Positions 1 through 64,000 of a DNA stretch of 64,000 bases are shown here, piece by piece. Numbering within the stretch: position 1 is the stretch's first letter; every line of letters starts with the position of its first letter. The stretch spans positions 1 through 64,000 of the forward strand of contig CAJQNS010000011.1 of NCBI GenBank assembly GCA_905479735.1. The letters run 5' to 3'. Source of the stretch: an uncultured Desulfofustis sp. (lineage in GTDB: Bacteria > Desulfobacterota > Desulfobulbia > Desulfobulbales > Desulfocapsaceae). Both the position numbers and the translations under genes were made by a program. The notes under the pieces are model-generated. The model worked only from the letters and a program-made list of their open reading frames with translations. It made no database searches and had not been told where the DNA came from.

Positions 1-513
1 CCAGAGATTCTGGTCTAACGATCCGGTGCCTATGTTTATATCGGGATTCTTGGTTTGAGAATCAAAAGGTGCATCCACCCCGTCTCGTCTGTGGCGATAG
101 CTGTGCAAGTCCAGAACAACAAAATAATTCTCTCGCCTGGCGATGCCATCCAGAAACTGTCGGGCTTGCCGATAAAATTCATCATACTCTTTAATGCATT
201 CTGAGATTAACCCCTCCGGAGGGGTCTCTTGCCAGACGTCCAAGCCCCAGGAATCAGAGGGCTCTAAGTAGACCGCACGTTCGCGCGGTCTATTCAAATC
301 GACTTCAAATCTGGATCTGTGGGCAATAATCCGCGTTGGCAATATTTCTGCCCATTTTCCCGTGAACGGATCCTCTTCTTGCAGCCTTTGTTCTGAAGAC
401 ACCGCCATCCGTTCCATTACACGATCGCTAAGGTCATGACCGTCATGAATCGCCGTCAAAACCAGAGGCCCTCCACCATCTATGAAAGTATATCTGTCGT
501 TTTCAATGTTCAT
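1..513 (-). CDS. N-formylglutamate amidohydrolase family protein (partial, C-terminus off the window)
   Basis: An open frame of 171 codons starts at ATG 513-511 and runs off the left edge, so the C-terminal part is missing. Visible motifs fit the N-formylglutamate deformylase/amidohydrolase (HutG-like) family: an early HDGHD segment, EDPFT, HRSRFEVDLNR, LHSYRHRR and a later NIGTGS. In the family these form a zinc-dependent amidase site that removes formyl or related acyl groups from N-acyl-amino acids. GAGGAAG lies a few bases upstream of the ATG and supports the start. Nothing beside it points to a histidine-degradation operon, so the exact substrate is open. Confidence 0.85.
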   Translation of the reverse strand, partial: MNIENDRYTFIDGGGPLVLTAIHDGHDLSDRVMERMAVSSEQRLQEEDPFTGKWAEILPTRIIAHRSRFEVDLNRPRERAVYLEPSDSWGLDVWQETPPEGLISECIKEYDEFYRQARQFLDGIARRENYFVVLDLHSYRHRRDGVDAPFDSQTKNPDINIGTGSLDQNLW

Positions 514-1330
514 AGATCACTTCCTCTAAGCAATCCGGTCGGTCAGTTCGGCGCCATAGTTTCTCTTTTTGAAGCTATCAGTAGGACCTGAAAACACCTC
601 ACTGCAATTTAGACTCATGACAGTCTGGGCACTGCCATCACAGCTCAACTGTGAACGACGAATTACCGCACCTAGCCGCCACAATAGTTTACCTGAGACA
701 TGAGACCAGGGTGGGCTCTAGCCGAAACTGTTTCAGGACCGTCGGCAAGGCACCCCCGAGTGGGTCCGGAACGAGCGTATCGACAGCGAGTGCAGTGCCC
801 ACGACAAGCTCTCGCCAGATAGTATCCTGCCACAGAAACGTTACCATTCCAAGCACTAATCCCCCTTATACAGTATGGTAATCCAGAGAATCCAGGATGT
901 GAAATTAGCTCAGGTCTTTTCGGAAAAGATCAGCGGAACAAGGAGCACAACTGAACATTGCTGCTCAACTCACCGCGGCAATGGTGTTGTTGGACGCAGA
1001 GGTTCGCAATAATTAAATTGCTTTTCCACCGCCTCAATATTTGCAGTTGGGGAATTCCAGAGAGATGTTGACGAAGCCCTGGTAATATATAAAACATAGA
1101 AACTGAGAGCCAGCGAGTATGTGTCAGAGCGAAGATGAACAAAGTCGGGGCGTCTGTGAGTTGATAATTTGAGATTCCCCGCTAAGGTTAAGACGAATGC
1201 GGCAGATCTCCAGTTTGATATCAGTAACTCGTTTTATCCATAGAAACGAAGGTAATCGATAAGAAGCTCAATCTAACTCAAAGCTCTCGATCTGATAACC
1301 CAATCAATTTCCGGTGAGGAATTAAATCCT
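514..1330. other. about 800 bp with no convincing gene
   Basis: Only short open frames occur here, on both strands (for example 651-881 plus and 930-1142 minus). None shows a recognisable motif, good ribosome binding site or neighbour linkage. The stretch separates the amidohydrolase start from an SDR gene on the other strand, so it must hold at least two divergent promoters. Its size suggests decayed or deleted genes, but I could not identify a parent. Confidence 0.5.
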
Positions 1331-2185
1331 ATGGCTGCCAGCGTTCTCGATGCTTTTAGTTTAGAGGAAAAAGTCGCAGTAATTACAGGCGGCGGGGGTG
1401 CCCTCTGTGGTGCCATCGCAGTTGCGCTTGGCTCTATTGGTACGAAGGTCGCAATTTTAGACCTTAACCTTGAAAAAGCGGAGATCACAGCCGCTAGGAT
1501 TGAGAAGACGGGTGGGTACGCGATAGCCATGGCATGTAATGTATTGAATGCGGATGAGCTTGAATCATGCCATGAAATGATCATAAAAAAATGGGGCTCC
1601 GTTGATCTGCTTATCCCCGGGGCTGGTGGTAACGATCCACGTGGCTCGACAGATCAGGATTTTTTAACTGTCAACGAACACCTGCCGGGAAAGACTCAGG
1701 GGTTCTTCGATTTGGATCTGGCCGGATTTCGTCATGTCTTTGATTTAAATTTTCTGGGGACCTTCCTCACTATCAAAACCTTTTCCAAATCAATGGTGAG
1801 CCAGGGGCAGGGCTCCATAGTCAACATATCATCCATGAGTGCTCTCACTCCACTGACAAAAGTTGCTGCCTATTCGGCCGCCAAAGCTGCCGTGAGTAAT
1901 TTTACCCAATGGCTTGCCGTTCACTTTTCGCAAGTGGGTATAAGGGTAAATGCGATAGCCCCGGGATTCTTCATGACCGAACAACTTCGATTTCTTCACG
2001 TAGATCAGGAAACGGGAGAGTTGTCCGAGCGGGCCCAGAAGGTCATCGCTCACACCCCTCTGGGCCGCTATGGCGAGCCCGAGGACCTTCTGGGTGCGGT
2101 AATCTGGCTCTTATCAGATGCTTCAAAATTTGTCACCGGTGTTGTCGTGCCGATTGATGGCGGATTCTCTGCCTATACCATCTGA
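1331..2185 (+). CDS. SDR family oxidoreductase, D-mannonate oxidoreductase-like
   Basis: A 284-residue classical short-chain dehydrogenase. The NAD(P)-binding glycine motif is TGGGGALCG near residue 20. The NISSMSA strand supplies the catalytic Ser, YSAAKAA supplies the Tyr-x-x-x-Lys pair, and the end PIDGGFSAYTI fits the SDR C-terminus. The insert after GAGGNDPRG and the HTPLGR-GEPEDL segment resemble the SDR group annotated as D-mannonate/fructuronate oxidoreductase, but no uronate genes are nearby, so the substrate is inferred only. GAGGA lies about ten bases upstream of the ATG. It stands alone, convergent with the SRPBCC gene. Confidence 0.8.
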   Translation: MAASVLDAFSLEEKVAVITGGGGALCGAIAVALGSIGTKVAILDLNLEKAEITAARIEKTGGYAIAMACNVLNADELESCHEMIIKKWGSVDLLIPGAGGNDPRGSTDQDFLTVNEHLPGKTQGFFDLDLAGFRHVFDLNFLGTFLTIKTFSKSMVSQGQGSIVNISSMSALTPLTKVAAYSAAKAAVSNFTQWLAVHFSQVGIRVNAIAPGFFMTEQLRFLHVDQETGELSERAQKVIAHTPLGRYGEPEDLLGAVIWLLSDASKFVTGVVVPIDGGFSAYTI

Positions 2186-2265
2186 TAGCAGCCTTGCGAG
2201 AATTTGGCCGGCCTTATCGGTCTCTCTGCCGATCATTGCGAACTATCTTCTGGCTGACCTAAGAT

Positions 2266-2298
2266 ATCGCTGAAGTAAACATTTCAGTCAGCGATTTT
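2266..2298 (+). terminator. candidate terminator downstream of the SDR gene
   Basis: ATCGCTGA (2266-2273) and TCAGCGAT (2288-2295) form perfect 8-base arms around a 14-base loop, followed by a short T run (2295-2298). It lies 80 bases after the SDR stop codon. The weak T tract lowers confidence. Confidence 0.4.
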
Positions 2299-2329
2299 GG
2301 CAGGCAAAGTTGCAACCCGCAGTGACATT

Positions 2330-2365
2330 GTTCCTGACAACAGATGCTTATTGATTGTCAGGAAC
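2330..2365. repeat. 11-bp inverted repeat between convergent genes
   Basis: GTTCCTGACAA (2330-2340) and TTGTCAGGAAC (2355-2365) are perfect inverted arms with a 14-base spacer. It sits between the convergent SDR and SRPBCC genes. It could end transcription on either strand, but no T run follows, so this is a described structure rather than an assigned function. Confidence 0.55.
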
Positions 2366-2401
2366 GAATTTGCATTAAAACCCAGAAGAGCATCTATCTG
2401 A

Positions 2402-2830
2402 TTATCTTCCCATATAGTTGTCCAGTTCCTCAAGGATAGATGTCCAGCCACCTTTGTGATCATTTCTGGCCTGTTCATCGATGAACTTTTCATGGGTGAG
2501 CAAGACTTCTGTGATGGATTCATCAACTTTGGTGAAATCCAGGGTAACTCTGCTGCCTTCGATTGAGTGAGCGGATACCCAGGTAAAAATCAGCTTATTG
2601 GGACGACTTATTTCGAGATATTCACCGGTATGGGGAAGCGGCTCGTCTCCTGGGCGCATGATTATGGTAAATTCACCTCCAACTCGAGGATCATTCACCA
2701 CCTCTGGTTCGGGCATGCCCTTCATGGGAATTATGAATTTTGACAATATCTTGGGATCGAGCCAGGCATCGAATACCTTTTCAATTGGAGCTTGAATCGT
2801 TTTTTTTACTGTTACCGACAGATCAGTCAT
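2402..2830 (-). CDS. SRPBCC / AHSA1-type lipid-binding-fold protein
   Basis: A 142-residue protein of the AHSA1-like START/Bet v1 superfamily. It opens with the usual VTVKKTIQAPIEKVFDAWL helix-grip start and ends with GGWTSILEELDNYM. The family folds around a hydrophobic pocket and is often paired with an ArsR repressor, as here. Its start overlaps the end of the ArsR gene by 8 bp, so the two are almost certainly co-transcribed and translationally coupled. The ligand is unknown. No catalytic residues can be claimed. Confidence 0.88.
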   Translation of the reverse strand: MTDLSVTVKKTIQAPIEKVFDAWLDPKILSKFIIPMKGMPEPEVVNDPRVGGEFTIIMRPGDEPLPHTGEYLEISRPNKLIFTWVSAHSIEGSRVTLDFTKVDESITEVLLTHEKFIDEQARNDHKGGWTSILEELDNYMGR

Positions 2831-3167
2831 TATCTGTACCTCCAGTGACTATTTCATCGAGTTTATTTAGACGTAGCATCCAGATGGATTTCAACTCGCT
2901 GAACCATTCATCTGCGAGTTTTATCTGTTCCAAGTTGGCCTCAATTAAATGAGTTCTTCCAATCGTTTGTCTCTTTACCAATCCTGCTTTTTCCAAGACT
3001 TTGAGATGTTTGGAAATGGCATTTAACGACATGTCATAATGCTCAGCCAGACTTGTAACCGGACTGGCGCCATGCTGGCAAAGCTGGCGCAGCAGAGAAC
3101 GGCGCGTTGTGTCACTCACCGCCTTGAACAAAATCGAAAGTAATTCCTCATTCAAATATTCAACCAT
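2823..3167 (-). CDS. ArsR-family winged-helix repressor
   Basis: A 114-residue ArsR/SmtB-fold regulator. It has FKAVSDTTRRSLLRQL, then the recognition helix region SLNAISKHLKVLEKAGLV, then the wing KRQTIGRTHLIEA. There is one Cys (in LCQHGA) and no ELCVCD-type metal site, so metal sensing is not expected; it resembles the SdpR-like group paired with SRPBCC proteins. Its promoter carries a perfect palindrome (3193-3220) that should be its own operator. The start codon sits only about 8 bases below the -10 box and lacks a Shine-Dalgarno sequence, so the mRNA may be leaderless. Confidence 0.9.
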   Translation of the reverse strand: MVEYLNEELLSILFKAVSDTTRRSLLRQLCQHGASPVTSLAEHYDMSLNAISKHLKVLEKAGLVKRQTIGRTHLIEANLEQIKLADEWFSELKSIWMLRLNKLDEIVTGGTDND

Positions 3168-3174
3168 GAGGTTT

Positions 3175-3220
3175 AATATAGGCAGCCAAAATCAATAGTC
3201 AACCATTTGGTTGACTATTG
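3175..3220 (-). promoter_or_regulatory. arsR-SRPBCC promoter with palindromic ArsR operator over the -35 box
   Basis: On the minus strand TTGACT (3202-3197) and TATATT (3180-3175) are spaced 16 bases apart. The 28-bp perfect palindrome 3193-3220 has 13-base arms (CAATAGTCAACCA and its complement) around TT, and the -35 box lies inside its downstream half. Binding of the repressor there would block RNA polymerase. Similar AGTCAACCA-type palindromes are known for ArsR genes paired with SRPBCC partners. Confidence 0.8.
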
Positions 3221-3358
3221 AAACAACAAGTGACTAAATCCTCTCTCGAAGATCATTCGTCACGGTTGCCAGATAGTCAGGAATAATCCCGTTGAAGAAA
3301 TATTAAGACAGCAGGCAACTGCCCGTGTGGACGTTAAAAGGTGATGCCTGCAGAGTGA

Positions 3359-4135
3359 TCAGCTTTTTTCCATTGCCTGTCGGGATAACTTCAAAATAGT
3401 TTTTCGTGGTAAAAAGGGGATTATCCAGTTCAACAAGAAGTTCAATCCTTTTTCGTTGATCTTGACAAGATCGCCGTTGATCATTGCATCATACCCGCAT
3501 TTTGCCACAGACTCAGCCGTAGCGGCTTTGTCCCATACTTTAATTCCTTCGAGATCGCCTGCCGAGACAAACCCGGTGGCTACTGCACCCGGACAAAGGG
3601 CTGTTGAGGTCACATTGGTCCCTTCCAGTTCCTGGGAGATAGCCTGCGAAAAAGAGACAACAAATGATTTAGTGGCATAATAAACGGCCTGCAGGGGGCC
3701 GGGCATAAACGCAGCGGTCGATGCGACATGCAGAATTTTTCCGTAATTTCGTTGGACCATGCCCTGAAGATAGAGATGGGTCAGATTAACCAGGGAAACC
3801 ATATTAACCAGCATCATGGCCTGATCTTTTCTCAGTTGACGTTCATGGAATTTCCCATGACCTCCGAAACCAGCATTATTGATAAGGATATCTATATTTA
3901 GACCGGCTTGCTCGGTGGCTGAAAAAATTTGGTCAGCGGATTCGGGCTGGGCGAGGTCTGCGACCACTACCATGACCTTTATCTTATGAGCGTTTTCTAA
4001 CTCTAGTTGTAAGGCTTTTAGTTTATCTTCGCTTCTTGCAACCAGGACCAAATCTCCGCCCCTGGCAGCATGATACCTTGCCAATTCTGCGCCGATCCCA
4101 CCCGAGGCGCCGGTTATCAGAGCCGTACTACCCAT
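3359..4135 (-). CDS. SDR family NAD(P)-dependent oxidoreductase
   Basis: A 258-residue classical short-chain dehydrogenase. TGASGGIG near residue 8 binds the cofactor, LINNAGFGGHG follows, HVASTAAF holds the catalytic Ser and YYATKSF the Tyr and Lys. The C-terminal segment with LLNWIIPFLPRKTIL is long and hydrophobic, as in the DltE/YqjQ-like SDR subgroup. The substrate cannot be read from sequence. It is not linked to the ArsR pair (about 190 bp apart). Confidence 0.85.
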   Translation of the reverse strand: MGSTALITGASGGIGAELARYHAARGGDLVLVARSEDKLKALQLELENAHKIKVMVVVADLAQPESADQIFSATEQAGLNIDILINNAGFGGHGKFHERQLRKDQAMMLVNMVSLVNLTHLYLQGMVQRNYGKILHVASTAAFMPGPLQAVYYATKSFVVSFSQAISQELEGTNVTSTALCPGAVATGFVSAGDLEGIKVWDKAATAESVAKCGYDAMINGDLVKINEKGLNFLLNWIIPFLPRKTILKLSRQAMEKS

Positions 4136-4480
4136 GTCTGTCTCCTCATTGTACTTGTATGGTACTTATGCACTACAATTCTTCTTTTGTGTGCCAGCGA
4201 TTAGCCGGGTATTGTCGTCTGTTATTTAGTTAAAATAACCAATCAGACTCGATTAACCATAGCAGATCACGACAAGCATAATGTGGATTGTGCCATTGTC
4301 GCTTCATCCTCGCTGAATGACCGAAAGGGGAACCCGAAGAGCGATGTATGATGGGCTCGAGAGCTGAAAAATTCGAGGCCATGAGACTTACGAAGGTTAT
4401 TGAAACAACAAATTTCTAGTTACGTTGCTGAGCTCTAATATCGAACCGGAAGCCGGAAAGGTCTCTATCATTCGAGCCCG
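4136..4480. other. 345 bp without a recognisable gene
   Basis: No open frame longer than a few dozen codons with a plausible start or motif. It separates the SDR start from the M23 peptidase remnant and holds the SDR promoter region; I could not pick a promoter with confidence. Confidence 0.4.
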
Positions 4481-4711
4481 CTATCGAACCTCTATCTCCG
4501 CCTCCTGCCGGACTACCGTTTCGGCCTCCCGTTCAAGGGAGTAGACGGCGCTGTAGATACCTGTCGGCCAGCCACCCTAATCCAGATCGACATAATTCTG
4601 AATAACACAGTCCCGTCCCAGGGTACAGTCGACCGGGAACGCCAGTTTGAAATCAGCGGCCCACAACGCTGACGGCATCAACAGAAAGACAAGAAAAACT
4701 GTTCTCACCAT
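4481..4711 (-). pseudogene. remnant of an M23-type metallopeptidase (internal deletion plus stop)
   Basis: ATG 4711 opens a signal peptide (MVRTVFLVFLLMPSALWA) followed by FKLAFPVDCTLGRDCVIQNYVD, the usual beginning of a class of secreted M23 peptidases. The frame meets TAG at 4579-4577 after 44 residues. Without changing frame it continues for 31 codons (GGWPTGIYSAVYSLEREAE...) to TAG at 4483-4481, which looks like the end of the same kind of protein. The zinc-binding catalytic domain is missing. The best reading is a gene that lost its middle and gained a stop. It lies 9 bp after the HNH gene. Confidence 0.65.
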
Positions 4712-4720
4712 ACCCTTCTG

Positions 4721-5020
4721 TCAGCGCTTCCGGTTTATATATTCATCCCACTCAACGGGAAGCATGGTCTTTTTCTTGGTGTTGCAGTCCTTGCAACTCG
4801 GTACCAGGTTGTCCTTGGTGCTGCGTCCTCCACGGGAAAGCGGAATCAGATGATCCATGGTCAGGTCTCTGTGGGCCGTGTGACTGCCGCAGTAATAGCA
4901 GATTCCCGACGCGGTTTTCTGCTGCCACCACCTGGTCTTTCTCAGTTCCCGGGCCTTGGCCCGCTCCCGCCTGATATTCTCTTCGCTTACTCCATCGAGC
5001 CAGAGATAGTCATCTGTCAT
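4721..5020 (-). CDS. HNH endonuclease domain protein
   Basis: A 99-residue protein with a complete HNH core. CYYCG and CKDC form the zinc-binding pairs, MDHLIPLSRGG gives the catalytic His, and DNLVPSCKDCN gives the Asn. The N-terminus is basic and helical (RRERAKARELRK). It overlaps the end of folC by 4 bp (ATGA), so it is expressed with folC. Stand-alone HNH proteins of this size are common in Deltaproteobacteria-like genomes, and no partner methylase is present, so a restriction role is not supported. Confidence 0.85.
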   Translation of the reverse strand: MTDDYLWLDGVSEENIRRERAKARELRKTRWWQQKTASGICYYCGSHTAHRDLTMDHLIPLSRGGRSTKDNLVPSCKDCNTKKKTMLPVEWDEYINRKR

Positions 5021-6309
5021 CCGACCACCTCGCCAACCAGTAATTTCCTGAACTCTCCGATCAGGTAAAGAGAACCGGCAACAACAACAAGATCATTTAC
5101 GGTGGCCTGCTCCTGGACCATTTTTAAGGCATTATCGACGGTAACACAGAGGCGCACCTCTTTACCCTCCAAATCCTGCAGCTGATCATACAGATCCTGG
5201 GGGTGCGCGGCGCGCTCACTCTCAGGCCTGGTGAGCAGCAGCATGTCGGCGACCCTAGCCACGTCGTTGAGCATGGTTTCATAACTCTTGTCGGCCATCG
5301 ATGCCCAAACCACGTAGAGCCGATCGTAGCGGTAGCGCTTCAGTGACTTCAAGAGGCAGTCGACGCCCGCCTGGTTGTGGGCACCGTCGAGCAGGAACCT
5401 CAACGGGGTTTCGACGAGCTCCATCCTGCCGGGCCAGGTGGATCGGGCCAGGGCGTTATCGATCGTCGCCGCCCCTACAGTGAAGCCCGATGATCTAAGC
5501 TGCACCGCGGCAGCGACAGCACAGCAGATGTTGTCGACCTGCCAATGATTGGGCTGATCCAGGTCCATCAGGTTGAGTCTTACTTGAGCATCGGTCGACT
5601 TCCACACCCAGGGTCCACCCGGCTCCCGATCCAGTAGGAAGTCCTTGTTTTTTTGGTTCAATGCAGCCTGGCGTTCACTGCAGGTTCGGGAAATCACCTG
5701 CCAGGCCTGCGGGTCTTCAACGCCTGAAATGACAGGTATGTGCGGTTTGACGATCCCTGCCTTTTCAAAGGCCACCTCTTCCACACTGGCACCCAGGAAC
5801 TGTTCATGGTCCAGACTGATCGTGGTGATGATTGACAGCAGCGGGATGATCACATTGGTGGCATCGAGCCGGCCCCCCAAGCCGGTTTCAAGTATCACCA
5901 GGTCGCAGCCTTTTTCGGCAAACCAGAGAAAGGCCAGGACCGTGGTGCACTCGAAATAGGTAATGCTGTGCCCCCCAAGGCTCTGGCGGATGTTCTCCAT
6001 CAGACGGGTAAAATCCGCTTCACTGATGAACTGATCATCGATCCTGAACCGCTCCCGAACCGAGCTCAGATGCGGCGAAGTATAGAGACCGGTCTTATAG
6101 CCAGCTCCACTCATGATGGAGCGCAGCATGGAACAGACTGAACCTTTACCGTTGGTGCCGGCGACGTGCACTGCCGGGCATTTTTCTTCAGGCGATCCGA
6201 GCGCAGCCAGAGTTGAACGCATCGCCTCGAGACCCAGCTTTATCTTATGCATCTGCAGGTCGTCAAGGTACCTGCAAGCCTCTATGTAGGTGGTGATGGG
6301 AGTGGTCAC
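5017..6309 (-). CDS. folC: bifunctional folylpolyglutamate synthase / dihydrofolate synthase
   Basis: A 430-residue Mur-ligase-fold enzyme. The P-loop HVAGTNGKGSVCSML is near residue 50, and the Mur ligase segment HEQFLGASVEEVAFEKAGI follows. LLDGAHNQAG lies in the C-terminal domain. FolC adds glutamate to dihydropteroate and to folates with ATP in the cytoplasm. Length and motif order match the family. It follows the UvrD-like helicase by 40 bp and is followed by the overlapping HNH gene. Confidence 0.93.
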   Translation of the reverse strand: MTTPITTYIEACRYLDDLQMHKIKLGLEAMRSTLAALGSPEEKCPAVHVAGTNGKGSVCSMLRSIMSGAGYKTGLYTSPHLSSVRERFRIDDQFISEADFTRLMENIRQSLGGHSITYFECTTVLAFLWFAEKGCDLVILETGLGGRLDATNVIIPLLSIITTISLDHEQFLGASVEEVAFEKAGIVKPHIPVISGVEDPQAWQVISRTCSERQAALNQKNKDFLLDREPGGPWVWKSTDAQVRLNLMDLDQPNHWQVDNICCAVAAAVQLRSSGFTVGAATIDNALARSTWPGRMELVETPLRFLLDGAHNQAGVDCLLKSLKRYRYDRLYVVWASMADKSYETMLNDVARVADMLLLTRPESERAAHPQDLYDQLQDLEGKEVRLCVTVDNALKMVQEQATVNDLVVVAGSLYLIGEFRKLLVGEVVG

Positions 6310-6349
6310 TGTCGGCTTCCTGGTGTCGTTGAGTTCACCGGTGGGGAGA

Positions 6350-8530
6350 TCAGCCCTCGACGATGGTCAGTTTGGCATAATCGAGATGCAGCGTCTTCAT
6401 ACCGTGACGGTCAAAGGCCACATCAAGAGATCGCGGCGGTGTTTTCTTTTTCACGGTGCCGGTACCGAAAAAGGGATGCTTGACCCGGCCTCCTGGGCTG
6501 AAATCGTCCAGTGCCGCCTTTTTATCCTTTTTTTTCAAGATCGGCCTCGTCCGTCCGGAGGCGCCACCATAAGCCGCACCATAGACATGACCATCACCGG
6601 CTTCGGGCCGAATTACTTCGTAGCCACCTGGTTCTAGTTCAGCAACGAACGGTGACATGCCCACTCTCTTGAACCGTCTGTCAGGTGACATCAGCTCCCG
6701 CGGATAGGTGAGGAAAAGATGTTTCCTGGCCCTGGTGGCGGCCACATAGAGTAATCGCCGTTCCTCCTCCCACTGCTCCCCCGGGAAGGCAGAGGAATGT
6801 GGAAATCTGCCGTCGGCCAGGCCAATCACGAACACCGCGTCCCACTCCAGACCTTTGGCGGAATGAATGGTGGACAGCACCAGGGTATCGAGATCGTTGC
6901 TGTAGGCGCTCAGATCCGACTCCGGCGGGTCCAGCGTGGTATCATCAATGAAACTCTGCAGGTCATCATATGAGGCAATGATGGTTTTAAGCTGTTCCAG
7001 ATCTTTCTGGCGCTTAGGGTAGTCATCGGCGTAGAGCCGCTCAAATACCGGCTGATACCATTTTAGCGCAAGCTCACAGAGCAGACCGGGCCTGGGGTCC
7101 GCATTTCTCAGTTCGTGAAACAGCCTGACCAGTTTGTCGAATCCTCTTTTCCAGGTTCTGCCGGCCGGAAATGAACTGAGTGCCAGAAAAGGGTCGTCGG
7201 CCGCCGAAATGGTGGCTGTGATTTTCTGGGCGGTCTTGGGACCGACCTTGTCAATGCTGAGCAGCAGGCGGTTCCAGCTGAGGTTGTCGATCGGGTTAAT
7301 AAGGAGCCGCAATACTGCCAAGACATCCTTCATGTGGGCCGATTCGGTAAGCTTCAGGCCGCCCCGCTTCTCGAACTGAATAGAACGGCTGGTCAGTTCC
7401 AGCTCGAGTTTGAAGCTGTGGAAGCCGGACCGAAAGAGCACTGCAATCTCATTGAGCTGCAGCCCCTCGGCCCGCAACTGCTCGACCCGTTTGATGACGA
7501 ATGCGGCCTCGGCTCTCTCGTCTCGTGCACCATAGAGGGCGGGCTTGAGATCGCCCTGGATCTTGGTGTAGAGCGTCTTGGTGTATTTTTCCGCAGCCTT
7601 GCTGATGATATCGTTGGTTAGACCGAGGATGGGCTGGGTAGAGCGATAATTTTCTTCCAGCTTGATGACCCTGGTGCCGGGGAAAGTTTCAGGAAAACGC
7701 ATGATGTTGTAGAAATCGGCGCCCCTGAACGAATAAATCGACTGGGAGTCATCACCAACCACCATCACGTTGTCGTGGCGGTAGGCTGCCAGCCTGACAA
7801 TCTCGGCCTGGATCAGGTTGGTATCCTGGTATTCATCGACCATGATATAGCGATACCTGGTAGAGATGTCCTGGCGCGCTTCGATCACTTCGACCATCAG
7901 TCGTTTCCAATTGACCAGCAGGTCGTCGTAATCCATCAAGCCATGGTCAAACTTGAAGCTCTGGTAGTGCTTCTGCAGCAGCTGGATATCGTCAGTGAAC
8001 TCGACCAGATGGCTGTACTCGTCGAAGATCAGATCTTCCAGCGGCCGGGCTTTGTTGACCGCCCCGCTGATCATGTTGATAATCGCCCGCTTTGAGGGAA
8101 ACTGCTTCCTCGGGGCGCTCAAATCGAGTGAAGATTTGAGTAGATTGACAATGCCCTCGGCATCGCCCCGGTCGATGATGGTAAAGCCCGAGCCGAAACC
8201 GAGCTGGCCACCGTAGCGACGGAGCAGCATGTTGGCGACGCTGTGGAAGGTACCACCGGTTACCCGGGTGCAGCTGTCACTTATGATTCTACCAGCCCGC
8301 CAGAGCATTTCCTGGGAAGATTTGCGGGTGAAGGTGAGCAGCAGAATCGATTCAGGCTCAACGCCCTTCTGAATCAAATGAGCTACCCGGTAAACCAGGG
8401 TTCTGGTTTTACCGCTGCCCGCCCCGGCGATCACCAGGACAGGGCCTTCTGTGGCGGTGACAGCTTCGTATTGGGCCTCGTTCAACTCCTCTTTGTAAGT
8501 ACCGTTCAACATAGGTCGCCACTCTACCAC
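6350..8530 (-). CDS. UvrD/PcrA-like superfamily 1 DNA helicase
   Basis: A 726-residue SF1A 3'-5' helicase. Walker A is GAGSGKT (residues 36-42), motif Ia LTFTRKSSQEM, motif II VDEYQDTN, motif III VGDDSQSIYSFRGA, motif IV LEENYRST, motif V STIHSAKGLEWD, and motif VI YVAATRARKHL. The C-terminus has a PcrA-like Tudor segment (GGRVKHPFFGTGTV). The likely role is DNA repair and removal of proteins from DNA. The start is uncertain: GTG 8530 follows GAGGTG, while ATG 8512 (MLNGTYKEEL) is the more usual N-terminus. It is divergent from the small conserved gene at 8650. Confidence 0.93.
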   Translation of the reverse strand: MVEWRPMLNGTYKEELNEAQYEAVTATEGPVLVIAGAGSGKTRTLVYRVAHLIQKGVEPESILLLTFTRKSSQEMLWRAGRIISDSCTRVTGGTFHSVANMLLRRYGGQLGFGSGFTIIDRGDAEGIVNLLKSSLDLSAPRKQFPSKRAIINMISGAVNKARPLEDLIFDEYSHLVEFTDDIQLLQKHYQSFKFDHGLMDYDDLLVNWKRLMVEVIEARQDISTRYRYIMVDEYQDTNLIQAEIVRLAAYRHDNVMVVGDDSQSIYSFRGADFYNIMRFPETFPGTRVIKLEENYRSTQPILGLTNDIISKAAEKYTKTLYTKIQGDLKPALYGARDERAEAAFVIKRVEQLRAEGLQLNEIAVLFRSGFHSFKLELELTSRSIQFEKRGGLKLTESAHMKDVLAVLRLLINPIDNLSWNRLLLSIDKVGPKTAQKITATISAADDPFLALSSFPAGRTWKRGFDKLVRLFHELRNADPRPGLLCELALKWYQPVFERLYADDYPKRQKDLEQLKTIIASYDDLQSFIDDTTLDPPESDLSAYSNDLDTLVLSTIHSAKGLEWDAVFVIGLADGRFPHSSAFPGEQWEEERRLLYVAATRARKHLFLTYPRELMSPDRRFKRVGMSPFVAELEPGGYEVIRPEAGDGHVYGAAYGGASGRTRPILKKKDKKAALDDFSPGGRVKHPFFGTGTVKKKTPPRSLDVAFDRHGMKTLHLDYAKLTIVEG

Positions 8531-8555
8531 AGCACCTCAGCCCCTGCAACGATGG

Positions 8556-8585
8556 TTGACAAAGGATCTCTACAGTGTTTATTAT
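8556..8585 (+). promoter_or_regulatory. sigma-70-type promoter for the 8650 gene
   Basis: TTGACA (8556-8561) and TATTAT (8580-8585) are 18 bases apart, a near-consensus housekeeping promoter. It rules out the upstream start at 8575, which would overlap the -10 box, and supports the ATG at 8650. Confidence 0.7.
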
Positions 8586-8649
8586 TCTTTTTAACCAGGG
8601 AAAGAAACAATTAATTAATTACATTTCAACATCTTACGCATATAACACA

Positions 8650-9036
8650 ATGGATGAATATGGTAGCCTTTTCAGTGCCGAAACATGCAGTGAGTTGATG
8701 CCCGCAGAGACGGCTGATCAGTTCTTCGAAGCTCTCTTCGGTGATGCCGATGAAGGCTCCTACGACCTCGAATTAAAATATCGGGGCAGCAGTTCCGATT
8801 CTCTGCGCTTCGATATTCTCCTGCACGAACGACCCGGCCACTGCCTGGCCTGTAATCTTACCTATGGACTTCCGGAAGTCTTCTCGCGGCATCCGGTGAT
8901 CAACATCAGCGGCATTGCTGAGAAAGTTAATGAGATTCTCGGAGAGCGGGGGGAAACGGGTTCGTGGAAGCTCGGTGCGACTGCGCAGCAGAACCAGTCT
9001 TTGCACATGATTCCGCTGCTGATAGAACTCAAATAG
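8650..9036 (+). CDS. conserved hypothetical protein, unknown function
   Basis: A 128-residue soluble acidic protein starting MDEYGSLFSAETCSELM. It has a central FDILLHERPGHCLACNLTYGLP segment with two Cys four residues apart, then VFSRHPVINISG. It lacks a signal peptide and membrane segment. The start was moved down to 8650 because of the promoter at 8556-8585. The CLACNLTYGLP block looks like a conserved core, and I believe similar short proteins occur in sulfate reducers, but I cannot name a function. It is convergent with the diguanylate cyclase, 2 bp apart. Confidence 0.75.
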   Translation: MDEYGSLFSAETCSELMPAETADQFFEALFGDADEGSYDLELKYRGSSSDSLRFDILLHERPGHCLACNLTYGLPEVFSRHPVINISGIAEKVNEILGERGETGSWKLGATAQQNQSLHMIPLLIELK

Positions 9037-9038
9037 GT

Positions 9039-10154
9039 CTACTGGTGGTCGCTCGCAACCTTCGAGCGGCCGTGGACCTTGGCATGGTAGAGCAGATCGT
9101 CGGTTCGGTCCAGCCAGTGGCGCAGACTCTCTTCTTTATGTAACTCAGCCAGGCCGATAGAGGCTCCAAGCTTGATATGGTCGTTGGCCCAGACCTCCAA
9201 GCCGTCTATCTTACGAACCAGTCGTTCAGCCAGAATCTGGGCTTGGGCCCGGTCAGTATTATCCAACACCAGAACAAATTCGTCACCACCCATACGAACC
9301 AGAAGATCTGTGGTACGCACTTCGGTCTCGAGGACTTCGGCGACCGCTTTCAACACTTCATCGCCAACCTGGTGGCCAAGGTTGTCGTTGACCTGTTTGA
9401 AGTAGTCCAAGTCGAGAGACAGCATGGTCAGCGGCGAACCATAACGCTTGTGGAAATTCATCATCGAGGTGATCCGCTCTTTGAAGACCCGGCGGTTGGA
9501 GAGTCCGGTCAGGGCGTCGGTGCTCGCCTGTTCAAACAGCGTTTCGTATTCAATGCCGCGCTGCAGGCTTTCACCGAACACGCTTAAGGACTCATTGATG
9601 ATCTGCAGCTCAGACGGACTGGTATCACTGTCCTCTTTGAGAACGAGAAGAATTGAGGTGTCCTCCATCGATTCAAATATCCACTGATAGCCCAGCTGAC
9701 CATCCAGGCTAACCGCCCCGTCATCATGGTCATTCACTCCTTCGATCATTTTTTCTGCAAAAGCGATGGCCCGACGCCTATTTGGTCCATGGGCTGAACA
9801 AAATAGCACCTTTTTTCCGGTGCGGCGGCTATAGCAGCCGATCAGTTCGTGCTCCACCAGCGGCATGAGCCAGACCGAGAAAGCCTCAATCATATCTGAG
9901 ATACTTAATGTCCCCGCCAGTCGTCCGTGCAGCCTGTTTATCTGATCCAGTCGCTTTGACTGCTGCTTGAGACGGTCCAATTCGTAGAGGACCTGGCTCA
10001 TCTTGTCAAAGCCTCCGTCGATGCTGCTCGGCAGGCCTGGTTGACGCGCGGGAACAGGGTTCATGATCGTACCTTTTCGGTCTGTCTTTACAGATCCGGG
10101 TAGATTTTTCTTGTGGACATGTTTTTCCATATCGGTTGAATTAGCAAAATACAT
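9039..10154 (-). CDS. diguanylate cyclase with N-terminal GAF-like region
   Basis: A 371-residue GGDEF protein. The active-site GGDEF is intact (residues 289-293), and RTTD (280-283), placed five residues before it, is the product-inhibition I-site, so feedback by c-di-GMP is likely. DALTGLSNRR opens the catalytic domain. The first half (about residues 60-195) resembles a GAF-type sensor. No membrane segment is visible. ATG 10154 is chosen because GGAGGT lies 6 bases upstream; the longer frame from 10190 would place that site inside the gene. It makes c-di-GMP from two GTP. Confidence 0.92.
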   Translation of the reverse strand: MYFANSTDMEKHVHKKNLPGSVKTDRKGTIMNPVPARQPGLPSSIDGGFDKMSQVLYELDRLKQQSKRLDQINRLHGRLAGTLSISDMIEAFSVWLMPLVEHELIGCYSRRTGKKVLFCSAHGPNRRRAIAFAEKMIEGVNDHDDGAVSLDGQLGYQWIFESMEDTSILLVLKEDSDTSPSELQIINESLSVFGESLQRGIEYETLFEQASTDALTGLSNRRVFKERITSMMNFHKRYGSPLTMLSLDLDYFKQVNDNLGHQVGDEVLKAVAEVLETEVRTTDLLVRMGGDEFVLVLDNTDRAQAQILAERLVRKIDGLEVWANDHIKLGASIGLAELHKEESLRHWLDRTDDLLYHAKVHGRSKVASDHQ

Positions 10155-10316
10155 GCCAGCACCTCCAAAAGGTATAGCGGAACCATTCAATCAGCAGAAC
10201 AAATACGTATTATCAATATCTTACCGGCACGAGTCCTGCGCAGGGATGTTCCCATGAATATTTTTTTGACGTCAGTGGTCAGTTTTTTGACAGCATAAAA
10301 ATGGTGTCAGAACAAT

Positions 10317-10345
10317 GTTAATGGTGTCAACATATTGCCATTAAC
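10317..10345. repeat. 8-bp inverted repeat in the divergent region before nagZ
   Basis: GTTAATGG (10317-10324) and CCATTAAC (10338-10345) are perfect arms around 13 bases. ATGGTGTCA also occurs twice, 23 bp apart, at about 10298 and 10321. The place between divergent diguanylate cyclase and nagZ genes would suit an operator, but no regulator is known. Confidence 0.4.
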
Positions 10346-10374
10346 TGCTTTCCCCTTTACATAGATGGGTCATG

Positions 10375-10517
10375 AGGTACCTTGCCAAGTGAGTATTTTT
10401 GTTCAATATCAAGGCGCCTGCGGAAATTTTCCCGCAACCATATAGCTAATATAGCGAGGATAATATTTTTGCTCGCAACCCAAAGATTGGGCAAAAAAAC
10501 AATATCACAAAGTACCT
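10375..10517. repeat. MITE-like repeat, family A copy 1
   Basis: A 143-bp element with imperfect terminal inverted repeats (AGGTACCTTG at the left, CAAAGTACCT at the right). Its core (AAGGCGC, a CCGCA patch, CGAGGATAA, GCAACCC, TTGGGCAAAAAA) matches the element at 46929-47073 in order, spacing and length (143 against 145 bp). No protein is encoded. Its right end abuts the nagZ start codon. Probably mobilised in trans or spread as a repetitive palindrome. Confidence 0.75.
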
Positions 10518-11564
10518 ATGGATTTATCCAGACGCATAGGCAGCTTATTGATCCTCGGCTTTCCCGGTCCGGTCCTCGGGCAGGAGATGGAGATCTGTAG
10601 GGATATCTTCGACTTCAATCTCGGCGGCGTCATCCTCTTCAACCGTTGCCTGCATACCCCTGCCCAGCCTGCGAATATTATTTCGCCCACCCAGCTCAAT
10701 GAGCTCTGCTCCTCACTGCAGAAACTGACCGACACCACCCTTCTAATCGGTGTCGATCAGGAAGGAGGAAAGGTCAGAAGACTGCGGCCTGAAGCCGGCT
10801 TTGCCGACAGCTGTTCGGCCAGACAGTTGGGCATCACCGGCGAGCGCACCAGTTTGACAAATATAGAGGCCGAGACGACGGCGGCCATGCTGGCCATGGT
10901 GGGGATCAATTGCAACTTCGCCCCGGTTGTCGATCTCTTGAGCAACCCGTCAAACCCGGTGATAGGGGGAATCGATCGCAGCTTTTCAGAAGATCCAATG
11001 GTGGTTGCCCGCCACGCCGCCGTCTGGATCGAAGCGCACAGAGGTAAAGGAGTGCTGAGCTGTATCAAGCATTTTCCGGGACACGGCAGTTCTGCCGCCG
11101 ACTCCCATCTGGGCTTCGTCGATGTCAGCGACAGCTGGCAGCCCCTGGAACTGGAACCCTATCGGCTGCTGCTGGGTGAGGACAGGGTTGATTTGGTGAT
11201 GACCGGTCATCTTTTCAACCGCCAACTCGACCCCGACCATCCGGCAACTCTCTCGGCAGCGATCATCGATGGGTTACTCCGCAGCGATCTGGGTTATGAA
11301 GGGGTGGTCGTCAGTGACGACATGCAGATGAAGGCTATCACCGATCATTACAGCTTCGAAGAGGCCGTGTGCAGATCTCTGGCAGCCGGAGTTGACATGT
11401 TGGTATTTGGGAACAATCTTGACTATGGTCGGGACATCTGTCCACGAGCAATCAGAGCCATAGAGAATGGTCTAGACAGGGGCACGCTCAGCGAGACACG
11501 GTTGAGAGAAGCACTGGGCAGGGTTGAACACCTCAAACAACGACTGGGAAAAAACCATGACTGA
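10518..11564 (+). CDS. nagZ: beta-N-acetylhexosaminidase
   Basis: A 348-residue family 3 glycoside hydrolase. KHFPGHGSSAADSH (184-197) carries the family's Asp-His dyad region and VVSDDMQ holds the catalytic nucleophile Asp (about 267). NagZ removes N-acetylglucosamine from muropeptides in the cytoplasm during cell wall recycling; no signal peptide is present, which fits. The start codon follows directly on a MITE-like element, and no Shine-Dalgarno sequence is visible. It overlaps the TM2 gene by 8 bp. Confidence 0.94.
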   Translation: MDLSRRIGSLLILGFPGPVLGQEMEICRDIFDFNLGGVILFNRCLHTPAQPANIISPTQLNELCSSLQKLTDTTLLIGVDQEGGKVRRLRPEAGFADSCSARQLGITGERTSLTNIEAETTAAMLAMVGINCNFAPVVDLLSNPSNPVIGGIDRSFSEDPMVVARHAAVWIEAHRGKGVLSCIKHFPGHGSSAADSHLGFVDVSDSWQPLELEPYRLLLGEDRVDLVMTGHLFNRQLDPDHPATLSAAIIDGLLRSDLGYEGVVVSDDMQMKAITDHYSFEEAVCRSLAAGVDMLVFGNNLDYGRDICPRAIRAIENGLDRGTLSETRLREALGRVEHLKQRLGKNHD

Positions 11565-11958
11565 ACGTACCACACATCAGATTTTCGTCGGCTATTTTCT
11601 CTGGATCTTTGGATTTCTGGGAGCCCATCGATTTTACTATGGTCGCCAGATCAGCGGCACCATCTATCTCTTTACCCTCGGGCTGTTTCTGATTGGCTGG
11701 GTCGTTGATCTCTTTTTGATACCATCGATGAATCGTGATGCCGACTACCGATTTATCGAAGGTCCGGTAGATTATAATGTCGCCTGGCTGCTCCTCACCT
11801 TCCTCGGAATTTTCGGGATTCACAGGATGTACTGCGGCCGCTGGGTTACTGGGTTAATTTACCTTTTTACTCTGGGCCTCTTCGGGGTCGGCGTGATCTA
11901 CGATTTCTGGACCCTGAACAGCCAGATCAGCCTGATCAATCACGTGGCCAATAAATAG
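11557..11958 (+). CDS. membrane protein with two tandem TM2 domains
   Basis: A 133-residue inner-membrane protein made of two copies of the TM2 unit. Each has a first helix ending in G-x-H-R-x-Y-x-G-R (GAHRFYYGR; GIHRMYCGR), then a short loop and a second helix (ISGTIYLFTLGLF; VTGLIYLFTLGLF). The close match of the halves points to internal duplication. The start ATG 11557 lies inside the nagZ end, indicating coupling. TM2 proteins have no established biochemical function. Confidence 0.88.
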   Translation: MTERTTHQIFVGYFLWIFGFLGAHRFYYGRQISGTIYLFTLGLFLIGWVVDLFLIPSMNRDADYRFIEGPVDYNVAWLLLTFLGIFGIHRMYCGRWVTGLIYLFTLGLFGVGVIYDFWTLNSQISLINHVANK

Positions 11959-12002
11959 AACGACTTAACATGAGCATCAAACTATAAATCTTCTTACGGA
12001 CT

Positions 12003-12275
12003 ATGAGCCAAAAGCGCGTTATCGAGCAGAAAAAGCCGGATATCAGCTATCCCTGTTCTTGGGAGTATAAGGTAATCGGCAGTGACGAGCAGAAGCTCAG
12101 AGCGGTAATTCTCGCCGCCTGCACCCCGGTGGTACCGACCATCACCCTTGCCAACGTATCGAAAAAGGGCACCTACTTCAGCCTCAATGCTGAGCTGCAG
12201 GTTGAGGATGAGGAAATGCGTTTGAGGATCTTCTCCTATCTCAATAATAGTCCGGACGTAAAAATAGTGATCTAA
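12003..12275 (+). CDS. YbeD-like (DUF493) protein
   Basis: A 90-residue small cytoplasmic protein with an ACT-like fold expected for DUF493/YbeD. It has YPCSWEYKVIG early and VSKKGTYFSLNAELQV in the middle. YbeD proteins are proposed regulators without proven partners; in other bacteria they often sit near lipoate genes, which are not present here. The next gene starts directly after its stop codon, so the two are co-translated. Confidence 0.8.
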   Translation: MSQKRVIEQKKPDISYPCSWEYKVIGSDEQKLRAVILAACTPVVPTITLANVSKKGTYFSLNAELQVEDEEMRLRIFSYLNNSPDVKIVI

Positions 12276-12788
12276 ATGAGCGAGCAACCCACAGTAGAAC
12301 AGTCAAAACTTATCGGCGCCCTGCGCGAAGGTGTAGCCCTCGTACAGATGGTCTTCTTCAAGGAGATCAAGGCAATTCTGGAAAAGAAGCATCCGGACAA
12401 GGATCTCAGTTATTATCTGATGCTCGCCGGGGCCATCACCAACGAACTATTCGGCACTCCTAACCCTGAAGAGAAATTCGTCGCTTTCAGGCAGGAGTAT
12501 CGGGCCTTGATCGAAGAGGAAATGAGCGGACTGGCCGAGAGCCTGCCCCACCTGCGCAACTCTCTTACCGATGCGCTTCGGGTTCAGACCCTGTGCGACA
12601 ACCAGGAGGGTATCGATGATCCCGGAGTGCTGCAGACGGCAGAGGCATTGGGTGTACTGCTAAAAGACCGTGATTTGCCGCTGCCTTCATCCTTTATGAC
12701 GCTTGTCCGGGGGCTGGGTGAGCAGTATCAGCTTGTGGTGGCACCGGTTGAGATCAGCCCCGAAGAGGATCAGAGTCTGCTGCATTGA
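12276..12788 (+). CDS. conserved hypothetical protein, helical
   Basis: A 170-residue soluble, mostly helical and acidic protein, beginning MSEQPTVEQSKLIGALREG. It contains LAGAITNELFGTPNPEEKF. I do not recognise a domain. It starts immediately at the end of the YbeD-like gene, so it belongs to the same transcription unit. It is convergent with the pabB-pabC fusion, with a hairpin repeat between them. Confidence 0.7.
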   Translation: MSEQPTVEQSKLIGALREGVALVQMVFFKEIKAILEKKHPDKDLSYYLMLAGAITNELFGTPNPEEKFVAFRQEYRALIEEEMSGLAESLPHLRNSLTDALRVQTLCDNQEGIDDPGVLQTAEALGVLLKDRDLPLPSSFMTLVRGLGEQYQLVVAPVEISPEEDQSLLH

Positions 12789-12802
12789 GGCGGTTAAAAT
12801 AA

Positions 12803-12853
12803 GGGGACACAGGTTATCATGTCCCTTCAGGGGACACGATGGCCTGTGTCCCC
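12803..12853. repeat. REP-like long hairpin of GGGGACAC type
   Basis: GGGGACACAGG (12803-12813) pairs with CCTGTGTCCCC (12843-12853). The inner part pairs again (ATCATGTCCC with GGGACACGAT, one mismatch) around TTCA. It lies between convergent genes and shares the GGGGACAC arm with the palindrome at 17296-17325. Such palindromes are typical of REP elements mobilised by Y1 (RAYT) transposases; that origin is inferred. It may also stop transcription on both strands. Confidence 0.7.
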
Positions 12854-12872
12854 GAGATATACGAGATTTCCC

Positions 12873-14780
12873 TCAGCTCTTTTCCCTTAACCTTACCGGA
12901 ACGACCCCGCGCACTGAGTTACATAGATAGATATTGTCGGCCCGCTGCAGGTCGTCTTTGCTGAGCACCTTTTCAGTTATCTCGAACTCTCCCTCACCTT
13001 TAAGCAGAATAGATCTCATAATCCCGGGCAGCAGCCCGCACTCGAGTGGCGGCGTAAAGAACCTGCCGCTTTGTTCAACGATGACGTTCGAGATAGCCCC
13101 TTCGGTGACCTCGCCCTTCTCATTGCAGAAAACCAGATCGAGCAGCCCTTCTGAGCGAGCCTGGCGCCAAGCGTTGTCGTAGAGTTGTCGCCGCGTTGTC
13201 TTGTGAAACAGCCAGGGCGAGGAACTGTCCGTCGATTCGGAGGCGAAGTCGATCAGACCATTGAGCTGAGAAGCTGAGGCGCGGGCCTCGCCAAGGGAGA
13301 GTGCCTGGGGGCGATCGCAGTCGTGGACCTCGAGCACTGCGTCGCTGTCATCTGAGACCAGCAGCCGCACTCTTTTGCATCCGCTGCCGTTAATTTTTTC
13401 AGGCAACTCTCCAAGCTCCGCTCGCAAGTGCTGGCCATCGCAGGTCCGGCCGAGATAGTCGGCAGATGCCGTCAACCGGTCGAGGTGCTCATCAAGAAAC
13501 AGATAACCCTCCTGCGGATCATAGAGCATCGTCTCAAGCAGCTCGAAAGGCGGGGGCGTATGGGTCAGGAAGCGGGCCTTGAGCAAACATTCCCGCCATT
13601 CATCCCGGGGGGAAGAATCGGCGACAATACCTGAGCCGATACCCATCTCCCCTCTTCCGCCGTCGATCATGACTGTTCTTATCGGCACGTTGAAGGCCGC
13701 CTCCCCCCCTGGCCCAAAATAACCGATAGCACCGGTGTAGACACCGCGCGACTCGAGCTCCAGCTCCTCGATGATCTCCATTGTTCTGATTTTCGGGGCG
13801 CCGGTAACCGAGCCGCAGGGAAAAATCGCCTCCAGGATTCGGGAGGGACGAACCCGATCCTTGTGAAAACGCTTGGCAATGATGGTCGAAGTCATCTGAA
13901 ACACAGTTCGATAGCGCTCCACGTCGAAGAGCGACGCCACCTCGACCACCCCGCCACCGGTATTGTCAACCAGGTGGGACAGGTCGTTGCGGAGTAGATC
14001 GACGATCATCACATTTTCACTGCGATTTTTCACATCGCCGTTCAACCGCTCAGCAATTTGCTCATCCTCGGCACCGAAACGGCCCCGTTTCATCGTTCCC
14101 TTCATCGGCCGGGCAATGATCCTTTCTGAATCCAAGCGAAAGAACAATTCGGGTGAAAAAGACAGAACGTGACAGTCACCGCGCTTTATATAGCAGCCGT
14201 AGGGAACTGGTTGACTGCGCCGCAGATCACGGTAGAGCCCGGCCACCGACCCGTCAAAATCGAAGTGAAGCTTGAAGGTGTAGTTTACCTGATAGGTGTC
14301 GCCGGCGGCTATATATTCGAGAATCCTGTCTATGGCCCTGCAATACTGGTCTTCATCGATGGTCGGCTGCAGATTGGTGAGCCGGTAGTCCGATTCGCCC
14401 GATCCAGATTCTGCCAGAGCGGGGAAATCATTCACCCCACTGTGATGATCAAATCTCATCGGAGCCTCGTAGACCCCTAAATCGGCCAGCGGCGGCGAGT
14501 CATCTTTGAGGCTGATGGCCAGCTCATCATGCAGGAATTCATAACCGAGCCAGCCGGCAAGATAAAAGCCCTGGTCCAGCCTCCGGGCCGCTTTATCAAG
14601 GAACTCAGCGCGGTCTTCACCAACCGCAAGACGAAGCCTGTCAACGGGTTCGGTGAACAGCAGAGACCGGTGGTTCATGGCATCCGGCATGGAGGTATCG
14701 AGATAGACAAAGTCCTGCTGATCGCCAAGCGCGGCTAACAGTCGGGATATCTCCTTATCATGCAGAATCCTGTGGGTCAT
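12873..14780 (-). CDS. pabB-pabC: aminodeoxychorismate synthase component I fused to aminodeoxychorismate lyase
   Basis: A 635-residue two-enzyme fusion for p-aminobenzoate synthesis. Residues about 1-395 are the chorismate-binding PabB part, with GDTYQVNYTFKL, MKGTMKRG, CGSVTGAPKI and GIGSGIVADSSP. Residues about 400-635 are the PLP-dependent PabC part: LLETMLYD, HKTTRR with the likely PLP lysine, DLVFCNEKGEVTEGAISNV, LLPGIMR. Together they turn chorismate and ammonia into PABA for folate, matching folC elsewhere in the window. The glutamine amidotransferase pabA is not adjacent. The fusion is a known arrangement. Confidence 0.92.
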   Translation of the reverse strand: MTHRILHDKEISRLLAALGDQQDFVYLDTSMPDAMNHRSLLFTEPVDRLRLAVGEDRAEFLDKAARRLDQGFYLAGWLGYEFLHDELAISLKDDSPPLADLGVYEAPMRFDHHSGVNDFPALAESGSGESDYRLTNLQPTIDEDQYCRAIDRILEYIAAGDTYQVNYTFKLHFDFDGSVAGLYRDLRRSQPVPYGCYIKRGDCHVLSFSPELFFRLDSERIIARPMKGTMKRGRFGAEDEQIAERLNGDVKNRSENVMIVDLLRNDLSHLVDNTGGGVVEVASLFDVERYRTVFQMTSTIIAKRFHKDRVRPSRILEAIFPCGSVTGAPKIRTMEIIEELELESRGVYTGAIGYFGPGGEAAFNVPIRTVMIDGGRGEMGIGSGIVADSSPRDEWRECLLKARFLTHTPPPFELLETMLYDPQEGYLFLDEHLDRLTASADYLGRTCDGQHLRAELGELPEKINGSGCKRVRLLVSDDSDAVLEVHDCDRPQALSLGEARASASQLNGLIDFASESTDSSSPWLFHKTTRRQLYDNAWRQARSEGLLDLVFCNEKGEVTEGAISNVIVEQSGRFFTPPLECGLLPGIMRSILLKGEGEFEITEKVLSKDDLQRADNIYLCNSVRGVVPVRLREKS

Positions 14781-14924
14781 CTAACTGGATCGAGGCGGAG
14801 CCGGTTCAGGGTGTGGATCACAAATATACATAACGGCACACTATAATAAACTGTAGCGCCGTACCCAACATTTGATTGTTTTTTTTTATTCTTCAGGTCT
14901 CGTTTGAAACGGCTGGTAATTAAA

Positions 14925-14964
14925 AAGAAAAAAGGGCCGACGGAACTTCCTCCGCGGCCCTTGA
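14925..14964 (-). terminator. Rho-independent terminator of the YkgJ-like gene
   Basis: Read on the minus strand, a GC-rich stem (AAGGGCCG pairing with CGGCCCTT, with further pairing inside) is followed by TTTTTTCTTTTT. It lies just downstream of the stop codon at 14990, the expected place. Confidence 0.8.
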
Positions 14965-14989
14965 GATAGGTAATGATCAGTTATAGTTG

Positions 14990-15931
14990 CTACTTGTCCC
15001 GCTGTTTCTTCAAATCCTCATAATCCTGCACCGCACTGACCACCGCATCATCCTGACGCTGCTTGATCTGGGCAACTTTTTCCTGGATCTTTTCTTCCTT
15101 GATGTTCATCCCCGGAACGTGCGCCCCAAACAAGCTATGGGCCAGGTAATCGAAGGAGAACAGCATGAGTTCGACATCGTCATCCTTGATTTTTTCAATC
15201 AGTTTTTCGTCGAGCACATAGGTATCGAGAAATGAGCTCTCAAAGATAAAGCGGCGGAAATGATTCAGATCGGTGGAGGCCATGAAGAACATCCGTTTGG
15301 CCTGCTCAGAGAGATTGGCCTGATGACCGAACGACTTGCGGCGCATGATAAGCCGCAGCCATTTCTTGTTCATATCATCACGCACGTCGACTCCCTGGTC
15401 GGCTCGCCACTCGCCAACGGTCCAGAGTTTATCTTCCTCATGGCCCTTGCAGTGATCCTCTTTGACCAGGAAAAAGAATTTTTCCTCATCGGGAGTTACT
15501 TCGTTACCGTCGGCATCCTTGCTGCCTCCCTCGCGGAAATCAGCCATACCAACCGGATAGTAGCGGCAGGCAGTGGGGCGGTCGGTGTAGACGGTGCACC
15601 CCTCAGGGGTTACGAAGGGGCATTTGTTGTCCTCCTCGCGTAACTTGATCGCGACACCCGGCATATCGGTCTTTTCCAGATAGGTCGGGGTTGTGTAGGT
15701 ATGCAGAAACTCGTGTGGAGGGATCTGCAGCCGGCGGGTCAGCATCAGGATGTCATAGGGGGTCAAGACGATCTTGATGTTGCCGCAGCAGGCGGTAAAA
15801 CAACTGACTTCGGGATGACAGCGAAACTTCAGCTGACTGTCCATGGTCAGCTTGAGGGGCTCGATGTTTGAAGGATTGGTGCTTTTACCGAAGAGAACTT
15901 TTTCTTTTGCGTTCAACTCATTTTGACTCAT
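14990..15931 (-). CDS. YkgJ-type cysteine cluster protein
   Basis: A 313-residue protein with the YkgJ (CxxxCxxCC-like) metal-binding arrangement. FRCHPEVSCFTACCGN comes near residue 35, then NKCPFVTPEGCTVYTDRPTACRYYPVG. The eight or so cysteines are expected to bind zinc or an iron-sulfur cluster. The C-terminal half is helical and charged. Family function is not established. It has its own terminator and no partner genes. Confidence 0.85.
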   Translation of the reverse strand: MSQNELNAKEKVLFGKSTNPSNIEPLKLTMDSQLKFRCHPEVSCFTACCGNIKIVLTPYDILMLTRRLQIPPHEFLHTYTTPTYLEKTDMPGVAIKLREEDNKCPFVTPEGCTVYTDRPTACRYYPVGMADFREGGSKDADGNEVTPDEEKFFFLVKEDHCKGHEEDKLWTVGEWRADQGVDVRDDMNKKWLRLIMRRKSFGHQANLSEQAKRMFFMASTDLNHFRRFIFESSFLDTYVLDEKLIEKIKDDDVELMLFSFDYLAHSLFGAHVPGMNIKEEKIQEKVAQIKQRQDDAVVSAVQDYEDLKKQRDK

Positions 15932-16241
15932 TTTTACTACCCATATTAAAAATTATAACAGCCACCTTGTGGTGGTAAAATTGCGTGTGCTCGAACGCGC
16001 AATAATAAACGGTTGCACCAATCGTGTCAAACTACAAATTGGGTTACCCTGGCTATTGTTACCGAACAAAAATTTAAATGCTTAAATAACAGTCAACTAC
16101 CAACCGGGGCCTAAAAGATGATCGGATGACGCTTGCAGTTTTCTGCAAATGTTCGTATAAGTTTCTCTCCAATAAGCAGGTGAGTTTGAACTGCTTTTAT
16201 GATTGCCCTTACATATTATTGAACCACCCTTGGGATTGTTA
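15932..16241. other. 310-bp intergenic region with small hairpins only
   Basis: Divergent promoter region for the YkgJ gene and the genes to the right. I see only short inverted repeats (CCACC/GGTGG around 15962-15975 and TTGCAG/CTGCAA around 16134-16149). No RNA gene or clear promoter could be assigned. Confidence 0.4.
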
Positions 16242-16436
16242 ATGAAATTGTTTGTCCGCCCGGTGGATCTGACCAGCGTCAGCACCATTATTTACCACCT
16301 TCCTGACGGTCCTTCTCTTTCTCTTGATATTGACGGTATAGAAGAATATGTCGATCTCGAACTGGAGATGGGTCATTATTGTGATACCTCCGATATCGAC
16401 GGCACGCTGCACTTTTTCCCGAAGGGAAACGCCTGA
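16242..16436 (+). CDS. small hypothetical protein
   Basis: A 64-residue acidic frame from ATG 16242 (MKLFVRPVDLTS). It has alternating short strands and LHFFPKGNA at the end, and ends 66 bp before the PHP phosphatase start. Residue composition looks protein-like, and the reading frame is not a shadow of another gene. No ribosome binding site is obvious and I do not recognise a family. Confidence 0.45.
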   Translation: MKLFVRPVDLTSVSTIIYHLPDGPSLSLDIDGIEEYVDLELEMGHYCDTSDIDGTLHFFPKGNA

Positions 16437-16502
16437 GAAATTCGGCCGGTCTCCAGGCTCAGTGATCGACACTGAAGATGCTCTGAAGTCCTTTTGTTTC
16501 CC

Positions 16503-17282
16503 ATGAATGTCGATATTCATTCAGATACCCATATCCACACCAGTCTATGCCGGCATGCCAGCGGCACCATGGAGGAATATGTGGTCGGTGCCATGGATCA
16601 GGGCCTTAAGCGATTGGTCTTTCTCGAGCACCTGGAGGAAGGGATCAATGCCCATTTCCGCTCCTGGCTCACCGAAAAAGACTTTGACGAATATTTTGAG
16701 GAAGGCCGACGGCTGCAGAAACGCTATGGTGAGAGGATCGAAATCGGCCTCGGTGTTGAAGTCGGCTACAATCCCGACTGTCCTGACCGGATCCTGGACA
16801 GACTGGGGCGAAGAAAATGGGACCGGGTTGGACTGAGCTGCCATTTTTTCAAGGTGGACGGCTACGACGAACACCTCAATGTACTGAGTAATAATCCAAG
16901 AAACATCGAAATCGTCGAGCGCTATGGTGACCGCAGATTGCTGAGTCGCTACTTTGCCACCCTGATCGAAGCGGTCCAAACCATCCCGGCCGACGTACTC
17001 TGCCATCTCGATGCCGGCCTCAGGCATCAGCCCAATCTCAAACTAGAGGACAGTCACTGGCAGCAGATCGACACCCTGCTCGACGAAGTCAAACTGGCCT
17101 CCATGGCACTGGAGATCAACACTTCGGGCTATAAGTACCGCGGCCTGCCCTTTCCGCTGCCGGAAATCATTTCTCTGGCTGGTGACAAATCCATACCCCT
17201 GGCACTGGGTTCGGACGCTCACAGCCCTTCTGAAGTGGGCCGCCACTTCGACAAAATTCCCGCCCTTCTGGTGAATAAGTAA
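16503..17282 (+). CDS. PHP-domain phosphoesterase, histidinol-phosphatase-like
   Basis: A 259-residue PHP-fold protein. The first metal motif is DTHIHTSLCRHASG near residue 8, then FLEHLEEG, GVEVGYNPD, LSCHFF, CHLDAG and the final LALGSDAHSPSEVG. Motif order matches the HisK/HisJ group of histidinol-phosphatases, which bind three metals and hydrolyse phosphate esters. ATG 16503 is preferred to TTG 16494. No histidine genes are adjacent, so a different phosphoester cannot be excluded. Confidence 0.85.
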   Translation: MNVDIHSDTHIHTSLCRHASGTMEEYVVGAMDQGLKRLVFLEHLEEGINAHFRSWLTEKDFDEYFEEGRRLQKRYGERIEIGLGVEVGYNPDCPDRILDRLGRRKWDRVGLSCHFFKVDGYDEHLNVLSNNPRNIEIVERYGDRRLLSRYFATLIEAVQTIPADVLCHLDAGLRHQPNLKLEDSHWQQIDTLLDEVKLASMALEINTSGYKYRGLPFPLPEIISLAGDKSIPLALGSDAHSPSEVGRHFDKIPALLVNK

Positions 17283-17295
17283 ATTGGGGACGTAC

Positions 17296-17325
17296 ATGGG
17301 GACACAATACTTATTGTGTCCCCAT
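17296..17325. repeat. perfect 30-bp palindrome of GGGGACAC type
   Basis: ATGGGGACACAATA (17296-17309), CT, then the exact reverse complement to 17325. It lies 13 bp after the PHP gene, in a convergent gap. The same GGGGACAC arm begins the hairpin at 12803. It fits a REP element of Y1-transposase type and could serve as a bidirectional terminator. Confidence 0.75.
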
Positions 17326-17327
17326 TC

Positions 17328-17425
17328 CTTTCCATCAGTCAAGGCGCGAGCGAGGAGCCGGCGGGGCCGCCGAGCAGTGCTCTGAGCGGGCACCGCAGAG
17401 AGCAACGCAGTCTGAAGGGATGAAT
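17328..17425. repeat. GC-rich intergenic repeat, family B copy 1
   Basis: About 98 bp sharing an ordered series of blocks with 47131-47219: GGCGC, AGC, AGGA, CCGGCGG, TGAGC, CACCGCAG, GAGCAAC, CAG-CTGA, GGGATG. The ends are imperfectly inverted (CCATCAG against CTGAAGGG). No protein is encoded. It directly follows the GGGGACAC palindrome. Confidence 0.6.
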
Positions 17426-17438
17426 TTCACTCAGGTCG

Positions 17439-19169
17439 CTATGTAGACGGCAGCCAATCCACGTTCATCCGCTTCACCACGTTGATGCCGCCCGCCAGCA
17501 CCGTGTTGTTGCTGTACCCGTGATGGTCGAGGAAGCGCTGGATCTCATATGACCTGGAACCGGCGTTGCAGATGATAACCATGGTCTTGTCCTGCGGCAG
17601 TTCCTGGTAACGGTCCCGGACCTCGTCATAGGGAAGTGAGAGCCAGCGGTCTGGGCCGAACTTTTCGACAAACGGGGCGGCCTGTTTGGGATGACGTACA
17701 TCGAGCATGATCCAGTCCGGGTGTTGCGCTGGGCTGTCCATATAGCTGAAGAAATCACTCATATCGACTTTCCGCATCCTGTTGTCACATAAATTCTCAG
17801 CTACGTAGGCAGCTGCATTAATCGAGTCGATGGCAGCCGAAAACGGGGGGGAATAGGCCATCTCGATATTGTTAAAGTCTTCGATGAAAGCACCGTCGCA
17901 GAGCAGCGGGGCAGCACCGTTGATGCGGGCCAGGATGCCGTCACCCATCGGTCCAACTCCCTGCAGACCAAGTACCCGCCTGGTTCTACGGTCGAATACC
18001 ATGAGAAAACAGGTAACCGCCTGGGTCGGATAAAAGTGGGCCCTGTCAATCGGCGAAGTAAGCGAGATATCGGCGTCAAAACCGGCCTCCCTTGCAGCCT
18101 CCAGAGTGAGCCCTGCCGAGCCGATGCTCATCTCGAAGCCTTTCATGATAAAACTGCCAACCCCGCCCTTGAAAATCGACGGTACCCCGCAGATATTGTC
18201 ACCAGCCACCCGACCCTGCTTGTTGGCCAGTGAACCGAGCGGAGCAAAAAATTTCTGGCCAGAGACCAGGTTGGTGATTTCCACACAATCCCCGGCCGCG
18301 TAGATGTCCGGATCGGAAGTCTGCATCCGTTCATTGACCACGATGGCGCCACCTCTGGAAACGTGCAGCCCGGCTTCCTGCGCCAGTATTGAGCGGGGAC
18401 GGACACCAACAGCCACGATGACCATATCGCCGTCGATCTCCCTCTTATCGGTCCTCACACCGCGCACCCTGCCCTTCTCGTCGCCGAGGACTTCCAGCGC
18501 CGCCTCTTCAAGATAAACCTCAAGCCCGCTGTCGCGCAGATGTTTGGTGAGGATATCGGCCATTTCCCAATCGACCAGGCTGGGCAGCAGATGGGTCTTG
18601 AGCTCGACGATGGTGGCATCGATACCCCACAGGTCCTTGAAGGCCTCGGCCATCTCGATGCCGATCGCCCCTCCGCCTACGATCACTGCTTTGCTGACCT
18701 GGCCTTTGGCAATCCGATCCTTGATCTCAATGGCTTTATGCAGGTTGTTGACGGTGAACACCCCGTCCAGGTCGAGGCCGGGCAGCGGTGGTACTATCGG
18801 TTCGCTGCCGGTGGCCAGCATCAGCTTATCGTAGCTGATTTCCTGGATTTCGCCCGTCGCCGCATGCTCGATGCTGACACTTTTCTTGAGCCTGTCGATG
18901 GCCGTCACCCGGGTGGAGGTCAGGGTGCTGACTCCTTTCGCCTTTTCAAAAAAGTACTCATCCCTGAGCATGTGAAAGTTGGTTGATCGTAAATCCTTTT
19001 CATCCGGCACGTCGCCCGAAACATAATAGGGAATACCGCACCCGCCATAGGAAATCAGGCTGTCCTCATCGATCAGCAGCACCTCGGCATCCGGATCGAG
19101 ACGCTTCACCCTCACTGCGGCTTTCGGCCCTGCGGCAACTGCTCCGACTACAACTACTTTCTTAGCCAT
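17439..19169 (-). CDS. CoA-disulfide-reductase-like flavoprotein fused to a rhodanese domain
   Basis: A 576-residue FAD/NAD(P) disulfide oxidoreductase. VVVGAVAAGPKAA binds FAD, and SYGGCGIPYYVSGD carries the single redox Cys44 typical of CoA-disulfide reductase/NADH oxidase relatives. VIVGGGAIGIEMAE binds NAD(P)H and YAAGDCVE lies near the flavin. The last 100 residues form a rhodanese domain with CNAGSRS (active Cys about 534). Such fusions reduce CoA disulfides, persulfides or polysulfide in the cytoplasm, fitting a sulfur-metabolising host. The substrate is inferred. Confidence 0.88.
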   Translation of the reverse strand: MAKKVVVVGAVAAGPKAAVRVKRLDPDAEVLLIDEDSLISYGGCGIPYYVSGDVPDEKDLRSTNFHMLRDEYFFEKAKGVSTLTSTRVTAIDRLKKSVSIEHAATGEIQEISYDKLMLATGSEPIVPPLPGLDLDGVFTVNNLHKAIEIKDRIAKGQVSKAVIVGGGAIGIEMAEAFKDLWGIDATIVELKTHLLPSLVDWEMADILTKHLRDSGLEVYLEEAALEVLGDEKGRVRGVRTDKREIDGDMVIVAVGVRPRSILAQEAGLHVSRGGAIVVNERMQTSDPDIYAAGDCVEITNLVSGQKFFAPLGSLANKQGRVAGDNICGVPSIFKGGVGSFIMKGFEMSIGSAGLTLEAAREAGFDADISLTSPIDRAHFYPTQAVTCFLMVFDRRTRRVLGLQGVGPMGDGILARINGAAPLLCDGAFIEDFNNIEMAYSPPFSAAIDSINAAAYVAENLCDNRMRKVDMSDFFSYMDSPAQHPDWIMLDVRHPKQAAPFVEKFGPDRWLSLPYDEVRDRYQELPQDKTMVIICNAGSRSYEIQRFLDHHGYSNNTVLAGGINVVKRMNVDWLPST

Positions 19170-19253
19170 CGTTCTCTCTTCTTTTCATCTAATTATTGTG
19201 CACGGCCTGAGGGGGCCGCCTATCATGGGTTAAGCTGCTCATCCCTGGCCTGT

Positions 19254-19778
19254 TTAACGGTAGACAAGCACATAGTCACTGTTGAACCGGGTCCGCTTTT
19301 CCGGCTTTGCCCGGGGCCGGCCCAGCGCAATACCGGCAATCGGGATGATCGAATCAGGCAACTTGAAGTGGACTCTCATTCCCTCTATCCTCTGCTTCCT
19401 CGGGTGAATGCCTATCCAGCAGCCACCTAGCCCGAGACCGTTTATGGCCAGAAGCATGTTCTCGATACAGGCGGATACGTCCTGCAGCATATAAGATTCC
19501 TGATTTTCATGGGCTACCTCGATATCTCCACAAACCAGTAAGGCGGCCGCCGCTCCCTTCAACATCGATCCATTGGGAGCGATAGTCCTCATGGCCTCAA
19601 GATCTTCAGGCTGCCGGGTGACGACAAAACGCCACGGATCCCTGGCCCTGGCAGAGGGCGCCGACATGCCAGCTTGCAGAATTGCTTTGATCTGGGCGTC
19701 GTTAACCGGCTCATCGGTGAAGAGCCTGACACTTCGTCGTTGGAAAATAAAATCTAATATCTCGTCCATTTCATTCAC
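19254..19778 (-). CDS. nitroreductase-family flavoprotein
   Basis: A 174-residue FMN-binding nitroreductase. It opens with FIFQRRSVRLFTDEPV, the FMN-phosphate binding start, then SAPSARARDPWRFVV and GLGGCWIGIHP. It is expected to dimerise and use NAD(P)H to reduce quinones or nitro-compounds. It follows fetB by about 40 bp on the same strand and may be the last or next-to-last gene of that operon. Confidence 0.88.
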   Translation of the reverse strand: MNEMDEILDFIFQRRSVRLFTDEPVNDAQIKAILQAGMSAPSARARDPWRFVVTRQPEDLEAMRTIAPNGSMLKGAAAALLVCGDIEVAHENQESYMLQDVSACIENMLLAINGLGLGGCWIGIHPRKQRIEGMRVHFKLPDSIIPIAGIALGRPRAKPEKRTRFNSDYVLVYR

Positions 19779-19819
19779 TCTTTGGCATGATCACGATAGC
19801 TGTATTCACGCGGTGTATC

Positions 19820-20626
19820 TCACTCTTCAGGGAGCAATTTGTCAAGAACAAGGCGCTGGCGATCATCAAACAGATGCTTTTCAATCATCACGATGGCACA
19901 GATAACCCCGAATCCCGATCCTGCACCAATCAGAAACATGATCAGAATCTGATATTTTACCGCCTCAATCGGCGGCGTACCCCCCAAAATCTGTCCGGTC
20001 ATCATACCCGGCAGACTGACGAGGCCGGTTGCCGCCATCGAGTTTACCAGGGGGATCATACCGGTTCGCATGCAGTCCCGCCGGATGTCACTGACCGCCT
20101 CGGAACGGCTCTCACCGAGCATCAGCCTCTGCTCGATTACCTCCTTCTGTTCATAGAATAGACTTGTCAACCGATCGGAGGCAAGCGCCACTCCGGTCAT
20201 GGTGTTGCCGAGCAGCATCCCCAGAAACGGGATCGAATAGCGTGGCTCGTACCAGGGATCCTGGCGCAAAATAACAAGCAAGGCGAGCAGGGCAACCGAA
20301 AATGAAGAAACGAACATCGAGGTGATGCCGACGTGGTAACCAAAAAATCCCCGCAGTTTTCTCTTCAGACGGGCCCTCACCTCACGTCCTGCAGCCAGCA
20401 GCATAACCTGGGAAACTAGAATAATCAGCCAGACGGAACTGGTGGAAAAGAGAAATTGCAAAACCAGTCCGATCAGCAACAATTGCACGACCATTCGAAC
20501 GGAGGCAATGATAAGTTGAGACTCGAGACCAAGCTTGAGATTGAAGCTCAGCCCGGCGAGAAGCAGGATAAGAGAGGCGGCAATCGACAAGTCCAGCGGT
20601 GAAAGTGCGGCAACATTCATCGTCAA
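19820..20626 (-). CDS. fetB: FetB-like iron export ABC permease
   Basis: A 268-residue inner-membrane protein of the UPF0014/FetB family with about seven hydrophobic segments. MIPLVNSMAATGLVSLPGMMTGQILGG is the conserved family block. FetAB is described in Escherichia coli as an iron exporter protecting against peroxide stress. It follows the ATPase gene by 11 bp. The start may be the second Met (MNVAAL). Confidence 0.88.
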   Translation of the reverse strand: MTMNVAALSPLDLSIAASLILLLAGLSFNLKLGLESQLIIASVRMVVQLLLIGLVLQFLFSTSSVWLIILVSQVMLLAAGREVRARLKRKLRGFFGYHVGITSMFVSSFSVALLALLVILRQDPWYEPRYSIPFLGMLLGNTMTGVALASDRLTSLFYEQKEVIEQRLMLGESRSEAVSDIRRDCMRTGMIPLVNSMAATGLVSLPGMMTGQILGGTPPIEAVKYQILIMFLIGAGSGFGVICAIVMIEKHLFDDRQRLVLDKLLPEE

Positions 20627-20637
20627 GCGATACTCCC

Positions 20638-21291
20638 TTAAGGACTTATCAGATCGTTCTCTTTTCTGATCTGCAGACGATCCTGATGCATGGTAATAAA
20701 TATCGTCGCAACCCGCTCCAAATGCTCCGGATTGTGGCTTACCCAGAGAGCTGCACCACCACTGTCATCGAGATATTTTCTTACCACTGTTTCGAGAAGC
20801 AGGGCGTTGTCCTGGTCAAGTCCGGAGCCAACTTCGTCGAGCAGCAGAACCTGCGGATCCCTGAGCAGAGCCCGCACCAGACTTAATCGCTGTTTCTCAC
20901 CGGTAGACAGCCGGGTTACATCCCAGCCGAGGATGTCAGACTCAAAGCCGCAGGCCCGAACCAGATCTTCTGCCCGTTCCCGCTTATAATCAGGCGCTAG
21001 ATGATCGCTGACAAACGGGTGCCACCAGCGAGATTCGGCTGGGATCATGGCCACCAGCCGGCGCCATTGTGGAGGCGTGTACTGCTCCCTCTCCCTGCCG
21101 TTCAGCGTCACTCTCCCTTTACTTGGATCGATATCAGCCAGGGCCCTAAGCAGACGGGTCTTGCCCACACCGGAAATACCGTCCAGACCTGCACAACACC
21201 TTGGCGCCAGTGATAAACTGTAAGGACCACTGCTGGAGAAGCCCAGAGATTCTGCCTGCAAAAGAGGGCCATCAGGGTAAGATAATGACAA
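20638..21291 (-). CDS. fetA: FetA-like ABC ATPase
   Basis: About 217 residues of ABC ATPase. Walker A is GISGVGKTRLL, the signature is LSTGEKQRLS (Thr where Gly is usual), and Walker B is VLLLDEVGSGLD, followed by VSHNPEH. There is no good ATG: TTG 21291 is taken because the family N-terminus (a strand then LLQAESLGF) begins there. It overlaps the 3' end of the histidine kinase gene by about 20 bp. It should power FetB. Confidence 0.82.
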   Translation of the reverse strand: MSLSYPDGPLLQAESLGFSSSGPYSLSLAPRCCAGLDGISGVGKTRLLRALADIDPSKGRVTLNGREREQYTPPQWRRLVAMIPAESRWWHPFVSDHLAPDYKRERAEDLVRACGFESDILGWDVTRLSTGEKQRLSLVRALLRDPQVLLLDEVGSGLDQDNALLLETVVRKYLDDSGGAALWVSHNPEHLERVATIFITMHQDRLQIRKENDLISP

Positions 21292-22729
21292 ATTCAGTTC
21301 CTTCCTGCGCCTGGCTCTCAACCTTGATATCGCCGCCATGTTCCTCGACGATATTCTTGGCAATGGCCAGCCCGAGACCGGTCCCCTTGCTTTTGTTGGT
21401 AAAGAACGGTTCAAATACCTGGGCGGCTATCTCCTCGCTCATACCCGGACCGTTGTCCCTGAATGAGATGAGCGCCTGTCCTTCGTCACTTTCAGAGGTT
21501 TCGGCCAGCAGCCGGCCCCCCTCTGCCATTACCTGGATACCGTTGAGGATGATATTGAGAAAGGCCCGGTAAAGCATATCCTCATCAACCTCTCTGATGA
21601 TCGCCTCGCCTGCGTAGATCGTCTCAATCTCCACTCCCTGCTTTTCAGCCATGGAACTGGTGAAGTTTACTGCTCTATTGAGGATCTGCTGCAGATCACA
21701 AGATTTGAGCTTGGGCTGCTGCGGTCTGGCAAAATCGAGGAATTCGGTGACAATAGTATTGAGTCGTCTGGTCTCATCGACAATGATCTGGGCCAGATTT
21801 TCATTCCCAGGTGCCACTTTTTCAATTCTCTTTTTGAGTATCTCCGCCGTGGATCGGACAATGCCCAGAGGACTCTTGATTTCATGGGAAACCGTCGCCA
21901 CCATGGTTCCCAGATGGGTCAGACGCTCGTTTTTGTCGAGCTGTTCCTTGAGCGTGAGCCGCTCCACCATCCTGCGTTCGAGGATATCCCCGGCCCGCGA
22001 CACGATGGACCGCAGCACCAGGAAGAGCACCAGCATCACCACCGCTGAAACTATCATGATGCGGCCCTGGAGCTTCAAGATGGCGGTATAGTCCCTGGAG
22101 AGATCTTTGGCAATCTCGATGACCCCCATGATCGCATCTCCGGCTTCGCCGCTCTCCTTGACCTGCCGGAACGGAATGAAAGTTTGAAGCTGACAGCTTA
22201 TCTGGGGATCGGCTGAAAGCAGACTCCACATCGTGCCGCTGTAGATGAATCTAGAGTTGGCGGCACCACGAAGCGCTTTTTCGTATTCTATGCCGCCCTT
22301 GTCTCGTTTACCCACCATTTCAGGGAGGGTAGAGTAGGAAATGACATTTTCTTTGGAGTCGTAAATGGTGACCGAATCGATAGCCAGTCCCTGGATAATT
22401 TCGCTGACGATCTTGTCCAGATACCCGAATTGATCCGGGTTCCTCAGCGCGATCCGGCCGTAGCGAACCACTGCGGGGAGCACGAAACGCCTGAATACCT
22501 GCTGGTTGAGGTTGCCTGCCAGCAGCAGAGAATAATCTTCGCTCTGCTTGAGCATCACGTCTTTGGCATTGTTGGAGATGATCCAGGACAGGATCATGGT
22601 GAAGATGAGGATCGCCCCCAGGGCGGTGAACGAAAAGTACTTTACCAGGGTAAACGACTGCAGCCCGGCATCTCTTGGCTGCCGGCCACTGTCTTGTTGC
22701 TTGTTGTCACTGCCCTTATTTATCATCAC
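21272..22729 (-). CDS. membrane-bound sensor histidine kinase
   Basis: A 485-residue kinase. It has transmembrane helices at about 31-52 and 223-243 bounding a periplasmic sensor of about 170 residues. The phosphoaccepting His282 lies in VSHEIKSPLG. The ATPase part has DNGPGM, FEPFFTNKSKGTGLGLAIAKN and VEEHGG. No response regulator gene is near, so it is an orphan here. It sits 3 bp after the radical SAM gene and overlaps fetA, implying co-expression with both. The ligand is unknown. Confidence 0.9.
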   Translation of the reverse strand: MMINKGSDNKQQDSGRQPRDAGLQSFTLVKYFSFTALGAILIFTMILSWIISNNAKDVMLKQSEDYSLLLAGNLNQQVFRRFVLPAVVRYGRIALRNPDQFGYLDKIVSEIIQGLAIDSVTIYDSKENVISYSTLPEMVGKRDKGGIEYEKALRGAANSRFIYSGTMWSLLSADPQISCQLQTFIPFRQVKESGEAGDAIMGVIEIAKDLSRDYTAILKLQGRIMIVSAVVMLVLFLVLRSIVSRAGDILERRMVERLTLKEQLDKNERLTHLGTMVATVSHEIKSPLGIVRSTAEILKKRIEKVAPGNENLAQIIVDETRRLNTIVTEFLDFARPQQPKLKSCDLQQILNRAVNFTSSMAEKQGVEIETIYAGEAIIREVDEDMLYRAFLNIILNGIQVMAEGGRLLAETSESDEGQALISFRDNGPGMSEEIAAQVFEPFFTNKSKGTGLGLAIAKNIVEEHGGDIKVESQAQEGTEFVIILP

Positions 22730-22732
22730 TGC

Positions 22733-24529
22733 TCAGTCGCGACAGACGCCGCAGATTCTGCATACCCTGGTGTCGCAGGGTGCGGTTGATTTTTCCTCGA
22801 AACTGCGACGATATTCACGCCATAAATAACCGTCCTCGATCCCGTGATCGATAATGCTCCAGGCCAGCGGGCTGTGCTGCGTGTATTGCCTGGTCGCAAA
22901 AAGCTGCTCGCTCAGCCCGCTCTGCTTCAAAGCCTGCTTCCAGGATATACCCGAGTCGGCCATAATCAGCAATACCTCTGCGAGCCTGCGGTCTCCGCGG
23001 GACAGTATAGATTGGAAAAGAGCCTGGTCAGGATTGTCAAATTTGAGGCGGAGGTTTGGCAGCGAAGCCAGGTGACTTTTCAGATACTTGATTTTTGCCT
23101 TGATGCGTTGTACTCCCTCCCGCCCCCCGAGCGTCTTTTCGCCATCGAGTTCCGCCGAGGCCGCAAAAGGATGATACTGAAAGGGCGTCCACGGTTTGGG
23201 GACAAAGCTGTTGACCGAGATCGACATTTCACTCAAGCGACCACGCTTGCGGCCAATACGATGCATAACCTCCCTGATTCTTCGAACCAGGTCGACGAAC
23301 TCCTCAAGATCTTCCAGGGTTTCTGTCGGCAGACCGATCATCAGGTATAGCTTGAGCCGGTGCAGTCCTGCGACGGTTAGTTTTTCTGCGGCAGCAAGGA
23401 GATCCGATTCGGTAAGCTGCTTGTTGATCACCCTGCGCAACCGTTCGGAGGCACCATCCGGCGCAATTGCCACACTTTTCAGGTTACTGGCCCGGAGCAG
23501 CTCCAGAAGGTTGTCAGATATCTTATCTGCCCGCAGTGAAGAAAAAGAGAGCGAACAGCCATCAGCACCAAGGTTTTCGGCAATCAAGTCAAGATTTTCC
23601 CTGGAGGTCATTTCCATGCCCAGCAGTCCAATCCTATCGATTCCCCGGGGCCGTTCTTGCAGACTTTTCAGGATCGCTTCGATATCCCAAAGACGGGGTG
23701 GACGATAGACAAAGCCGGCGGTGCAGAAGCGACAACCCCGCGAACACCCCCGTCCCAGCTCGGTGAGATAAAGATCCGAGAATTCGGTATCCGGAGTCAA
23801 AAGTTCTGAATGGGCCGAATGATCAGTGCTCTCCAGGCCAATCCGACGAATGCGTTTGGGCAGACCTGGGGCCGGTTCAAACCTTTCAAATCGTTCTTGG
23901 CTATCATAGTGGGGCTGGTAGAGCTGTGGAGCATAAAAACCGTCATAATCCCGATTAAGCAGTGAGAGTAGTCGGCCGCGGTCGCTGAAATCGTCGTCGG
24001 ATAGTTTGTCGATCAACAGCGGCAGCAGCGGCTCGGCCTCACCCACCACGAACAGATCGACAAAGTCGGCCAACGGTTCGGGGTTCATAAAGGCGGCCAC
24101 CCCCCCGCAGACCACAAGCGGATTTCCAGGTTCGATGGACTCTCCCCTCCGAGAGGCCAGCGGCTCAAGTCCTGAGGCCAGAAAAAAGCGGGCAAGATTG
24201 ATGTAGTCGTGTTCGAAACTGACAGAAATGAAGATAACGGAAAAATCGGCGGGCGGACGCCCTGACTCCTGCGAGACGAGCGGCTGGTCAGTTTCGGGCA
24301 GAAAAAGCCTCTCGCAGACCAGGGTACGGCAGTCGTTGAGTATCCGGTAGACGAGCTGGAATCCCAGGTTGGACATGCCCACCCGGTAGTGATTGGGATA
24401 GAGCAGACCGACAGGCAGCAGCCCCTTCCATTTTTTCAGATAGGTGCCCCGCTCCTTGTCAAGCAGATCGGCTCTGGATGGTATCCGGGAGAGTGCGGTC
24501 CGCGATGTTGCCTGTCTTTTGCGATCCAA
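22733..24529 (-). CDS. radical SAM protein with N-terminal B12-binding-like region
   Basis: A 598-residue radical SAM enzyme. The SAM iron-sulfur motif is C262-x3-C266-x2-C269 (GCSRGCRFC). The N-terminal 240 residues resemble the B12-binding-like half of the TIGR03960/YgiQ-like group (SNLGFQLVYRIL, VVCGGVAAFMNPEPLADF). The C-terminus ends in a cysteine-rich CDTRVCRICGVC, which could hold a further metal site. It lies 25 bp after ftsZ on the same strand. The product is unknown. Confidence 0.85.
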   Translation of the reverse strand: MDRKRQATSRTALSRIPSRADLLDKERGTYLKKWKGLLPVGLLYPNHYRVGMSNLGFQLVYRILNDCRTLVCERLFLPETDQPLVSQESGRPPADFSVIFISVSFEHDYINLARFFLASGLEPLASRRGESIEPGNPLVVCGGVAAFMNPEPLADFVDLFVVGEAEPLLPLLIDKLSDDDFSDRGRLLSLLNRDYDGFYAPQLYQPHYDSQERFERFEPAPGLPKRIRRIGLESTDHSAHSELLTPDTEFSDLYLTELGRGCSRGCRFCTAGFVYRPPRLWDIEAILKSLQERPRGIDRIGLLGMEMTSRENLDLIAENLGADGCSLSFSSLRADKISDNLLELLRASNLKSVAIAPDGASERLRRVINKQLTESDLLAAAEKLTVAGLHRLKLYLMIGLPTETLEDLEEFVDLVRRIREVMHRIGRKRGRLSEMSISVNSFVPKPWTPFQYHPFAASAELDGEKTLGGREGVQRIKAKIKYLKSHLASLPNLRLKFDNPDQALFQSILSRGDRRLAEVLLIMADSGISWKQALKQSGLSEQLFATRQYTQHSPLAWSIIDHGIEDGYLWREYRRSFEEKSTAPCDTRVCRICGVCRD

Positions 24530-24554
24530 GAGCCCTCAATTCACCAGCCCGTTC

Positions 24555-25853
24555 TCAATTAGCCTTCTTACGCAGATAGGTTGGAGTCTCCAGGTAATCC
24601 TCGTTAATCCGTTCACTGGGTTTGGGCTCATCCTTTTCCAGGGAACGGTTGCCGCGGGTCGGCCCGAAATTGTCAAAAGCGTCGAAATTTGACCCGGGTA
24701 GTACGGTGGCCTTGGGGGCCCTGTTGGCCAGAGCAGGCTTGTAGGGCTGCTGTCTATCAGCTTCGGGCTTCAATGGATGCTGTGTGCGTACCGATTGTAC
24801 CGATTCAACCGGCTTGGGAGGTTTCACCGGAGCCTCGTACTGCTGTTTGCGAGGCAGATCGCCGACCTGGGCGATGGTTCTCTCCCTGGTGTCGACGTCG
24901 CCAACACCGGTGGCTATTACCGTTACCTGAAGCTCGTCGCCCAGGCTGTCGTCGTAGAGTGCGCCGATGACCACCTTGGCATCCTCATCGACCTTGTCCT
25001 GAATCAGCGCCGAGGCCTCCATGAACTCGGCCATGGTGAAGCTCTCTTCGGTGGCGGAAATATTGATCAGCAGACCGCGGGCACCATCGATGCCGACATC
25101 TTCCAGAAGCTGGTTATCGATGGCCCGTTTGGCCGCCTCAACCGCCCTGTTTTCACCGACCGCAGAGGCAGATCCCATAATGGCCGGGCCGACTTCTTTC
25201 ATCACCGTGCGCAGATCGGCAAAATCGGCATTGATCAGGCCGGGTACATTGATCAGATCGGTAATCCCTTTGACGGCCTGGAGCAGAACCGTATCAGCCA
25301 GGGAGAGCATGTCGGAGAGTTTGGAAGTCTTCTGCATCAGGCTCAACAGCCGGTCGTTGGGTACCGTGATGATCGTATCGGCATATTTATGCAGTTCCTG
25401 CCAGCCGGCTTCAGCGTTTCGCTGCCGCTGCTTGCCTTCAAAATTGAAAGGCTTGGTCACCACCGCTACAGTCAGAGCGCCCAATTCCTTGCTGATCTTG
25501 GCAACCACCGGCGCAGCACCTGTGCCGGTGCCGCCGCCCAGCCCGGCAGTGATGAAGACCATGTCGCCGCCAAGCAGACAGTCTTTGACCTCTTCCATTG
25601 ACTCGTGGGCAGACTGGGCCCCGGTCTCCGGGTCGGCCCCCGCACCGAGTCCTTTGGTAATGGACGGCCCCAACTGGATACAGATATCGGCTTTGGATTG
25701 ATCCAGGGCCTGTTTGTCGGTGTTGGCAACGATGAACTCCACTCCCTGAAGCTTATTATCCACCATGGTGTTGATAGCGTTTCCGCCACCGCCACCAAGG
25801 CCGATAACTTTGACTACCGCAACGCTCTCTGTCTCTGCCATTCTAAACGGCAT
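24555..25853 (-). CDS. ftsZ: cell division protein FtsZ
   Basis: A 432-residue tubulin-like GTPase. The GTP-binding loop GGGGNAINTM comes early, and the tubulin signature GLGGGTGTGAAPVV follows. The C-terminal linker ends in the conserved peptide DYLETPTYLRKK, which binds FtsA and other partners. It forms the cytokinetic ring. It is last in the dcw series, 115 bp after ftsA. Confidence 0.97.
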   Translation of the reverse strand: MPFRMAETESVAVVKVIGLGGGGGNAINTMVDNKLQGVEFIVANTDKQALDQSKADICIQLGPSITKGLGAGADPETGAQSAHESMEEVKDCLLGGDMVFITAGLGGGTGTGAAPVVAKISKELGALTVAVVTKPFNFEGKQRQRNAEAGWQELHKYADTIITVPNDRLLSLMQKTSKLSDMLSLADTVLLQAVKGITDLINVPGLINADFADLRTVMKEVGPAIMGSASAVGENRAVEAAKRAIDNQLLEDVGIDGARGLLINISATEESFTMAEFMEASALIQDKVDEDAKVVIGALYDDSLGDELQVTVIATGVGDVDTRERTIAQVGDLPRKQQYEAPVKPPKPVESVQSVRTQHPLKPEADRQQPYKPALANRAPKATVLPGSNFDAFDNFGPTRGNRSLEKDEPKPSERINEDYLETPTYLRKKAN

Positions 25854-25968
25854 GGTGATCTCCCAATATCTATTGATTCTCGACAGTTAGGGCAGGATAA
25901 AAGGTCTAATTCCTTGGCATAGGAACTATAGCATTTCATCGTGCCCGCATAAACAAAAAAGTCCTCGA

Positions 25969-27249
25969 CTACATGATTTTTTTGAACAGCCCTCTCATTT
26001 TGTCCATCACTCCGGTGTCTTGATCGGTGGCGCTCATCTGATGGTCTCTTCCGTAGAGCACCAGACCGACCCCTGTGGTGCAGCGCGGGGTGTAAACATC
26101 ATCAACCCTGCCCCCGATTCCGCTGGGATATCCAACCCTTACCGGCATATCAAAAATCTGCTCGGCAAGATCAACGAGGTTTACCAGCAGCGAGGTGCCA
26201 CCGGTCAGAACGATTCCGGCGTTTATTCTGTTCTTCTGACCGGAGACGACCAGCTCCCGGTTGACCATTTCAAGAATCTCCACCATTCGTGCCTCGATGA
26301 TGTCAACCAGCACTTTCTGAGTCACCCGCCTCGGCTCCCGGTCACCCACCGAGGGAACGTCGACTACGTGATTGGACTTGATCACCGCTGACAGGGCGCT
26401 GCCGTAGTCCTCCTTGAGGCGTTCCGCCTCAGCCAGCGGAGTTCGCAAGCCAACGGACAGATCGTTTGTCAGGTTGTGCCCCCCCAAACCCAGTTCGCAG
26501 GTGTGCCTGATGGTCCCCTCATAGAACACGGCGATATCTGTAGTGCCGCCGCCTATGTCCACCAGGACCACACCGAGATCCATCTCGTCCTGGGTGAGCA
26601 CCGCCTTGGCGGAGGCAATTGACTCCAGCACCATATCGGCCACCTCGAGACCAGCCTTGTTGCAGCAGGTTACCAGGTTGTGCACGGCCCCGATATCGGC
26701 GGTGACGATGTGGACGTTGGTCACCAGCCTGACCCCGGTCATGCCGAGCGGATTCTGGATGCCGGTATGGTCATCGACCATATATTCCTGTGGCAATACG
26801 TGGATGACCCGCTGATTCTCAGAAATTTTCACGGTCTGAGCCGCGGTGATCACCTCCTGGACGTCGGCCTGCTTGATCTCCCTGTTGTTGATAGCCAGGA
26901 TACCTGGGCTGTTGAATCCCTTAATGTGGTTCCCGGCAATGCCGACGTAGACCGACTCAAGGTCGCAGCCGGCGATATCCTCGGCGACCTTCACCGATTT
27001 TCGGATCGAGGCCACCGTGCTCTCGATATTGACCACCACCCCTTTGCGCATCCCCAGAGAAGGTGAGGTCCCGACCCCGATAATATCGACACCATCCTGG
27101 AAGACTTCGCCGACCACGCAGCAGATTTTTGTAGTGCCGATATCGAGCCCGACCACAAGGTTGCCCCGAACATCACGTTTCTGCTCTCCGATGGGCTCGA
27201 CACCCATCTCCAACTCCTGATCTTTATTCTTGTCCATATTCAAACTCAC
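25969..27249 (-). CDS. ftsA: cell division protein FtsA
   Basis: A 426-residue actin-like ATPase. It has GLDIGTTKICCVVGE, then VDIGGGTTDIAVF and VLTGGTSLL for nucleotide binding. The end MDKMRGLFKKIM is the amphipathic membrane-targeting helix. It tethers FtsZ to the membrane. Its start overlaps ftsQ by 4 bp. The N-terminus has an extra charged stretch of about 25 residues before the fold. Confidence 0.96.
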   Translation of the reverse strand: MSLNMDKNKDQELEMGVEPIGEQKRDVRGNLVVGLDIGTTKICCVVGEVFQDGVDIIGVGTSPSLGMRKGVVVNIESTVASIRKSVKVAEDIAGCDLESVYVGIAGNHIKGFNSPGILAINNREIKQADVQEVITAAQTVKISENQRVIHVLPQEYMVDDHTGIQNPLGMTGVRLVTNVHIVTADIGAVHNLVTCCNKAGLEVADMVLESIASAKAVLTQDEMDLGVVLVDIGGGTTDIAVFYEGTIRHTCELGLGGHNLTNDLSVGLRTPLAEAERLKEDYGSALSAVIKSNHVVDVPSVGDREPRRVTQKVLVDIIEARMVEILEMVNRELVVSGQKNRINAGIVLTGGTSLLVNLVDLAEQIFDMPVRVGYPSGIGGRVDDVYTPRCTTGVGLVLYGRDHQMSATDQDTGVMDKMRGLFKKIM

Positions 27250-28238
27250 CCTGACTCGCCGTAACCGACAATCACCTTGTCCTTTAAGTAGTCCATCTTG
27301 ATATAGGCAACGCGGCCTATATCCATACCAGTTCTACGCGGCTTATAGAGCATTTCCAGCACCTTTCTGAGCCGCACGTATTTCCTTCTGATGTCGCCTT
27401 CACCAAAAAATATCGGGAATGGATGTTCCACCAAATAGAGGATCAGTCCCTCGTCAGCATCCACATGCAGCTCGGAAATCGACTGCACCGGCAGATTCGG
27501 ATTATTGGATTCTGCCAGCTTGAGCAGATCGAGCGGGGCGTCAAGTTCTGAAGGCACCGTATCGAGATCCTCCGCCTGTTCGAGACCGGTGATCACCGGA
27601 TAGTCCAAATCCATACCATAGGTCGTTTTGACAAAGGTGTTCCCCTTACGATCCAGATAATAGAGCGGCGCCGCCTCATCCTCACCGACAGCGATGAGGG
27701 CATAGGGCTTAAATTCACGAACCTGCAGAATCAAGGTGCCGGGCCAGTTCCGCGCAACGGTGACCTGATCCACCCAAAGGCTTTCTTCCCTGACGTTTTC
27801 AGTTATCTGTCTTTCATCGACTGCAAAAAGACTGGCGCTCACTTTCACCCCTGAGGCTGCACGAATCTCATCTGCAGTCGAATTGGCGCAGCCCTCAACC
27901 CTGATCTGAGTAATTCTGAAATAATCGAGGTCTTCGAGCAGCACGGAAAAAAGACTGAAGCCGCCGCTTTTGAAGAACAGTGCTGCGGCACTGACCAGAC
28001 AGAAAATCAGCAACAGTTTTCTGCGGCCGCTCGGCTGGGGTGCGCTTTGATAAGATACCGGTCTACTGTCTTTACGTTTACTCCAATAATTATTGAGTTT
28101 CTTCAACAGGGATTTGCGCTGCTTCTTGTCCCGCTCATCGAACCGGAACGCACCCCTGCCGGTCTCAACTCCGCCACCTTCAACGCTGTAGCGATTTTTC
28201 TTTTTAGTCCCGAGTATCTTCTGCAGCCAATTTTTCAT
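27246..28238 (-). CDS. ftsQ: cell division protein FtsQ (POTRA)
   Basis: A 330-residue bitopic membrane protein. It has a long basic cytoplasmic part (about 90 residues), one transmembrane helix (LLLIFCLVSAAALFF), then the POTRA domain (FRITQIRVEGCANSTADEI), and the FtsQ beta domain with WPGTLILQVREFKPYAL. It scaffolds the FtsL/FtsB complex. Placed between murB and ftsA as usual. Confidence 0.93.
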   Translation of the reverse strand: MKNWLQKILGTKKKNRYSVEGGGVETGRGAFRFDERDKKQRKSLLKKLNNYWSKRKDSRPVSYQSAPQPSGRRKLLLIFCLVSAAALFFKSGGFSLFSVLLEDLDYFRITQIRVEGCANSTADEIRAASGVKVSASLFAVDERQITENVREESLWVDQVTVARNWPGTLILQVREFKPYALIAVGEDEAAPLYYLDRKGNTFVKTTYGMDLDYPVITGLEQAEDLDTVPSELDAPLDLLKLAESNNPNLPVQSISELHVDADEGLILYLVEHPFPIFFGEGDIRRKYVRLRKVLEMLYKPRRTGMDIGRVAYIKMDYLKDKVIVGYGESG

Positions 28239-28249
28239 ATCTGCTTAAA

Positions 28250-29179
28250 CTAGCCGAGAAATTGGACTTCGGGTATCAACTCGACACCACTTGTCTGCAT
28301 AACTCTTTCTTTTATCTCATCGATCAAAGCCAGCACATCATGGGCACTTGCTTGACCACAATTGACAATGAAATTGGCGTGTTTTTCGGATACGGCAGCA
28401 TCGCCGATGCGCCTCCCCTTCAGTCCAGCTTCATCGATCAATTGGCCGGCACTGATCTCCTCCGGATTTCTAAACACCGAACCGCAATTAGGTTGTCCAT
28501 AGGGCTGCCGCTCTTTTCTCTTTTCCTTGAGCGTCCGAATAGTTTCTTTTATCTGCTCAGGAGCTGCGGTTTTGAAGCTCATGGTCACGCCCGTTACCAC
28601 TGCATTTTTTCGGCCTGCCAATACTCGACAGGTGCGGTAGCTGAAATTGAGATGTTTCTCACTAATAATTTCTATTTTATCGTGGTCAACCAGTTCGATC
28701 GATCTGATCACATCGGCCATTGATCTGCCCCAGGCCCCGGCATTCATCACCACGCCGCCACCGACGGTTCCGGGAATCCCCGAGGCAAACTCGAATCCGG
28801 ACAAACCGCTGTCGGCACACCAGGAGGAGAGCTTGGCAAGCCCTACCCCGGCACCTGATTTAACCCAGTTGCTCCCTTGATCCCTCTCAGGGTCGCGGCC
28901 AATGTACTTGAAGCCTTCTCCCAAAACAATAACTATCCCGCCAAAGCCCTCGTCGGCGGCCAGTATATTCGATCCTCTGCCCAGCAGTTTCCAGCGCAGC
29001 TCCTCTAGCCGGCAGAATTTCAGCACCTCCTGCAGATCTTCCACATCAAGCAGTGTGACCAGAGCGTCAGCGGGTCCCCCGATCCGATAAGTGGTCCAGG
29101 CCGACAACGGCACATCCCACTGGATCTTACCTCTGACAACTCCAGTCAGCACTGCTTTTTGGGAGGAGCTCAGACTCAT
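28250..29179 (-). CDS. murB: UDP-N-acetylenolpyruvoylglucosamine reductase
   Basis: A 309-residue FAD enzyme. TYRIGGPADALV begins the FAD domain, GIPGTVGGGVVMNAGAWG binds flavin, and PNCGSVFRNP holds the catalytic Ser. GRRIGDAAVSEKHANFIVN follows. It reduces UDP-GlcNAc-enolpyruvate to UDP-MurNAc. Its start abuts the murC stop. Confidence 0.96.
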   Translation of the reverse strand: MSLSSSQKAVLTGVVRGKIQWDVPLSAWTTYRIGGPADALVTLLDVEDLQEVLKFCRLEELRWKLLGRGSNILAADEGFGGIVIVLGEGFKYIGRDPERDQGSNWVKSGAGVGLAKLSSWCADSGLSGFEFASGIPGTVGGGVVMNAGAWGRSMADVIRSIELVDHDKIEIISEKHLNFSYRTCRVLAGRKNAVVTGVTMSFKTAAPEQIKETIRTLKEKRKERQPYGQPNCGSVFRNPEEISAGQLIDEAGLKGRRIGDAAVSEKHANFIVNCGQASAHDVLALIDEIKERVMQTSGVELIPEVQFLG

Positions 29180-30565
29180 TTACTTATCAACCTTTTCGAG
29201 CAGGGCCAGCAGATCCTCGCCGGCCCTGAAGATATTTCCGGCTCCCAGGGTCAAGACCAGGTCGCCGGGCAGTAGATTATCTTTCACCGCTTCCGCCAGT
29301 TTCTCAACTTCCCCGATATAAGCAGTTTTTCGCTGACCGTGTTGCTTGATCTTTTCGAGCAGCCGCAGACTGTCGATACCCTCAATCGGTTCCTCACTTG
29401 CCGCATAGATATCGGTCATCACCAGGTAGTCCGCTTGATGGAAGCAGGTCTGAAATTCACTGAATAATCCTTTGGTACGGCTGTAGCGATGAGGCTGGAA
29501 AAGGACTACCAGCCGTTTATCCGGCCAGGCCTGCTTGACGGCACTGAGAGTGGCGAGAATCTCCGTCGGGTGATGGCCGTAATCATCGACCACCGTTATG
29601 CCGCCGGCTACCCCCTTGAGTTCCAGTCGACGCTGAACACCGGCAAAAGAGCCGAGCGCTTCGGCAATGACGGAAAAATCGATTTCGAGCTCCAGCCCGA
29701 CACAGATGGAGGCCAGGGAGTTGTAGACATTGTGCTTGCCTGGTTGGGGCAGTTCCACCGTACCCAGCAATTCTCCTTCCCGGTAGGCATCGAAACGGCT
29801 GCGGCCATTTTCAACCTTGAGGTTTTCGGCATACACTTCGGCCTGCCGGGTAAGCCCGTAGGTAATCACCCGCTTGCTTATCCGGGGCAGCACCTCGGCT
29901 ACATTTTTGTCATCCAGACAGATAATGGCGGCACCGTAAAAAGGTACCTTGTCGATGAACTCTACGAAGGCCTCTTTGACCTGGTCAATATCAGCGTAGA
30001 AATCCGGATGCTCAAAATCGATATTGGTTACCACCTCGAGCACCGGTGAAAGCTTCAGAAACGAGCCGTCGCTCTCATCCGCTTCGGCCACCAGGAACTC
30101 TCCTTCGCCAAGCTTGGCATTGCCCCCCAGGCAATCGACTTTACCACCAACCACGATAGTGGGGTCAAGGCCGGCCTGGGCCATGATCCAGCTCACCATC
30201 GAGGTGGTAGAGGTTTTGCCATGGCTTCCGGCAATGGCAATACCGTATTTTTTCAGGCGCATCAGCTCGGCCAGCATCTCCGCCCGCATCACCACCGGGA
30301 TTCCCTGTTCGCGGGCGGCCAAAATCTCGGGGTTGTTATCGGAGATGGCCGATGAGGCAACGATTACATCGGCTCCTTCGACCCATTGGCTATCATGTCC
30401 CGTGAACACACTGCAGCCCAACTCTCCCAGGCGATCGGTGATCTTCGACCGGTTCAGATCGGAGCCAGTAACCCGGTAGCCCAGGTTGGCCAGCAGCTCG
30501 GCAATGCCGCTCATACCGATGCCCCCGATACCGACGAAATGTATATGTTTGGTCTTCCGGTGCAT
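29180..30565 (-). CDS. murC: UDP-N-acetylmuramate--L-alanine ligase
   Basis: A 461-residue Mur ligase. HFVGIGGIGMSGIAELL is the UDP-binding start, AGSHGKTSTTSMV the ATP P-loop, and VVDDYGHHPTEI the C-terminal signature. It adds L-Ala to UDP-MurNAc. murG ends 3 bp before its start. Confidence 0.97.
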   Translation of the reverse strand: MHRKTKHIHFVGIGGIGMSGIAELLANLGYRVTGSDLNRSKITDRLGELGCSVFTGHDSQWVEGADVIVASSAISDNNPEILAAREQGIPVVMRAEMLAELMRLKKYGIAIAGSHGKTSTTSMVSWIMAQAGLDPTIVVGGKVDCLGGNAKLGEGEFLVAEADESDGSFLKLSPVLEVVTNIDFEHPDFYADIDQVKEAFVEFIDKVPFYGAAIICLDDKNVAEVLPRISKRVITYGLTRQAEVYAENLKVENGRSRFDAYREGELLGTVELPQPGKHNVYNSLASICVGLELEIDFSVIAEALGSFAGVQRRLELKGVAGGITVVDDYGHHPTEILATLSAVKQAWPDKRLVVLFQPHRYSRTKGLFSEFQTCFHQADYLVMTDIYAASEEPIEGIDSLRLLEKIKQHGQRKTAYIGEVEKLAEAVKDNLLPGDLVLTLGAGNIFRAGEDLLALLEKVDK

Positions 30566-30568
30566 TTG

Positions 30569-31678
30569 TTACTTCCTTGACAGATCCAGGCAGATACCCA
30601 CTATCCGCTCGGCGGCATCACTGATGCCCAGTTTCTTCATCGACTCGGACATGGTTTCGAGCCGGGTCTGATCATTGATAATTCTAAGAATCTCCTCGGC
30701 CAGCATTTGCGGAGTAAGATCCTGCTGGGCAAACATCACTGCAGCCCCGCTCTCCACATACCAAGCTCCATTTTTTTCCTGGTGGTTGTCTGCAGCATAG
30801 GGATAGGGAATCAACACCGCCGGCACACCAACCACACCGATCTCCGCCAGAGTGGTCGCTCCGGCTCGAGAGACGATAAGATCTGCCTGCTGGTAGAGCT
30901 CGGCCATATCGGTGAAAAAGGCCGAAACCAGGTGATCGATGCCCATCTCTTCATAGGCCTGCTTAACCATCTGTTCATCATCGCGGCCGGTCTGGTGAAT
31001 TACTCGGACTGAGGAAAAGGCCTCCATACCGCCTCTCAAGGCCTCGACGATCATTTCATTGACCGCGTGAGCTCCCTGGCTGCCGCCGAGAATAAGCAGT
31101 GTCCGTCGGCCATTGCCCGAACCTCTGCGGCGGCCGGCTTCAATGATTTTCTTGCGGACCGGATTTCCAGTCAGCACCGATTTTCCAGCGGGAAAAAATT
31201 TCTCGCTCTGGGGCAGCGACAGGCAGACCCTGTCGACCAGCCTTCCCAGCTTGCGGTTGGCTAGTCCGGGAACCGAGTTCTGTTCGTGTATCATCGTTGG
31301 TCGACGCAGCAGCCAGGCTGCCGCCACTACCGGCCCGGTAACGTAGCCGCCCACGCCCAGAACGACATCGGGATTAAATTTCAAGATATGGTAGCATGAC
31401 TCCATAACAGAGAGGGGCAGCACGACAAGGGCCTTGAGCAATTCCCAGACATTCTTTCCCTTGAGCCCATAAGAATGAATGGCCGTCACCGAAAAACCAG
31501 AGCGGGCAAGTGAATCGCGGTCCAGTCTCCGCCTGGTCCCGACGAACAGCACGCTGCTCTCCGGCACTGCCTCCCGCACCTGGTCGGCCGTCGCTACGGC
31601 CGGAAACAGATGACCGCCGGTACCGCCGCCGGTGAGTAGCAATCGCAATGTTGATTTATTGCTGCCGGTGTCGCTCAC
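30569..31678 (-). CDS. murG: UDP-N-acetylglucosamine transferase, lipid II synthesis
   Basis: A 369-residue GT28 glycosyltransferase. LTGGGTGGHLFPAVA is the first glycine loop, LGVGGYVTGP the second, and ILGGSQGAHAVNE the UDP-GlcNAc site. It converts lipid I to lipid II at the inner membrane face. It overlaps murD by 4 bp; the usual ftsW gene between them is absent. Confidence 0.97.
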   Translation of the reverse strand: MSDTGSNKSTLRLLLTGGGTGGHLFPAVATADQVREAVPESSVLFVGTRRRLDRDSLARSGFSVTAIHSYGLKGKNVWELLKALVVLPLSVMESCYHILKFNPDVVLGVGGYVTGPVVAAAWLLRRPTMIHEQNSVPGLANRKLGRLVDRVCLSLPQSEKFFPAGKSVLTGNPVRKKIIEAGRRRGSGNGRRTLLILGGSQGAHAVNEMIVEALRGGMEAFSSVRVIHQTGRDDEQMVKQAYEEMGIDHLVSAFFTDMAELYQQADLIVSRAGATTLAEIGVVGVPAVLIPYPYAADNHQEKNGAWYVESGAAVMFAQQDLTPQMLAEEILRIINDQTRLETMSESMKKLGISDAAERIVGICLDLSRK

Positions 31679-33054
31679 TGGTGCATCCCCGTGGGTTTTT
31701 TCTGGTGAAGCCGGTGCACCGCCTCAATGAAGCGGGCTCCTCTTTCCTTGTAATTGTCAAACATGTCGAAGCTGGCGCAGGCCGGGGAAAAAAGCACTGT
31801 GTCTCCCGGCTCGCAGGCTGCCGATGCCCGTAGAACCGCCTCATCAAGCGTGGCCGGATAATCGACCTCAACAAGATCGCCAAGCACCTCACCGATGGCT
31901 CGGGAGGCCTCACCGATAAGGATCAACTTCTTGACATGGGTGGCGACACTGTCTCTCAATAGAGTATAATCATCTCCCTTGTCCCTTCCGCCGGCGATGA
32001 GGACGATGGTGCTCTCCCGGCTGCCGATCTGGAGGATGGCGTTTTTCACGGCACCGGTGTTGGTCGCCTTCGAATCATTGATGTAAGTAATGTTATTGTA
32101 GCGGGCAACCCTCTGCAACCGATGTTCCCCGGATTCGAACTCGATGAGTGCCTGCTGCACCGCATCCTTCTCGAAGCCGAAATCTTTGGTTGCCAATAGT
32201 GCTGCAGCGCTGTTGAGCAGACCAGAGAGATTCTCCAGTCTCGAGCCGGCCAGCTCATAGGTGACGTCCGGCATGACCACCCGGCTGCCACGTATGGATG
32301 CCTCAAAATGATCTTCATGCCCAAACCTCGCCCATTCAACCCCGGTCATGGTTTCTGAGAATCGACGGCACAGAGGATCATCGCCGTTGATCACCGAAAA
32401 CGTCTTGGCCGATCCACCCTGAAACATATTCATTTTCGCCGCCGCATAACCTTCCACTGTTTCATGCCGATCGAGGTGATCCGGAGTGATATTGAGCAGG
32501 ATTCCTACCTCCGGCATGAAATCACCGCACAACTCCAGCTGAAAACTTGAAAGCTCGAGGACTACCGCCTCGTATTCTTCGTCCGAGAGTAGATACTCGC
32601 CGATCGGTGTACCGATATTTCCACCGACAAAGACATTTTTCCCCGCCGCTTTGAATATCGATCCGATCAGTTCGGTGACCGTTGTTTTGCCGTTGGTACC
32701 GGTCACCCCGATCACCGGAGCTTTGAATTTATCGGCGGCCAGGGCGAGTTCTCCAAGAATCGTGGCTCCTGACTGCCTGACCTTTTCCAAAACCGAGTGA
32801 CGGTAATTAACTCCCGGGCTGGCAACCACAATGTCAGCCCGGGCCAGAAATCCCGTACTGTGGCCGCCTCCTTCGTACTCGGCTACGCACTGGTCGAGCA
32901 ACTCCTGCTCCTTGGAGCTCAGATCAGAATAATTTCTGATGTCACTAACCAATACCCTGATCCCGCTCTCGCACAGGTAGCGGACTAGCGCCTGGCTGGC
33001 CCGGCCGAAGCCGACGACCGCCATTGTGTCCCCTATCGTTGCCTGCGGTACCAT
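31675..33054 (-). CDS. murD: UDP-N-acetylmuramoylalanine--D-glutamate ligase
   Basis: About 459 residues. MAVVGFGRASQALV starts the UDP-binding domain, GVTGTNGKTTVTELI is the ATP loop, and NDSKATNTGAV is the C-terminal signature. It adds D-Glu in the cytoplasm. ATG 33054 is preferred: the longer TTG 33087 frame would translate the mraY-tail remnant. This ATG overlaps the TGA that ends that remnant (TGATG), which suggests the original mraY-murD junction. Another possible start is ATG 33024. Confidence 0.95.
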   Translation of the reverse strand: MVPQATIGDTMAVVGFGRASQALVRYLCESGIRVLVSDIRNYSDLSSKEQELLDQCVAEYEGGGHSTGFLARADIVVASPGVNYRHSVLEKVRQSGATILGELALAADKFKAPVIGVTGTNGKTTVTELIGSIFKAAGKNVFVGGNIGTPIGEYLLSDEEYEAVVLELSSFQLELCGDFMPEVGILLNITPDHLDRHETVEGYAAAKMNMFQGGSAKTFSVINGDDPLCRRFSETMTGVEWARFGHEDHFEASIRGSRVVMPDVTYELAGSRLENLSGLLNSAAALLATKDFGFEKDAVQQALIEFESGEHRLQRVARYNNITYINDSKATNTGAVKNAILQIGSRESTIVLIAGGRDKGDDYTLLRDSVATHVKKLILIGEASRAIGEVLGDLVEVDYPATLDEAVLRASAACEPGDTVLFSPACASFDMFDNYKERGARFIEAVHRLHQKKPTGMHQ

Positions 33055-33140
33055 CAGTGTAGATTTACCCTTTGCGATGACCAGCAATGAATTATCAGGA
33101 TGATCAACAATCTCACCACGACCTAGATTTCATGCCAGCC
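33051..33140 (-). pseudogene. diverged second copy of the mraY 3' end
   Basis: Hand alignment to the true mraY 3' end (33423-33515) gives about 70 identical bases in 94 columns, with exact runs of 13 (TTTCATGCCAGCC) and 10 (ACCACGACCT). In the mraY frame it reads GWHEI, stop, VVVRLLIILII..., against [17 protein letters not shown]... in the gene. The lysine codon has become TAG and a small deletion shifts the frame later. Both copies end in CTGATGG. It overlaps the end of the 56-residue ORF and the murD start. Confidence 0.8.
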
Positions 33141-33283
33141 TGTTCAGCATTGGCATAATATTCCTTTTGTTTTCCGGCTAAGTGGCGATCAACCTCTCGG
33201 TTTTTAATGCCCAGGCCTGCCCAGGCAGCCCCCAGAACAAAACCAACGCTCGCTGCTATCCAGCCAATGATTACATAAGTCAT
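33113..33283 (-). CDS. small single-span membrane protein, 56 residues
   Basis: ATG 33283 is preceded by GGAGG at a good distance (GGAGGTACT). The frame gives one hydrophobic helix (VIIGWIAASVGFVLGAAWAGL) followed by a basic, charged tail (KNREVDRHLAGKQKEYY) and ends RSW. The last eight codons come from the mraY-tail remnant read in another frame, so the ORF is either a fusion or an insertion that took its stop from the remnant. I do not recognise a family. A 27-codon frame at 33343-33426, starting on the mraY stop, precedes it. Confidence 0.6.
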   Translation of the reverse strand: MTYVIIGWIAASVGFVLGAAWAGLGIKNREVDRHLAGKQKEYYANAEQAGMKSRSW

Positions 33284-33425
33284 AGTACCTCCATTTCTTT
33301 ATATCGGTTTAGCCGACTAAATCCCAACATCGGCACCTATCTTTAATTACCTAAGGCTATTACCAATCCTGTTGGACCGACATAGACGATCATCAGCATA
33401 TTTTTTTGTTTTTCTCTTGCTTCCA

Positions 33426-34505
33426 TCAGCGCAGTTTTAATGTGGCGATGGCCAGGAACCCAAGAATTATCGAGACGATCCAAAATCGGACCACGACCTT
33501 GGTTTCATGCCAGCCTTTTTTCTCAAAGTGGTGATGAAATGGAGCCATTAGAAATATCCGCTTGCCCTTGGTCATCTTGAAATAACCAACCTGCATAATC
33601 ACCGACAGCGCCTCCATGACGAAAATACCGCCGACGATTGCCAGAAGAATTTCCTGCTTGATAATCACCGCTATCGTACCCAAAGCGGCCCCCAGCGACA
33701 GCGAACCCACATCGCCCATGAAAACCTGGGCAGGATAGGCGTTGTACCAGAGGAAACCAAGACAGCCGCCGACCATGGCTCCGCAGAAGACTGCCAGTTC
33801 ACCACTACCGGCCACGTAGTGCACCTGCAGATAGTTCGAGATGACGATATTTCCGGCAATGTAGGAAAAAACCAGGTAGACCGCCGCAGAAACGATGGTA
33901 GGTCCGGTGGCTAGGCCGTCCAGCCCGTCAGTGAGATTTACAGCATTGGAAGCGCCAACTATGATGATGATCGCAAAAATGACATAGAACCAGCCCAGAT
34001 CTGGCCGGATATCCTTCAGAAAGGGTATAGCCAGATGCCCATCAAAGCCGGGGGCGTTGAAAATGAAAATACCTACCGCAGTGGCGCCGATAAGTTGGAG
34101 CAGAAGTTTGCCCCTGGCGCTGAGCCCGGCGCTCGTTTTTTTACTGATCTTCTTAAAGTCATCCAGGGCACCGATAAAGCCGAAAAAGCAAGTGACCAGC
34201 ATGGTCAGCCAGACATAACTGTTGTCCAGTCTGGCCCATAAAAATGATGAACCGATGATGGCTGCAAGGATAAGCAGCCCGCCCATGGTCGGCACCCCCT
34301 GTTTGTAGATATGGGTTTCTGGTCCATCATCTCGGATTACCTGACCGATCTGCGCTCTCTTCATCGACCTGATAAACCAGCTACCAAGGACGATAACGAT
34401 CAGAAAGGCGGTCACCGCTGCCAGGATGGAGCGAAAGGTGATGTACCTGAAAACGTTGAAGCCGATAAAAATCGTGTGTAATGGGTAGAGCAGATGGTAG
34501 AGCAT
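33426..34505 (-). CDS. mraY: phospho-MurNAc-pentapeptide transferase
   Basis: A 359-residue polytopic membrane enzyme with about ten helices. Catalytic acidic residues lie in GALDDFKK and [22 protein letters not shown] is the conserved histidine loop. It links phospho-MurNAc-pentapeptide to undecaprenyl phosphate to make lipid I. The 3' end has a diverged second copy about 370 bp downstream. It follows the murE-murF gene by 17 bp. Confidence 0.97.
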
Positions 34506-34522
34506 TGTTTGGCCTTAACGTT

Positions 34523-37500
34523 TTAACATCGTTCCATAATCTGGTCGACAACGGTGTCAAGCGCCAACCCGCGTGAAGCTTTGATCAGCAGCCAATCATC
34601 GGCCTGCAGGTGGGCAGCTCTGAAGAGTTCATCTATCCAGTCAATTATTTCGTTTTTGTCGCTAAACACCCTGATCCGGTCCGGATCCATTCCCGAAGCC
34701 TGAGCACCCTGTCTGATCTGATCGGCGAACTCTCCCACCAGGGCCAGAAAGGACAGATCCGATTGAGCTGCCACATTACCGATCGAACGGTGCAGGTCGC
34801 CACTGGCCTGGCCCAGTTCGAGCATATCTCCCAATACTGCCATTCTGCTGTGGGCCGACATTCCGCCGAGGGTCCGGAGGCCCGAAGCCATCGAGGCTGG
34901 GTTGGCATTGTAGCTGTCATTGAGAATTTTAAGTCCTAACGGTGAGGTAAGCCGCTCCATGCGTTTCGAGGAGGAGCGAAACTGCTCCAGGCCGGCAACG
35001 ATAGTGGCGAAATCGATTCCGGCAGCCTGGGAAATTGCTGCTGCAGCACAGCAGTTGCTGACGTTATGCAGTCCTGGGACACGAATGGTGAGATCTCTGC
35101 TCAATGCACCGATATGCAGAGTGAAACTCAGGTTACCGTTGTCATCGGTGGTAACTTTTTCTGCCCAAACCTCGGCTCCCCTGGCCACTCCCTGTTCAGA
35201 AACGGCAAAACCAACCTTTCTACTGCTGTACTTGTCGCTCAGTCTGACGATATGTTTGTCATCGAAATTAACCACATGGATACTTTCAGGCCTGCTCTGG
35301 TCAAACAGTTCGCCTTTGGCTGCCGCAACCCCTTCGATGGAACCGAGCCCCTCGAGATGGGCCTGGTGTACGTTGGTGATGCAGCAGATATCGGGGTCGC
35401 CGATCCTGGCCAGCCTGGCGATTTCACCAGGGCTGTTCATGCCCATCTCCAGAATCAGAGCGCGGTGATGGACAGAAACAGGCAGCAGTGAGAGCGGCAG
35501 ACCTATCAGATTATTTAAGTTGCCTGCCGTCTTCAGGACACGATCCGCTGGTCTATCCGGCCGATTCGGCCAGCGGTAGTTGAAGATGGCGCCGGTCATG
35601 TCCTTAACTGTGGTCTTCCCACAGCTTCCGGTCAGTCCGACGACCACCGGACGGCTGATCTCACGTACCCGGTCCAGTCGGTAACGGGCAAGATTGCCCA
35701 GGGCAGTCAACGTATCTGCCACCTGAACGCAGCTGACATCCCGATTATTCTGTTGAACATCGGAGACGACCAGACAGCGGGCTCCGTTTTCAACCGCGTT
35801 ATCCAGAAATTTGTGGCCGTCGAACAATTCGCCCTGCAGAGCCACGAAGATGTCATTATCGACGATTGTTCTGGTGTCGGTGGAAATGTCGCGAAAATGG
35901 CTGATTGCAGCTGTCCGGGCCACCTCCCCCCCCGTTGCTGCAGCCACGGTTTCCAGATCCCAGGCCAGACTGCTTTGCTGAGCGCAAAGCTTATCGTCAA
36001 AAAATCGGGTTTCCCGGCCGACAAGCTGGTAATCTTCATGCCCCTTGCCAGCGATGAGCACGATGTCGTCCTCTCCGCTGCGGGTCAGGGCCGCATGTAT
36101 TGCCGCGCCTCGCCCGCCAATCTCGAGGTAGCCCTGTTCCCCGGGTTCACTTCTGTTAAGCCACTCCGTAGAGCGCTGTTTCAGACCGGTTGGTGTTATT
36201 CCTTCGATAACCGCCTTGCGGATAGCGGCCGGCTCCTCTTCTCGCGGGTTGTCATCAGTCACGATGACTATATCGGCCAACCTGGCAGCTATTGCACCCA
36301 TCAGAGGCCGTTTCGATTCATCCCGGTTGCCGCCGCAGCCGAATACGCAGATCAGTCGCTCATGCTCCAGTGATTTCAGGGCGCCAAGGACTTTTTCCAG
36401 GGCGTCAGGCGTATGTGCATAATCGACGATTACGGTGGGCTGGCCGCCCGGTTTGTCCGCCAGCAGCAGGGGTTCGATTCGACCGGGAGCGCCGGCTGCG
36501 CGGCCGAGAAATTCTGCCCAACGGTCGGCCTCATACCCCAGTGCCGACAGGGCTGAAAAGGCAGCCAAAAGATTGCTGATATTAAACCTGCCGATCAAGG
36601 AGGACTCTATCTGGTAGTGCTGTCCTTTGTTATCGGCGATCTCACACCTGACACCGGCCAGTGACGCCGTATGGTCGACAAGCCTGACATCACAGTTCTC
36701 CGCCTCGCCGCAGACAACGGTAATCAACGGCAGTGACCGGCACAGCTCGGCCAGTTCCGCAGACCGATTCTCTCCATCTACTCTGCTACTTTGCTCAACC
36801 ACCACAACCGTTCCGCCGGAACGCATATGATGAGTGAACAATCTGCGTTTGGCGGCAAAATAGTCGCTCATCGTCTGGTGGTAGTCGAGGTGATCCTGAC
36901 TGAGATTGGTGAAGACGCCCAGGTCGAATTCCGTCGAGCCGAGGCGATGCTGCTGCAGGGCATGTGAAGACGCTTCCATTATCACATGGCTGACACCGCT
37001 GTCGGCCATCTTTCTCAACACGTTTTGCAGGGTCAGCGGATCGGGAGTGGTCAACGGAGCCGGTTCACGTATGCTTCTCCCATTGCCAAGGTCATAGCGA
37101 TACTCGACCGTACCGATCACCCCGGTCTGAACCCCAAGCTGCCGCAAGGTTTGTTCAATGAGATAGCAGACGGTAGTCTTGCCGTTGGTACCGGTGATGC
37201 CGACCATCGTCATTTCCGAGGCAGGATGTCTATAAAAGGCCGAGGCCAGTGGTGCCAAGGCTGCCCGGGAGTCTACCACCTCGATGACGGCTATCTCCAG
37301 GGTGGACAGATCCTCCTGCTCGATAGCCCCCCTCTCAACCACAACTGCCAAGGCTCCGCGCTGCACTGCTTCAGCGATGGATCGATGGCCGTCATGTTTG
37401 TCGCCCTTGATCGCTACGAACAAGGAAGACGGACCGGCGGCCCTGCTGTCGTCGCAAAGTCCTGCTATGATGACAGAGTCATCGATTAAACGAGTCGAGA

Positions 37501-37588
37501 CCCAGCCGGAAAGACTGACCAAAAGCTCAGCAAGGGGTATCGAATAATTGCGCTCGGTCCCTCGACTTATGTGGGCAATTGAATTCAA
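34523..37588 (-). CDS. murE-murF: MurE-MurF fusion (two peptidoglycan ligases in one chain)
   Basis: A 1021-residue protein. Residues about 1-533 are MurE: ATP loop GITGTNGKTT (130-139) and DNPR (446-449), the signature for meso-diaminopimelate. Residues about 540-1021 are MurF: GLTGSCGKTTVKDM (651-664) and ILNDSYNANPASM. One polypeptide should add diaminopimelate and then D-Ala-D-Ala to the UDP-MurNAc-peptide. The MurE C-terminal GKGHEDYQ block is complete, and MurF starts almost at once after FFDDK, so the link is short. No frameshift is present. It follows ftsI by 5 bp. Confidence 0.95.
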   Translation of the reverse strand: MNSIAHISRGTERNYSIPLAELLVSLSGWVSTRLIDDSVIIAGLCDDSRAAGPSSLFVAIKGDKHDGHRSIAEAVQRGALAVVVERGAIEQEDLSTLEIAVIEVVDSRAALAPLASAFYRHPASEMTMVGITGTNGKTTVCYLIEQTLRQLGVQTGVIGTVEYRYDLGNGRSIREPAPLTTPDPLTLQNVLRKMADSGVSHVIMEASSHALQQHRLGSTEFDLGVFTNLSQDHLDYHQTMSDYFAAKRRLFTHHMRSGGTVVVVEQSSRVDGENRSAELAELCRSLPLITVVCGEAENCDVRLVDHTASLAGVRCEIADNKGQHYQIESSLIGRFNISNLLAAFSALSALGYEADRWAEFLGRAAGAPGRIEPLLLADKPGGQPTVIVDYAHTPDALEKVLGALKSLEHERLICVFGCGGNRDESKRPLMGAIAARLADIVIVTDDNPREEEPAAIRKAVIEGITPTGLKQRSTEWLNRSEPGEQGYLEIGGRGAAIHAALTRSGEDDIVLIAGKGHEDYQLVGRETRFFDDKLCAQQSSLAWDLETVAAATGGEVARTAAISHFRDISTDTRTIVDNDIFVALQGELFDGHKFLDNAVENGARCLVVSDVQQNNRDVSCVQVADTLTALGNLARYRLDRVREISRPVVVGLTGSCGKTTVKDMTGAIFNYRWPNRPDRPADRVLKTAGNLNNLIGLPLSLLPVSVHHRALILEMGMNSPGEIARLARIGDPDICCITNVHQAHLEGLGSIEGVAAAKGELFDQSRPESIHVVNFDDKHIVRLSDKYSSRKVGFAVSEQGVARGAEVWAEKVTTDDNGNLSFTLHIGALSRDLTIRVPGLHNVSNCCAAAAISQAAGIDFATIVAGLEQFRSSSKRMERLTSPLGLKILNDSYNANPASMASGLRTLGGMSAHSRMAVLGDMLELGQASGDLHRSIGNVAAQSDLSFLALVGEFADQIRQGAQASGMDPDRIRVFSDKNEIIDWIDELFRAAHLQADDWLLIKASRGLALDTVVDQIMERC

Positions 37589-37593
37589 CGTCT

Positions 37594-39480
37594 CTATTCC
37601 GGCTCGGTAATCTGTGGTCGCCTGTAGCCAGGGTCGACTGCATCCCTCTCCAGTATGAGAGTTACCCTGGCACCCGGCTTCAATTTAGTGCCGGCCGGAG
37701 GGTGTTGGGAAACCACCCGTCCAGTGCCCTGCACTTCTATTTCGACATTGCTGCCCTGCAACAAGCGTAAAGACTTTCTGAGGCTCATTCCGGTAAATGA
37801 CACAATTTCTATCTCGATTCCGTCATCTTCGGGGCCGTCTTCAAGCGACTGCCCCTGCACCGGAGACAGGCGATAATTCATCTCCTCCTTTTCTCTGGGG
37901 CTCATCATATCGGACAGGTTTTTCATGACCTGCTGCAGAGCTGCGATCGATCCGATAATCTTCGCCGCCTCCCCTGCCGGAGAACGATCCATTTGTTGAG
38001 CCACCTGGTAGCCCGGCCCGGTAGAGGTAACCAGCAGCACAAGATCCGGTTTATCCTGGGGGATTAGTACCAGACCTAGATAGTGATGAAACAACTGCTC
38101 ATTAACTGACTCTATCACCGAACGGCTTTCTCCCTGCACCATGAGAGAGCCCAGAGGACCCCGCTCACCCAACCCTGCGGCCAGCCTTTCGGCCTCACCC
38201 GCTATTCCATCTGAAAGAATCCCTGAAGCAGGCTCCTTTTCCAGGTCATCGAGCAGAAATTCCTGCTGATTCTTGCGCAGCACGAACCTTTTAGCGCCGT
38301 GGGGCGTGATGTTTAGACCACCATTGAGTGCCCTGGTCACCGCAGTGAGGATCTCCAGCGGCGTCTGAGTTTCAGGAACGGTCTCAAAATTTACATTTTT
38401 CTGCGGCCCGCGTTTAAACGGAACTGCGCTGGTTTCAGGAGGCGGTACTGTAATAAAATCAAACTCCAGATTGCCGTCGGCCCCGAGTCTGTTCCAGAGC
38501 TGCAGTTGAACTCCCAGTTTCCACTGTTCTGCACCAATACTCCAGGGCAGCGGCCCAGAAATGTCACTATCCTGACTCTCCAGGAGCGAGAGATCTCTGA
38601 GAAAAATTTTGAACACATCCGGAACGGTGATCTTCTCGTTGAACAAATCACTAAAGTTTGTTTCCGAGTAGCTGTGAAACTTGTTCGGATCGAACGAGGG
38701 TGTCTGCGTATAGCCGACCAGCCCTCCGGTTGACGCCTCCATCACCAATGCACCATAACTGTTGCCGGGATTGGCGGCCGACAGCCGTTTCAAATAGTCA
38801 TCTAGGATTCGCTGTATTTTAGAGTCAATGGTAAGGATGAGATGCCTGCCGTCCACACCGGGTCGGGTGTCACCCATCTTGAGAAGCTCGTTGGTGTCAT
38901 CTTTTTTCAGCCGGAACCTGGCTTCCAGCTTGTTGAGATACTGTTCGATACCGAAAAGTCCGGTATCTCCCTCGACAAAACCAATGAGATGAGCTGCCGA
39001 TTCACGCTGTGGATAATAGCGGATATACTCTCTGTGCAGATGAACGCCCTGGAAATCGAGCTCTTTGATCTCGTCTTCCTGATCCTGGCTGATGTCCTTG
39101 GCTAACCAAACCCTCAGACGTCCTTTCCCAATTCGATCGTATAGATCGCTCTCGGAAGTTTCAAGTATGGCCGATATTGGGCCTATCACTTGATTGACGT
39201 CCTCGATTTCTCGGATATTGGCATACACGGACACCCGTTCGTAGGAGATGGCAAATTCTTTATAGTTTCTGTCGTATATCGTTCCCCTGGTTATCTCTTG
39301 GTCGGTTGCTGTCTGTTTCTTCCCAATATTTAATGCTTTACCGGCCTGCTCCCAGAGAAGCAGTGTCCGCTCATCTTCTAACCAGGCCCAGATTGCAGCT
39401 ACGCCAACTAAAAGAACAATCAGAAAAACCAGCCGCCGTCGTCCGACGCCTTGAGTACGCAGACGAGACCGCTTGCCCAT
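37594..39480 (-). CDS. ftsI: FtsI/PBP3 homologue lacking transpeptidase catalytic motifs, with C-terminal PASTA
   Basis: A 628-residue protein in the ftsI position. Residues about 17-35 are the membrane anchor. Residues 60-190 are the PBP dimerisation domain (EITRGTIYDRN, GIEQYL). The transpeptidase fold begins normally (LTIDSKIQ, TPSFDPNKF), but the SxxK site reads P-D288-V-F-K291, with Asp in place of the acylated Ser. No SxN is found in the strongly shortened middle. TPLEILTAVTRALNGG matches the usual TPLQ block. The KTG site reads ESR (451-453). A single PASTA domain ends the protein (about 554-611). The frame is continuous, so it is kept as a protein: a likely pseudoenzyme scaffold. Confidence 0.88.
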   Translation of the reverse strand: MGKRSRLRTQGVGRRRLVFLIVLLVGVAAIWAWLEDERTLLLWEQAGKALNIGKKQTATDQEITRGTIYDRNYKEFAISYERVSVYANIREIEDVNQVIGPISAILETSESDLYDRIGKGRLRVWLAKDISQDQEDEIKELDFQGVHLHREYIRYYPQRESAAHLIGFVEGDTGLFGIEQYLNKLEARFRLKKDDTNELLKMGDTRPGVDGRHLILTIDSKIQRILDDYLKRLSAANPGNSYGALVMEASTGGLVGYTQTPSFDPNKFHSYSETNFSDLFNEKITVPDVFKIFLRDLSLLESQDSDISGPLPWSIGAEQWKLGVQLQLWNRLGADGNLEFDFITVPPPETSAVPFKRGPQKNVNFETVPETQTPLEILTAVTRALNGGLNITPHGAKRFVLRKNQQEFLLDDLEKEPASGILSDGIAGEAERLAAGLGERGPLGSLMVQGESRSVIESVNEQLFHHYLGLVLIPQDKPDLVLLVTSTGPGYQVAQQMDRSPAGEAAKIIGSIAALQQVMKNLSDMMSPREKEEMNYRLSPVQGQSLEDGPEDDGIEIEIVSFTGMSLRKSLRLLQGSNVEIEVQGTGRVVSQHPPAGTKLKPGARVTLILERDAVDPGYRRPQITEPE

Positions 39481-39489
39481 GTCTCCACA

Positions 39490-39858
39490 TTACCTGAGCT
39501 TGAATACCTGTTTTTCCTCGGGGACAAAAAGCGCCAGCTCTTCACCTGCCCGCTTGAGTACCTGCTTTTCAGACATCATATTTGCGCGCTGGGCCAGCAA
39601 TATTATCTGATCTTCCCTGAGTTGATGCCGAGCCGCCTCGATTGCTTGAATTTTCTGTTCTCCGCGGGTGATCGAAAAATTGAGCCAGAGATTGATGCAA
39701 AAAACGACAAAGACCACTGCCAGCGCAATCTTTGACGCGGCCAGCCACAGAGCGCTACCACCCGGCAAACCAAATGCTTTTTTCCTGCGGAACTGTTGTC
39801 TGAACTTCGTGTCGAGCGTTGACTGTGACACGATTCTGATCGAGTTCTGGTAATTCAT
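39490..39858 (-). CDS. ftsL: FtsL-like divisome protein
   Basis: A 122-residue bitopic protein. It has a basic cytoplasmic N-terminus, one transmembrane helix (IALAVVFVVFCINLWLNF), then a heptad-rich periplasmic coiled coil (ITRGEQKIQAIEAARHQLRED) and a short tail. Position between rsmH and ftsI and architecture both fit FtsL, which with FtsB links FtsQ to FtsW/FtsI. Sequence conservation in this family is low. Confidence 0.82.
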   Translation of the reverse strand: MNYQNSIRIVSQSTLDTKFRQQFRRKKAFGLPGGSALWLAASKIALAVVFVVFCINLWLNFSITRGEQKIQAIEAARHQLREDQIILLAQRANMMSEKQVLKRAGEELALFVPEEKQVFKLR

Positions 39859-39872
39859 CTGGTCCCCCCCTG

Positions 39873-40775
39873 TTAGGCCGCTCTCTCAGCCACCCTGAGC
39901 CGGCTGCTTCTGGCTCGCGGATTCTTTCTTATTTCACTGTCGTTCGGAGTGATTGGCTTTCTGGTTATTACTTTTAGCTCCTGGGTCCGAGCCAATGTCC
40001 GCTTGACAATTCTGTCTTCCAGCGAATGAAACGAGATGATACAGATTCTGCCCTTCGGCTTTAAATGATCCGGCACCTTTTCCAGAATTTCTCCCAGGTT
40101 GGCCAGCTCTTCATTAACGGCAATTCGAAGGGCCTGGAACACTTTGGTAGCCACATGAATCTTCGCTGGATGAAACTTCCGCGGGATTGACGCCCCGACA
40201 ATTTGAGCCAGCTGGCCTGTCATCTCGATTTTTCTCTTTTTCCTCTCCTTGACAATTTTGGCGGCAATCCTTCTAGCCTGCTTTTCATCACCGTAGTAGT
40301 AGAAAATGTCGGCCAACTCTTCCTCCGTCGAATCAGCCACGATTTGCGCTGCGGTAACCGACCGCCGACGGTCCATTCTCATATCCAGCGGCTCGTTTCT
40401 GTTGAAACTGAAACCGCGCCCCTCGGCTTCGAGCTGCAGGGATGAGAGGCCGATATCGATCAGAATGCCATCCACCGCCTGCACTCCCGCCTCCTTGAGG
40501 CCATGATCGATTTCCTTGAAATTCCGTTGAACTACATGGAGCCGATCCCTGCAACTCCCGACATTCTCAAGCCCCAGCTTGATGGCCTCTTCGTCCCAGT
40601 CAAAGGCGACAACTTTTCCGTCGGGTGCCGACCTCTTTAAAATTTCTTTCGTGTGCCCGCCAAGACCGAAGGTACCGTCCATGTAAATACCTCCGGGAAT
40701 TACCTGAAGCATCCCCACCGCTTCTTCCAGGAGGACCGGTTGATGTACCTTCCTCAGGGAAGAGTCGGTCATCAA
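39873..40775 (-). CDS. rsmH: 16S rRNA (cytosine-1402-N4) methyltransferase
   Basis: A 300-residue SAM methyltransferase (MraW). HQPVLLEEAVGML is the usual start, DGTFGLGGHTKEIL the SAM motif, DIGLSSLQLE, RGFSFNRNEPLDMRMD, and SFHSLEDRIVKR near the end. It overlaps mraZ by 4 bp. Confidence 0.97.
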   Translation of the reverse strand: MMTDSSLRKVHQPVLLEEAVGMLQVIPGGIYMDGTFGLGGHTKEILKRSAPDGKVVAFDWDEEAIKLGLENVGSCRDRLHVVQRNFKEIDHGLKEAGVQAVDGILIDIGLSSLQLEAEGRGFSFNRNEPLDMRMDRRRSVTAAQIVADSTEEELADIFYYYGDEKQARRIAAKIVKERKKRKIEMTGQLAQIVGASIPRKFHPAKIHVATKVFQALRIAVNEELANLGEILEKVPDHLKPKGRICIISFHSLEDRIVKRTLARTQELKVITRKPITPNDSEIRKNPRARSSRLRVAERAA

Positions 40776-41263
40776 AGAATTCCGAGTTTGGCCAGGCTGT
40801 CGCTGTACTGCTCAAGGTTCTCCCGGGTCTTGCAGTACTCGGCCAACCAGACTTCCTTGTCCCAGATCTCGACAAACTCGAGCATGCCGTTGAGCACGAC
40901 CTCTTTGTCGATGTTCACCTCCGATCTGAGGCTGACGGGAATCAGGAGCCGGCCCTGCTTGTCGAGCGAACACTCGGTGATTCCAGAGACAACGTATCTG
41001 ATAAAACTCGAAAGATTCTTCTCTTCGCGGCCCTGGGTAAGCAGTTTGTCTTCCACGATCTGCCATTCTGACGCAGGCCAGGCCCGCAGATGTTTCCCCC
41101 ATGGGGCAACCATCAGTACCGGCGAGCCATACCGCTTCAGCACTTCCCGGAACCTGGACGGAACGTTCAGCCGCCCCTTGGGATCGAGGGAATGCTCAGA
41201 TCTGGATCGGAACCTGCTGGCTATGATGTCTGACTTGGCCACAGAAACTCCACCCTGCTCCAT
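40772..41263 (-). CDS. mraZ: transcriptional regulator MraZ
   Basis: A 163-residue AbrB-like protein with two MraZ repeats: EHSLDPKGRLNVPSRFREVL and ECSLDKQGRLLIPVSLRSEV. MraZ forms rings and represses the dcw promoter in the bacteria studied. ATG 41263 is given, but GTG 41242 (read as MAKSDIIAS) has a better ribosome site (GGTGGAG) and would leave more of the TGG boxes upstream. First gene of the dcw cluster. Confidence 0.95.
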   Translation of the reverse strand: MEQGGVSVAKSDIIASRFRSRSEHSLDPKGRLNVPSRFREVLKRYGSPVLMVAPWGKHLRAWPASEWQIVEDKLLTQGREEKNLSSFIRYVVSGITECSLDKQGRLLIPVSLRSEVNIDKEVVLNGMLEFVEIWDKEVWLAEYCKTRENLEQYSDSLAKLGIL

Positions 41264-41332
41264 TTATTGCCGCTTTATATCCACTATACACCACTACCAG
41301 TCTTTTTATCCCGAATAAATACGGTAAGTCAA
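41246..41332 (-). promoter_or_regulatory. dcw promoter and candidate MraZ operator (TGG boxes every 10 bp)
   Basis: On the minus strand TTGACT (41332-41327) and GATAAA (41310-41305) make a candidate promoter with 16 bp spacing. Below it lies a series of TGG-type boxes about 10 bp apart: TAGTGG (41296-41291), TAGTGG (41286-41281), then AGCGG, ATGG and GGTGG. MraZ of Escherichia coli binds TGGG repeats with a 10-bp period, so these are proposed as its sites. The boxes run into the start region of mraZ. Confidence 0.55.
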
Positions 41333-41709
41333 GGAAAAAGATGCGTAAATTCAGGATAATAACCTTTTCTCGCCACATCTTTAAAAGCACAACATATTGT
41401 AGAGTAATCGACAAAGAGTACTACAGGGTGTGGGATATGGACTTATGGCCAAAACATGCAGAAAAAAAGACGAGCCCAAAAAGACACTATATATACTTGA
41501 TATTTATATATTTATTTAAAAATACAAAAAATTGAACAATAGCGTCTACAAGGGCTAGTGGTTTAAAGTGGCTGAAAAGTGCCAGAATGGCATCAGAATA
41601 ACTGGTGCGCTGTGGTTCCAGGTGCCATAAATAGGTCAGGGAAAGCGCCAGAAAAGATTGGCTGGTGTCAGGCCGGGCCCGGGGCAGGTGCTGACTGGCA
41701 GGCGCTAAA
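41333..41709. other. intergenic region between ruvB and the dcw promoter
   Basis: About 375 bp, AT-rich toward 41400-41535 (poly-A/T tracts). I see no gene and no clear terminator for ruvB. It could hold further upstream promoter elements of the dcw cluster. Confidence 0.4.
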
Positions 41710-42789
41710 TCAGTCGTCTGAGCCAAACAGGGAGGGCTGGATGGAATCCGACTTCGGTGGCTTACGGCCAAAATGCTCGTAAGCTTTGATGGTTGCCACC
41801 CGGCCCCGCTGGGTGCGGCTTAAAAAACCCGACTGGATCAGATAAGGTTCGTAGACATCCTCAAGCGTTGTTTTCTCCTCACAGACCGAGGTGGCCAGAG
41901 TTTCAAGGCCAATGGGGCCACCGCTGAACTTGTCGATCACGGTGAGCATGATGGTGCGATCCATGTCATCGAGGCCGAATTCATCAACATTCAACAGATC
42001 GAGAGCGGCATCGGCGACGCTGCGATCGACGATTTTATGCTCCTTGACCTCGGCAAAATCTCTGACCCTGCGCAGCAACCGATTGGCAATACGCGGAGTG
42101 CCCCGGGAGCGCCGACCAAGCTCGAGGGCGCCTTCCTCGTTGATCTCCAGGCCAAGAATCTGGGCCGAACGCCGGACGATGATTACCAGTTCCTCAGGTG
42201 AATAAAATTCAAGCCGCAAAATGTCTCCGAACCGGTCCCTGAGCGGCGGGGTCAAAAGGCCGGTGCGGGTGGTTGCTCCAATCAGGGTAAAACGGGGCAG
42301 TTCCATTTTGATGGAACGGGCTCCCGGCCCCTGCCCGATAATCAGATCGAGCTGGAAATCCTCCATGGCCGGATAGAGGATCTCTTCGACCACGTGGTTG
42401 AGACGATGAATTTCGTCGATAAAGAGGATATCGCCCTCTTGAAGGCTGGTGAGAATGGCGGCCAGATCTCCCTGCTTTTCGATGACCGGTCCCGAGGTCG
42501 GCCTTATGCCGGTTCCCATCTCGTTGGCGATGATCTGGGAGAGCGTCGTTTTCCCCAACCCTGGAAAACCGTGAAAAAGGAGGTGGTCCAGCGCCTCGCC
42601 CCGTTTCTTGGCGGCACCGATGGAGATATTCAGCCGCTTCTTGACCTGCTCCTGACCGATATACTCGGCCAGCGATGTTGGCCTGAGATTATTGGCCTGG
42701 ATCAGATCACGGCCGCTCGGTGCAGGATCCACCAGTCGTTCATCGCCTAAAAGTTCTTCTTCGAAATTCATGCCAGACTCCTGAGACAT
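41710..42789 (-). CDS. ruvB: Holliday junction branch migration helicase RuvB
   Basis: A 359-residue AAA+ motor. [18 protein letters not shown] is the start, [14 protein letters not shown] Walker A, and FIDEIHRLN Walker [19 protein letters not shown] follows, with a winged helix at the end. It acts with RuvA on Holliday junctions. It overlaps ruvA; MNFEEELL at 42771 is an alternative start. Confidence 0.97.
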
Positions 42790-43388
42790 TCTCTGAGCAG
42801 TTCTTCAACGGACAGGCCATAAAAGGCCTCGTCGCCGAGCCGTCGTTTCACGGCAGTAAGGGACTTCCGGCTGACCGGATCGTTATAGCCCAGATTACCC
42901 AAGGCGGAAAGCACGTCTGCCACCGCCGAGGAAGCCCCGGGGGCGACGTCTCCGGCCGTCTCCACCAGATCACCACCGGCGGCCAGATCCCCCACCTTAT
43001 CTTTCAATTCGACGCAGATCCGCTCAGCCGTTTTCTTTCCCACTCCCTGCAGTGAGGTCAGCAGCCTGATGTCCCTTGCCGCAATGGCCCGGCACAGCTC
43101 CGCCACTCGCATCCCCGACAGGGCGGCCAACCCCAGTTTCGGGCCGATGCCCGAAACCGAAGTCAGATAGAGAAACATCTCCTTATCCTCGGTTTCGAGA
43201 AAACCGTAAAGCACAATGGCATCTTCTCTCACCTGGGTGTAAATGTGGAGGAAGATCTCTTCGGATGAATCGGGAAGTCTGGTAAGTGCATCGGTGGTCA
43301 GAAACACTTCATAGCCGACCCCTGAGACGTCGATAACGACCCGGTCCAACCCTTTGATCAGAACTTTTCCTGTCAGTGTTGCTATCAT
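42768..43388 (-). CDS. ruvA: Holliday junction DNA helicase subunit RuvA
   Basis: 206 residues from [13 protein letters not shown] (ATG 43388). The N-terminal OB-fold is followed by two helix-hairpin-helix motifs ([29 protein letters not shown]) and the C-terminal RuvB-binding domain. An upstream extension to 43436 is possible in frame, but the family start is the one given and leaves 20 bp after ruvC. Confidence 0.96.
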
Positions 43389-43408
43389 TTCAGTCCGTTT
43401 TTGATGGC

Positions 43409-43885
43409 TCAGATACGGAGCTGGTTGAGGTGGCAAATTGCCACCGCCAGCGCGTCAGCCGCGTCATTGCTCGGCGCCTTGTTTAGACCGAGAAGGACGC
43501 GAACCATATGCTGAATCTGGGTTTTACCGGCCTGACCGTAGCCGACCACCGCCTGCTTGATCTGCTTGGCACTGTAATCGGCCACCTGGAGATTATTCTG
43601 CATGGCTGCCACCACCGCCGCCCCTCTGGCCTGGCCAAGTTTGAGCGCCGAACCCGGGTTGGTGGCCAGAAACACATCCTCCACCGCAGCCTCGGTGGGG
43701 CCATGCACCTGGATTACTTCGTTGATGCCGGTGAATATCTGGTTGAGCCGATAATTGAACGGCATGTTGGTCGTCGTCTTTATTACCCCGCAGGCAACAA
43801 ACCTGAGGGTGCCGCGGTCTGAATCCACGACCCCGTAACCGGTGGTCCGGGAACCGGGATCGATACCGAGAATCCGCTCCATCAA
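43409..43885 (-). CDS. ruvC: Holliday junction resolvase RuvC
   Basis: A 158-residue nuclease. ILGIDPGSRTTGYGVV carries the first catalytic Asp, AAVEDVFLATNPGSALKLGQARG the second Glu region, and DAADALAVAICH the last acidic residues. Cuts Holliday junctions made mobile by RuvAB. Translation may begin at the second Met. Confidence 0.97.
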   Translation of the reverse strand: MMERILGIDPGSRTTGYGVVDSDRGTLRFVACGVIKTTTNMPFNYRLNQIFTGINEVIQVHGPTEAAVEDVFLATNPGSALKLGQARGAAVVAAMQNNLQVADYSAKQIKQAVVGYGQAGKTQIQHMVRVLLGLNKAPSNDAADALAVAICHLNQLRI

Positions 43886-43892
43886 TCCGCAC

Positions 43893-44642
43893 TCAGGACA
43901 GTCTTTCCATCAGACCCTGGTCTATATCGAAGTTGGCGTGGACCTTCTGGACATCATCGTGGTCTTCAAGGTTTTCAAGCAACTTGAGCAACGCAGTGGC
44001 CAATTTCTCATCGGAAATTTCAATGGTATTCTGGGGGATCATCGAAATGGAAGCCTCCAGGAACTCAACACCTTGCTCCTCGAGGCCGTCACGGACATCG
44101 TTGAAATCGTCAATGCCGGTCAACACTTGAAACTCGTTTTCGTCCTCGATCACGTCATCAGCTCCGACTTCGAGCGCCTTGTCCATCAAATCCTCTTCGG
44201 AGATCAGCTCCTTGTCTACCAGAATCTGGCCCTTTTTCTCAAACATCCAGGCAACGCAGCCATTCTCCCCGAGATTGCCATTGCTTTTGGCAAAAAAATG
44301 CCTTACATCGGCCACCGTCCGGTTGCGGTTGTCGGTCATGCACTCGACCAGCACCGCGACTCCGCCGGGCCCATAGCCTTCGTAAAGAATTTCTTCATAG
44401 CTGTCACCATCACCGCCCCCGGAGCCCTTGTCGATGGCCCGACTGATGTTGTCATTGGGCATATTCTCTTTTTTGGCTGTGGCAATAGCCGACCTCAGCC
44501 TCGGGTTGCCGTCCGGGTCACCGCCCCCCTGCCTCGCAGCAACGGTTATCTCCTTAATCAGTTTGGAAAAAATCTTGCCGCGCTTGGCGTCATTCGCCCC
44601 TTTTTTCCTCTTTATGGTCGACCACTTAGAATGTCCTGACAT
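43893..44642 (-). CDS. YebC/PmpR-family protein
   Basis: A 249-residue YebC protein. [22 protein letters not shown] and [22 protein letters not shown] are family signatures. Older work called it a transcriptional regulator; more recent studies link YebC relatives to relief of ribosome stalling. It precedes ruvC, a very common order. Confidence 0.95.
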
Positions 44643-44682
44643 AGCTAATCCTTGTTTTCCCCTTGAGAATTTTTGATTTCTC

Positions 44683-45279
44683 TTAGCCGCGGTAATCCAT
44701 GCCGATCAGAAAAACCTCACGACTCTCCTTGCGGGAGCTCTGGGGTTTTATCACTTTGACAAAGGCAAAATGCTCTTTGAGTTGGCTGACGAATTCGGGC
44801 ATATCTTCGCCCTGAAAGATTTTGCACAGATAATGTCCCTTTTCATGCAGAAAGATATGGGCCAGCTCAAGCGTCTGCCTCACCAGCCGCATAGAACTCT
44901 GGTGATCCGCCCAGCGGTTTCCGGTGGTTTTCGGGGCAATATCTGAGATTACAGCCTTGAACGCCGGCCTGAGCGCCTTCACCTGGCCAACCAGTTCCGG
45001 ATTGGTAATATCACCGCAGATCCAGTGGATAGGAGAACCTCCGTCCCTTGGCTCCTGATTGGTTTCCTGCAGATCGACCCCGACCACCAGCCCTTTTGTT
45101 CCGACGACGCCAGACGCATACAAGGACCAGCTTCCCGGGTGGCAGCCCAGATCGAGGACCGCATCTCCACGGCGAAAAAGACGATATTTTTTCTGAACTT
45201 CTTCGAGCTTGAAAACAGATCTGGCCGGGTATTTGTCTTTCTTGGCCTTGTTAAAATAATAGTCCCGAACTTTACGCAC
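44683..45279 (-). CDS. rlmE: 23S rRNA (uridine-2552-2'-O) methyltransferase
   Basis: A 198-residue RrmJ-like enzyme. [15 protein letters not shown] supplies the catalytic Lys, [13 protein letters not shown] is the SAM site, [15 protein letters not shown] the catalytic Asp region, and [20 protein letters not shown] the end. It methylates U2552 of 23S rRNA. Confidence 0.95.
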
Positions 45280-45359
45280 TCTTTATTCCATTTACCCTTC
45301 TTTAGCAAGACCATTTGATGGTAAACCAGCGGTCTGCCGATAGTTGCGCCAGGCGCCTT

Positions 45360-46832
45360 TCAGCCTCTATCCAGCAGTTCGCCAACCCAGGCCAGTGCCT
45401 CCTCCCTGGTAGCGATCTGGCCGTCAATCGCCGCCGCCTCGACCGCTTCCAGCAGTCTGCCGATTTCCGGGCCGGACGACAGATTAAATGTATCAATCAG
45501 GTCATGGCCGGTCAACAGTTTAGGGCGGGCCTCCGCAGGCACGAGAGTCTCTTCGTAAAATCTAGCCACCTCAACAAACAGCTGCTCGAGTTGCTCCTCG
45601 ATATGGGCCGGTTTCTCCGGACCCTGCCCGGCAAGACTGTCGGCCATGGCCAGCACAAAGAGAGGATAGAGATTGGCGCCGGCCCGTTTACAGATCTTAT
45701 GCATGGCCCGGATACTGACTCCCTCCTGGTTCTGCATCACATTATTGAGGTGAAACGGATGCATGTGCATTGAAATCAGCGAAACGACCCGCCTCGTCTT
45801 CCGCTTACTCCACTTCCACCTCTCGGCGATCTGCTGAGCCTGGGTCGCACCGTGCTCATCGTGGTTGTAAAAAGTGATACGGCGCTTCTGGTCATCGTGT
45901 ACTTTCCTGGCAGCAGGTTTGCCTATGTCGTGGAAAAGGGCCGCCCATTTCAAAGTTGTCAGCCTTTCCGTGTCGTCTGCAACCCCGTCCACCAACTCAT
46001 AACAGCGAGGAAAGTAGATGGTGGGCTGGTCGATGACCCGTTCAGTAAAATCGAGCGTGGCCAGATTATGTTCCAGCACATCGAGGTGATGAAACGGAGG
46101 CTGATCGACACCCGCTCCTTCATAAAGCTCGGGAATCAAAAGAGCCAGAAGCCCCGATTCCTGCATTGCCTTGAAGCTCCTGTAGGCCCGTGGGGTGGCC
46201 ATAATCAGGTCAAGCTCAAAACTGATCCGCTCGGCGGCCACGGTTTCGATCAGAGTGGATTTGGCCTTGATCTGCTGCTGCGTATCAGCATCGATCATGA
46301 AATCGAGCTGGGCGCCAAACCGATAGGCCCGCAGCAGCCGCAGAGGATCGTCTTCAAAACAGTCAGGACAGGCCCGGACTACCCGGAGCCTGAGGTCGTT
46401 GAAGCCACCGAGTGGATCAATAACTTCCACCTCACTGTCAGGTTGCACCAGGTTATCGAGCAGGACGGCCAGGCTGTTGATAGTAAAATCCCGTTTGACC
46501 AGATCATCCTCTATGGTCCGTGCACCTTTACGGTAGCCGGCAACATCCAGCGACAAATCCTCGAGAACCAGGCGGGCCGTGTCATTTTCCTCGTCCCCGA
46601 GGATCACCACCGAGCCTTGTCCCAACCTGCGGCGCACTTCAAGCACGAAATCGGCCGCTCCGTAATTTACCGCAAAATCGAGATCCGCCGAAACGACATC
46701 GATAAGCAACCCCCTCAGCGCACCACCCACCAGATAGATATCTTGCCCCCGCGAACGGGCACAGTCATTGAATGCTTGCAGAACCGATTCAGGGTAATGC
46801 GAGAGAAATGTATCTAAGGCTGATTTCTGCAC
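45360..46832 (-). CDS. CCA tRNA nucleotidyltransferase / poly(A) polymerase family, with HD domain
   Basis: A 490-residue class II nucleotidyltransferase. GGALRGLLIDVVSADLDFAV carries the catalytic DxD, FTINSLAVLL and DDPLRLLRAYRFGAQL the neck region. An HD phosphohydrolase segment follows (LFHDIGKPAARK) with a helical end. It may add or repair CCA ends of tRNA, or act as a poly(A) polymerase; sequence alone does not separate the two. First gene of the long minus-strand run. Confidence 0.85.
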   Translation of the reverse strand: MQKSALDTFLSHYPESVLQAFNDCARSRGQDIYLVGGALRGLLIDVVSADLDFAVNYGAADFVLEVRRRLGQGSVVILGDEENDTARLVLEDLSLDVAGYRKGARTIEDDLVKRDFTINSLAVLLDNLVQPDSEVEVIDPLGGFNDLRLRVVRACPDCFEDDPLRLLRAYRFGAQLDFMIDADTQQQIKAKSTLIETVAAERISFELDLIMATPRAYRSFKAMQESGLLALLIPELYEGAGVDQPPFHHLDVLEHNLATLDFTERVIDQPTIYFPRCYELVDGVADDTERLTTLKWAALFHDIGKPAARKVHDDQKRRITFYNHDEHGATQAQQIAERWKWSKRKTRRVVSLISMHMHPFHLNNVMQNQEGVSIRAMHKICKRAGANLYPLFVLAMADSLAGQGPEKPAHIEEQLEQLFVEVARFYEETLVPAEARPKLLTGHDLIDTFNLSSGPEIGRLLEAVEAAAIDGQIATREEALAWVGELLDRG

Positions 46833-46928
46833 TGCTTCCTCTTTTTTATCTGCGAGGTTTCTTGACGTCGGTACGATCCAGTGTATACATTCGAAAAGAA
46901 TTCCGTGACAACTGTATCTGTCTCTTTT

Positions 46929-47073
46929 AAGGCTACCTTGAAAAATTGAAATTTTCTTTCATAATCAAGGCGCGAATGTAAATTTAGCCGCAGGCCGAGT
47001 TGATATGTCGAGGATAAAATTTTCATGCGCAACGCGGAGTTTGGGCGAAAAAGCGATTTTTCAAGGTAGCCTT
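46929..47073. repeat. MITE-like repeat, family A copy 2
   Basis: A 145-bp element bounded by perfect 18-bp terminal inverted repeats (AAGGCTACCTTGAAAAAT at 46929-46946, its complement at 47056-47073). The core blocks AATCAAGGCGCG, CCGCAGGCC, CGAGGATAAAATTTT, GCGCAACGC, TTGGGCGAAAAA match copy 1 at 10375-10517. No protein is encoded. Confidence 0.8.
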
Positions 47074-47130
47074 GAGTGTTATGCAATATTAGTGTTTTGC
47101 CTGGCAGCCATTCATGGCGTCATAAATTCT

Positions 47131-47219
47131 ATCCACCCGTTCAGGCGAGGCGCAAGCAAGGAACCGGCGGACGCTGTGAGCAACCACCGCAGCGAGCAAC
47201 ACAGCCTGAGGGGATGGAT
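47131..47219. repeat. GC-rich intergenic repeat, family B copy 2
   Basis: An 89-bp element with imperfect 16-bp inverted ends (ATCCACCCGTTCAGGC against GCCTGAGGGGATGGAT). Shares ordered blocks with 17328-17425. It lies 57 bp from the family A repeat and just before the channel gene. Confidence 0.65.
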
Positions 47220-47261
47220 CGGACTTTTGACGCTGTGTCTACCACTTTAATTGGGGAATCC

Positions 47262-48539
47262 ATGGAAGGCAACTGGCTTTATAAACTGCTTCTGGCAAAC
47301 GGCTGGTCCGAGGCCACCGCAGAGGGACTGTCGATCGCTGTAAATGTTGTACTGGTAATAGCCATACTGACCGGAGCGGCATTGATCATCAGCAGGATTT
47401 TGCTCAATTTTAGCCGCAGATGGATCACCGCCAACCGTTACCAGTGGGACGATGCTCTCCTGAAACACAAATTCCTCGACCGGCTGAGCTGGTTTATCCC
47501 GATCCTGCTCGCCCATCTCTCCATCGATTCCCTGCTGCCCCCAGAGTCTTCGGCCTATATCATCCTCAAGCGAATGATGATGCTCTTTTTCGTCATTGCA
47601 GGGGTAGCAACCATCAACGCCGGACTGTCGACTGTCGGGGATGTCTATCGGGGCCTCAGATCCAAGCAGGCCGATGTGCTGAAGGGCTTTTTAGACGCCG
47701 GGAAAATCATCACTTACCTCTTTGGCGCCATATTTGCCATCTCCATTTTCTCCGGTATGTCACCCTGGGGCATCATCTCCGTGCTGGGTGGAATGACAGC
47801 GGTAACCATGCTGGTCTTCAAGGACACCATCGTCGGCTTCTTTGCCTCGATTCAGCTCACCGCCACCGATATGGTCCGGGTCGGCGACTGGATAGAGATG
47901 CCATCCTACGGCGCCGACGGCGATGTGATTTCCATTTCCATCCACACCATACGGGTCCAGAACTGGGATAAAACGATCTCCACCATCCCGACCTATTCCC
48001 TGGTCTCTAACTCGTTCAAGAATTGGCGGGGCATGGCGGAATCGGGTGGCAGGAGGATTAAACGTGCCCTGATGATCGATATCAATTCCATCCATTTCTG
48101 TAATGACGAGATGTTTTCCCGGCTCAGCCACATCAAGCTGCTCAGCAACTATCTGCAGACCAGACAGGAAGAAATCCTTGAGTACAACCGTTCACACCAA
48201 GTTGTACAAGAAGACGATCTGGACATCAACGGCAGGCGCCAGACCAATATCGGTATTTTCAGGGCCTATATCATTGCCTACCTCAAAGACAACCCGCAAA
48301 TCAGCCGGAACATGACTTTTCTGGTCCGACAATTGGCCCCGACTGAGCACGGTCTGCCCCTGGAGATCTATGTGTTCAGTACTGACAAACGCTGGGCTGA
48401 ATACGAGACCATACAATCCGATATTTTCGATCATCTGTTTGCCTCTCTACCCATATTCGGCCTGCGAGCATTCCAGAACCCAACCGGCTATGATCTGCAG
48501 CAGCTGAGCGCTGCAGGGCAAGGTCAACCGAACGACTGA
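47262..48539 (+). CDS. mechanosensitive channel, YbdG/MscM-like
   Basis: 425 residues from ATG 47262, preceded by GGGGA; the longer frame from 47076 would translate repeat DNA. Several transmembrane helices come first. The MscS core follows (GMSPWGIISVLGGMTAVTMLVFKD, then TATDMVRVGDWIEMP and VQNWDKTISTIPTYSLV). Its length and C-terminal domain resemble YbdG, which gives small conductances under osmotic shock. It overlaps the dihydrouridine synthase start by 1 bp (TGATG). Confidence 0.88.
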   Translation: MEGNWLYKLLLANGWSEATAEGLSIAVNVVLVIAILTGAALIISRILLNFSRRWITANRYQWDDALLKHKFLDRLSWFIPILLAHLSIDSLLPPESSAYIILKRMMMLFFVIAGVATINAGLSTVGDVYRGLRSKQADVLKGFLDAGKIITYLFGAIFAISIFSGMSPWGIISVLGGMTAVTMLVFKDTIVGFFASIQLTATDMVRVGDWIEMPSYGADGDVISISIHTIRVQNWDKTISTIPTYSLVSNSFKNWRGMAESGGRRIKRALMIDINSIHFCNDEMFSRLSHIKLLSNYLQTRQEEILEYNRSHQVVQEDDLDINGRRQTNIGIFRAYIIAYLKDNPQISRNMTFLVRQLAPTEHGLPLEIYVFSTDKRWAEYETIQSDIFDHLFASLPIFGLRAFQNPTGYDLQQLSAAGQGQPND

Positions 48540-49489
48540 TGAACAGCAGCCCCGACACCTGCCTTTATATGGCGCCGCTCAAGGGCATTACCGACAGCCT
48601 GTTCAGGCAGGTATACAGCCGTCATTTCCCGGGCATTGACCGGGCCGTCGCCCCCTTTGTCAACCCCCAGAAGACCCCCCGCTATCCCGACAAACTGATC
48701 GCCGACCTGCTCCCCGAGAAGAACCCCGGGCTGCCGCTGATACCGCAGGCGCTCAACACCGAGGCGGAAGGATTTCTGGCCCTTGGCGACCGTCTCTACG
48801 ATCTTGGCTACGAGGAGCTCAACTGGAACCTGGGCTGTCCGGTGAAGATGGTTGCCGGCAAAGGGCGAGGATCCGGCCTGCTTCCTTACCCCGACAAGAT
48901 CATCGACCTGCTCGAGCAGATTCTGCCAAAGCTCAAACCAGCCCTGTCGATAAAAATGCGGCTTGGCTACCGGAGTCACCTGGAGGCACTCGCCCTGCTG
49001 CCCCGGCTTGACTCCTTTCCGCTGACCGAGATCATCCTCCACGCCAGGCTGGGGACCCAGCTCTACCGTGGCCCGGTTCAGCTGGATCATTTCGATCTCT
49101 GCAGAGAGAAAACGTCCCACCGGCTGATCTACAACGGCGATCTGGTCAGCTTAGATGATTTCATCAGTCTTGCGGCCCGATTCAAGCCAATCAACCGCTG
49201 GATGATCGGCCGGGGGCTGCTGATCAATCCCTTCCTGCCTGCTGAAATAAAAGGCATCAGCCTCTCCAGGGGCGAGCGGCAGAAGAAACTGCAGCGCTTT
49301 CACGACGATATCTATGATGGACTAAAAGAGCGGCTCAGTGGTCCCGGCCATCTGCTGGGCCGCATGAAACAGGTGTGGATCTATTATATCCACGCCTTTC
49401 CCGGCAAGGAGAAACTATTGAAAAAGATTACCAGGGCAGCATCTGAAAAGAGTTTTCTCACAGCGGTGGATAGTGTTTTTGAACGATGA
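48539..49489 (+). CDS. tRNA-dihydrouridine synthase
   Basis: A 316-residue FMN-dependent Dus enzyme. It has YMAPLKGITDSLFRQV, LNWNLGCPVKMVAGKGRGSGLL with the catalytic Cys, SIKMRLGY, HARLGTQLYRG, YNGDLVSLDD and GRGLLINPFL. It reduces uridine in tRNA. The NLGCP motif and length fit the DusA/B/C superfamily; the subgroup is not certain. Confidence 0.9.
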   Translation: MNSSPDTCLYMAPLKGITDSLFRQVYSRHFPGIDRAVAPFVNPQKTPRYPDKLIADLLPEKNPGLPLIPQALNTEAEGFLALGDRLYDLGYEELNWNLGCPVKMVAGKGRGSGLLPYPDKIIDLLEQILPKLKPALSIKMRLGYRSHLEALALLPRLDSFPLTEIILHARLGTQLYRGPVQLDHFDLCREKTSHRLIYNGDLVSLDDFISLAARFKPINRWMIGRGLLINPFLPAEIKGISLSRGERQKKLQRFHDDIYDGLKERLSGPGHLLGRMKQVWIYYIHAFPGKEKLLKKITRAASEKSFLTAVDSVFER

Positions 49490-49514
49490 TCAGCCCCCGG
49501 AGAACGGTGAAACA

Positions 49515-50711
49515 ATGTTTGATAAATTGATCGATAGAAAAGGAAGCGGATCTGCGAAATGGGATGGCGCACCCGTCATCTTCGGCGAAGCCGATATTCT
49601 GCCCATGTGGGTGGCAGACATGGACTTTGAGGTCGCCAAACCAATCACCGAAGCGATCATCGAACGGGCAAAGCATCCCATCTACGGCTATGAGACCGAA
49701 AGCGATTCACTCAAACAGGCGGTGGTCGACCGGCTCCAGGCAAAATTCAATTGGCGGGTCGAAAAACAATGGCTGGTCTTTTCGACGGGGGTGGTCCATG
49801 CCCTGCATATGATCATCATGGCCTTTACCAAACCCGGAGACGGCGTGATTGTGCAGCCTCCGGTATATTATCCCTTCTTCTCGGCTATCGGTCACAACGG
49901 CTGTTCGGTGATCGAGAACCAGCTTGTCATCCGGAACGGGGCCTACGCCATGGACTTCGAGGGCCTCAACAATGCCTTCCGGCCCGACTTCTCCGGACTC
50001 AGACCGGAACCGAGCAGAGCCCGGATGCTGCTGCTCTGCAGCCCCCACAACCCGGTCGGCAGGGTCTGGAGAAAAGAGGAACTGGCAGAGGCGGCCGGCA
50101 TCGTTATCGACAATAACGCCTTCATCATCTCCGATGAAATTCACGGGGAACTCCTTTTCGGCAGCCACCAACACATTCCCACGGCCACCCTCGGTGAGGA
50201 GGTGGCACGCCACACCATCACCTGCTTCGCACCGAGTAAAACCTTCAATCTGGCCGGTCTGAACGCATCGGTGATGATCATACCGAATCCCAAACTGAGA
50301 AATGTCTTTCGTGAACGGACCGCCGGATTCCTCGCCAACCCATGTCCGTTTGGTATGGCGGCGATGGAGGCAGCCTTCAGGCACGGTGATCCCTGGTTGA
50401 AGGATTTGCTCGACTATCTCCAGGGCAACCTGCAGTTTCTGAAAGAGTTCATCGCCGCGCGAATTCCAGCGATTCAGGTGATGCCGATTGAGGGGACCTA
50501 CCTGGTCTGGCTTGACTGCCGCGGCATGGGCATGGACGATCGCCAGCTGCGAGCGTTCATGAGAAAGAAGGCCAAGGTGGGGTTGGACGACGGTTTTATT
50601 TTCGGCTCAGGCGGCTCCGGTTTTCAGAGAATCAATATAGCCTGCCCGCGATCCAGGCTGGAGGAGGGACTCCTCAGGATCGAGGCGGCTGTTGCCGAAG
50701 ATCAGGGGTAG
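49515..50711 (+). CDS. MalY/PatB-family cystathionine beta-lyase-like aminotransferase
   Basis: 398 residues from ATG 49515 (MFDKLIDRKGSGSAKWD). Fold type I PLP enzyme: MWVADMDFEVAKPI start, LLCSPHNPVGRVW, ISDEIHGELLFG, and the PLP lysine in CFAPSKTFNLAGL. The family cleaves C-S bonds (cystathionine to homocysteine) and in some members also transaminates or regulates. It follows the dihydrouridine synthase closely. Confidence 0.9.
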   Translation: MFDKLIDRKGSGSAKWDGAPVIFGEADILPMWVADMDFEVAKPITEAIIERAKHPIYGYETESDSLKQAVVDRLQAKFNWRVEKQWLVFSTGVVHALHMIIMAFTKPGDGVIVQPPVYYPFFSAIGHNGCSVIENQLVIRNGAYAMDFEGLNNAFRPDFSGLRPEPSRARMLLLCSPHNPVGRVWRKEELAEAAGIVIDNNAFIISDEIHGELLFGSHQHIPTATLGEEVARHTITCFAPSKTFNLAGLNASVMIIPNPKLRNVFRERTAGFLANPCPFGMAAMEAAFRHGDPWLKDLLDYLQGNLQFLKEFIAARIPAIQVMPIEGTYLVWLDCRGMGMDDRQLRAFMRKKAKVGLDDGFIFGSGGSGFQRINIACPRSRLEEGLLRIEAAVAEDQG

Positions 50712-50757
50712 CTGGCCGAATAAGTAGTGGATTAACAAATTTTTCGAGGGGAGATTT

Positions 50758-52044
50758 ATGTTTAGACACATGTCGTACAGTCGGATAATGGGTGGAATGA
50801 TACCGAAAACGGTATTCTTCTTTACGTTGTTCACCTTATGTACAGCCGTGCAAGTCAATGCAACCGAGGACAGCACCTTCACCGAAAAAGTAAAAAATAG
50901 CCTAAATGGGGATTGGGGGCAGATCAAAATCGACCTTCGTTACCGCTATGAACATGTGGAACAGGATGGGCTGAAGACCGCCAACGGTGATCCCATTCGC
51001 CTGAGACTCGGTTACCAGACCCCCAAATGGGCAGGATTCCAGGGGTATGCCGAATTCGAGGGAAACACGCCGGTATTTCTCGATGACTACAACGACAAGT
51101 CAAACGGAAAAGATGAGTTTGCTGTCATCGCTGACCCGAGTGAAGCCGAACTGAATCGGGGATGGCTTTCCTATGACTTCATCGATAAAACGGTTTTCAG
51201 GGCCGGTCGTCAGCGTATCCAGTTGGACAACCAGCGATTCATAGGCAATGTTGGCTGGCGCCAGATGGAGCAGACATACGATGCGGCCAATCTTCTCAGC
51301 ACTTCCTTCGGAGATTTTTCAGCGTACGGTATTTTTATTTGGAATGTGAGGAACACGGCGAGTCAGGACGTCAATATACAATCACCGTTGTTGAACCTCA
51401 AATACACTTTTCAGGGAATAGGAGCCCTTTCCGCATATGGCTATTGGCTGGATTACGACGATCCTGAGAACTCCGGTCCATCAGAGTATGCCTTTTCCAC
51501 ACAGACCTTTGGGCTGCGTTTTGACGGTTCACGGGAAGTAGTTGATAATCTCAATATGCTCTATACCGCTGAAGTCGCTCGCCAGGAAGATTACCAAGAA
51601 AACCCCGAGGACTATGCTGCCTATTACGGTCATTTCATTTTGGGGCTGCTTGCGCCGAACAGTGAATCTGAGGTGACCAACATTGGCGGAAAGATTGGCT
51701 ATGAAGTTCTCGGTTCTGACAACAACATTTCGCTCAAGACCCCATTGGGCACGAATCATGCCTTCAACGGCTGGGCAGATCAGTTTTTAACTGCCCCACC
51801 AGAGGGATTGCGGGACCTTTATGCAGCATTGAACTTCACCTGGTTAGGTGTAAAGGCTGACGTTATCTACCACGATTTCAAAGCTGACACAGGCGGGGCT
51901 GACTATGGCTCTGAACTCGACCTGTCCTTGACCAAGAAGTTCGGGGATAGTTATGCCCTCCAGGCCAAATATGCCGATTACAATGCAGATGAGTTCAACA
52001 GTGATGTGCAGAAGTTTTGGCTCCAGTTCACGGTGACGTATTAA
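50758..52044 (+). CDS. outer-membrane beta-barrel, alginate-export-like
   Basis: A 428-residue exported barrel. A signal peptide ends near VNA, then alternating amphipathic strands run through the chain (IKIDLRYRYEHVEQDG, FRAGRQRIQLDNQRFIGNVGWRQ), ending in WLQFTVTY with a terminal aromatic residue as in outer-membrane proteins. The GRQ-QLDNQRF block resembles the Alginate_exp family. GGGGAGA precedes the ATG. The solute is unknown. Confidence 0.85.
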   Translation: MFRHMSYSRIMGGMIPKTVFFFTLFTLCTAVQVNATEDSTFTEKVKNSLNGDWGQIKIDLRYRYEHVEQDGLKTANGDPIRLRLGYQTPKWAGFQGYAEFEGNTPVFLDDYNDKSNGKDEFAVIADPSEAELNRGWLSYDFIDKTVFRAGRQRIQLDNQRFIGNVGWRQMEQTYDAANLLSTSFGDFSAYGIFIWNVRNTASQDVNIQSPLLNLKYTFQGIGALSAYGYWLDYDDPENSGPSEYAFSTQTFGLRFDGSREVVDNLNMLYTAEVARQEDYQENPEDYAAYYGHFILGLLAPNSESEVTNIGGKIGYEVLGSDNNISLKTPLGTNHAFNGWADQFLTAPPEGLRDLYAALNFTWLGVKADVIYHDFKADTGGADYGSELDLSLTKKFGDSYALQAKYADYNADEFNSDVQKFWLQFTVTY

Positions 52045-52194
52045 AGGTTCCGGTTCCCTGCCGTGCGTCATCGTAGTGCTCACGACTGGCCTTAGGTGTC
52101 TGCACTGAAAGATTCAGAAGCCCTGCGAGAGAAAATCATAAAAGGGGACTGCGCGGGACACGGTTGAGAATCATAGGGCAGAATCGCCCCGATC

Positions 52195-53241
52195 TCAAAT
52201 GAGCCAATCCTTGAAGGTTTCATCATCAAGCGGTTGCTGGTACAACTCGGTGCGCCTATTACCCTCGATGATTACCACCGTGCCGCCGATTGGTCTGCCA
52301 TCCGTTTTTTTGGCATAACGGGTTACAAGTCCGGCCGCCGCGGCAATGTCTTCTTCCCTTCTGCCCCCATTGTCATAGAGTTCGGCCGACCGCCTGAGCA
52401 GCGCCACCGGTCCCGGCCGCTCCTCGATGAACAGTTTTATATCGCCAGGTTCCTGGAGTTCCTCGAGCCGGTCATTTTCCTTTTCGTCTCGGCCCAACAC
52501 CAGCCAGCCATGGCAGGGCAGCAGGAATTGCCTGCCGAGCAGCATCAGCAGGATATCGACCACATTCATGTTCTGCTGGGTGACGACAAAGTTGTCCTGA
52601 TAGACTCGGGCAATTCTGCTGCTTAGGATCGGATCAGCCAGAATGCAACCGCCGGCCGGCGAAGGAAAGTCGGTAATGCCGAAAGTTTTAGCCAGGGCGA
52701 TCTGAGGCGACCGACCCCGGCCGCTGAAATCGAGTAAACGCTCGCGCTCGACCCAACCGCGAATCTCCGCTTCGGTCTCGTTCATGAGCTTGGCACTAAG
52801 CGGTCTGAGCAGCAGGCTCCTGGTGGCAGAGTCGCGCTCGATGACATTGAGGGTGTCGCGTCTCTGGGACATCGGGCGCTGCCCCAGCACCTCTCCGGTA
52901 ATCAGAAAAGAAGCACCCAGTTCGTCGAGCATGGCCTTGGCCCGCTCGAGCATGAAAATTTTGCAGTCGATACAGGGGTTGAAGTATTTACCGAAACCAT
53001 GGGCAGGATGGCGCAGCATCTGGAGATACTCTTCGCTGATGTCGAAGACGCTGACCTCGATGCCGTATTTTTCTTTTATCTCTAAGCGATAGCCTTCGGG
53101 GTCCCGCAAAATGTCGTAGCCGAAAAAAGGGCTGACGAATTTCACCGCCAGCACCTCGACATCCTGTTCCATTACCAGCCTGGTGGCGCAGATCGAATCA
53201 AGACCTCCGGAAAAAAGACTGATCGCCCTTACCCGGCTCAT
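52195..53241 (-). CDS. PP-loop ATPase, tRNA thiolation-like
   Basis: A 348-residue protein. The PP-loop LFSGGLDS comes near residue 9, and FNPCIDCKIFML and ITGEVLGQRPMSQR follow, as in ThiI/MnmA-like tRNA sulfurtransferases. FPSPAGGCILADP is a typical further block. The C-terminal 100 residues (HGWLVLGRDEKENDRL) resemble the NFACT-R RNA-binding region. It likely modifies tRNA with sulfur, the exact site unknown. Its start overlaps recN by 4 bp. Confidence 0.82.
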   Translation of the reverse strand: MSRVRAISLFSGGLDSICATRLVMEQDVEVLAVKFVSPFFGYDILRDPEGYRLEIKEKYGIEVSVFDISEEYLQMLRHPAHGFGKYFNPCIDCKIFMLERAKAMLDELGASFLITGEVLGQRPMSQRRDTLNVIERDSATRSLLLRPLSAKLMNETEAEIRGWVERERLLDFSGRGRSPQIALAKTFGITDFPSPAGGCILADPILSSRIARVYQDNFVVTQQNMNVVDILLMLLGRQFLLPCHGWLVLGRDEKENDRLEELQEPGDIKLFIEERPGPVALLRRSAELYDNGGRREEDIAAAAGLVTRYAKKTDGRPIGGTVVIIEGNRRTELYQQPLDDETFKDWLI

Positions 53242-54926
53242 GCGGCGACCTTTCCCTTATCAAGCAGTTCCCGGGCCCAGGCTTCGGTCTGGGTGGTGAC
53301 CGATTCCCCAGCCAGCATCCGGGCCAGTTCCTCCACCCGTTCCGCCTCGGAGAGCCGACTGACGCTGGTGATGGTCCGGCCGGCCGTTAGTTTCTTCTCG
53401 ACCCTGAAATGTGAGCTGCCCCGGGCCGCAATCTGCGGTAGATGGGTAATGCAGATGACCTGGTGATGGTTCGCCAGTTCCTTGATTTTGCGGGCTACCG
53501 ATTCCGCAGCTTCACCGCCTACACCGGCATCAACTTCATCGAAAATCACGGTCTCAACCATGTCCTTGCGGGCCAGCAGACATTTAAAGGCCAGCATCAA
53601 GCGCGACAATTCTCCGCCCGAGGCGACCTGGGCCAGCGGGCGCGGCGGCTCACCCGGGTTGGGTGCGAAGAAAAATTCGAGCCGGTCGAATCCCGTCGCC
53701 CGGAGCTGCTCACTGCTCTTTTCCACCGGCTGGAAGCGGACCTCAACCCCCGACTGGTCGAAGGCCAGCGACTCCAGTTCCCTGGTCATCGCCTGTTCCA
53801 TCTCTGCTGCTGTTTTACGCCTGGCTGTCGACAGAGTATCCGCGGCGGCAAGTATCTCCTCTTCCAAGGCGGCGACTGTTTTACGCTGCTGCTCTATTTC
53901 CGCATCGAGGTTCTCGAGAACTTCAAGTTCCTGTCCGGCAGTGCTCAGGTGAGCGAGGACATCAGCGAGGCTTTCCCCATATTTTCGCTTTAACCCGGTC
54001 AGCTTGTCGAGCCGGGCATTAATCGTATCGAGGCGGGCGGGATCGTTGTCGAGCGCATCGGAATAGGAACGAAGCTGGGCGCTGTAGTCTTCTGCCAGAA
54101 AAGAATACGAACCAATTTCTTCCGCCAGTTTTTCAAGACCCGGGTCGAGTTGTCGGAGTTGTTCCAGATTCTTGCGGATAACCGTCAGGTTTTCGGTAAC
54201 CGTGCCCGCCAGCAAATTATGGCATTCCCTGCTCAGTCGAATCAGAGCTTCCCCGTTTTTCAGACGGTTGCGTTCAGTTCCTAGGCGCTCATCCTCGCCA
54301 ATTTCAGGTGCGATCTCAGAAATTTCACGGATCTGAAACGACAGAAAGTCGCGTCGCTGTTCCCGCTCCCGCTCCCGTTCGAGCAGATTCTGCAATTGCT
54401 TCTCGGCCTGACGCCAGCCCTCGTAGAGTGATCTGAACTGGTCCCTCATCTCCAGGTGATCACCCAAAATATCTAGAAACTCCAGATGCATGGCCGGCTG
54501 CAGGAGCTGCTGATGTTCGTGCTGACCGCCGATCGATAAAAGACGAAAACAGATTTCCGAGACGATCTTCGCGGTGGCCAGCGAACCGTTGATGTAGAAT
54601 CGGCTCCGTCCATTTTGAGAAATTACCCGCTTGAAAAGTATCTGGTCTGCATCCCCGAAGCCGCTCTCAACCAAAAGATCTCGCAGCTGCCGATAGTGGT
54701 CGCCAGTCTCGAACAGGGCTTCCACTGTGCAGCTATCGGCTCCGCTCCTGATCCATTGGGCCGAGCCCCGGCCGCCGCTGAGCAAGCTTATGGCCCTCAT
54801 CATGATCGACTTCCCGGCTCCGGTTTCACCGGTCATCACCACCAGAGCATCGCCGTTTGAACGGTCGAATCTCAGGTTCAGGGTGTCGATCAGGGCCAGG
54901 TTTTCTACTTTTAGTTCTAAGAGCAT
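53238..54926 (-). CDS. recN: DNA repair protein RecN
   Basis: About 562 residues from MLLELKVENLALIDTLNL (the frame can extend to 54959). SMC-like ATPase: Walker A MTGETGAGKSIMM, a long coiled coil in the middle (ENLDAEIEQQRKTVAALEEE), then VASGGELSRLMLAFK as the signature, and VIFDEVDAGVGG as Walker B. It organises DNA ends in double-strand break repair. It lies between selW-like and PP-loop genes on one strand. Confidence 0.95.
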   Translation of the reverse strand: MLLELKVENLALIDTLNLRFDRSNGDALVVMTGETGAGKSIMMRAISLLSGGRGSAQWIRSGADSCTVEALFETGDHYRQLRDLLVESGFGDADQILFKRVISQNGRSRFYINGSLATAKIVSEICFRLLSIGGQHEHQQLLQPAMHLEFLDILGDHLEMRDQFRSLYEGWRQAEKQLQNLLEREREREQRRDFLSFQIREISEIAPEIGEDERLGTERNRLKNGEALIRLSRECHNLLAGTVTENLTVIRKNLEQLRQLDPGLEKLAEEIGSYSFLAEDYSAQLRSYSDALDNDPARLDTINARLDKLTGLKRKYGESLADVLAHLSTAGQELEVLENLDAEIEQQRKTVAALEEEILAAADTLSTARRKTAAEMEQAMTRELESLAFDQSGVEVRFQPVEKSSEQLRATGFDRLEFFFAPNPGEPPRPLAQVASGGELSRLMLAFKCLLARKDMVETVIFDEVDAGVGGEAAESVARKIKELANHHQVICITHLPQIAARGSSHFRVEKKLTAGRTITSVSRLSEAERVEELARMLAGESVTTQTEAWARELLDKGKVAA

Positions 54927-54998
54927 AGAGAAAGATATGAATTTTTGGAGGCAACGCACCAGGATGGGCTGCCTGGCGGTAAGATCCAGTTAATCAGG

Positions 54999-55214
54999 TC
55001 AACCGATCAGTTTTTCGACCTCACCATCTTCGGGAAACCTGCCGAGACGTTTCTTGGAGAATATCAGCCTGTCATCGACCTTGATCTCATACACACCACC
55101 GGAGGAGGCGATTAATTCGACTTCGACATCAAGTTTCTTCTTTAGCTCGGCTTCCAGCCCGGAAGCACGCGGTTTATAATTTCACGCCGCACAATATTCG
55201 ATGGAAATTTTCAT
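54999..55214 (-). CDS. SelW/SelT/SelH (Rdx)-family selenoprotein with in-frame UGA
   Basis: 71 residues if UGA (55184-55182) is read as selenocysteine at position 11: MKISIEYCAAUNYKPRA, the CxxU redox motif of the Rdx family. After UGA the frame stays open for 60 codons with a typical Rdx continuation (LEAELKKKLDVEVELIASSGG-VYEIKVDD, then LIFSKKRLGRFPEDGE). A stem-loop 16 bases after the UGA fits a bacterial SECIS. A GGGAGAAG ribosome site precedes the ATG. A thioredoxin-like redox role is expected. A conventional annotation would see only the first 10 residues. Confidence 0.9.
55150..55184 (-). promoter_or_regulatory. candidate bacterial SECIS element of the SelW-like gene
   Basis: On the minus strand the UGA is followed, after 15 bases, by GCTTCC, a GGGCT loop and GGAAGC (55166-55150), a perfect 6-bp stem. 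Distance and G-rich apical loop match bacterial SECIS elements, which recruit SelB and selenocysteyl-tRNA. Confidence 0.7.
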
Positions 55215-55322
55215 CAACTTCTCCCTGATTAGCCAACCGGTAAAAAATGATCCTGGCTGCATCCAGCAACGAGCATTATTATAAGAATCTGAATGGGAAT
55301 ATCCAGCATAAAGAATCAGGCC

Positions 55323-56528
55323 ATGACCGAATCCGCCGACAACCACCCTGAAATTGGTGCATCCGAACATCTGAGAAGGCAGGAAGAGTCCGACCTCTCT
55401 CCTCTGGCAACCCGGTCCGCTGCCGGAATCAGGCGCCGGGAAGAACAACTGCGGGGCTACCGGCAGAACTTCGCCCAGGATGCCGACCGCATTCTGCACT
55501 CCCGCGCTTATACCCGCTATATCGATAAGACCCAGGTTTTCTGCCTGATCAGAAACGATCATATCACCCACCGGGTCCTCCATGTCCAGCTTGTCTCTCG
55601 AATTGCCAGAACCATAGGCCGCTACCTGTTTCTCAACGAAGATCTGATCGAGGCGGTGAGCCTGGGCCATGATATCGGCCATCCCCCGTTTGGCCACGCC
55701 GGAGAGTTGTTTCTTTCTGAACTCTGTGTCGAGCATGGGCTGCCTCCATTCCAGCACAACATACAATCTATCAGGGCCTTGGATAAACTCGAGCGTAAAG
55801 GCAGAGGCTGGAATCTCTGCCTGCAGACGCTGGATGGCATTTTATGTCATGATGGCGAGGTACATCAGGACCGAATAGGCCCCGCACCACTGAATGAGTT
55901 CACCGAATTTGATCTTAAGGTCGAGCTAAAATCCGCCAACCCCGCCCTGGACCTGCAGCCCATGAGCCCCGAAGGCTGCGTGGTCCGTATGGCCGACACC
56001 GTTGCCTACATCGGCCGGGACATCGAAGATGCAATTATCCTCGGGCTGATCCAGCGCAGCGACCTGCCCGAACGATGCGTATCCCGCCTCGGGGAGACAA
56101 ACGGCTCCATCGTCTATTCCCTGGTCACCGATCTGATACGTAACAGTCAAGTGGGGGAACCGGGGCAGACGTACTCCAGTGAGCCAGTATCGGTCGGCTT
56201 CAGCGAGGAGGTGGCCGGCGTCCTCAGGGAGCTGAAAGAATTCAACTACCGCCACATCTATCTGGCCCCCGAAACCCAGGAGTTTATGCCGCAGATTAAA
56301 ACCTGTTACCGGGAATTGTTTGGATTCTATTTTAAGCATTTGGAAAATGGCACCAGTGAGTCTCTGGAGGTCGATCTTCTGGATGACCTTGACTGCTCTT
56401 ATATCGAAAAACAACCTGCTGCGGCCCGGGTTCGCGATTTTATCGCCGGCATGACCGACGAATATTTCCTCCGTCAGGCCGAGTCGATCGATTGTCCAAT
56501 CCCGCCTCTGCGGTATGGATTCAGCTAG
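55323..56528 (+). CDS. deoxyguanosinetriphosphate triphosphohydrolase-like HD protein
   Basis: 401 residues from ATG 55323. dGTPase-type HD domain: RYIDKTQVF, then ITHRVLHVQLVSRIARTIG, SLGHDIGHPPFGHAGE for the metal-binding His-Asp pair, and VRMADTVAYIGRDIEDAI. It hydrolyses dNTPs to nucleosides and triphosphate. It starts 109 bp from the divergent selenoprotein gene and overlaps the MBL gene by 14 bp. Confidence 0.9.
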   Translation: MTESADNHPEIGASEHLRRQEESDLSPLATRSAAGIRRREEQLRGYRQNFAQDADRILHSRAYTRYIDKTQVFCLIRNDHITHRVLHVQLVSRIARTIGRYLFLNEDLIEAVSLGHDIGHPPFGHAGELFLSELCVEHGLPPFQHNIQSIRALDKLERKGRGWNLCLQTLDGILCHDGEVHQDRIGPAPLNEFTEFDLKVELKSANPALDLQPMSPEGCVVRMADTVAYIGRDIEDAIILGLIQRSDLPERCVSRLGETNGSIVYSLVTDLIRNSQVGEPGQTYSSEPVSVGFSEEVAGVLRELKEFNYRHIYLAPETQEFMPQIKTCYRELFGFYFKHLENGTSESLEVDLLDDLDCSYIEKQPAAARVRDFIAGMTDEYFLRQAESIDCPIPPLRYGFS

Positions 56529-57426
56529 GGAAATGGTACCGGCGGGCGGTTATAATGGTGCTCTGTTTCGCCCTGTTTATCAGCTGGTCAACAACATGGG
56601 TGCACTACTACCGATACTGACTCTTATTTTGATTGGTTCTACTCCGCTATACGGTTCAGATGAGCTCCACATCCAGCTGCTGGATGTGGGCCAGGGCGAT
56701 GCCATGATCCTCCATCAGCCGGATGCCTGTACCGTGCTGATAGATGCAGGCCCGCTGATCAGTGGACATCTGGTCAGCCGCCATCTCATGGAGCTTGGGG
56801 TCGACTCCCTCGATCTGGTTATCGTCACCCACCCGCACCTCGATCATTTCGGCGGGCTCTTCGATGTACTGCCGCGGATAAAGGCAAAAAAGATGTACGA
56901 TAACGGCCTGAGCAATAAAAAATGGGAGTATTTCGATGATTACCGGACATTGCGTGAGGCCCAACCCTATGAGGTTGCAGCCCGTGGTAGCAAAATTCAA
57001 TGTGCCGGTTTTGAAATTGAAGTGCTGCACCCCAACCAGAACCCGAACCCTGAAGACAACATCAACTCCACCTCTCTGGCCATGATGATCAGATTCGGCA
57101 AATTCCGTCTGCTGCACATGGGAGATCTGGCCGGCGACGGCGCTGCAGATTTTCTCGAAACCGCTCCTGACCTCGAGGCGGACGTCATCAAAATCGCCCA
57201 TCATGGCGCCGCCGACGCAGCTTCTCGGGGGCTGCTCGAACGAGTATCCCCGGACCTCGCTCTGATCAGCACCGCCTCCAGCAACAGGATCGGCTCACCT
57301 TACGAAGGAGTGTTGACCAGGCTCGAAAAAATGAACATCCCCTACCTGCGCACCGATCAGAGCGGAGATATCGCAATTCTGGTGAGCGACGGTTCGTACG
57401 AGGTGACTCCCGCCTTCTCCAGGTAA
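56515..57426 (+). CDS. exported metallo-beta-lactamase-fold hydrolase, ComEC C-terminal-like
   Basis: A 303-residue protein. Residues about 28-47 (MGALLPILTLILIGSTPLYG) look like a signal peptide, so translation may start at that Met rather than 56515. The MBL motifs are QLLDVGQGDAMIL, THPHLDHFGG, LLHMGDLAGDG and KIAHHGAADA. The arrangement resembles the C-terminal part of ComEC without its membrane channel, as in stand-alone MBL phosphodiesterase/nuclease proteins. The substrate is unknown. Confidence 0.85.
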   Translation: MDSAREMVPAGGYNGALFRPVYQLVNNMGALLPILTLILIGSTPLYGSDELHIQLLDVGQGDAMILHQPDACTVLIDAGPLISGHLVSRHLMELGVDSLDLVIVTHPHLDHFGGLFDVLPRIKAKKMYDNGLSNKKWEYFDDYRTLREAQPYEVAARGSKIQCAGFEIEVLHPNQNPNPEDNINSTSLAMMIRFGKFRLLHMGDLAGDGAADFLETAPDLEADVIKIAHHGAADAASRGLLERVSPDLALISTASSNRIGSPYEGVLTRLEKMNIPYLRTDQSGDIAILVSDGSYEVTPAFSR

Positions 57427-57655
57427 GAGCAGACTGATTGGAACGCATCAACAAGTCTCGCCTGGCCCTTGGACTGCCCAGAAAAGTTAAGCTAGACGCT
57501 ATTTGACTACTCAGACTCATGTGCTTATCAGATTCATATAGCACGGAGTAAGACTAGCCTCCGTCCCCTTATTTACCTTTCATCGAGCATGCCTATTCAG
57601 CGAGAGAGGTACCTTGCTTTGCCATGGCTGGTGAATGGATAGAGACCACGGTTCA

Positions 57656-58168
57656 ATGAATTATTTTCAGCGTCTGCTGCTCATCGCTCTTTTGTTGTCT
57701 GGCCCCAGCCTGCTGTACCATAGCTGCGCGACAGCCGGTGAAGGCGGCAGCAGTCATTATAACCCTGGGACACTGGGCGACTTCGCCATGGCTTTGATTG
57801 GACCAGCAGGCTGGTATGTGCGCAACGACCTCTGGTATATGGATGGAGAGATGGGAGCGGTCACCCGGGGTAATTTCACACTTCAAGACGTCAGCCAAAA
57901 AGCCTGGATAAACACGATAAAGACCATTTATCTTACCGAATCAGGTGTTTGGGGTGGTCGATTCGGAAACGTTCTCTCTGTACCAATCCTACTTGATGTC
58001 GATGTTGACAGTACCCTGGTAGGTACGGGCCTTGGAGCTGCGGCAACGTTCACTACCGAGGTGGCCTCAACGAACCTGAGCTTCATTGCCAAGTATCTCG
58101 CCAACATCGACAATAGCAATCGATTGAGCAACGATTACCTGACATTTTCCATCGCCTTACCACTATGA
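57656..58168 (+). CDS. shortened outer-membrane transporter-like protein (phenol MetA family), internally deleted
   Basis: About 170 residues. A signal peptide (MNYFQRLLLIALLLSG) comes first, then GEGGSSHYNPGTLGDFAMALIGPAGW, the usual start of the SphA/phenol-degradation MetA-like barrel family, then NDLWYMDGEMGAV. The end LSFIAKYLANIDNSNRLSNDYLTFSIALPL matches how such proteins finish. Family members are usually about 300 residues, so the middle strands seem to be missing without loss of frame. It may be a non-functional relic. It lies 22 bp before the DUF3604 gene. Confidence 0.6.
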   Translation: MNYFQRLLLIALLLSGPSLLYHSCATAGEGGSSHYNPGTLGDFAMALIGPAGWYVRNDLWYMDGEMGAVTRGNFTLQDVSQKAWINTIKTIYLTESGVWGGRFGNVLSVPILLDVDVDSTLVGTGLGAAATFTTEVASTNLSFIAKYLANIDNSNRLSNDYLTFSIALPL

Positions 58169-58190
58169 TTCGCAACCATGGACAACAGCT

Positions 58191-60011
58191 ATGTTTGTAA
58201 AAAAGAATAGATATACGGGCGTCGTTCTAAAAGCCCTGACCTCCGGTCTTGTCCTGCTCGCCACGACTTCCCTGCAGGCCGAATCCGAGAATCCCCTTGG
58301 CACTGCCTATTTCGGTGAAACCCATATACATACCGCTTTTTCTCTGGATGCCTATATAGGTGACAATCGGCAAACCCCAGACATGGCCTATCGCTTTGCC
58401 AAAGGGGAAGCTTTCGATATCAATGGCGTTACCAAGCAGCTCAAACGCCCGCTTGACTTCGCCGCAGTAACCGATCACGCCGAGTATATCGGGGAGATGT
58501 ATTCAACCATGATCGAAGGCGCAGCGGGACATGACAACAACGATCTCGAGACCTTGCGAAACCTGAAGTCCATTGAAGACAAACAGAGATGGTTTATCAC
58601 CTATGTGGTCAACAACAACCGCGGCAGCAAACCGCAGCATCCTCCATTTTTTGCGGGACCCGACACGACAAAAAGCGCCTGGCAGATTATGGTAGAGGCC
58701 GCCCAAAATCACTATGAGCCTGGTATTTTCACCACCTTGATTGGTTTTGAGTGGTCCGGTGCACCCAAAGGTGCCAACCTGCATCGCAATGTCCTGTTTC
58801 GCAACAATAATGTCCCTGCTGCGCCGGTCAGCTACATTGACGTTAATACGGAAGAGGGCCTTTGGGAGTGGATGAGAGTCCAGGAATCGGCTGGCCGACA
58901 CCTTCTGGCCATACCGCATAACTCGAATGCCTCGAAGGGCAGAATGTTTCCCAATACTGATTCTTCAGGAGAGCAGCTGTCTCTTGAATATGCCCGCACC
59001 CGCCAGCATTTTGAGCCGTTAATCGAGATGATGCAGATCAAGGGCAACTCTGAGGTACACAGAAAATTCTGGGCTGCCGATGAGTTTGCTGATTTTGAAA
59101 ACGGTGATTCCATCCAGAAGAGTTCCGGCCGCATTTTCAAGGCCCGTGACTTTGTCCGCGGCGGACTCAAAATCGGTTTGCAAAAGGAGCAGCAGGTTGG
59201 CGTCAACCCTTTTAAATACGGGTTCGCCGGTGGTACTGACAATCATAACGGCTTGATGTCGGATGTTGCCGAAGATGACTTTATCGGCGGGCACGGCCCG
59301 GAGGACGGCAGCGTCGAACGCCGCCGCACCGGCGACGTCTCCGGCTGGATCGACGGCAAAGATTTATCCATCGGCTCGCTCAGCGGTGTCTGGGCAGTTG
59401 CCAACACCCGCGAAGCCATCTGGGACGCCATGAAGCGTCGCGAAACCTTTGCCACCTCGGGCCCACGCATCCAGCTGCGAATGTTTGGGGGCATAGGTCT
59501 CACCGCCAAACCAACCGACCCCAGACAGATGATCAAGGAAGGCTATCGGCTGGGAGTTCCGATGGGAGGTGATCTAGGAGCAGTGGCGGTAAAACCCACC
59601 TTCACCGTGTATGCCCAGAAAGACCCGATGGGAGCTAACCTTGACCGTATTCAGATCATCAAGGGCTGGGTCGACAGATTCGGCGACCTCAATGAGAAAG
59701 TAGTCGAAGTTGTCTGGTCAGGTAATCGGGAAATCATGGCAAACGGGAAATTGCCCAGTGTTGGAAACACGGTGGATCTGGATACTGCTTTGTATAAAAA
59801 CAATATTGGTTCCGAGACGCTGATTGGCAGTTGGACTGACGAGGACTTCGATGCCGGGGAAGGCGCTTTTTACTATGCTCGGGTGCTGGAAATACCAACC
59901 CCCCGCTGGACCACCTATGACGCGGTGCGCAACGACCTGCCTTTATTGGAGGATGTGCCCGCGACGATCCAGGAACGGGCCTGGGGATCACCAATCTGGT
60001 ATACACCCTAG
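58191..60011 (+). CDS. DUF3604 (PHP-like) exported protein
   Basis: A 606-residue secreted protein. The signal peptide ends near SLQA. AYFGETHIHTAFSLDAY is the first metal-binding motif, FAAVTDHAEYIGEM the second, LIGFEWSG and GTDNHNG further along. RRETFATSGPRI and FYYARVLEIPTPRWT are DUF3604 blocks. The fold is expected to be a PHP-type metallohydrolase in the periplasm; its substrate is not known. Confidence 0.88.
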   Translation: MFVKKNRYTGVVLKALTSGLVLLATTSLQAESENPLGTAYFGETHIHTAFSLDAYIGDNRQTPDMAYRFAKGEAFDINGVTKQLKRPLDFAAVTDHAEYIGEMYSTMIEGAAGHDNNDLETLRNLKSIEDKQRWFITYVVNNNRGSKPQHPPFFAGPDTTKSAWQIMVEAAQNHYEPGIFTTLIGFEWSGAPKGANLHRNVLFRNNNVPAAPVSYIDVNTEEGLWEWMRVQESAGRHLLAIPHNSNASKGRMFPNTDSSGEQLSLEYARTRQHFEPLIEMMQIKGNSEVHRKFWAADEFADFENGDSIQKSSGRIFKARDFVRGGLKIGLQKEQQVGVNPFKYGFAGGTDNHNGLMSDVAEDDFIGGHGPEDGSVERRRTGDVSGWIDGKDLSIGSLSGVWAVANTREAIWDAMKRRETFATSGPRIQLRMFGGIGLTAKPTDPRQMIKEGYRLGVPMGGDLGAVAVKPTFTVYAQKDPMGANLDRIQIIKGWVDRFGDLNEKVVEVVWSGNREIMANGKLPSVGNTVDLDTALYKNNIGSETLIGSWTDEDFDAGEGAFYYARVLEIPTPRWTTYDAVRNDLPLLEDVPATIQERAWGSPIWYTP

Positions 60012-60512
60012 AGGTTGGTATCAAACTAGCTGTTCTGCTACTTGGCAGACAACTCGTCGACCTGGAGCCTGAAGCCGCTCTTTCAAGCTTGAAAAGTGAA
60101 ACACTGGTAGTCCCTGCACCTTTTTTCCGGGCCTGCGGGTGGGCTGACTCCCCTCGCCCCTCCGACTATGGATAATCTTACAGATATCCCAGCTGCCCTC
60201 TGCCCGGATAAGACTCATAACTATCTTCAAACATGTCTACATAATTGACACCTCTCTCCCCAGAAGATGTGAAACCAGCTATTCAGATTAAGCCGAGGGA
60301 TATCATAGTTAAGTTGAATCAAAACCTTACAGCCTAACAAAAAAAAGATCTTCTGCGGTGTGCTTCAGGCACACTTTTCGCTATTAGAGTCTTCAAACAT
60401 ATCTATCCAGTCGTCTGCTTAACAAGATCCAGTGTCATCAGATATGAAGCAGGACGGAGAGCCCGATTTTCAAAACCATTTACATCCTTTCTGACGGTGA
60501 GGAGGCAGATCA
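60012..60512. other. 500-bp intergenic region with one terminator-like hairpin
   Basis: No gene seen. GTGTGC (60358-60363), loop TTCAG, GCACAC (60369-60374) and TTTT form a small terminator-like hairpin on the plus strand, 350 bp after the DUF3604 stop. Confidence 0.4.
60358..60378 (+). terminator. candidate Rho-independent terminator
   Basis: A 6-bp perfect stem with a 5-base loop, followed by four T. It is far from the preceding stop codon, so which transcript it ends is unclear. Confidence 0.4.
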
Positions 60513-60860
60513 ATGAGGTGGGCAACAAAAACTTCTAGAGATGATCTTTTTCTGGAAATTATCAGAATCCGTAACCAAGCTATTCGTCTGCTCATGGTGC
60601 AGCATGAGCTCGACATGGGTCAGGTTGTGGGGTTGACATTAGGTGACATTGATTTGACGACAAAGATGCTTGCCATTAAACAAAACGGTGAATCACATCG
60701 TAGATACTTCACCTTAACAAACGATACCGCCAAAGCCTTAGCCGACTACCTCCGCGTGAGGTCCCCATCGACAGAGAAGAAACTATTCCTGCTTGAGCAG
60801 AACCTGGAAAGGAGCAATGCCCTGCAGCACACCATTGGGCAACAAGTTTTTTTCAACTAA
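60513..60860 (+). pseudogene. tyrosine recombinase catalytic-domain fragment
   Basis: A 115-residue frame with a strong ribosome site (GAGGAGG). RNQAIRLLMVQHELDMGQVV-GLTLGDIDL and the following TLTNDTAKALADYL line up with the beginning of the phage-integrase/XerD catalytic domain (RDRAI-LLL--TGLR-SEL-L-L-DID). The catalytic Arg of the TGLR motif is replaced (HELD), and the half bearing the HxLRH and Tyr motifs is absent. It is a remnant or a small inactive derivative rather than a working integrase. Confidence 0.6.
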
Positions 60861-60875
60861 ATCAGGTACACCGAT

Positions 60876-61064
60876 ATGCGCCCCGAAACCATTCTTAAAA
60901 TCTCGGATCTATGGGTCAATTGTACTGCTGATGTACATATGACCTTGATTAGCAAGTATTTGGCTCAGTTAGATAGCGGAATAGCAGCGGAATGGGCGGA
61001 CTATCTGGCAAACGAGTTTTGTGAATCAAGAATGGCCCGCCCTGCGGAATTGATTTCAGACTGA
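60876..61064 (+). CDS. short hypothetical ORF
   Basis: A 62-residue frame 15 bp after the integrase fragment. Helical, no motif, no clear ribosome site. It may be a remnant belonging with the integrase fragment or not a gene. Confidence 0.3.
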   Translation: MRPETILKISDLWVNCTADVHMTLISKYLAQLDSGIAAEWADYLANEFCESRMARPAELISD

Positions 61065-61442
61065 TTCGTTCCCATTACGTTTTTTTGCTGTCCATAAACA
61101 TGTCTTCCCTGCAATAGTATTTGGCCTGGGTATTCCAATAGTTCGTTCCGGACAATCAGGTTACTGTTTTTACCTTATTCTTTCTGTTGCCAACCCGCCA
61201 GTCGCCACGATCTCTTTCAATAGTCGTTGGCGGATCATTTTACGATGCCAATTGAGATGATAGACCGAAAGTGGTTGTGAGAATAATTTTTCCTGCCTCA
61301 TTTGATGATTATATTATTTTATTGAAGTATTCCACCTTTGATAGAGCGCCCGGAAACGACGAGCATGACTCAGTAAATCCGCTACTGTGTGAGGTATGAC
61401 AGATTCACACCGAGCAGTTGCCAACTCTAAGGAGGCTCTGGC
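61065..61442. other. 378-bp intergenic region before the binding-protein genes
   Basis: AT-rich, no gene seen. It ends with AAGGAGG before the ATG at 61443 and should contain the promoter for the three genes to the right. Confidence 0.4.
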
Positions 61443-62174
61443 ATGAATAAAATTCTATTGTTCATCGTCTCGATATGTTTCCTCTCGAGCCAGTCTCTGG
61501 CTGCCGAAAAACTCACTATCCTGACTGAAAATTTACCTCCGCTCAATTACGTTGAAAACAACACACTGGTTGGCTCTTCTGTCGAGATTGTAAAGGAGAT
61601 TCAACAGAGGATCGGGTCCACTGAACCCATCGAGGTGTACCCATGGGCCAGAGCCTATAAAATGGCCCTGGAAGAGGAAAATGTCATTCTCTTCGGCATG
61701 ACCTACACCGAGGATCGAAGCAATCTGTTCAAATGGGTGGGCCCGCTGGCCACCAAAAGAGATATTCTACTGGCCCGCAAAGACGCTTCGTTTTCAATCA
61801 CAAGCCTGGAAGATGCCAAGAAGGTCGAGCGAATTGGGACCTTGAGAGATGATGTGCGGGGCAAATTATTGGAAAAAATGGGCTTTACAAATCTTGAGCC
61901 GGTTTCAGATGAGCAGAAAAATGCGCAAAAGCTGGCACTGGGCCGTATCGATCTCTGGGCTTATAAAAAACCAGGGTTCAGAACCGTATGTGAACTTGCT
62001 GAAGTAGACCCTGAACAGTTCGTCGAAGTAGCTCACTTGAAAAAGAGCGAACTGAAAATCGCCTTTTCTAAAAAAACTTCCGATACAATCGTCGCCAGGT
62101 GGCAACAGGCCTTTGACGAGATGGCCAAAGACGGAACCATCCAGAAGATAAAGGACAAATGGAATATTGAGTAA
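61443..62174 (+). CDS. periplasmic substrate-binding protein, family 3
   Basis: A 243-residue exported protein with a signal peptide (cleavage near SLAA) and the SBP_bac_3 fold: LTILTENLPPLNYVE, GSSVEIVKEIQQRIG, FGMTYTEDRSNLFKWVGPL, and the end MAKDGTIQKIKDKWN. AAGGAGG precedes the ATG. No permease or ATPase follows. It lies before another binding protein and a HAMP sensor, which suggests signalling rather than import. Confidence 0.88.
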   Translation: MNKILLFIVSICFLSSQSLAAEKLTILTENLPPLNYVENNTLVGSSVEIVKEIQQRIGSTEPIEVYPWARAYKMALEEENVILFGMTYTEDRSNLFKWVGPLATKRDILLARKDASFSITSLEDAKKVERIGTLRDDVRGKLLEKMGFTNLEPVSDEQKNAQKLALGRIDLWAYKKPGFRTVCELAEVDPEQFVEVAHLKKSELKIAFSKKTSDTIVARWQQAFDEMAKDGTIQKIKDKWNIE

Positions 62175-62235
62175 ACAGGCAACGGAAGAGCGTTTGGAGG
62201 TCCAGAATTCTCTATTGATATAGCAGGGCGAGATC

Positions 62236-63189
62236 ATGAAGACAAGATGGTGGCTGCTTATCCTCGTTTTGATACATGCCGGTTCCGGGTCGGCAGCTGG
62301 GCAGGAACTGAGCGTAGCCATGTTGTTGTGGCGGGGGGAAACCGCTGCCGAGGAAGGCTTTAAGGAAGGATTACAGGAACTGGGCTATCAGACAAGCTTT
62401 GAAATCTTCGACTCGGCCCAGGACCTCTCCAAGCTTGGAGCCATTCTCCGCTCCATTAACAGCAATCTAGAAGCCTACGACTATATCTACACCTTTGGCA
62501 CCACTGTATCGAGGCGGGCCCAGGTGGTGATCGGCGGTCAGATACCGCAGATTTTCAACATCGTGACCGATCCGGTCGCTGCAGGCATCGTTGAGCGTCT
62601 CGATTCACCGGGCTCATCCATCAGCGGCGGAACCGACAAAATTGGCCTTGGCCAGCAGCTGGACGAAGTGAACCGCTGGCTGACCTTTAAAAAACTTGGC
62701 CTTTTCTTTAATCCACGGGAAAAAAACTCGCTGATCATCAGGGACGAACTGCACCGCCATGGCAGGGAACGTGGATTTGAGGTGATCGACTTCCGTTCTC
62801 CACCGGTCGACCAAATGCTCTCAAAACACCTCGAGGCCCTCAACAAAAATCCCGGTATCGTAGATGCCGTCTACCTCGCGCCCGACAGCTACCTGAGCTC
62901 AGAGGCACCGCTCGTAGGCGCACAGCTTCGCAAAGCAAGAATAATAAGTATCAGTCAAATTCGCTCTTTGATAGAGAATGGTGTGCTCATCGGAGTGGCA
63001 GGAGATTATTACGATCTTGGAAAAAGTGTGGCAACAATCGTTGACCGTCATCAAAAAGGTACGCCTCTTGAGAATATCCCCGTTGAGCGATTTTCAAACT
63101 TTAAACTACTCATCAATCAGGCAACCGCCGATCTTCTTGGACTTAGCCTCGACACTTCATCGTCCGACAATGTTGAACTGGTTGAATAA
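62236..63189 (+). CDS. ABC-type substrate-binding protein (TrpX-like, ABC_sub_bind family)
   Basis: A 317-residue exported protein. A signal peptide comes first (LLILVLIHAGSGSAAG), then VAMLLWRGETAAEEGFKEGLQELGY, TFGTTVSRRAQVV, and QIFNIVTDPVAAGIVERL, as in the PF04392 group of periplasmic proteins. It ends 3 bp before the sensor gene start. In other bacteria similar proteins occur beside kinases or cyclases and feed ligands to them. Confidence 0.85.
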   Translation: MKTRWWLLILVLIHAGSGSAAGQELSVAMLLWRGETAAEEGFKEGLQELGYQTSFEIFDSAQDLSKLGAILRSINSNLEAYDYIYTFGTTVSRRAQVVIGGQIPQIFNIVTDPVAAGIVERLDSPGSSISGGTDKIGLGQQLDEVNRWLTFKKLGLFFNPREKNSLIIRDELHRHGRERGFEVIDFRSPPVDQMLSKHLEALNKNPGIVDAVYLAPDSYLSSEAPLVGAQLRKARIISISQIRSLIENGVLIGVAGDYYDLGKSVATIVDRHQKGTPLENIPVERFSNFKLLINQATADLLGLSLDTSSSDNVELVE

Positions 63190-63192
63190 TCA

Positions 63193-64000
63193 ATGACCGC
63201 TCCTGAATCCTTCACAAGTGTCAGCAGGAGACTGAGTTCCGCCTTTGTCGGAGTGGTCACCCTGGTGCTGCTCATTTTTGCCGGGCTGGCGATCATAATC
63301 GACAGTGCAAAGGTCAGTTCGGAACTCGAAAAAAGACTCGACACTGCTCTGGAACTATCAACCGTCAGTCTGCCAACCCCGCTCTGGAATCTCGACAACA
63401 ACGTGGTTGACGATTTTATCGCGGCGCTGTTTCTAGACAGCGCCATTGTTTACGCGGAAGTGGTCTGGGGCGAGCAACTGATTTCCAAAAAAAGTGGAGA
63501 GAACTACAACGACGAAGACTCTTCGGAGTTCAGCGACCCGGATAAGTTCATAGACCAAAGCAGAGATATACTCTTCGAGGGCAACAAGGTAGGGACAATC
63601 AGACTGGTCATGTCGCGCGAGAGTGTCAAACGCGAGTTCATTCTGACGATAATAAAGATAACCTCGCTGACCGTTTTTATCATCGCTGCGATTTTCCTCA
63701 CTTCGCTGCTCATCACCAGAAAGTACATCGCCCAGCCGCTCTCGAAACTCAGCGAATCAGCCTCATCCATCGCCCTGGGAAATCTGGAAACACCGGTGGA
63801 TAAGGGGAGCAACGATGAAATAGGACAGCTTGCCGTGCACCTTGATCAAATGCGCAGATCAATCAAGGATCTCTTCTCCGAGGTGCATGCCAGCAAAGAA
63901 CAGATTGAAGAGTACAGCAGAACGCTCGAACAACAGGTGGATGTCCGGACCAGGGAGCTGGCCCAATCCGTTGAAGAGTTGGAAGCACTGGGTGAGGTCA
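63193..64000 (+). CDS. membrane sensor with HAMP domain (partial, C-terminus off the window)
   Basis: The frame from ATG 63193 runs off the right edge after 269 codons. It shows a transmembrane helix at about residues 17-38, a periplasmic region of about 120 residues (LPTPLWNLDNNVVDDFIAAL), a second helix near 155-178, a HAMP domain (AQPLSKLSESASSIALGN), then a long coiled coil (EQQVDVRTRELAQSVEELE). That coil usually leads into a histidine kinase, PAS or cyclase output; which one lies outside the window. Confidence 0.85.
   Translation, partial: MTAPESFTSVSRRLSSAFVGVVTLVLLIFAGLAIIIDSAKVSSELEKRLDTALELSTVSLPTPLWNLDNNVVDDFIAALFLDSAIVYAEVVWGEQLISKKSGENYNDEDSSEFSDPDKFIDQSRDILFEGNKVGTIRLVMSRESVKREFILTIIKITSLTVFIIAAIFLTSLLITRKYIAQPLSKLSESASSIALGNLETPVDKGSNDEIGQLAVHLDQMRRSIKDLFSEVHASKEQIEEYSRTLEQQVDVRTRELAQSVEELEALGEV

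Follow-up and report, generated by a model that had tools for sequence, protein, structure and literature searches.

In nearly all bacteria, the wall that divides the cell is thought to be made by the FtsW-FtsI pair. One report calls both proteins universally essential for making the septal wall (PMC10693644). How, then, does a cell build its septum when its dcw cluster holds no ftsW, and an ftsI whose product carries none of the catalytic motifs? This question is raised by a stretch of 64,000 nucleotides (hereafter "the window") from an uncultured Desulfofustis sp., part of a draft assembly that is 90.65% complete. It is followed here from the locus itself to the genome, the order, and the phylum, with particular attention paid to what the remaining division proteins may do.

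The dcw Cluster and the Empty ftsW Place

The dcw cluster of the window comprises mraZ, rsmH, an FtsL-like ORF, ftsI, a murE-murF fusion, mraY, murD, murG, murC, murB, ftsQ, ftsA, and ftsZ. On the minus strand, a 122-aa FtsL/DivIC-like small membrane protein (39490..39858), recognized by its position directly upstream of ftsI and its one hydrophobic segment (Pfam DivIC only at E 0.037), is accompanied by a 628-aa non-catalytic FtsI (37594..39480; Pfam, motif alignment, and fold match), the 1021-aa murE-murF fusion (34523..37588; two Mur ligase modules), mraY (33426..34505; PF00953), murD (31675..33087; PF08245/PF02875/PF21799), murG (30569..31678; PF04101/PF03033), ftsQ (27246..28238; POTRA_1 and FtsQ_DivIB_C), ftsA (25969..27249; PF14450, PF02491), and ftsZ (24555..25853; PF00091, PF12327). 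The ftsI gene is kept near those of FtsL, FtsQ, FtsA, and FtsZ. The murE-murF fusion was seen in families f1, f4, f12, and some f6, and not in f3, f5, or f13-f15.

The junction of murD and murG is the usual place of ftsW. In the window the two genes overlap there by 4 bp, the GTGA at 31675-31678 (minus strand) being common to the TGA stop of murD and the GTG start of murG. A 4-bp overlap is ordinary in an operon, and the unusual point at this junction is the absent ftsW rather than the overlap. A PF01098 search found no SEDS gene between murD and murG, nor anywhere else in the window, and the sole match of the assembly lies on another contig. The first-pass annotation, which had reported the overlap, the ftsW missing from its dcw place, and the lack of any SEDS protein in the window, is thus confirmed on these points. 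In most families of the order, the former ftsW place is filled by a 60-75 aa zinc-ribbon-like ORF (CCxCxR...W...SHGYCPxC), found between murD and murG in loci L082-L124 (f3, f5, f9, f12-f15) and also in L253; the family to which the window belongs has no such ORF at the murD-murG junction.

An FtsI Homologue Without Catalytic Motifs

The protein encoded in the dcw slot between rsmH-ftsL and murE stands where FtsI is expected. It consists of a transmembrane (TM) segment (about residues 12-35), a pedestal (about 62-210), a vestigial transpeptidase fold (about 211-520), and a PASTA domain (about 556-612). Pfam recognizes PBP_dimer (PF03717, 8.5e-13) and PASTA (4.2e-10), with Transpeptidase reached only at E 0.017, and in the motif alignment SxxK, SxN, and KTG are all three absent; the motif-less FtsI of the earlier annotation therefore stands. 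A model built from 24 aligned sequences gave a pLDDT of 76 and a pTM of 0.67, with a helix at 12-35 (the model from the single sequence, pLDDT 34, was not usable). It matches FtsI/PBP3 structures in Foldseek at E 1e-23 to 1e-27, and the FtsI chain of the Pseudomonas aeruginosa FtsWIQBL complex with a VIA Z of 31.0 over 412 residues (rmsd 6.9), so that the transpeptidase fold is still recognizable. Judged from its sequence, the dcw protein is an FtsI homologue without catalytic motifs, not an FtsI enzyme. Could it still act as a transpeptidase by way of an unusual active site? The fold is recognizable and the transpeptidase domain is under mild constraint, but there is no SxxK serine, no SxN, and no KTG, and the residues at those columns vary between families, which makes this idea hardly credible.

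Nor is the gene likely to be a decaying, functionless pseudogene. The loss of all catalytic motifs and the divergence of the transpeptidase domain would suit such a fate; against it, the ORF is full-length in nearly all loci of 15 families, and dN/dS is well below 1 in every domain, with the PASTA domain and the pedestal best conserved, leaving the pseudogene a very improbable explanation. Within a single genus of the window's own family, and likewise within f28, dN/dS is about 0.04-0.24 for the pedestal, 0.16-0.32 for the transpeptidase domain, and 0.05-0.18 for PASTA. Because of these ratios, the dead FtsI is to be seen as a working gene whose full-length protein is under purifying selection. 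The pattern of conservation is reversed between dead and active FtsI, the transpeptidase domain being lowest in the former and highest in the latter: mean pairwise identity is 38% (pedestal), 26% (transpeptidase), and 46% (PASTA) in the dead FtsI of the order, vs. 36, 47, and 32%, respectively, in the active FtsI of ftsW-bearing families. Since the vestigial transpeptidase domain is still constrained, it keeps some role.

The Lone SEDS Protein is RodA

The only PF01098 match in the assembly (G000:C72:18317-19363) lies directly after an intact PBP2 gene and 3.5 kb after mreB, in an mreB...pbp2-rodA cluster. It passes the NCBIfam RodA equivalog (411.9 bits, cut-off 336.7) and falls below that for FtsW (296.6 bits, cut-off 337.5), while the identity of the neighboring PBP2 also passes NCBIfam. 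Among 65 SEDS proteins placed in a tree, those of the order group as a single clade (100/99) and fall outside the one that holds the dcw-located FtsW (100/100). The lone protein thus neither lies between murD and murG nor groups with dcw FtsW, and by tree, cut-off, and neighborhood it is RodA. The assembly has three Transpeptidase (PF00905) matches, PBP2 and two class A PBPs; PBP2 is the only intact class B PBP of the genome, and neither an FtsW nor a second septal class B PBP was found in the assembly. An intact ftsW/ftsI pair elsewhere in the genome, the finding that the first-pass annotation had named as reducing the case to a relocation, was searched for without success, and its proposal that the FtsW-FtsI module has been remodelled or replaced is supported.

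These observations extend well beyond one draft. Among 146 genomes of the order, covering 15 families and 55 genera, 141 have a SEDS match, nearly all of them exactly one, including 99-100% complete and single-contig genomes. This one-SEDS state rules out an assembly gap as the cause of the ftsW absence. Nearly all genomes of the order encode exactly two PBP_dimer proteins. No SEDS ORF is present in any fetched dcw locus of the order, and SxxK, SxN, and KTG are absent from every FtsI examined across it. The incompleteness of the window's own assembly would leave room for an intact ftsW and ftsI located elsewhere, with the dcw FtsI as a leftover paralogue; in complete or near-complete genomes of the order, however, a single SEDS protein (RodA) and two PBP_dimer proteins (the dcw FtsI and PBP2) are all that is encoded, so that relocation is refuted at the level of the order and extremely unlikely for this genome. 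ftsW has been lost from the dcw cluster and from the genomes of the order, and RodA-PBP2 is the sole remaining SEDS-class B PBP pair. The named record Desulfobulbus sp. HyVt-437 (L253) also lacks ftsW, and its motif-less FtsI is 42-48% identical to that of f12. Given this match, and the published absence of ftsW in Electrothrix and Desulfobulbus (PMC7873302), the order sampled is probably Desulfobulbales.

Coupling and Recurrence Across the Phylum

Two SEDS genes are the rule in the other families of the phylum, as against one in this order, and several further families lack ftsW. In f28, f66, f72, f75, and f76, FtsI is motif-less; in f39 it is reduced to the TM segment and pedestal, and in f40 to the TM segment, the start of the pedestal, and the vestigial transpeptidase. 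In f35 and f65 the FtsI slot encodes a TM protein of 248-329 aa with a PASTA-like C-terminal domain; in f59 the slot lies beyond the stretch fetched. The named record Deltaproteobacteria bacterium UBA5329 (L270) goes with f65. The motifs are absent in every ftsW-less family with a readable FtsI slot, and all three are present in the FtsI of 39/39 ftsW-bearing families aligned. The dcw cluster was read in about 40 other families (the loci of f87, f92, f95, and f100 fall outside this survey); wherever the region spans both genes, ftsW is found between murD and murG or next to murG, together with an intact FtsI. The first-pass annotation had proposed to map the two changes on related genomes, and in the loci read the losses of ftsW and of the FtsI motifs coincide without exception. 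In an MraY-based control, most named loci among the matches listed (mostly from other phyla) have ftsW where the region is covered, and the FtsI motifs are present in nearly all where FtsI was matched; at least two named records are without ftsW.

How often did this happen? In trees of five concatenated dcw proteins, the ftsW-less families fall in three places: the window's own order with f39, f75, f40, f76, f59, f66, and f72; f28; and f35 with f65. Bootstrapping gives a range of three changes, a count open to distortion by transfer or long branches in these dcw-gene trees, and a single clade of ftsW-less families is rejected (AU p = 0.007). f28 groups with the ftsW-bearing f21 in the dcw trees and with the window's own clade in the RodA tree. 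Because the dcw trees are built from the cluster's own genes and RodA places f28 differently, the ftsW-less state is best said to have arisen about three times, and at least two.

In f35 and f65 the ftsW slot holds a protein of 261-264 aa with seven to nine predicted membrane segments (L134:4588-5379; L135:4610-5392; L140:4695-5483; L141:4654-5436; L270:12404-13189). It shows no significant resemblance to FtsW (HMM E 0.01-5, hhalign probability 2%), the one slot protein tested had no Pfam match, and it may be either a reduced FtsW or an unrelated replacement. The reverse case also occurs: in f29 (L133), where FtsI is intact, and in f95 (G360), the only SEDS protein found is FtsW, and RodA seems to have been lost.

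Which Enzyme Builds the Septum?

Since FtsW is missing and FtsI is non-catalytic, some other wall-building enzyme must serve division in these cells. We consider it likely that the septal synthase FtsW-FtsI no longer exists as an enzyme, that FtsI is a scaffold, and that another enzyme, most likely a class A PBP, possibly with RodA-PBP2, makes the septum. Once FtsW was lost, the FtsI transpeptidase would have been left without its cognate polymerase, and its active site would have decayed. The protein would then serve as a non-catalytic divisome scaffold, with a TM segment and pedestal that connect to FtsQLB and a PASTA domain that touches the wall or a synthase. A class A PBP, the type of enzyme used by Clostridioides difficile, would polymerize and cross-link septal peptidoglycan, perhaps with help from RodA-PBP2. 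The loss would have been repeated about three times to differing depth, leaving FtsI at full length in this order and only a TM segment and PASTA in f35/f65. In E. coli the activating signal passes from FtsQLB to the FtsI pedestal and on to FtsW (PMC8078798). In f35/f65 the pedestal, too, has been lost, so that signalling through it cannot be the function shared by all these lineages.

The two class A PBPs encoded in the genome measure 615 and 1133 aa, and each carries GT51 together with SxxK, SxN, and KTG. Apart from one 90%-complete draft, all ftsW-less genomes searched contain class A PBPs; an expansion was looked for, and their numbers in ftsW-less genomes are not above those of other genomes. 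The candidates for the septal synthase are reached by exclusion, and a class A PBP would be slightly favored over RodA as the septal polymerase.

A parallel is offered by C. difficile, in which a class A PBP drives vegetative division without a canonical FtsW/FtsI pair (PMC10693644). Like this bacterium, the order has no division-specific SEDS-class B pair, has a class A PBP available, and is left with one such pair (RodA-PBP2), just as the single essential pair of C. difficile serves elongation. Unlike the order, C. difficile keeps catalytic SpoVE/SpoVD in its dcw cluster for sporulation (PMC10693644), whereas the lineages described here are Gram-negative, have no SEDS gene in dcw, and carry there a class B PBP reduced to a motif-less pseudoenzyme.

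The main competitor would have RodA do double duty, in the elongasome with PBP2 and at the septum, where it would act with PBP2 or be activated through the dead-FtsI pedestal; PBP2 or a class A PBP would then do the cross-linking. RodA-PBP2 is indeed the only SEDS-class B pair, and the dead-FtsI pedestal is as conserved as the active one. Pedestal-ECL4 activation is common to E. coli FtsWI and RodA-PBP2 (PMC8078798). On the other hand, mreB is a neighbor of pbp2-rodA in all ftsW-less genomes checked but f39, an arrangement that suits a dedicated elongasome, and in f35/f65 RodA is equally alone although FtsI has no recognizable pedestal. Double duty for RodA is a possibility that we hold to be somewhat doubtful. 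As for the wider picture, we lean toward a type of divisome, arisen about three times, in which FtsW has been deleted and the FtsZ ring receives its synthase, a class A PBP or RodA, by way of a non-catalytic FtsI scaffold (in places only TM and PASTA).

Relation to Known Systems and Significance

A survey of cable bacteria and Desulfobulbus listed ftsW, zipA, and ftsN as absent in four Desulfobulbaceae (two Electrothrix, two Desulfobulbus), and mre genes, pbp2, and rodA as one cluster; in the sections available, ftsI is listed as present, septal synthesis is assumed to proceed via FtsI activity, and the absence of ftsW takes up one line of a gene table, with no mention there of FtsI active-site loss, order-wide extent, or recurrence (PMC7873302). 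The literature searched contained no report of FtsI active-site loss in these bacteria, its strict coupling to ftsW loss, its recurrence, or its order-wide spread. The absence of ftsW in four Desulfobulbaceae was thus already known; the coupled catalytic death of FtsI, its recurrence, and its extent, as read from sequence, are apparently new.

Some bacteria need FtsI but can do without its transpeptidase activity (PMC8078798), and there, as here, the structural role of the septal class B PBP is separable from catalysis; those bacteria, however, retain FtsW and the FtsI active site, both of which evolution has removed here. In Planctopirus limnophila, ftsI and ftsW are dispensable (PMC6952346), and division likewise proceeds without need of either, but that organism buds and has no FtsZ, whereas FtsZ, FtsA, and FtsQ are present here. 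The idea of a planctomycete FtsI without a transpeptidase domain was not borne out by the papers found.

An order and several further families thus divide by FtsZ without an FtsW-FtsI synthase, a state reached more than once and in step with the death of FtsI. They offer a natural experiment on the roles of FtsI besides cross-linking, and on which polymerases can build a septum; the scaffold reading, if true, would be a natural case in which the structural role of FtsI is parted from its enzymatic one. In cable bacteria and related organisms, it predicts, FtsI-specific penicillins should find no FtsI target, and septation should rely on class A PBPs or RodA.

The longer class A PBP deserves a separate remark. 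The transpeptidase region of this 1133-aa protein (G000:C101:70164; L245:1527-4925) is unusually long and divergent, but all three motifs are present. The protein was considered as a special septal synthase and set aside, since some ftsW-less genomes show no such protein; many genomes of the order have ORFs of 1100-1134 aa with similarly weak transpeptidase matches.

Follow-up and report, generated by a model that had tools for sequence, protein, structure and literature searches.

Sulfur-cycling bacteria of the class Desulfobulbia, cable bacteria included, keep an FtsI without catalytic residues and have no FtsW

The window, that is the whole stretch of 64,000 nucleotides analysed here, is part of a Desulfofustis-like genome in the order Desulfobulbales and contains a dcw cluster composed of mraZ, rsmH, a small ftsL-like open reading frame (ORF), ftsI, a murE-murF fusion, mraY, murD, murG, murC, murB, ftsQ, ftsA and ftsZ. 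The ftsI gene lies between rsmH and the ftsL-like ORF on one side and murE on the other, and the same neighbours are found in its relatives (family f1). The genes surrounding ftsI for which coordinates are given are the following:

39873..40775, reverse strand: rsmH (mraW), PF01795, E 1.2e-100
39490..39858, reverse strand: ftsL-like ORF of 122 aa between rsmH and ftsI, with a single hydrophobic segment and, after it, a polar stretch that is probably coiled-coil
34523..37588, reverse strand: murE-murF fusion of 1021 aa, two copies each of Mur_ligase_M, Mur_ligase_C and Mur_ligase
31675..33087, reverse strand: murD, from the ORF listing, overlapping murG
30569..31678, reverse strand: murG, PF04101 and PF03033
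27246..28238, reverse strand: ftsQ, POTRA_1 and FtsQ_DivIB_C
25969..27249, reverse strand: ftsA, PF14450
24555..25853, reverse strand: ftsZ, PF00091 and PF12327

The ftsL-like ORF has no Pfam match. The genes murE and murF are joined in one ORF, in which the set of Mur ligase domains occurs twice in full. A preliminary description of this DNA had taken the dcw cluster to be full; ftsW, however, was not found in it, and at the usual site of this gene the ends of murD and murG share 4 bases (31675-31678) instead. A remnant of ftsW between murD and murG was considered and rejected, as the overlapping genes leave no room for one.

The ORF listing and its translation give ftsI as a single uninterrupted ORF, in which we distinguish the following parts:

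37594..39480, reverse strand: ftsI pseudoenzyme gene, 628 aa, identified by its ORF, its orthologues and a full-length profile match
39376..39432, reverse strand: N-terminal membrane anchor, residues about 17-35, a hydropathy peak without a juxtamembrane R-x-x-x-L-Q
38965..39291, reverse strand: well-conserved pedestal (PBP_dimer domain), residues 64-172, Pfam PF03717, E 8.5e-13
37846..38760, reverse strand: degenerate transpeptidase domain, residues 241-545, with the alpha/beta core kept and the SxN-bearing stretch gone
38608..38619, reverse strand: position of SxxK, here D288-V-F-K291, from translation and alignment
38122..38130, reverse strand: position of KTG, here E451-S452-R453, from translation and alignment
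37651..37800, reverse strand: C-terminal PASTA domain, residues 561-610, Pfam PF03793, E 4.2e-10

The preliminary description had placed an uninterrupted 628-residue protein with an anchor, a dimerisation domain and a C-terminal PASTA domain in the ftsI position, and ORF, gene order, hydropathy and Pfam matches all agree with it. The Pfam search gave no match to the Transpeptidase domain (PF00905) in the window protein. Comparison of the family profile with that of intact FtsIs from other classes nevertheless aligns the two over their full length (hhalign probability 100, E 3.4e-92, 552 columns), which identifies the window protein as an FtsI orthologue and not another protein. Within the class Desulfobulbia, this is the genuine FtsI orthologue encoded in the dcw cluster.

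We then compared the three transpeptidase motifs with those of intact FtsIs. D288-V-F-K291 aligns with the S-x-F-K of outgroup FtsIs, E451-S-R453 occupies the KTG site and the stretch that bears SxN is missing, so that the alignment bears out the loss of all three motifs as first read from the sequence. The distance between the first motif and the TPLQ-like block had been put at roughly half the usual length but measures about 70% of it, with 82 residues (K291-T373) in the window protein compared with 116 (K294-T410) in an intact FtsI (L173). As a yardstick for motif scoring we used 23 intact outgroup FtsI sequences, in all of which the S, K, S, N, K and T are kept, together with the G of KTG in 22 (one reads KTA). 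In the homologous columns, not one of 102 non-redundant Desulfobulbia orthologues retains SxxK, SxN or KTG. We also looked for intact motifs in other parts of the protein and rejected this possibility, the few regular-expression matches all falling outside homologous positions. Since SxxK and KTG are both lost from their homologous sites and no relative in the class has intact motifs, the reading of this protein as a pseudoenzyme stands. In many members (10/22 and 26/32 in two sets) Pfam still recognises what remains of the transpeptidase fold, so automatic annotation can call these normal penicillin-binding proteins (PBPs).

FtsI orthologues were identified in 36 of 38 relatives. The 102 orthologues represent 12 or more families of the order Desulfobulbales, with closed or single-contig genomes and cultured type strains included, and many of the sampled genomes are metagenome-assembled. 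Among the cultured organisms are Desulfofustis glycolicus DSM 9705, Desulfoprunum benzoelyticum and Desulforhopalus singaporensis, and the sample also holds one cable bacterium, Candidatus Electronema. Throughout the class the reading frame is open, except for a split copy in one genome (G018). In that genome (L027, 841-2775) the orthologue is found in two ORFs of 240 and 438 aa, which reflects a frameshift or a sequencing error. Between close relatives, the dN/dS of ftsI is 0.12-0.14 overall and 0.09-0.12 over the degenerate transpeptidase region, rough figures given that some pairs are close to saturated at synonymous sites. Open frames and a dN/dS of about 0.1, found in the degenerate region as well, indicate purifying selection and uphold the earlier view of a pseudoenzyme that is not decaying. 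We reject a sequencing or assembly artefact on the strength of the open frames in orthologues from closed genomes and type strains.

A class-wide search recovered a single SEDS locus in 112 of 115 Desulfobulbia genomes, counting as single one genome (G035) in which two matches represent one split gene. The sole SEDS protein of the window genome is RodA, encoded directly after PBP2, and in the other genomes of the class the SEDS locus likewise directly adjoins the PBP2 match. With one SEDS per genome, located at PBP2, the cognate SEDS partner FtsW was not found. Strong class B transpeptidase matches (E below 1e-60) likewise number one per genome in 112 of the 115, and this one is PBP2. The transpeptidases of the window genome are one PBP2 beside rodA and two class A PBPs, both with transglycosylase and transpeptidase domains. 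A second FtsI was searched for in this genome and rejected, PBP2 next to rodA being the only other monofunctional class B PBP. Class A PBP transglycosylase matches are found in 114 of the 115 genomes, at 1 to 6 each, FtsB/DivIC in 18 of 18 genomes searched and L,D-transpeptidases in 18 of 18 genomes checked. Taken together, we state with high confidence that FtsI is catalytically dead, having no nucleophile, no SxN and no KTG, that FtsW is absent, and that the gene is under purifying selection with its pedestal and PASTA domain kept.

We also surveyed other classes of the phylum, most of which have two SEDS genes in our sample. Of 21 genomes with a verified intact FtsI on an unbroken contig, all have a SEDS gene no more than about 10 kb from it, a tally counted by hand from tables; in three of these (G196, G200 and G280) the copy near the intact FtsI is the only SEDS. 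Two families resemble Desulfobulbia: f31 (G195, G232 and G267) and f69 (G277) have one SEDS each and no dcw FtsW, and their dcw-type FtsI is also without the motifs (L171, L172, L174 and L198 in f31, L195 in f69). The single SEDS adjoins mreC in G195 and G277, the two genomes of these families in which mreC was sought. FtsW and FtsI function may have been lost once or several times: the RpoB tree does not separate the two cases, and a single clade of losers is not rejected by the AU test (p 0.39). In two further genomes, G206 (f42) and G207 (f43), there is one SEDS, and the FtsI profile finds nothing beyond weak matches; the class B PBP adjoining the SEDS of G207 is PBP2-like. FtsI may have been lost altogether in these two.

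With both the catalytic residues and FtsW lost, septal wall building in Desulfobulbia must differ from the textbook route. We favour, if by a little, the hypothesis that the dead FtsI is a non-catalytic division protein which, after the loss of FtsW, recruits or regulates a class A PBP making the septal wall. Upon loss of FtsW, FtsI would have turned into a non-catalytic subunit of the divisome, held there by its anchor, by its pedestal binding FtsQ/FtsL/FtsB and by its PASTA domain. It would no longer drive a SEDS polymerase and would recruit or regulate a bifunctional class A PBP, which in turn would polymerise and crosslink septal peptidoglycan. That the dead FtsI stays in the divisome through FtsQLB is suggested by the retention of the pedestal and its partners. 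That class A PBPs probably make the septal wall is suggested by the absence of other dedicated enzymes and by the Clostridioides difficile precedent discussed below; we infer their link to the dead FtsI, and give this part of the proposal an even chance. Likewise, a role as scaffold is a positive function that we infer for the dead protein. In its widest form, which we consider evenly balanced between right and wrong, the proposal is that a whole walled, FtsZ-containing Gram-negative class divides without a dedicated SEDS-class B septal synthase and has FtsI as a pseudoenzyme regulator of class A PBPs, families f31 and f69 having done likewise, possibly independently.

The main rival explanation is that RodA-PBP2, the last SEDS/class B pair, builds both the side wall and the septum, with the dead FtsI only recruiting this pair to the FtsZ ring. 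RodA and PBP2 are both intact and nearly universal in the class, and mreC is found in most genomes checked. However, the dead FtsI is without the juxtamembrane motif of class B PBPs that have a SEDS partner: R-x-x-x-L-Q is found in 31 of 31 PBP2 sequences and, among 30 scored intact FtsIs, in 23 (with close variants in most of the remainder), compared with 0 of 93 scored dead Desulfobulbia FtsIs and 0 of 4 from f31 and f69. The motif may itself contact SEDS proteins, and its loss fits a loss of contact with FtsW. Three Desulfobulbia genomes (G061, G151 and G169) show no match to RodA/SEDS or MreC and may have lost the Rod system. One of them, G061, is 99% complete and has a dead FtsI and three class A transglycosylase matches, yet no RodA, PBP2 or MreC match; this counts only weakly against a septal role of RodA-PBP2, since mre-mrdA-rodA form one cluster and a single assembly gap could explain the absences. 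We consider such double duty of RodA-PBP2 possible but improbable.

Alternatively, the dead FtsI may be a structural link and peptidoglycan sensor only, its PASTA domain binding the wall and its pedestal binding FtsQLB, and touch no synthase. The pedestal and the PASTA domain are indeed its most conserved parts, with conservation of 0.50 and 0.55 in dead FtsIs versus 0.57 and 0.52 in intact ones, while the middle of the transpeptidase domain scores 0.35 versus 0.66. Against this, the degenerate core still folds in the predicted structure and purifying selection acts on it, which makes it probable that this core has a separate partner. The AlphaFold model of the window FtsI has a pLDDT of 85.2 and a pTM of 0.73, its best Foldseek matches in the PDB are SpoVD, PBP2x and PBP3, and the model of a distant family member is similar (pLDDT 82.7). 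We therefore regard a role confined to linking and sensing as unlikely. Still less credible is an FtsI that remains enzymatic through a new active site: the collapsed domain does have new conserved residues, for example P312-W313-S314 and D341, but all three catalytic motifs are gone, and at 65-80% across the order the alternative residues are conserved below what is expected of catalytic ones. Finally, a decaying pseudogene or an assembly error, which the lost motifs might have suggested, is refuted by frames that are open class-wide, closed genomes and type strains included, and by the dN/dS of about 0.1, and we give it practically no weight.

The FtsW-FtsI pair has been portrayed as universally indispensable for making the septal wall, with C. 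difficile presented as the exception (PMC10693644). Desulfobulbia are a class of sulfur-cycling bacteria, cable bacteria included, that keep an FtsI without catalytic residues and are without FtsW. If our proposal is true, the exception extends to a widespread Gram-negative class. Naturally dead FtsIs allow what FtsI does without catalysis to be told apart from its catalysis, and they yield clear, testable predictions of drug response.

The absence of ftsW, ftsN and zipA from four Desulfobulbaceae has already been noted in a survey of cable bacteria and Desulfobulbus (PMC7873302). In the relevant passages of that survey, FtsI is taken as present and active, septal synthesis is ascribed to its activity, and there is no mention of a lost active site. 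The openly licensed literature yielded no report of an FtsI pseudoenzyme, in this class or otherwise. The Desulfobulbia protein resembles FtsI/PBP3 in its synteny, single N-terminal anchor, PBP_dimer pedestal, transpeptidase-like core and C-terminal PASTA domain. It differs from FtsI/PBP3 in having no SxxK, SxN or KTG, no SxN-bearing stretch and no R-x-x-x-L-Q, and in belonging to a genome without FtsW.

The likeness to C. difficile lies in the absence of a functional FtsW-FtsI pair and the presence of bifunctional class A PBPs in both. Vegetative cells of C. difficile, a species without an FtsW/FtsI pair, divide by means of a class A PBP (PMC10693644), and the class B PBP3 of this species promotes septum synthesis without catalytic activity of its own, in complex with a class A PBP (PMC12539705). 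Unlike Desulfobulbia, C. difficile still has an active SEDS-class B pair in its dcw cluster, SpoVE/SpoVD, which serves sporulation. Moreover, catalysis by C. difficile PBP3 is dispensable and not naturally lost, whereas in Desulfobulbia it is the FtsI orthologue itself that is dead, throughout a whole Gram-negative class.
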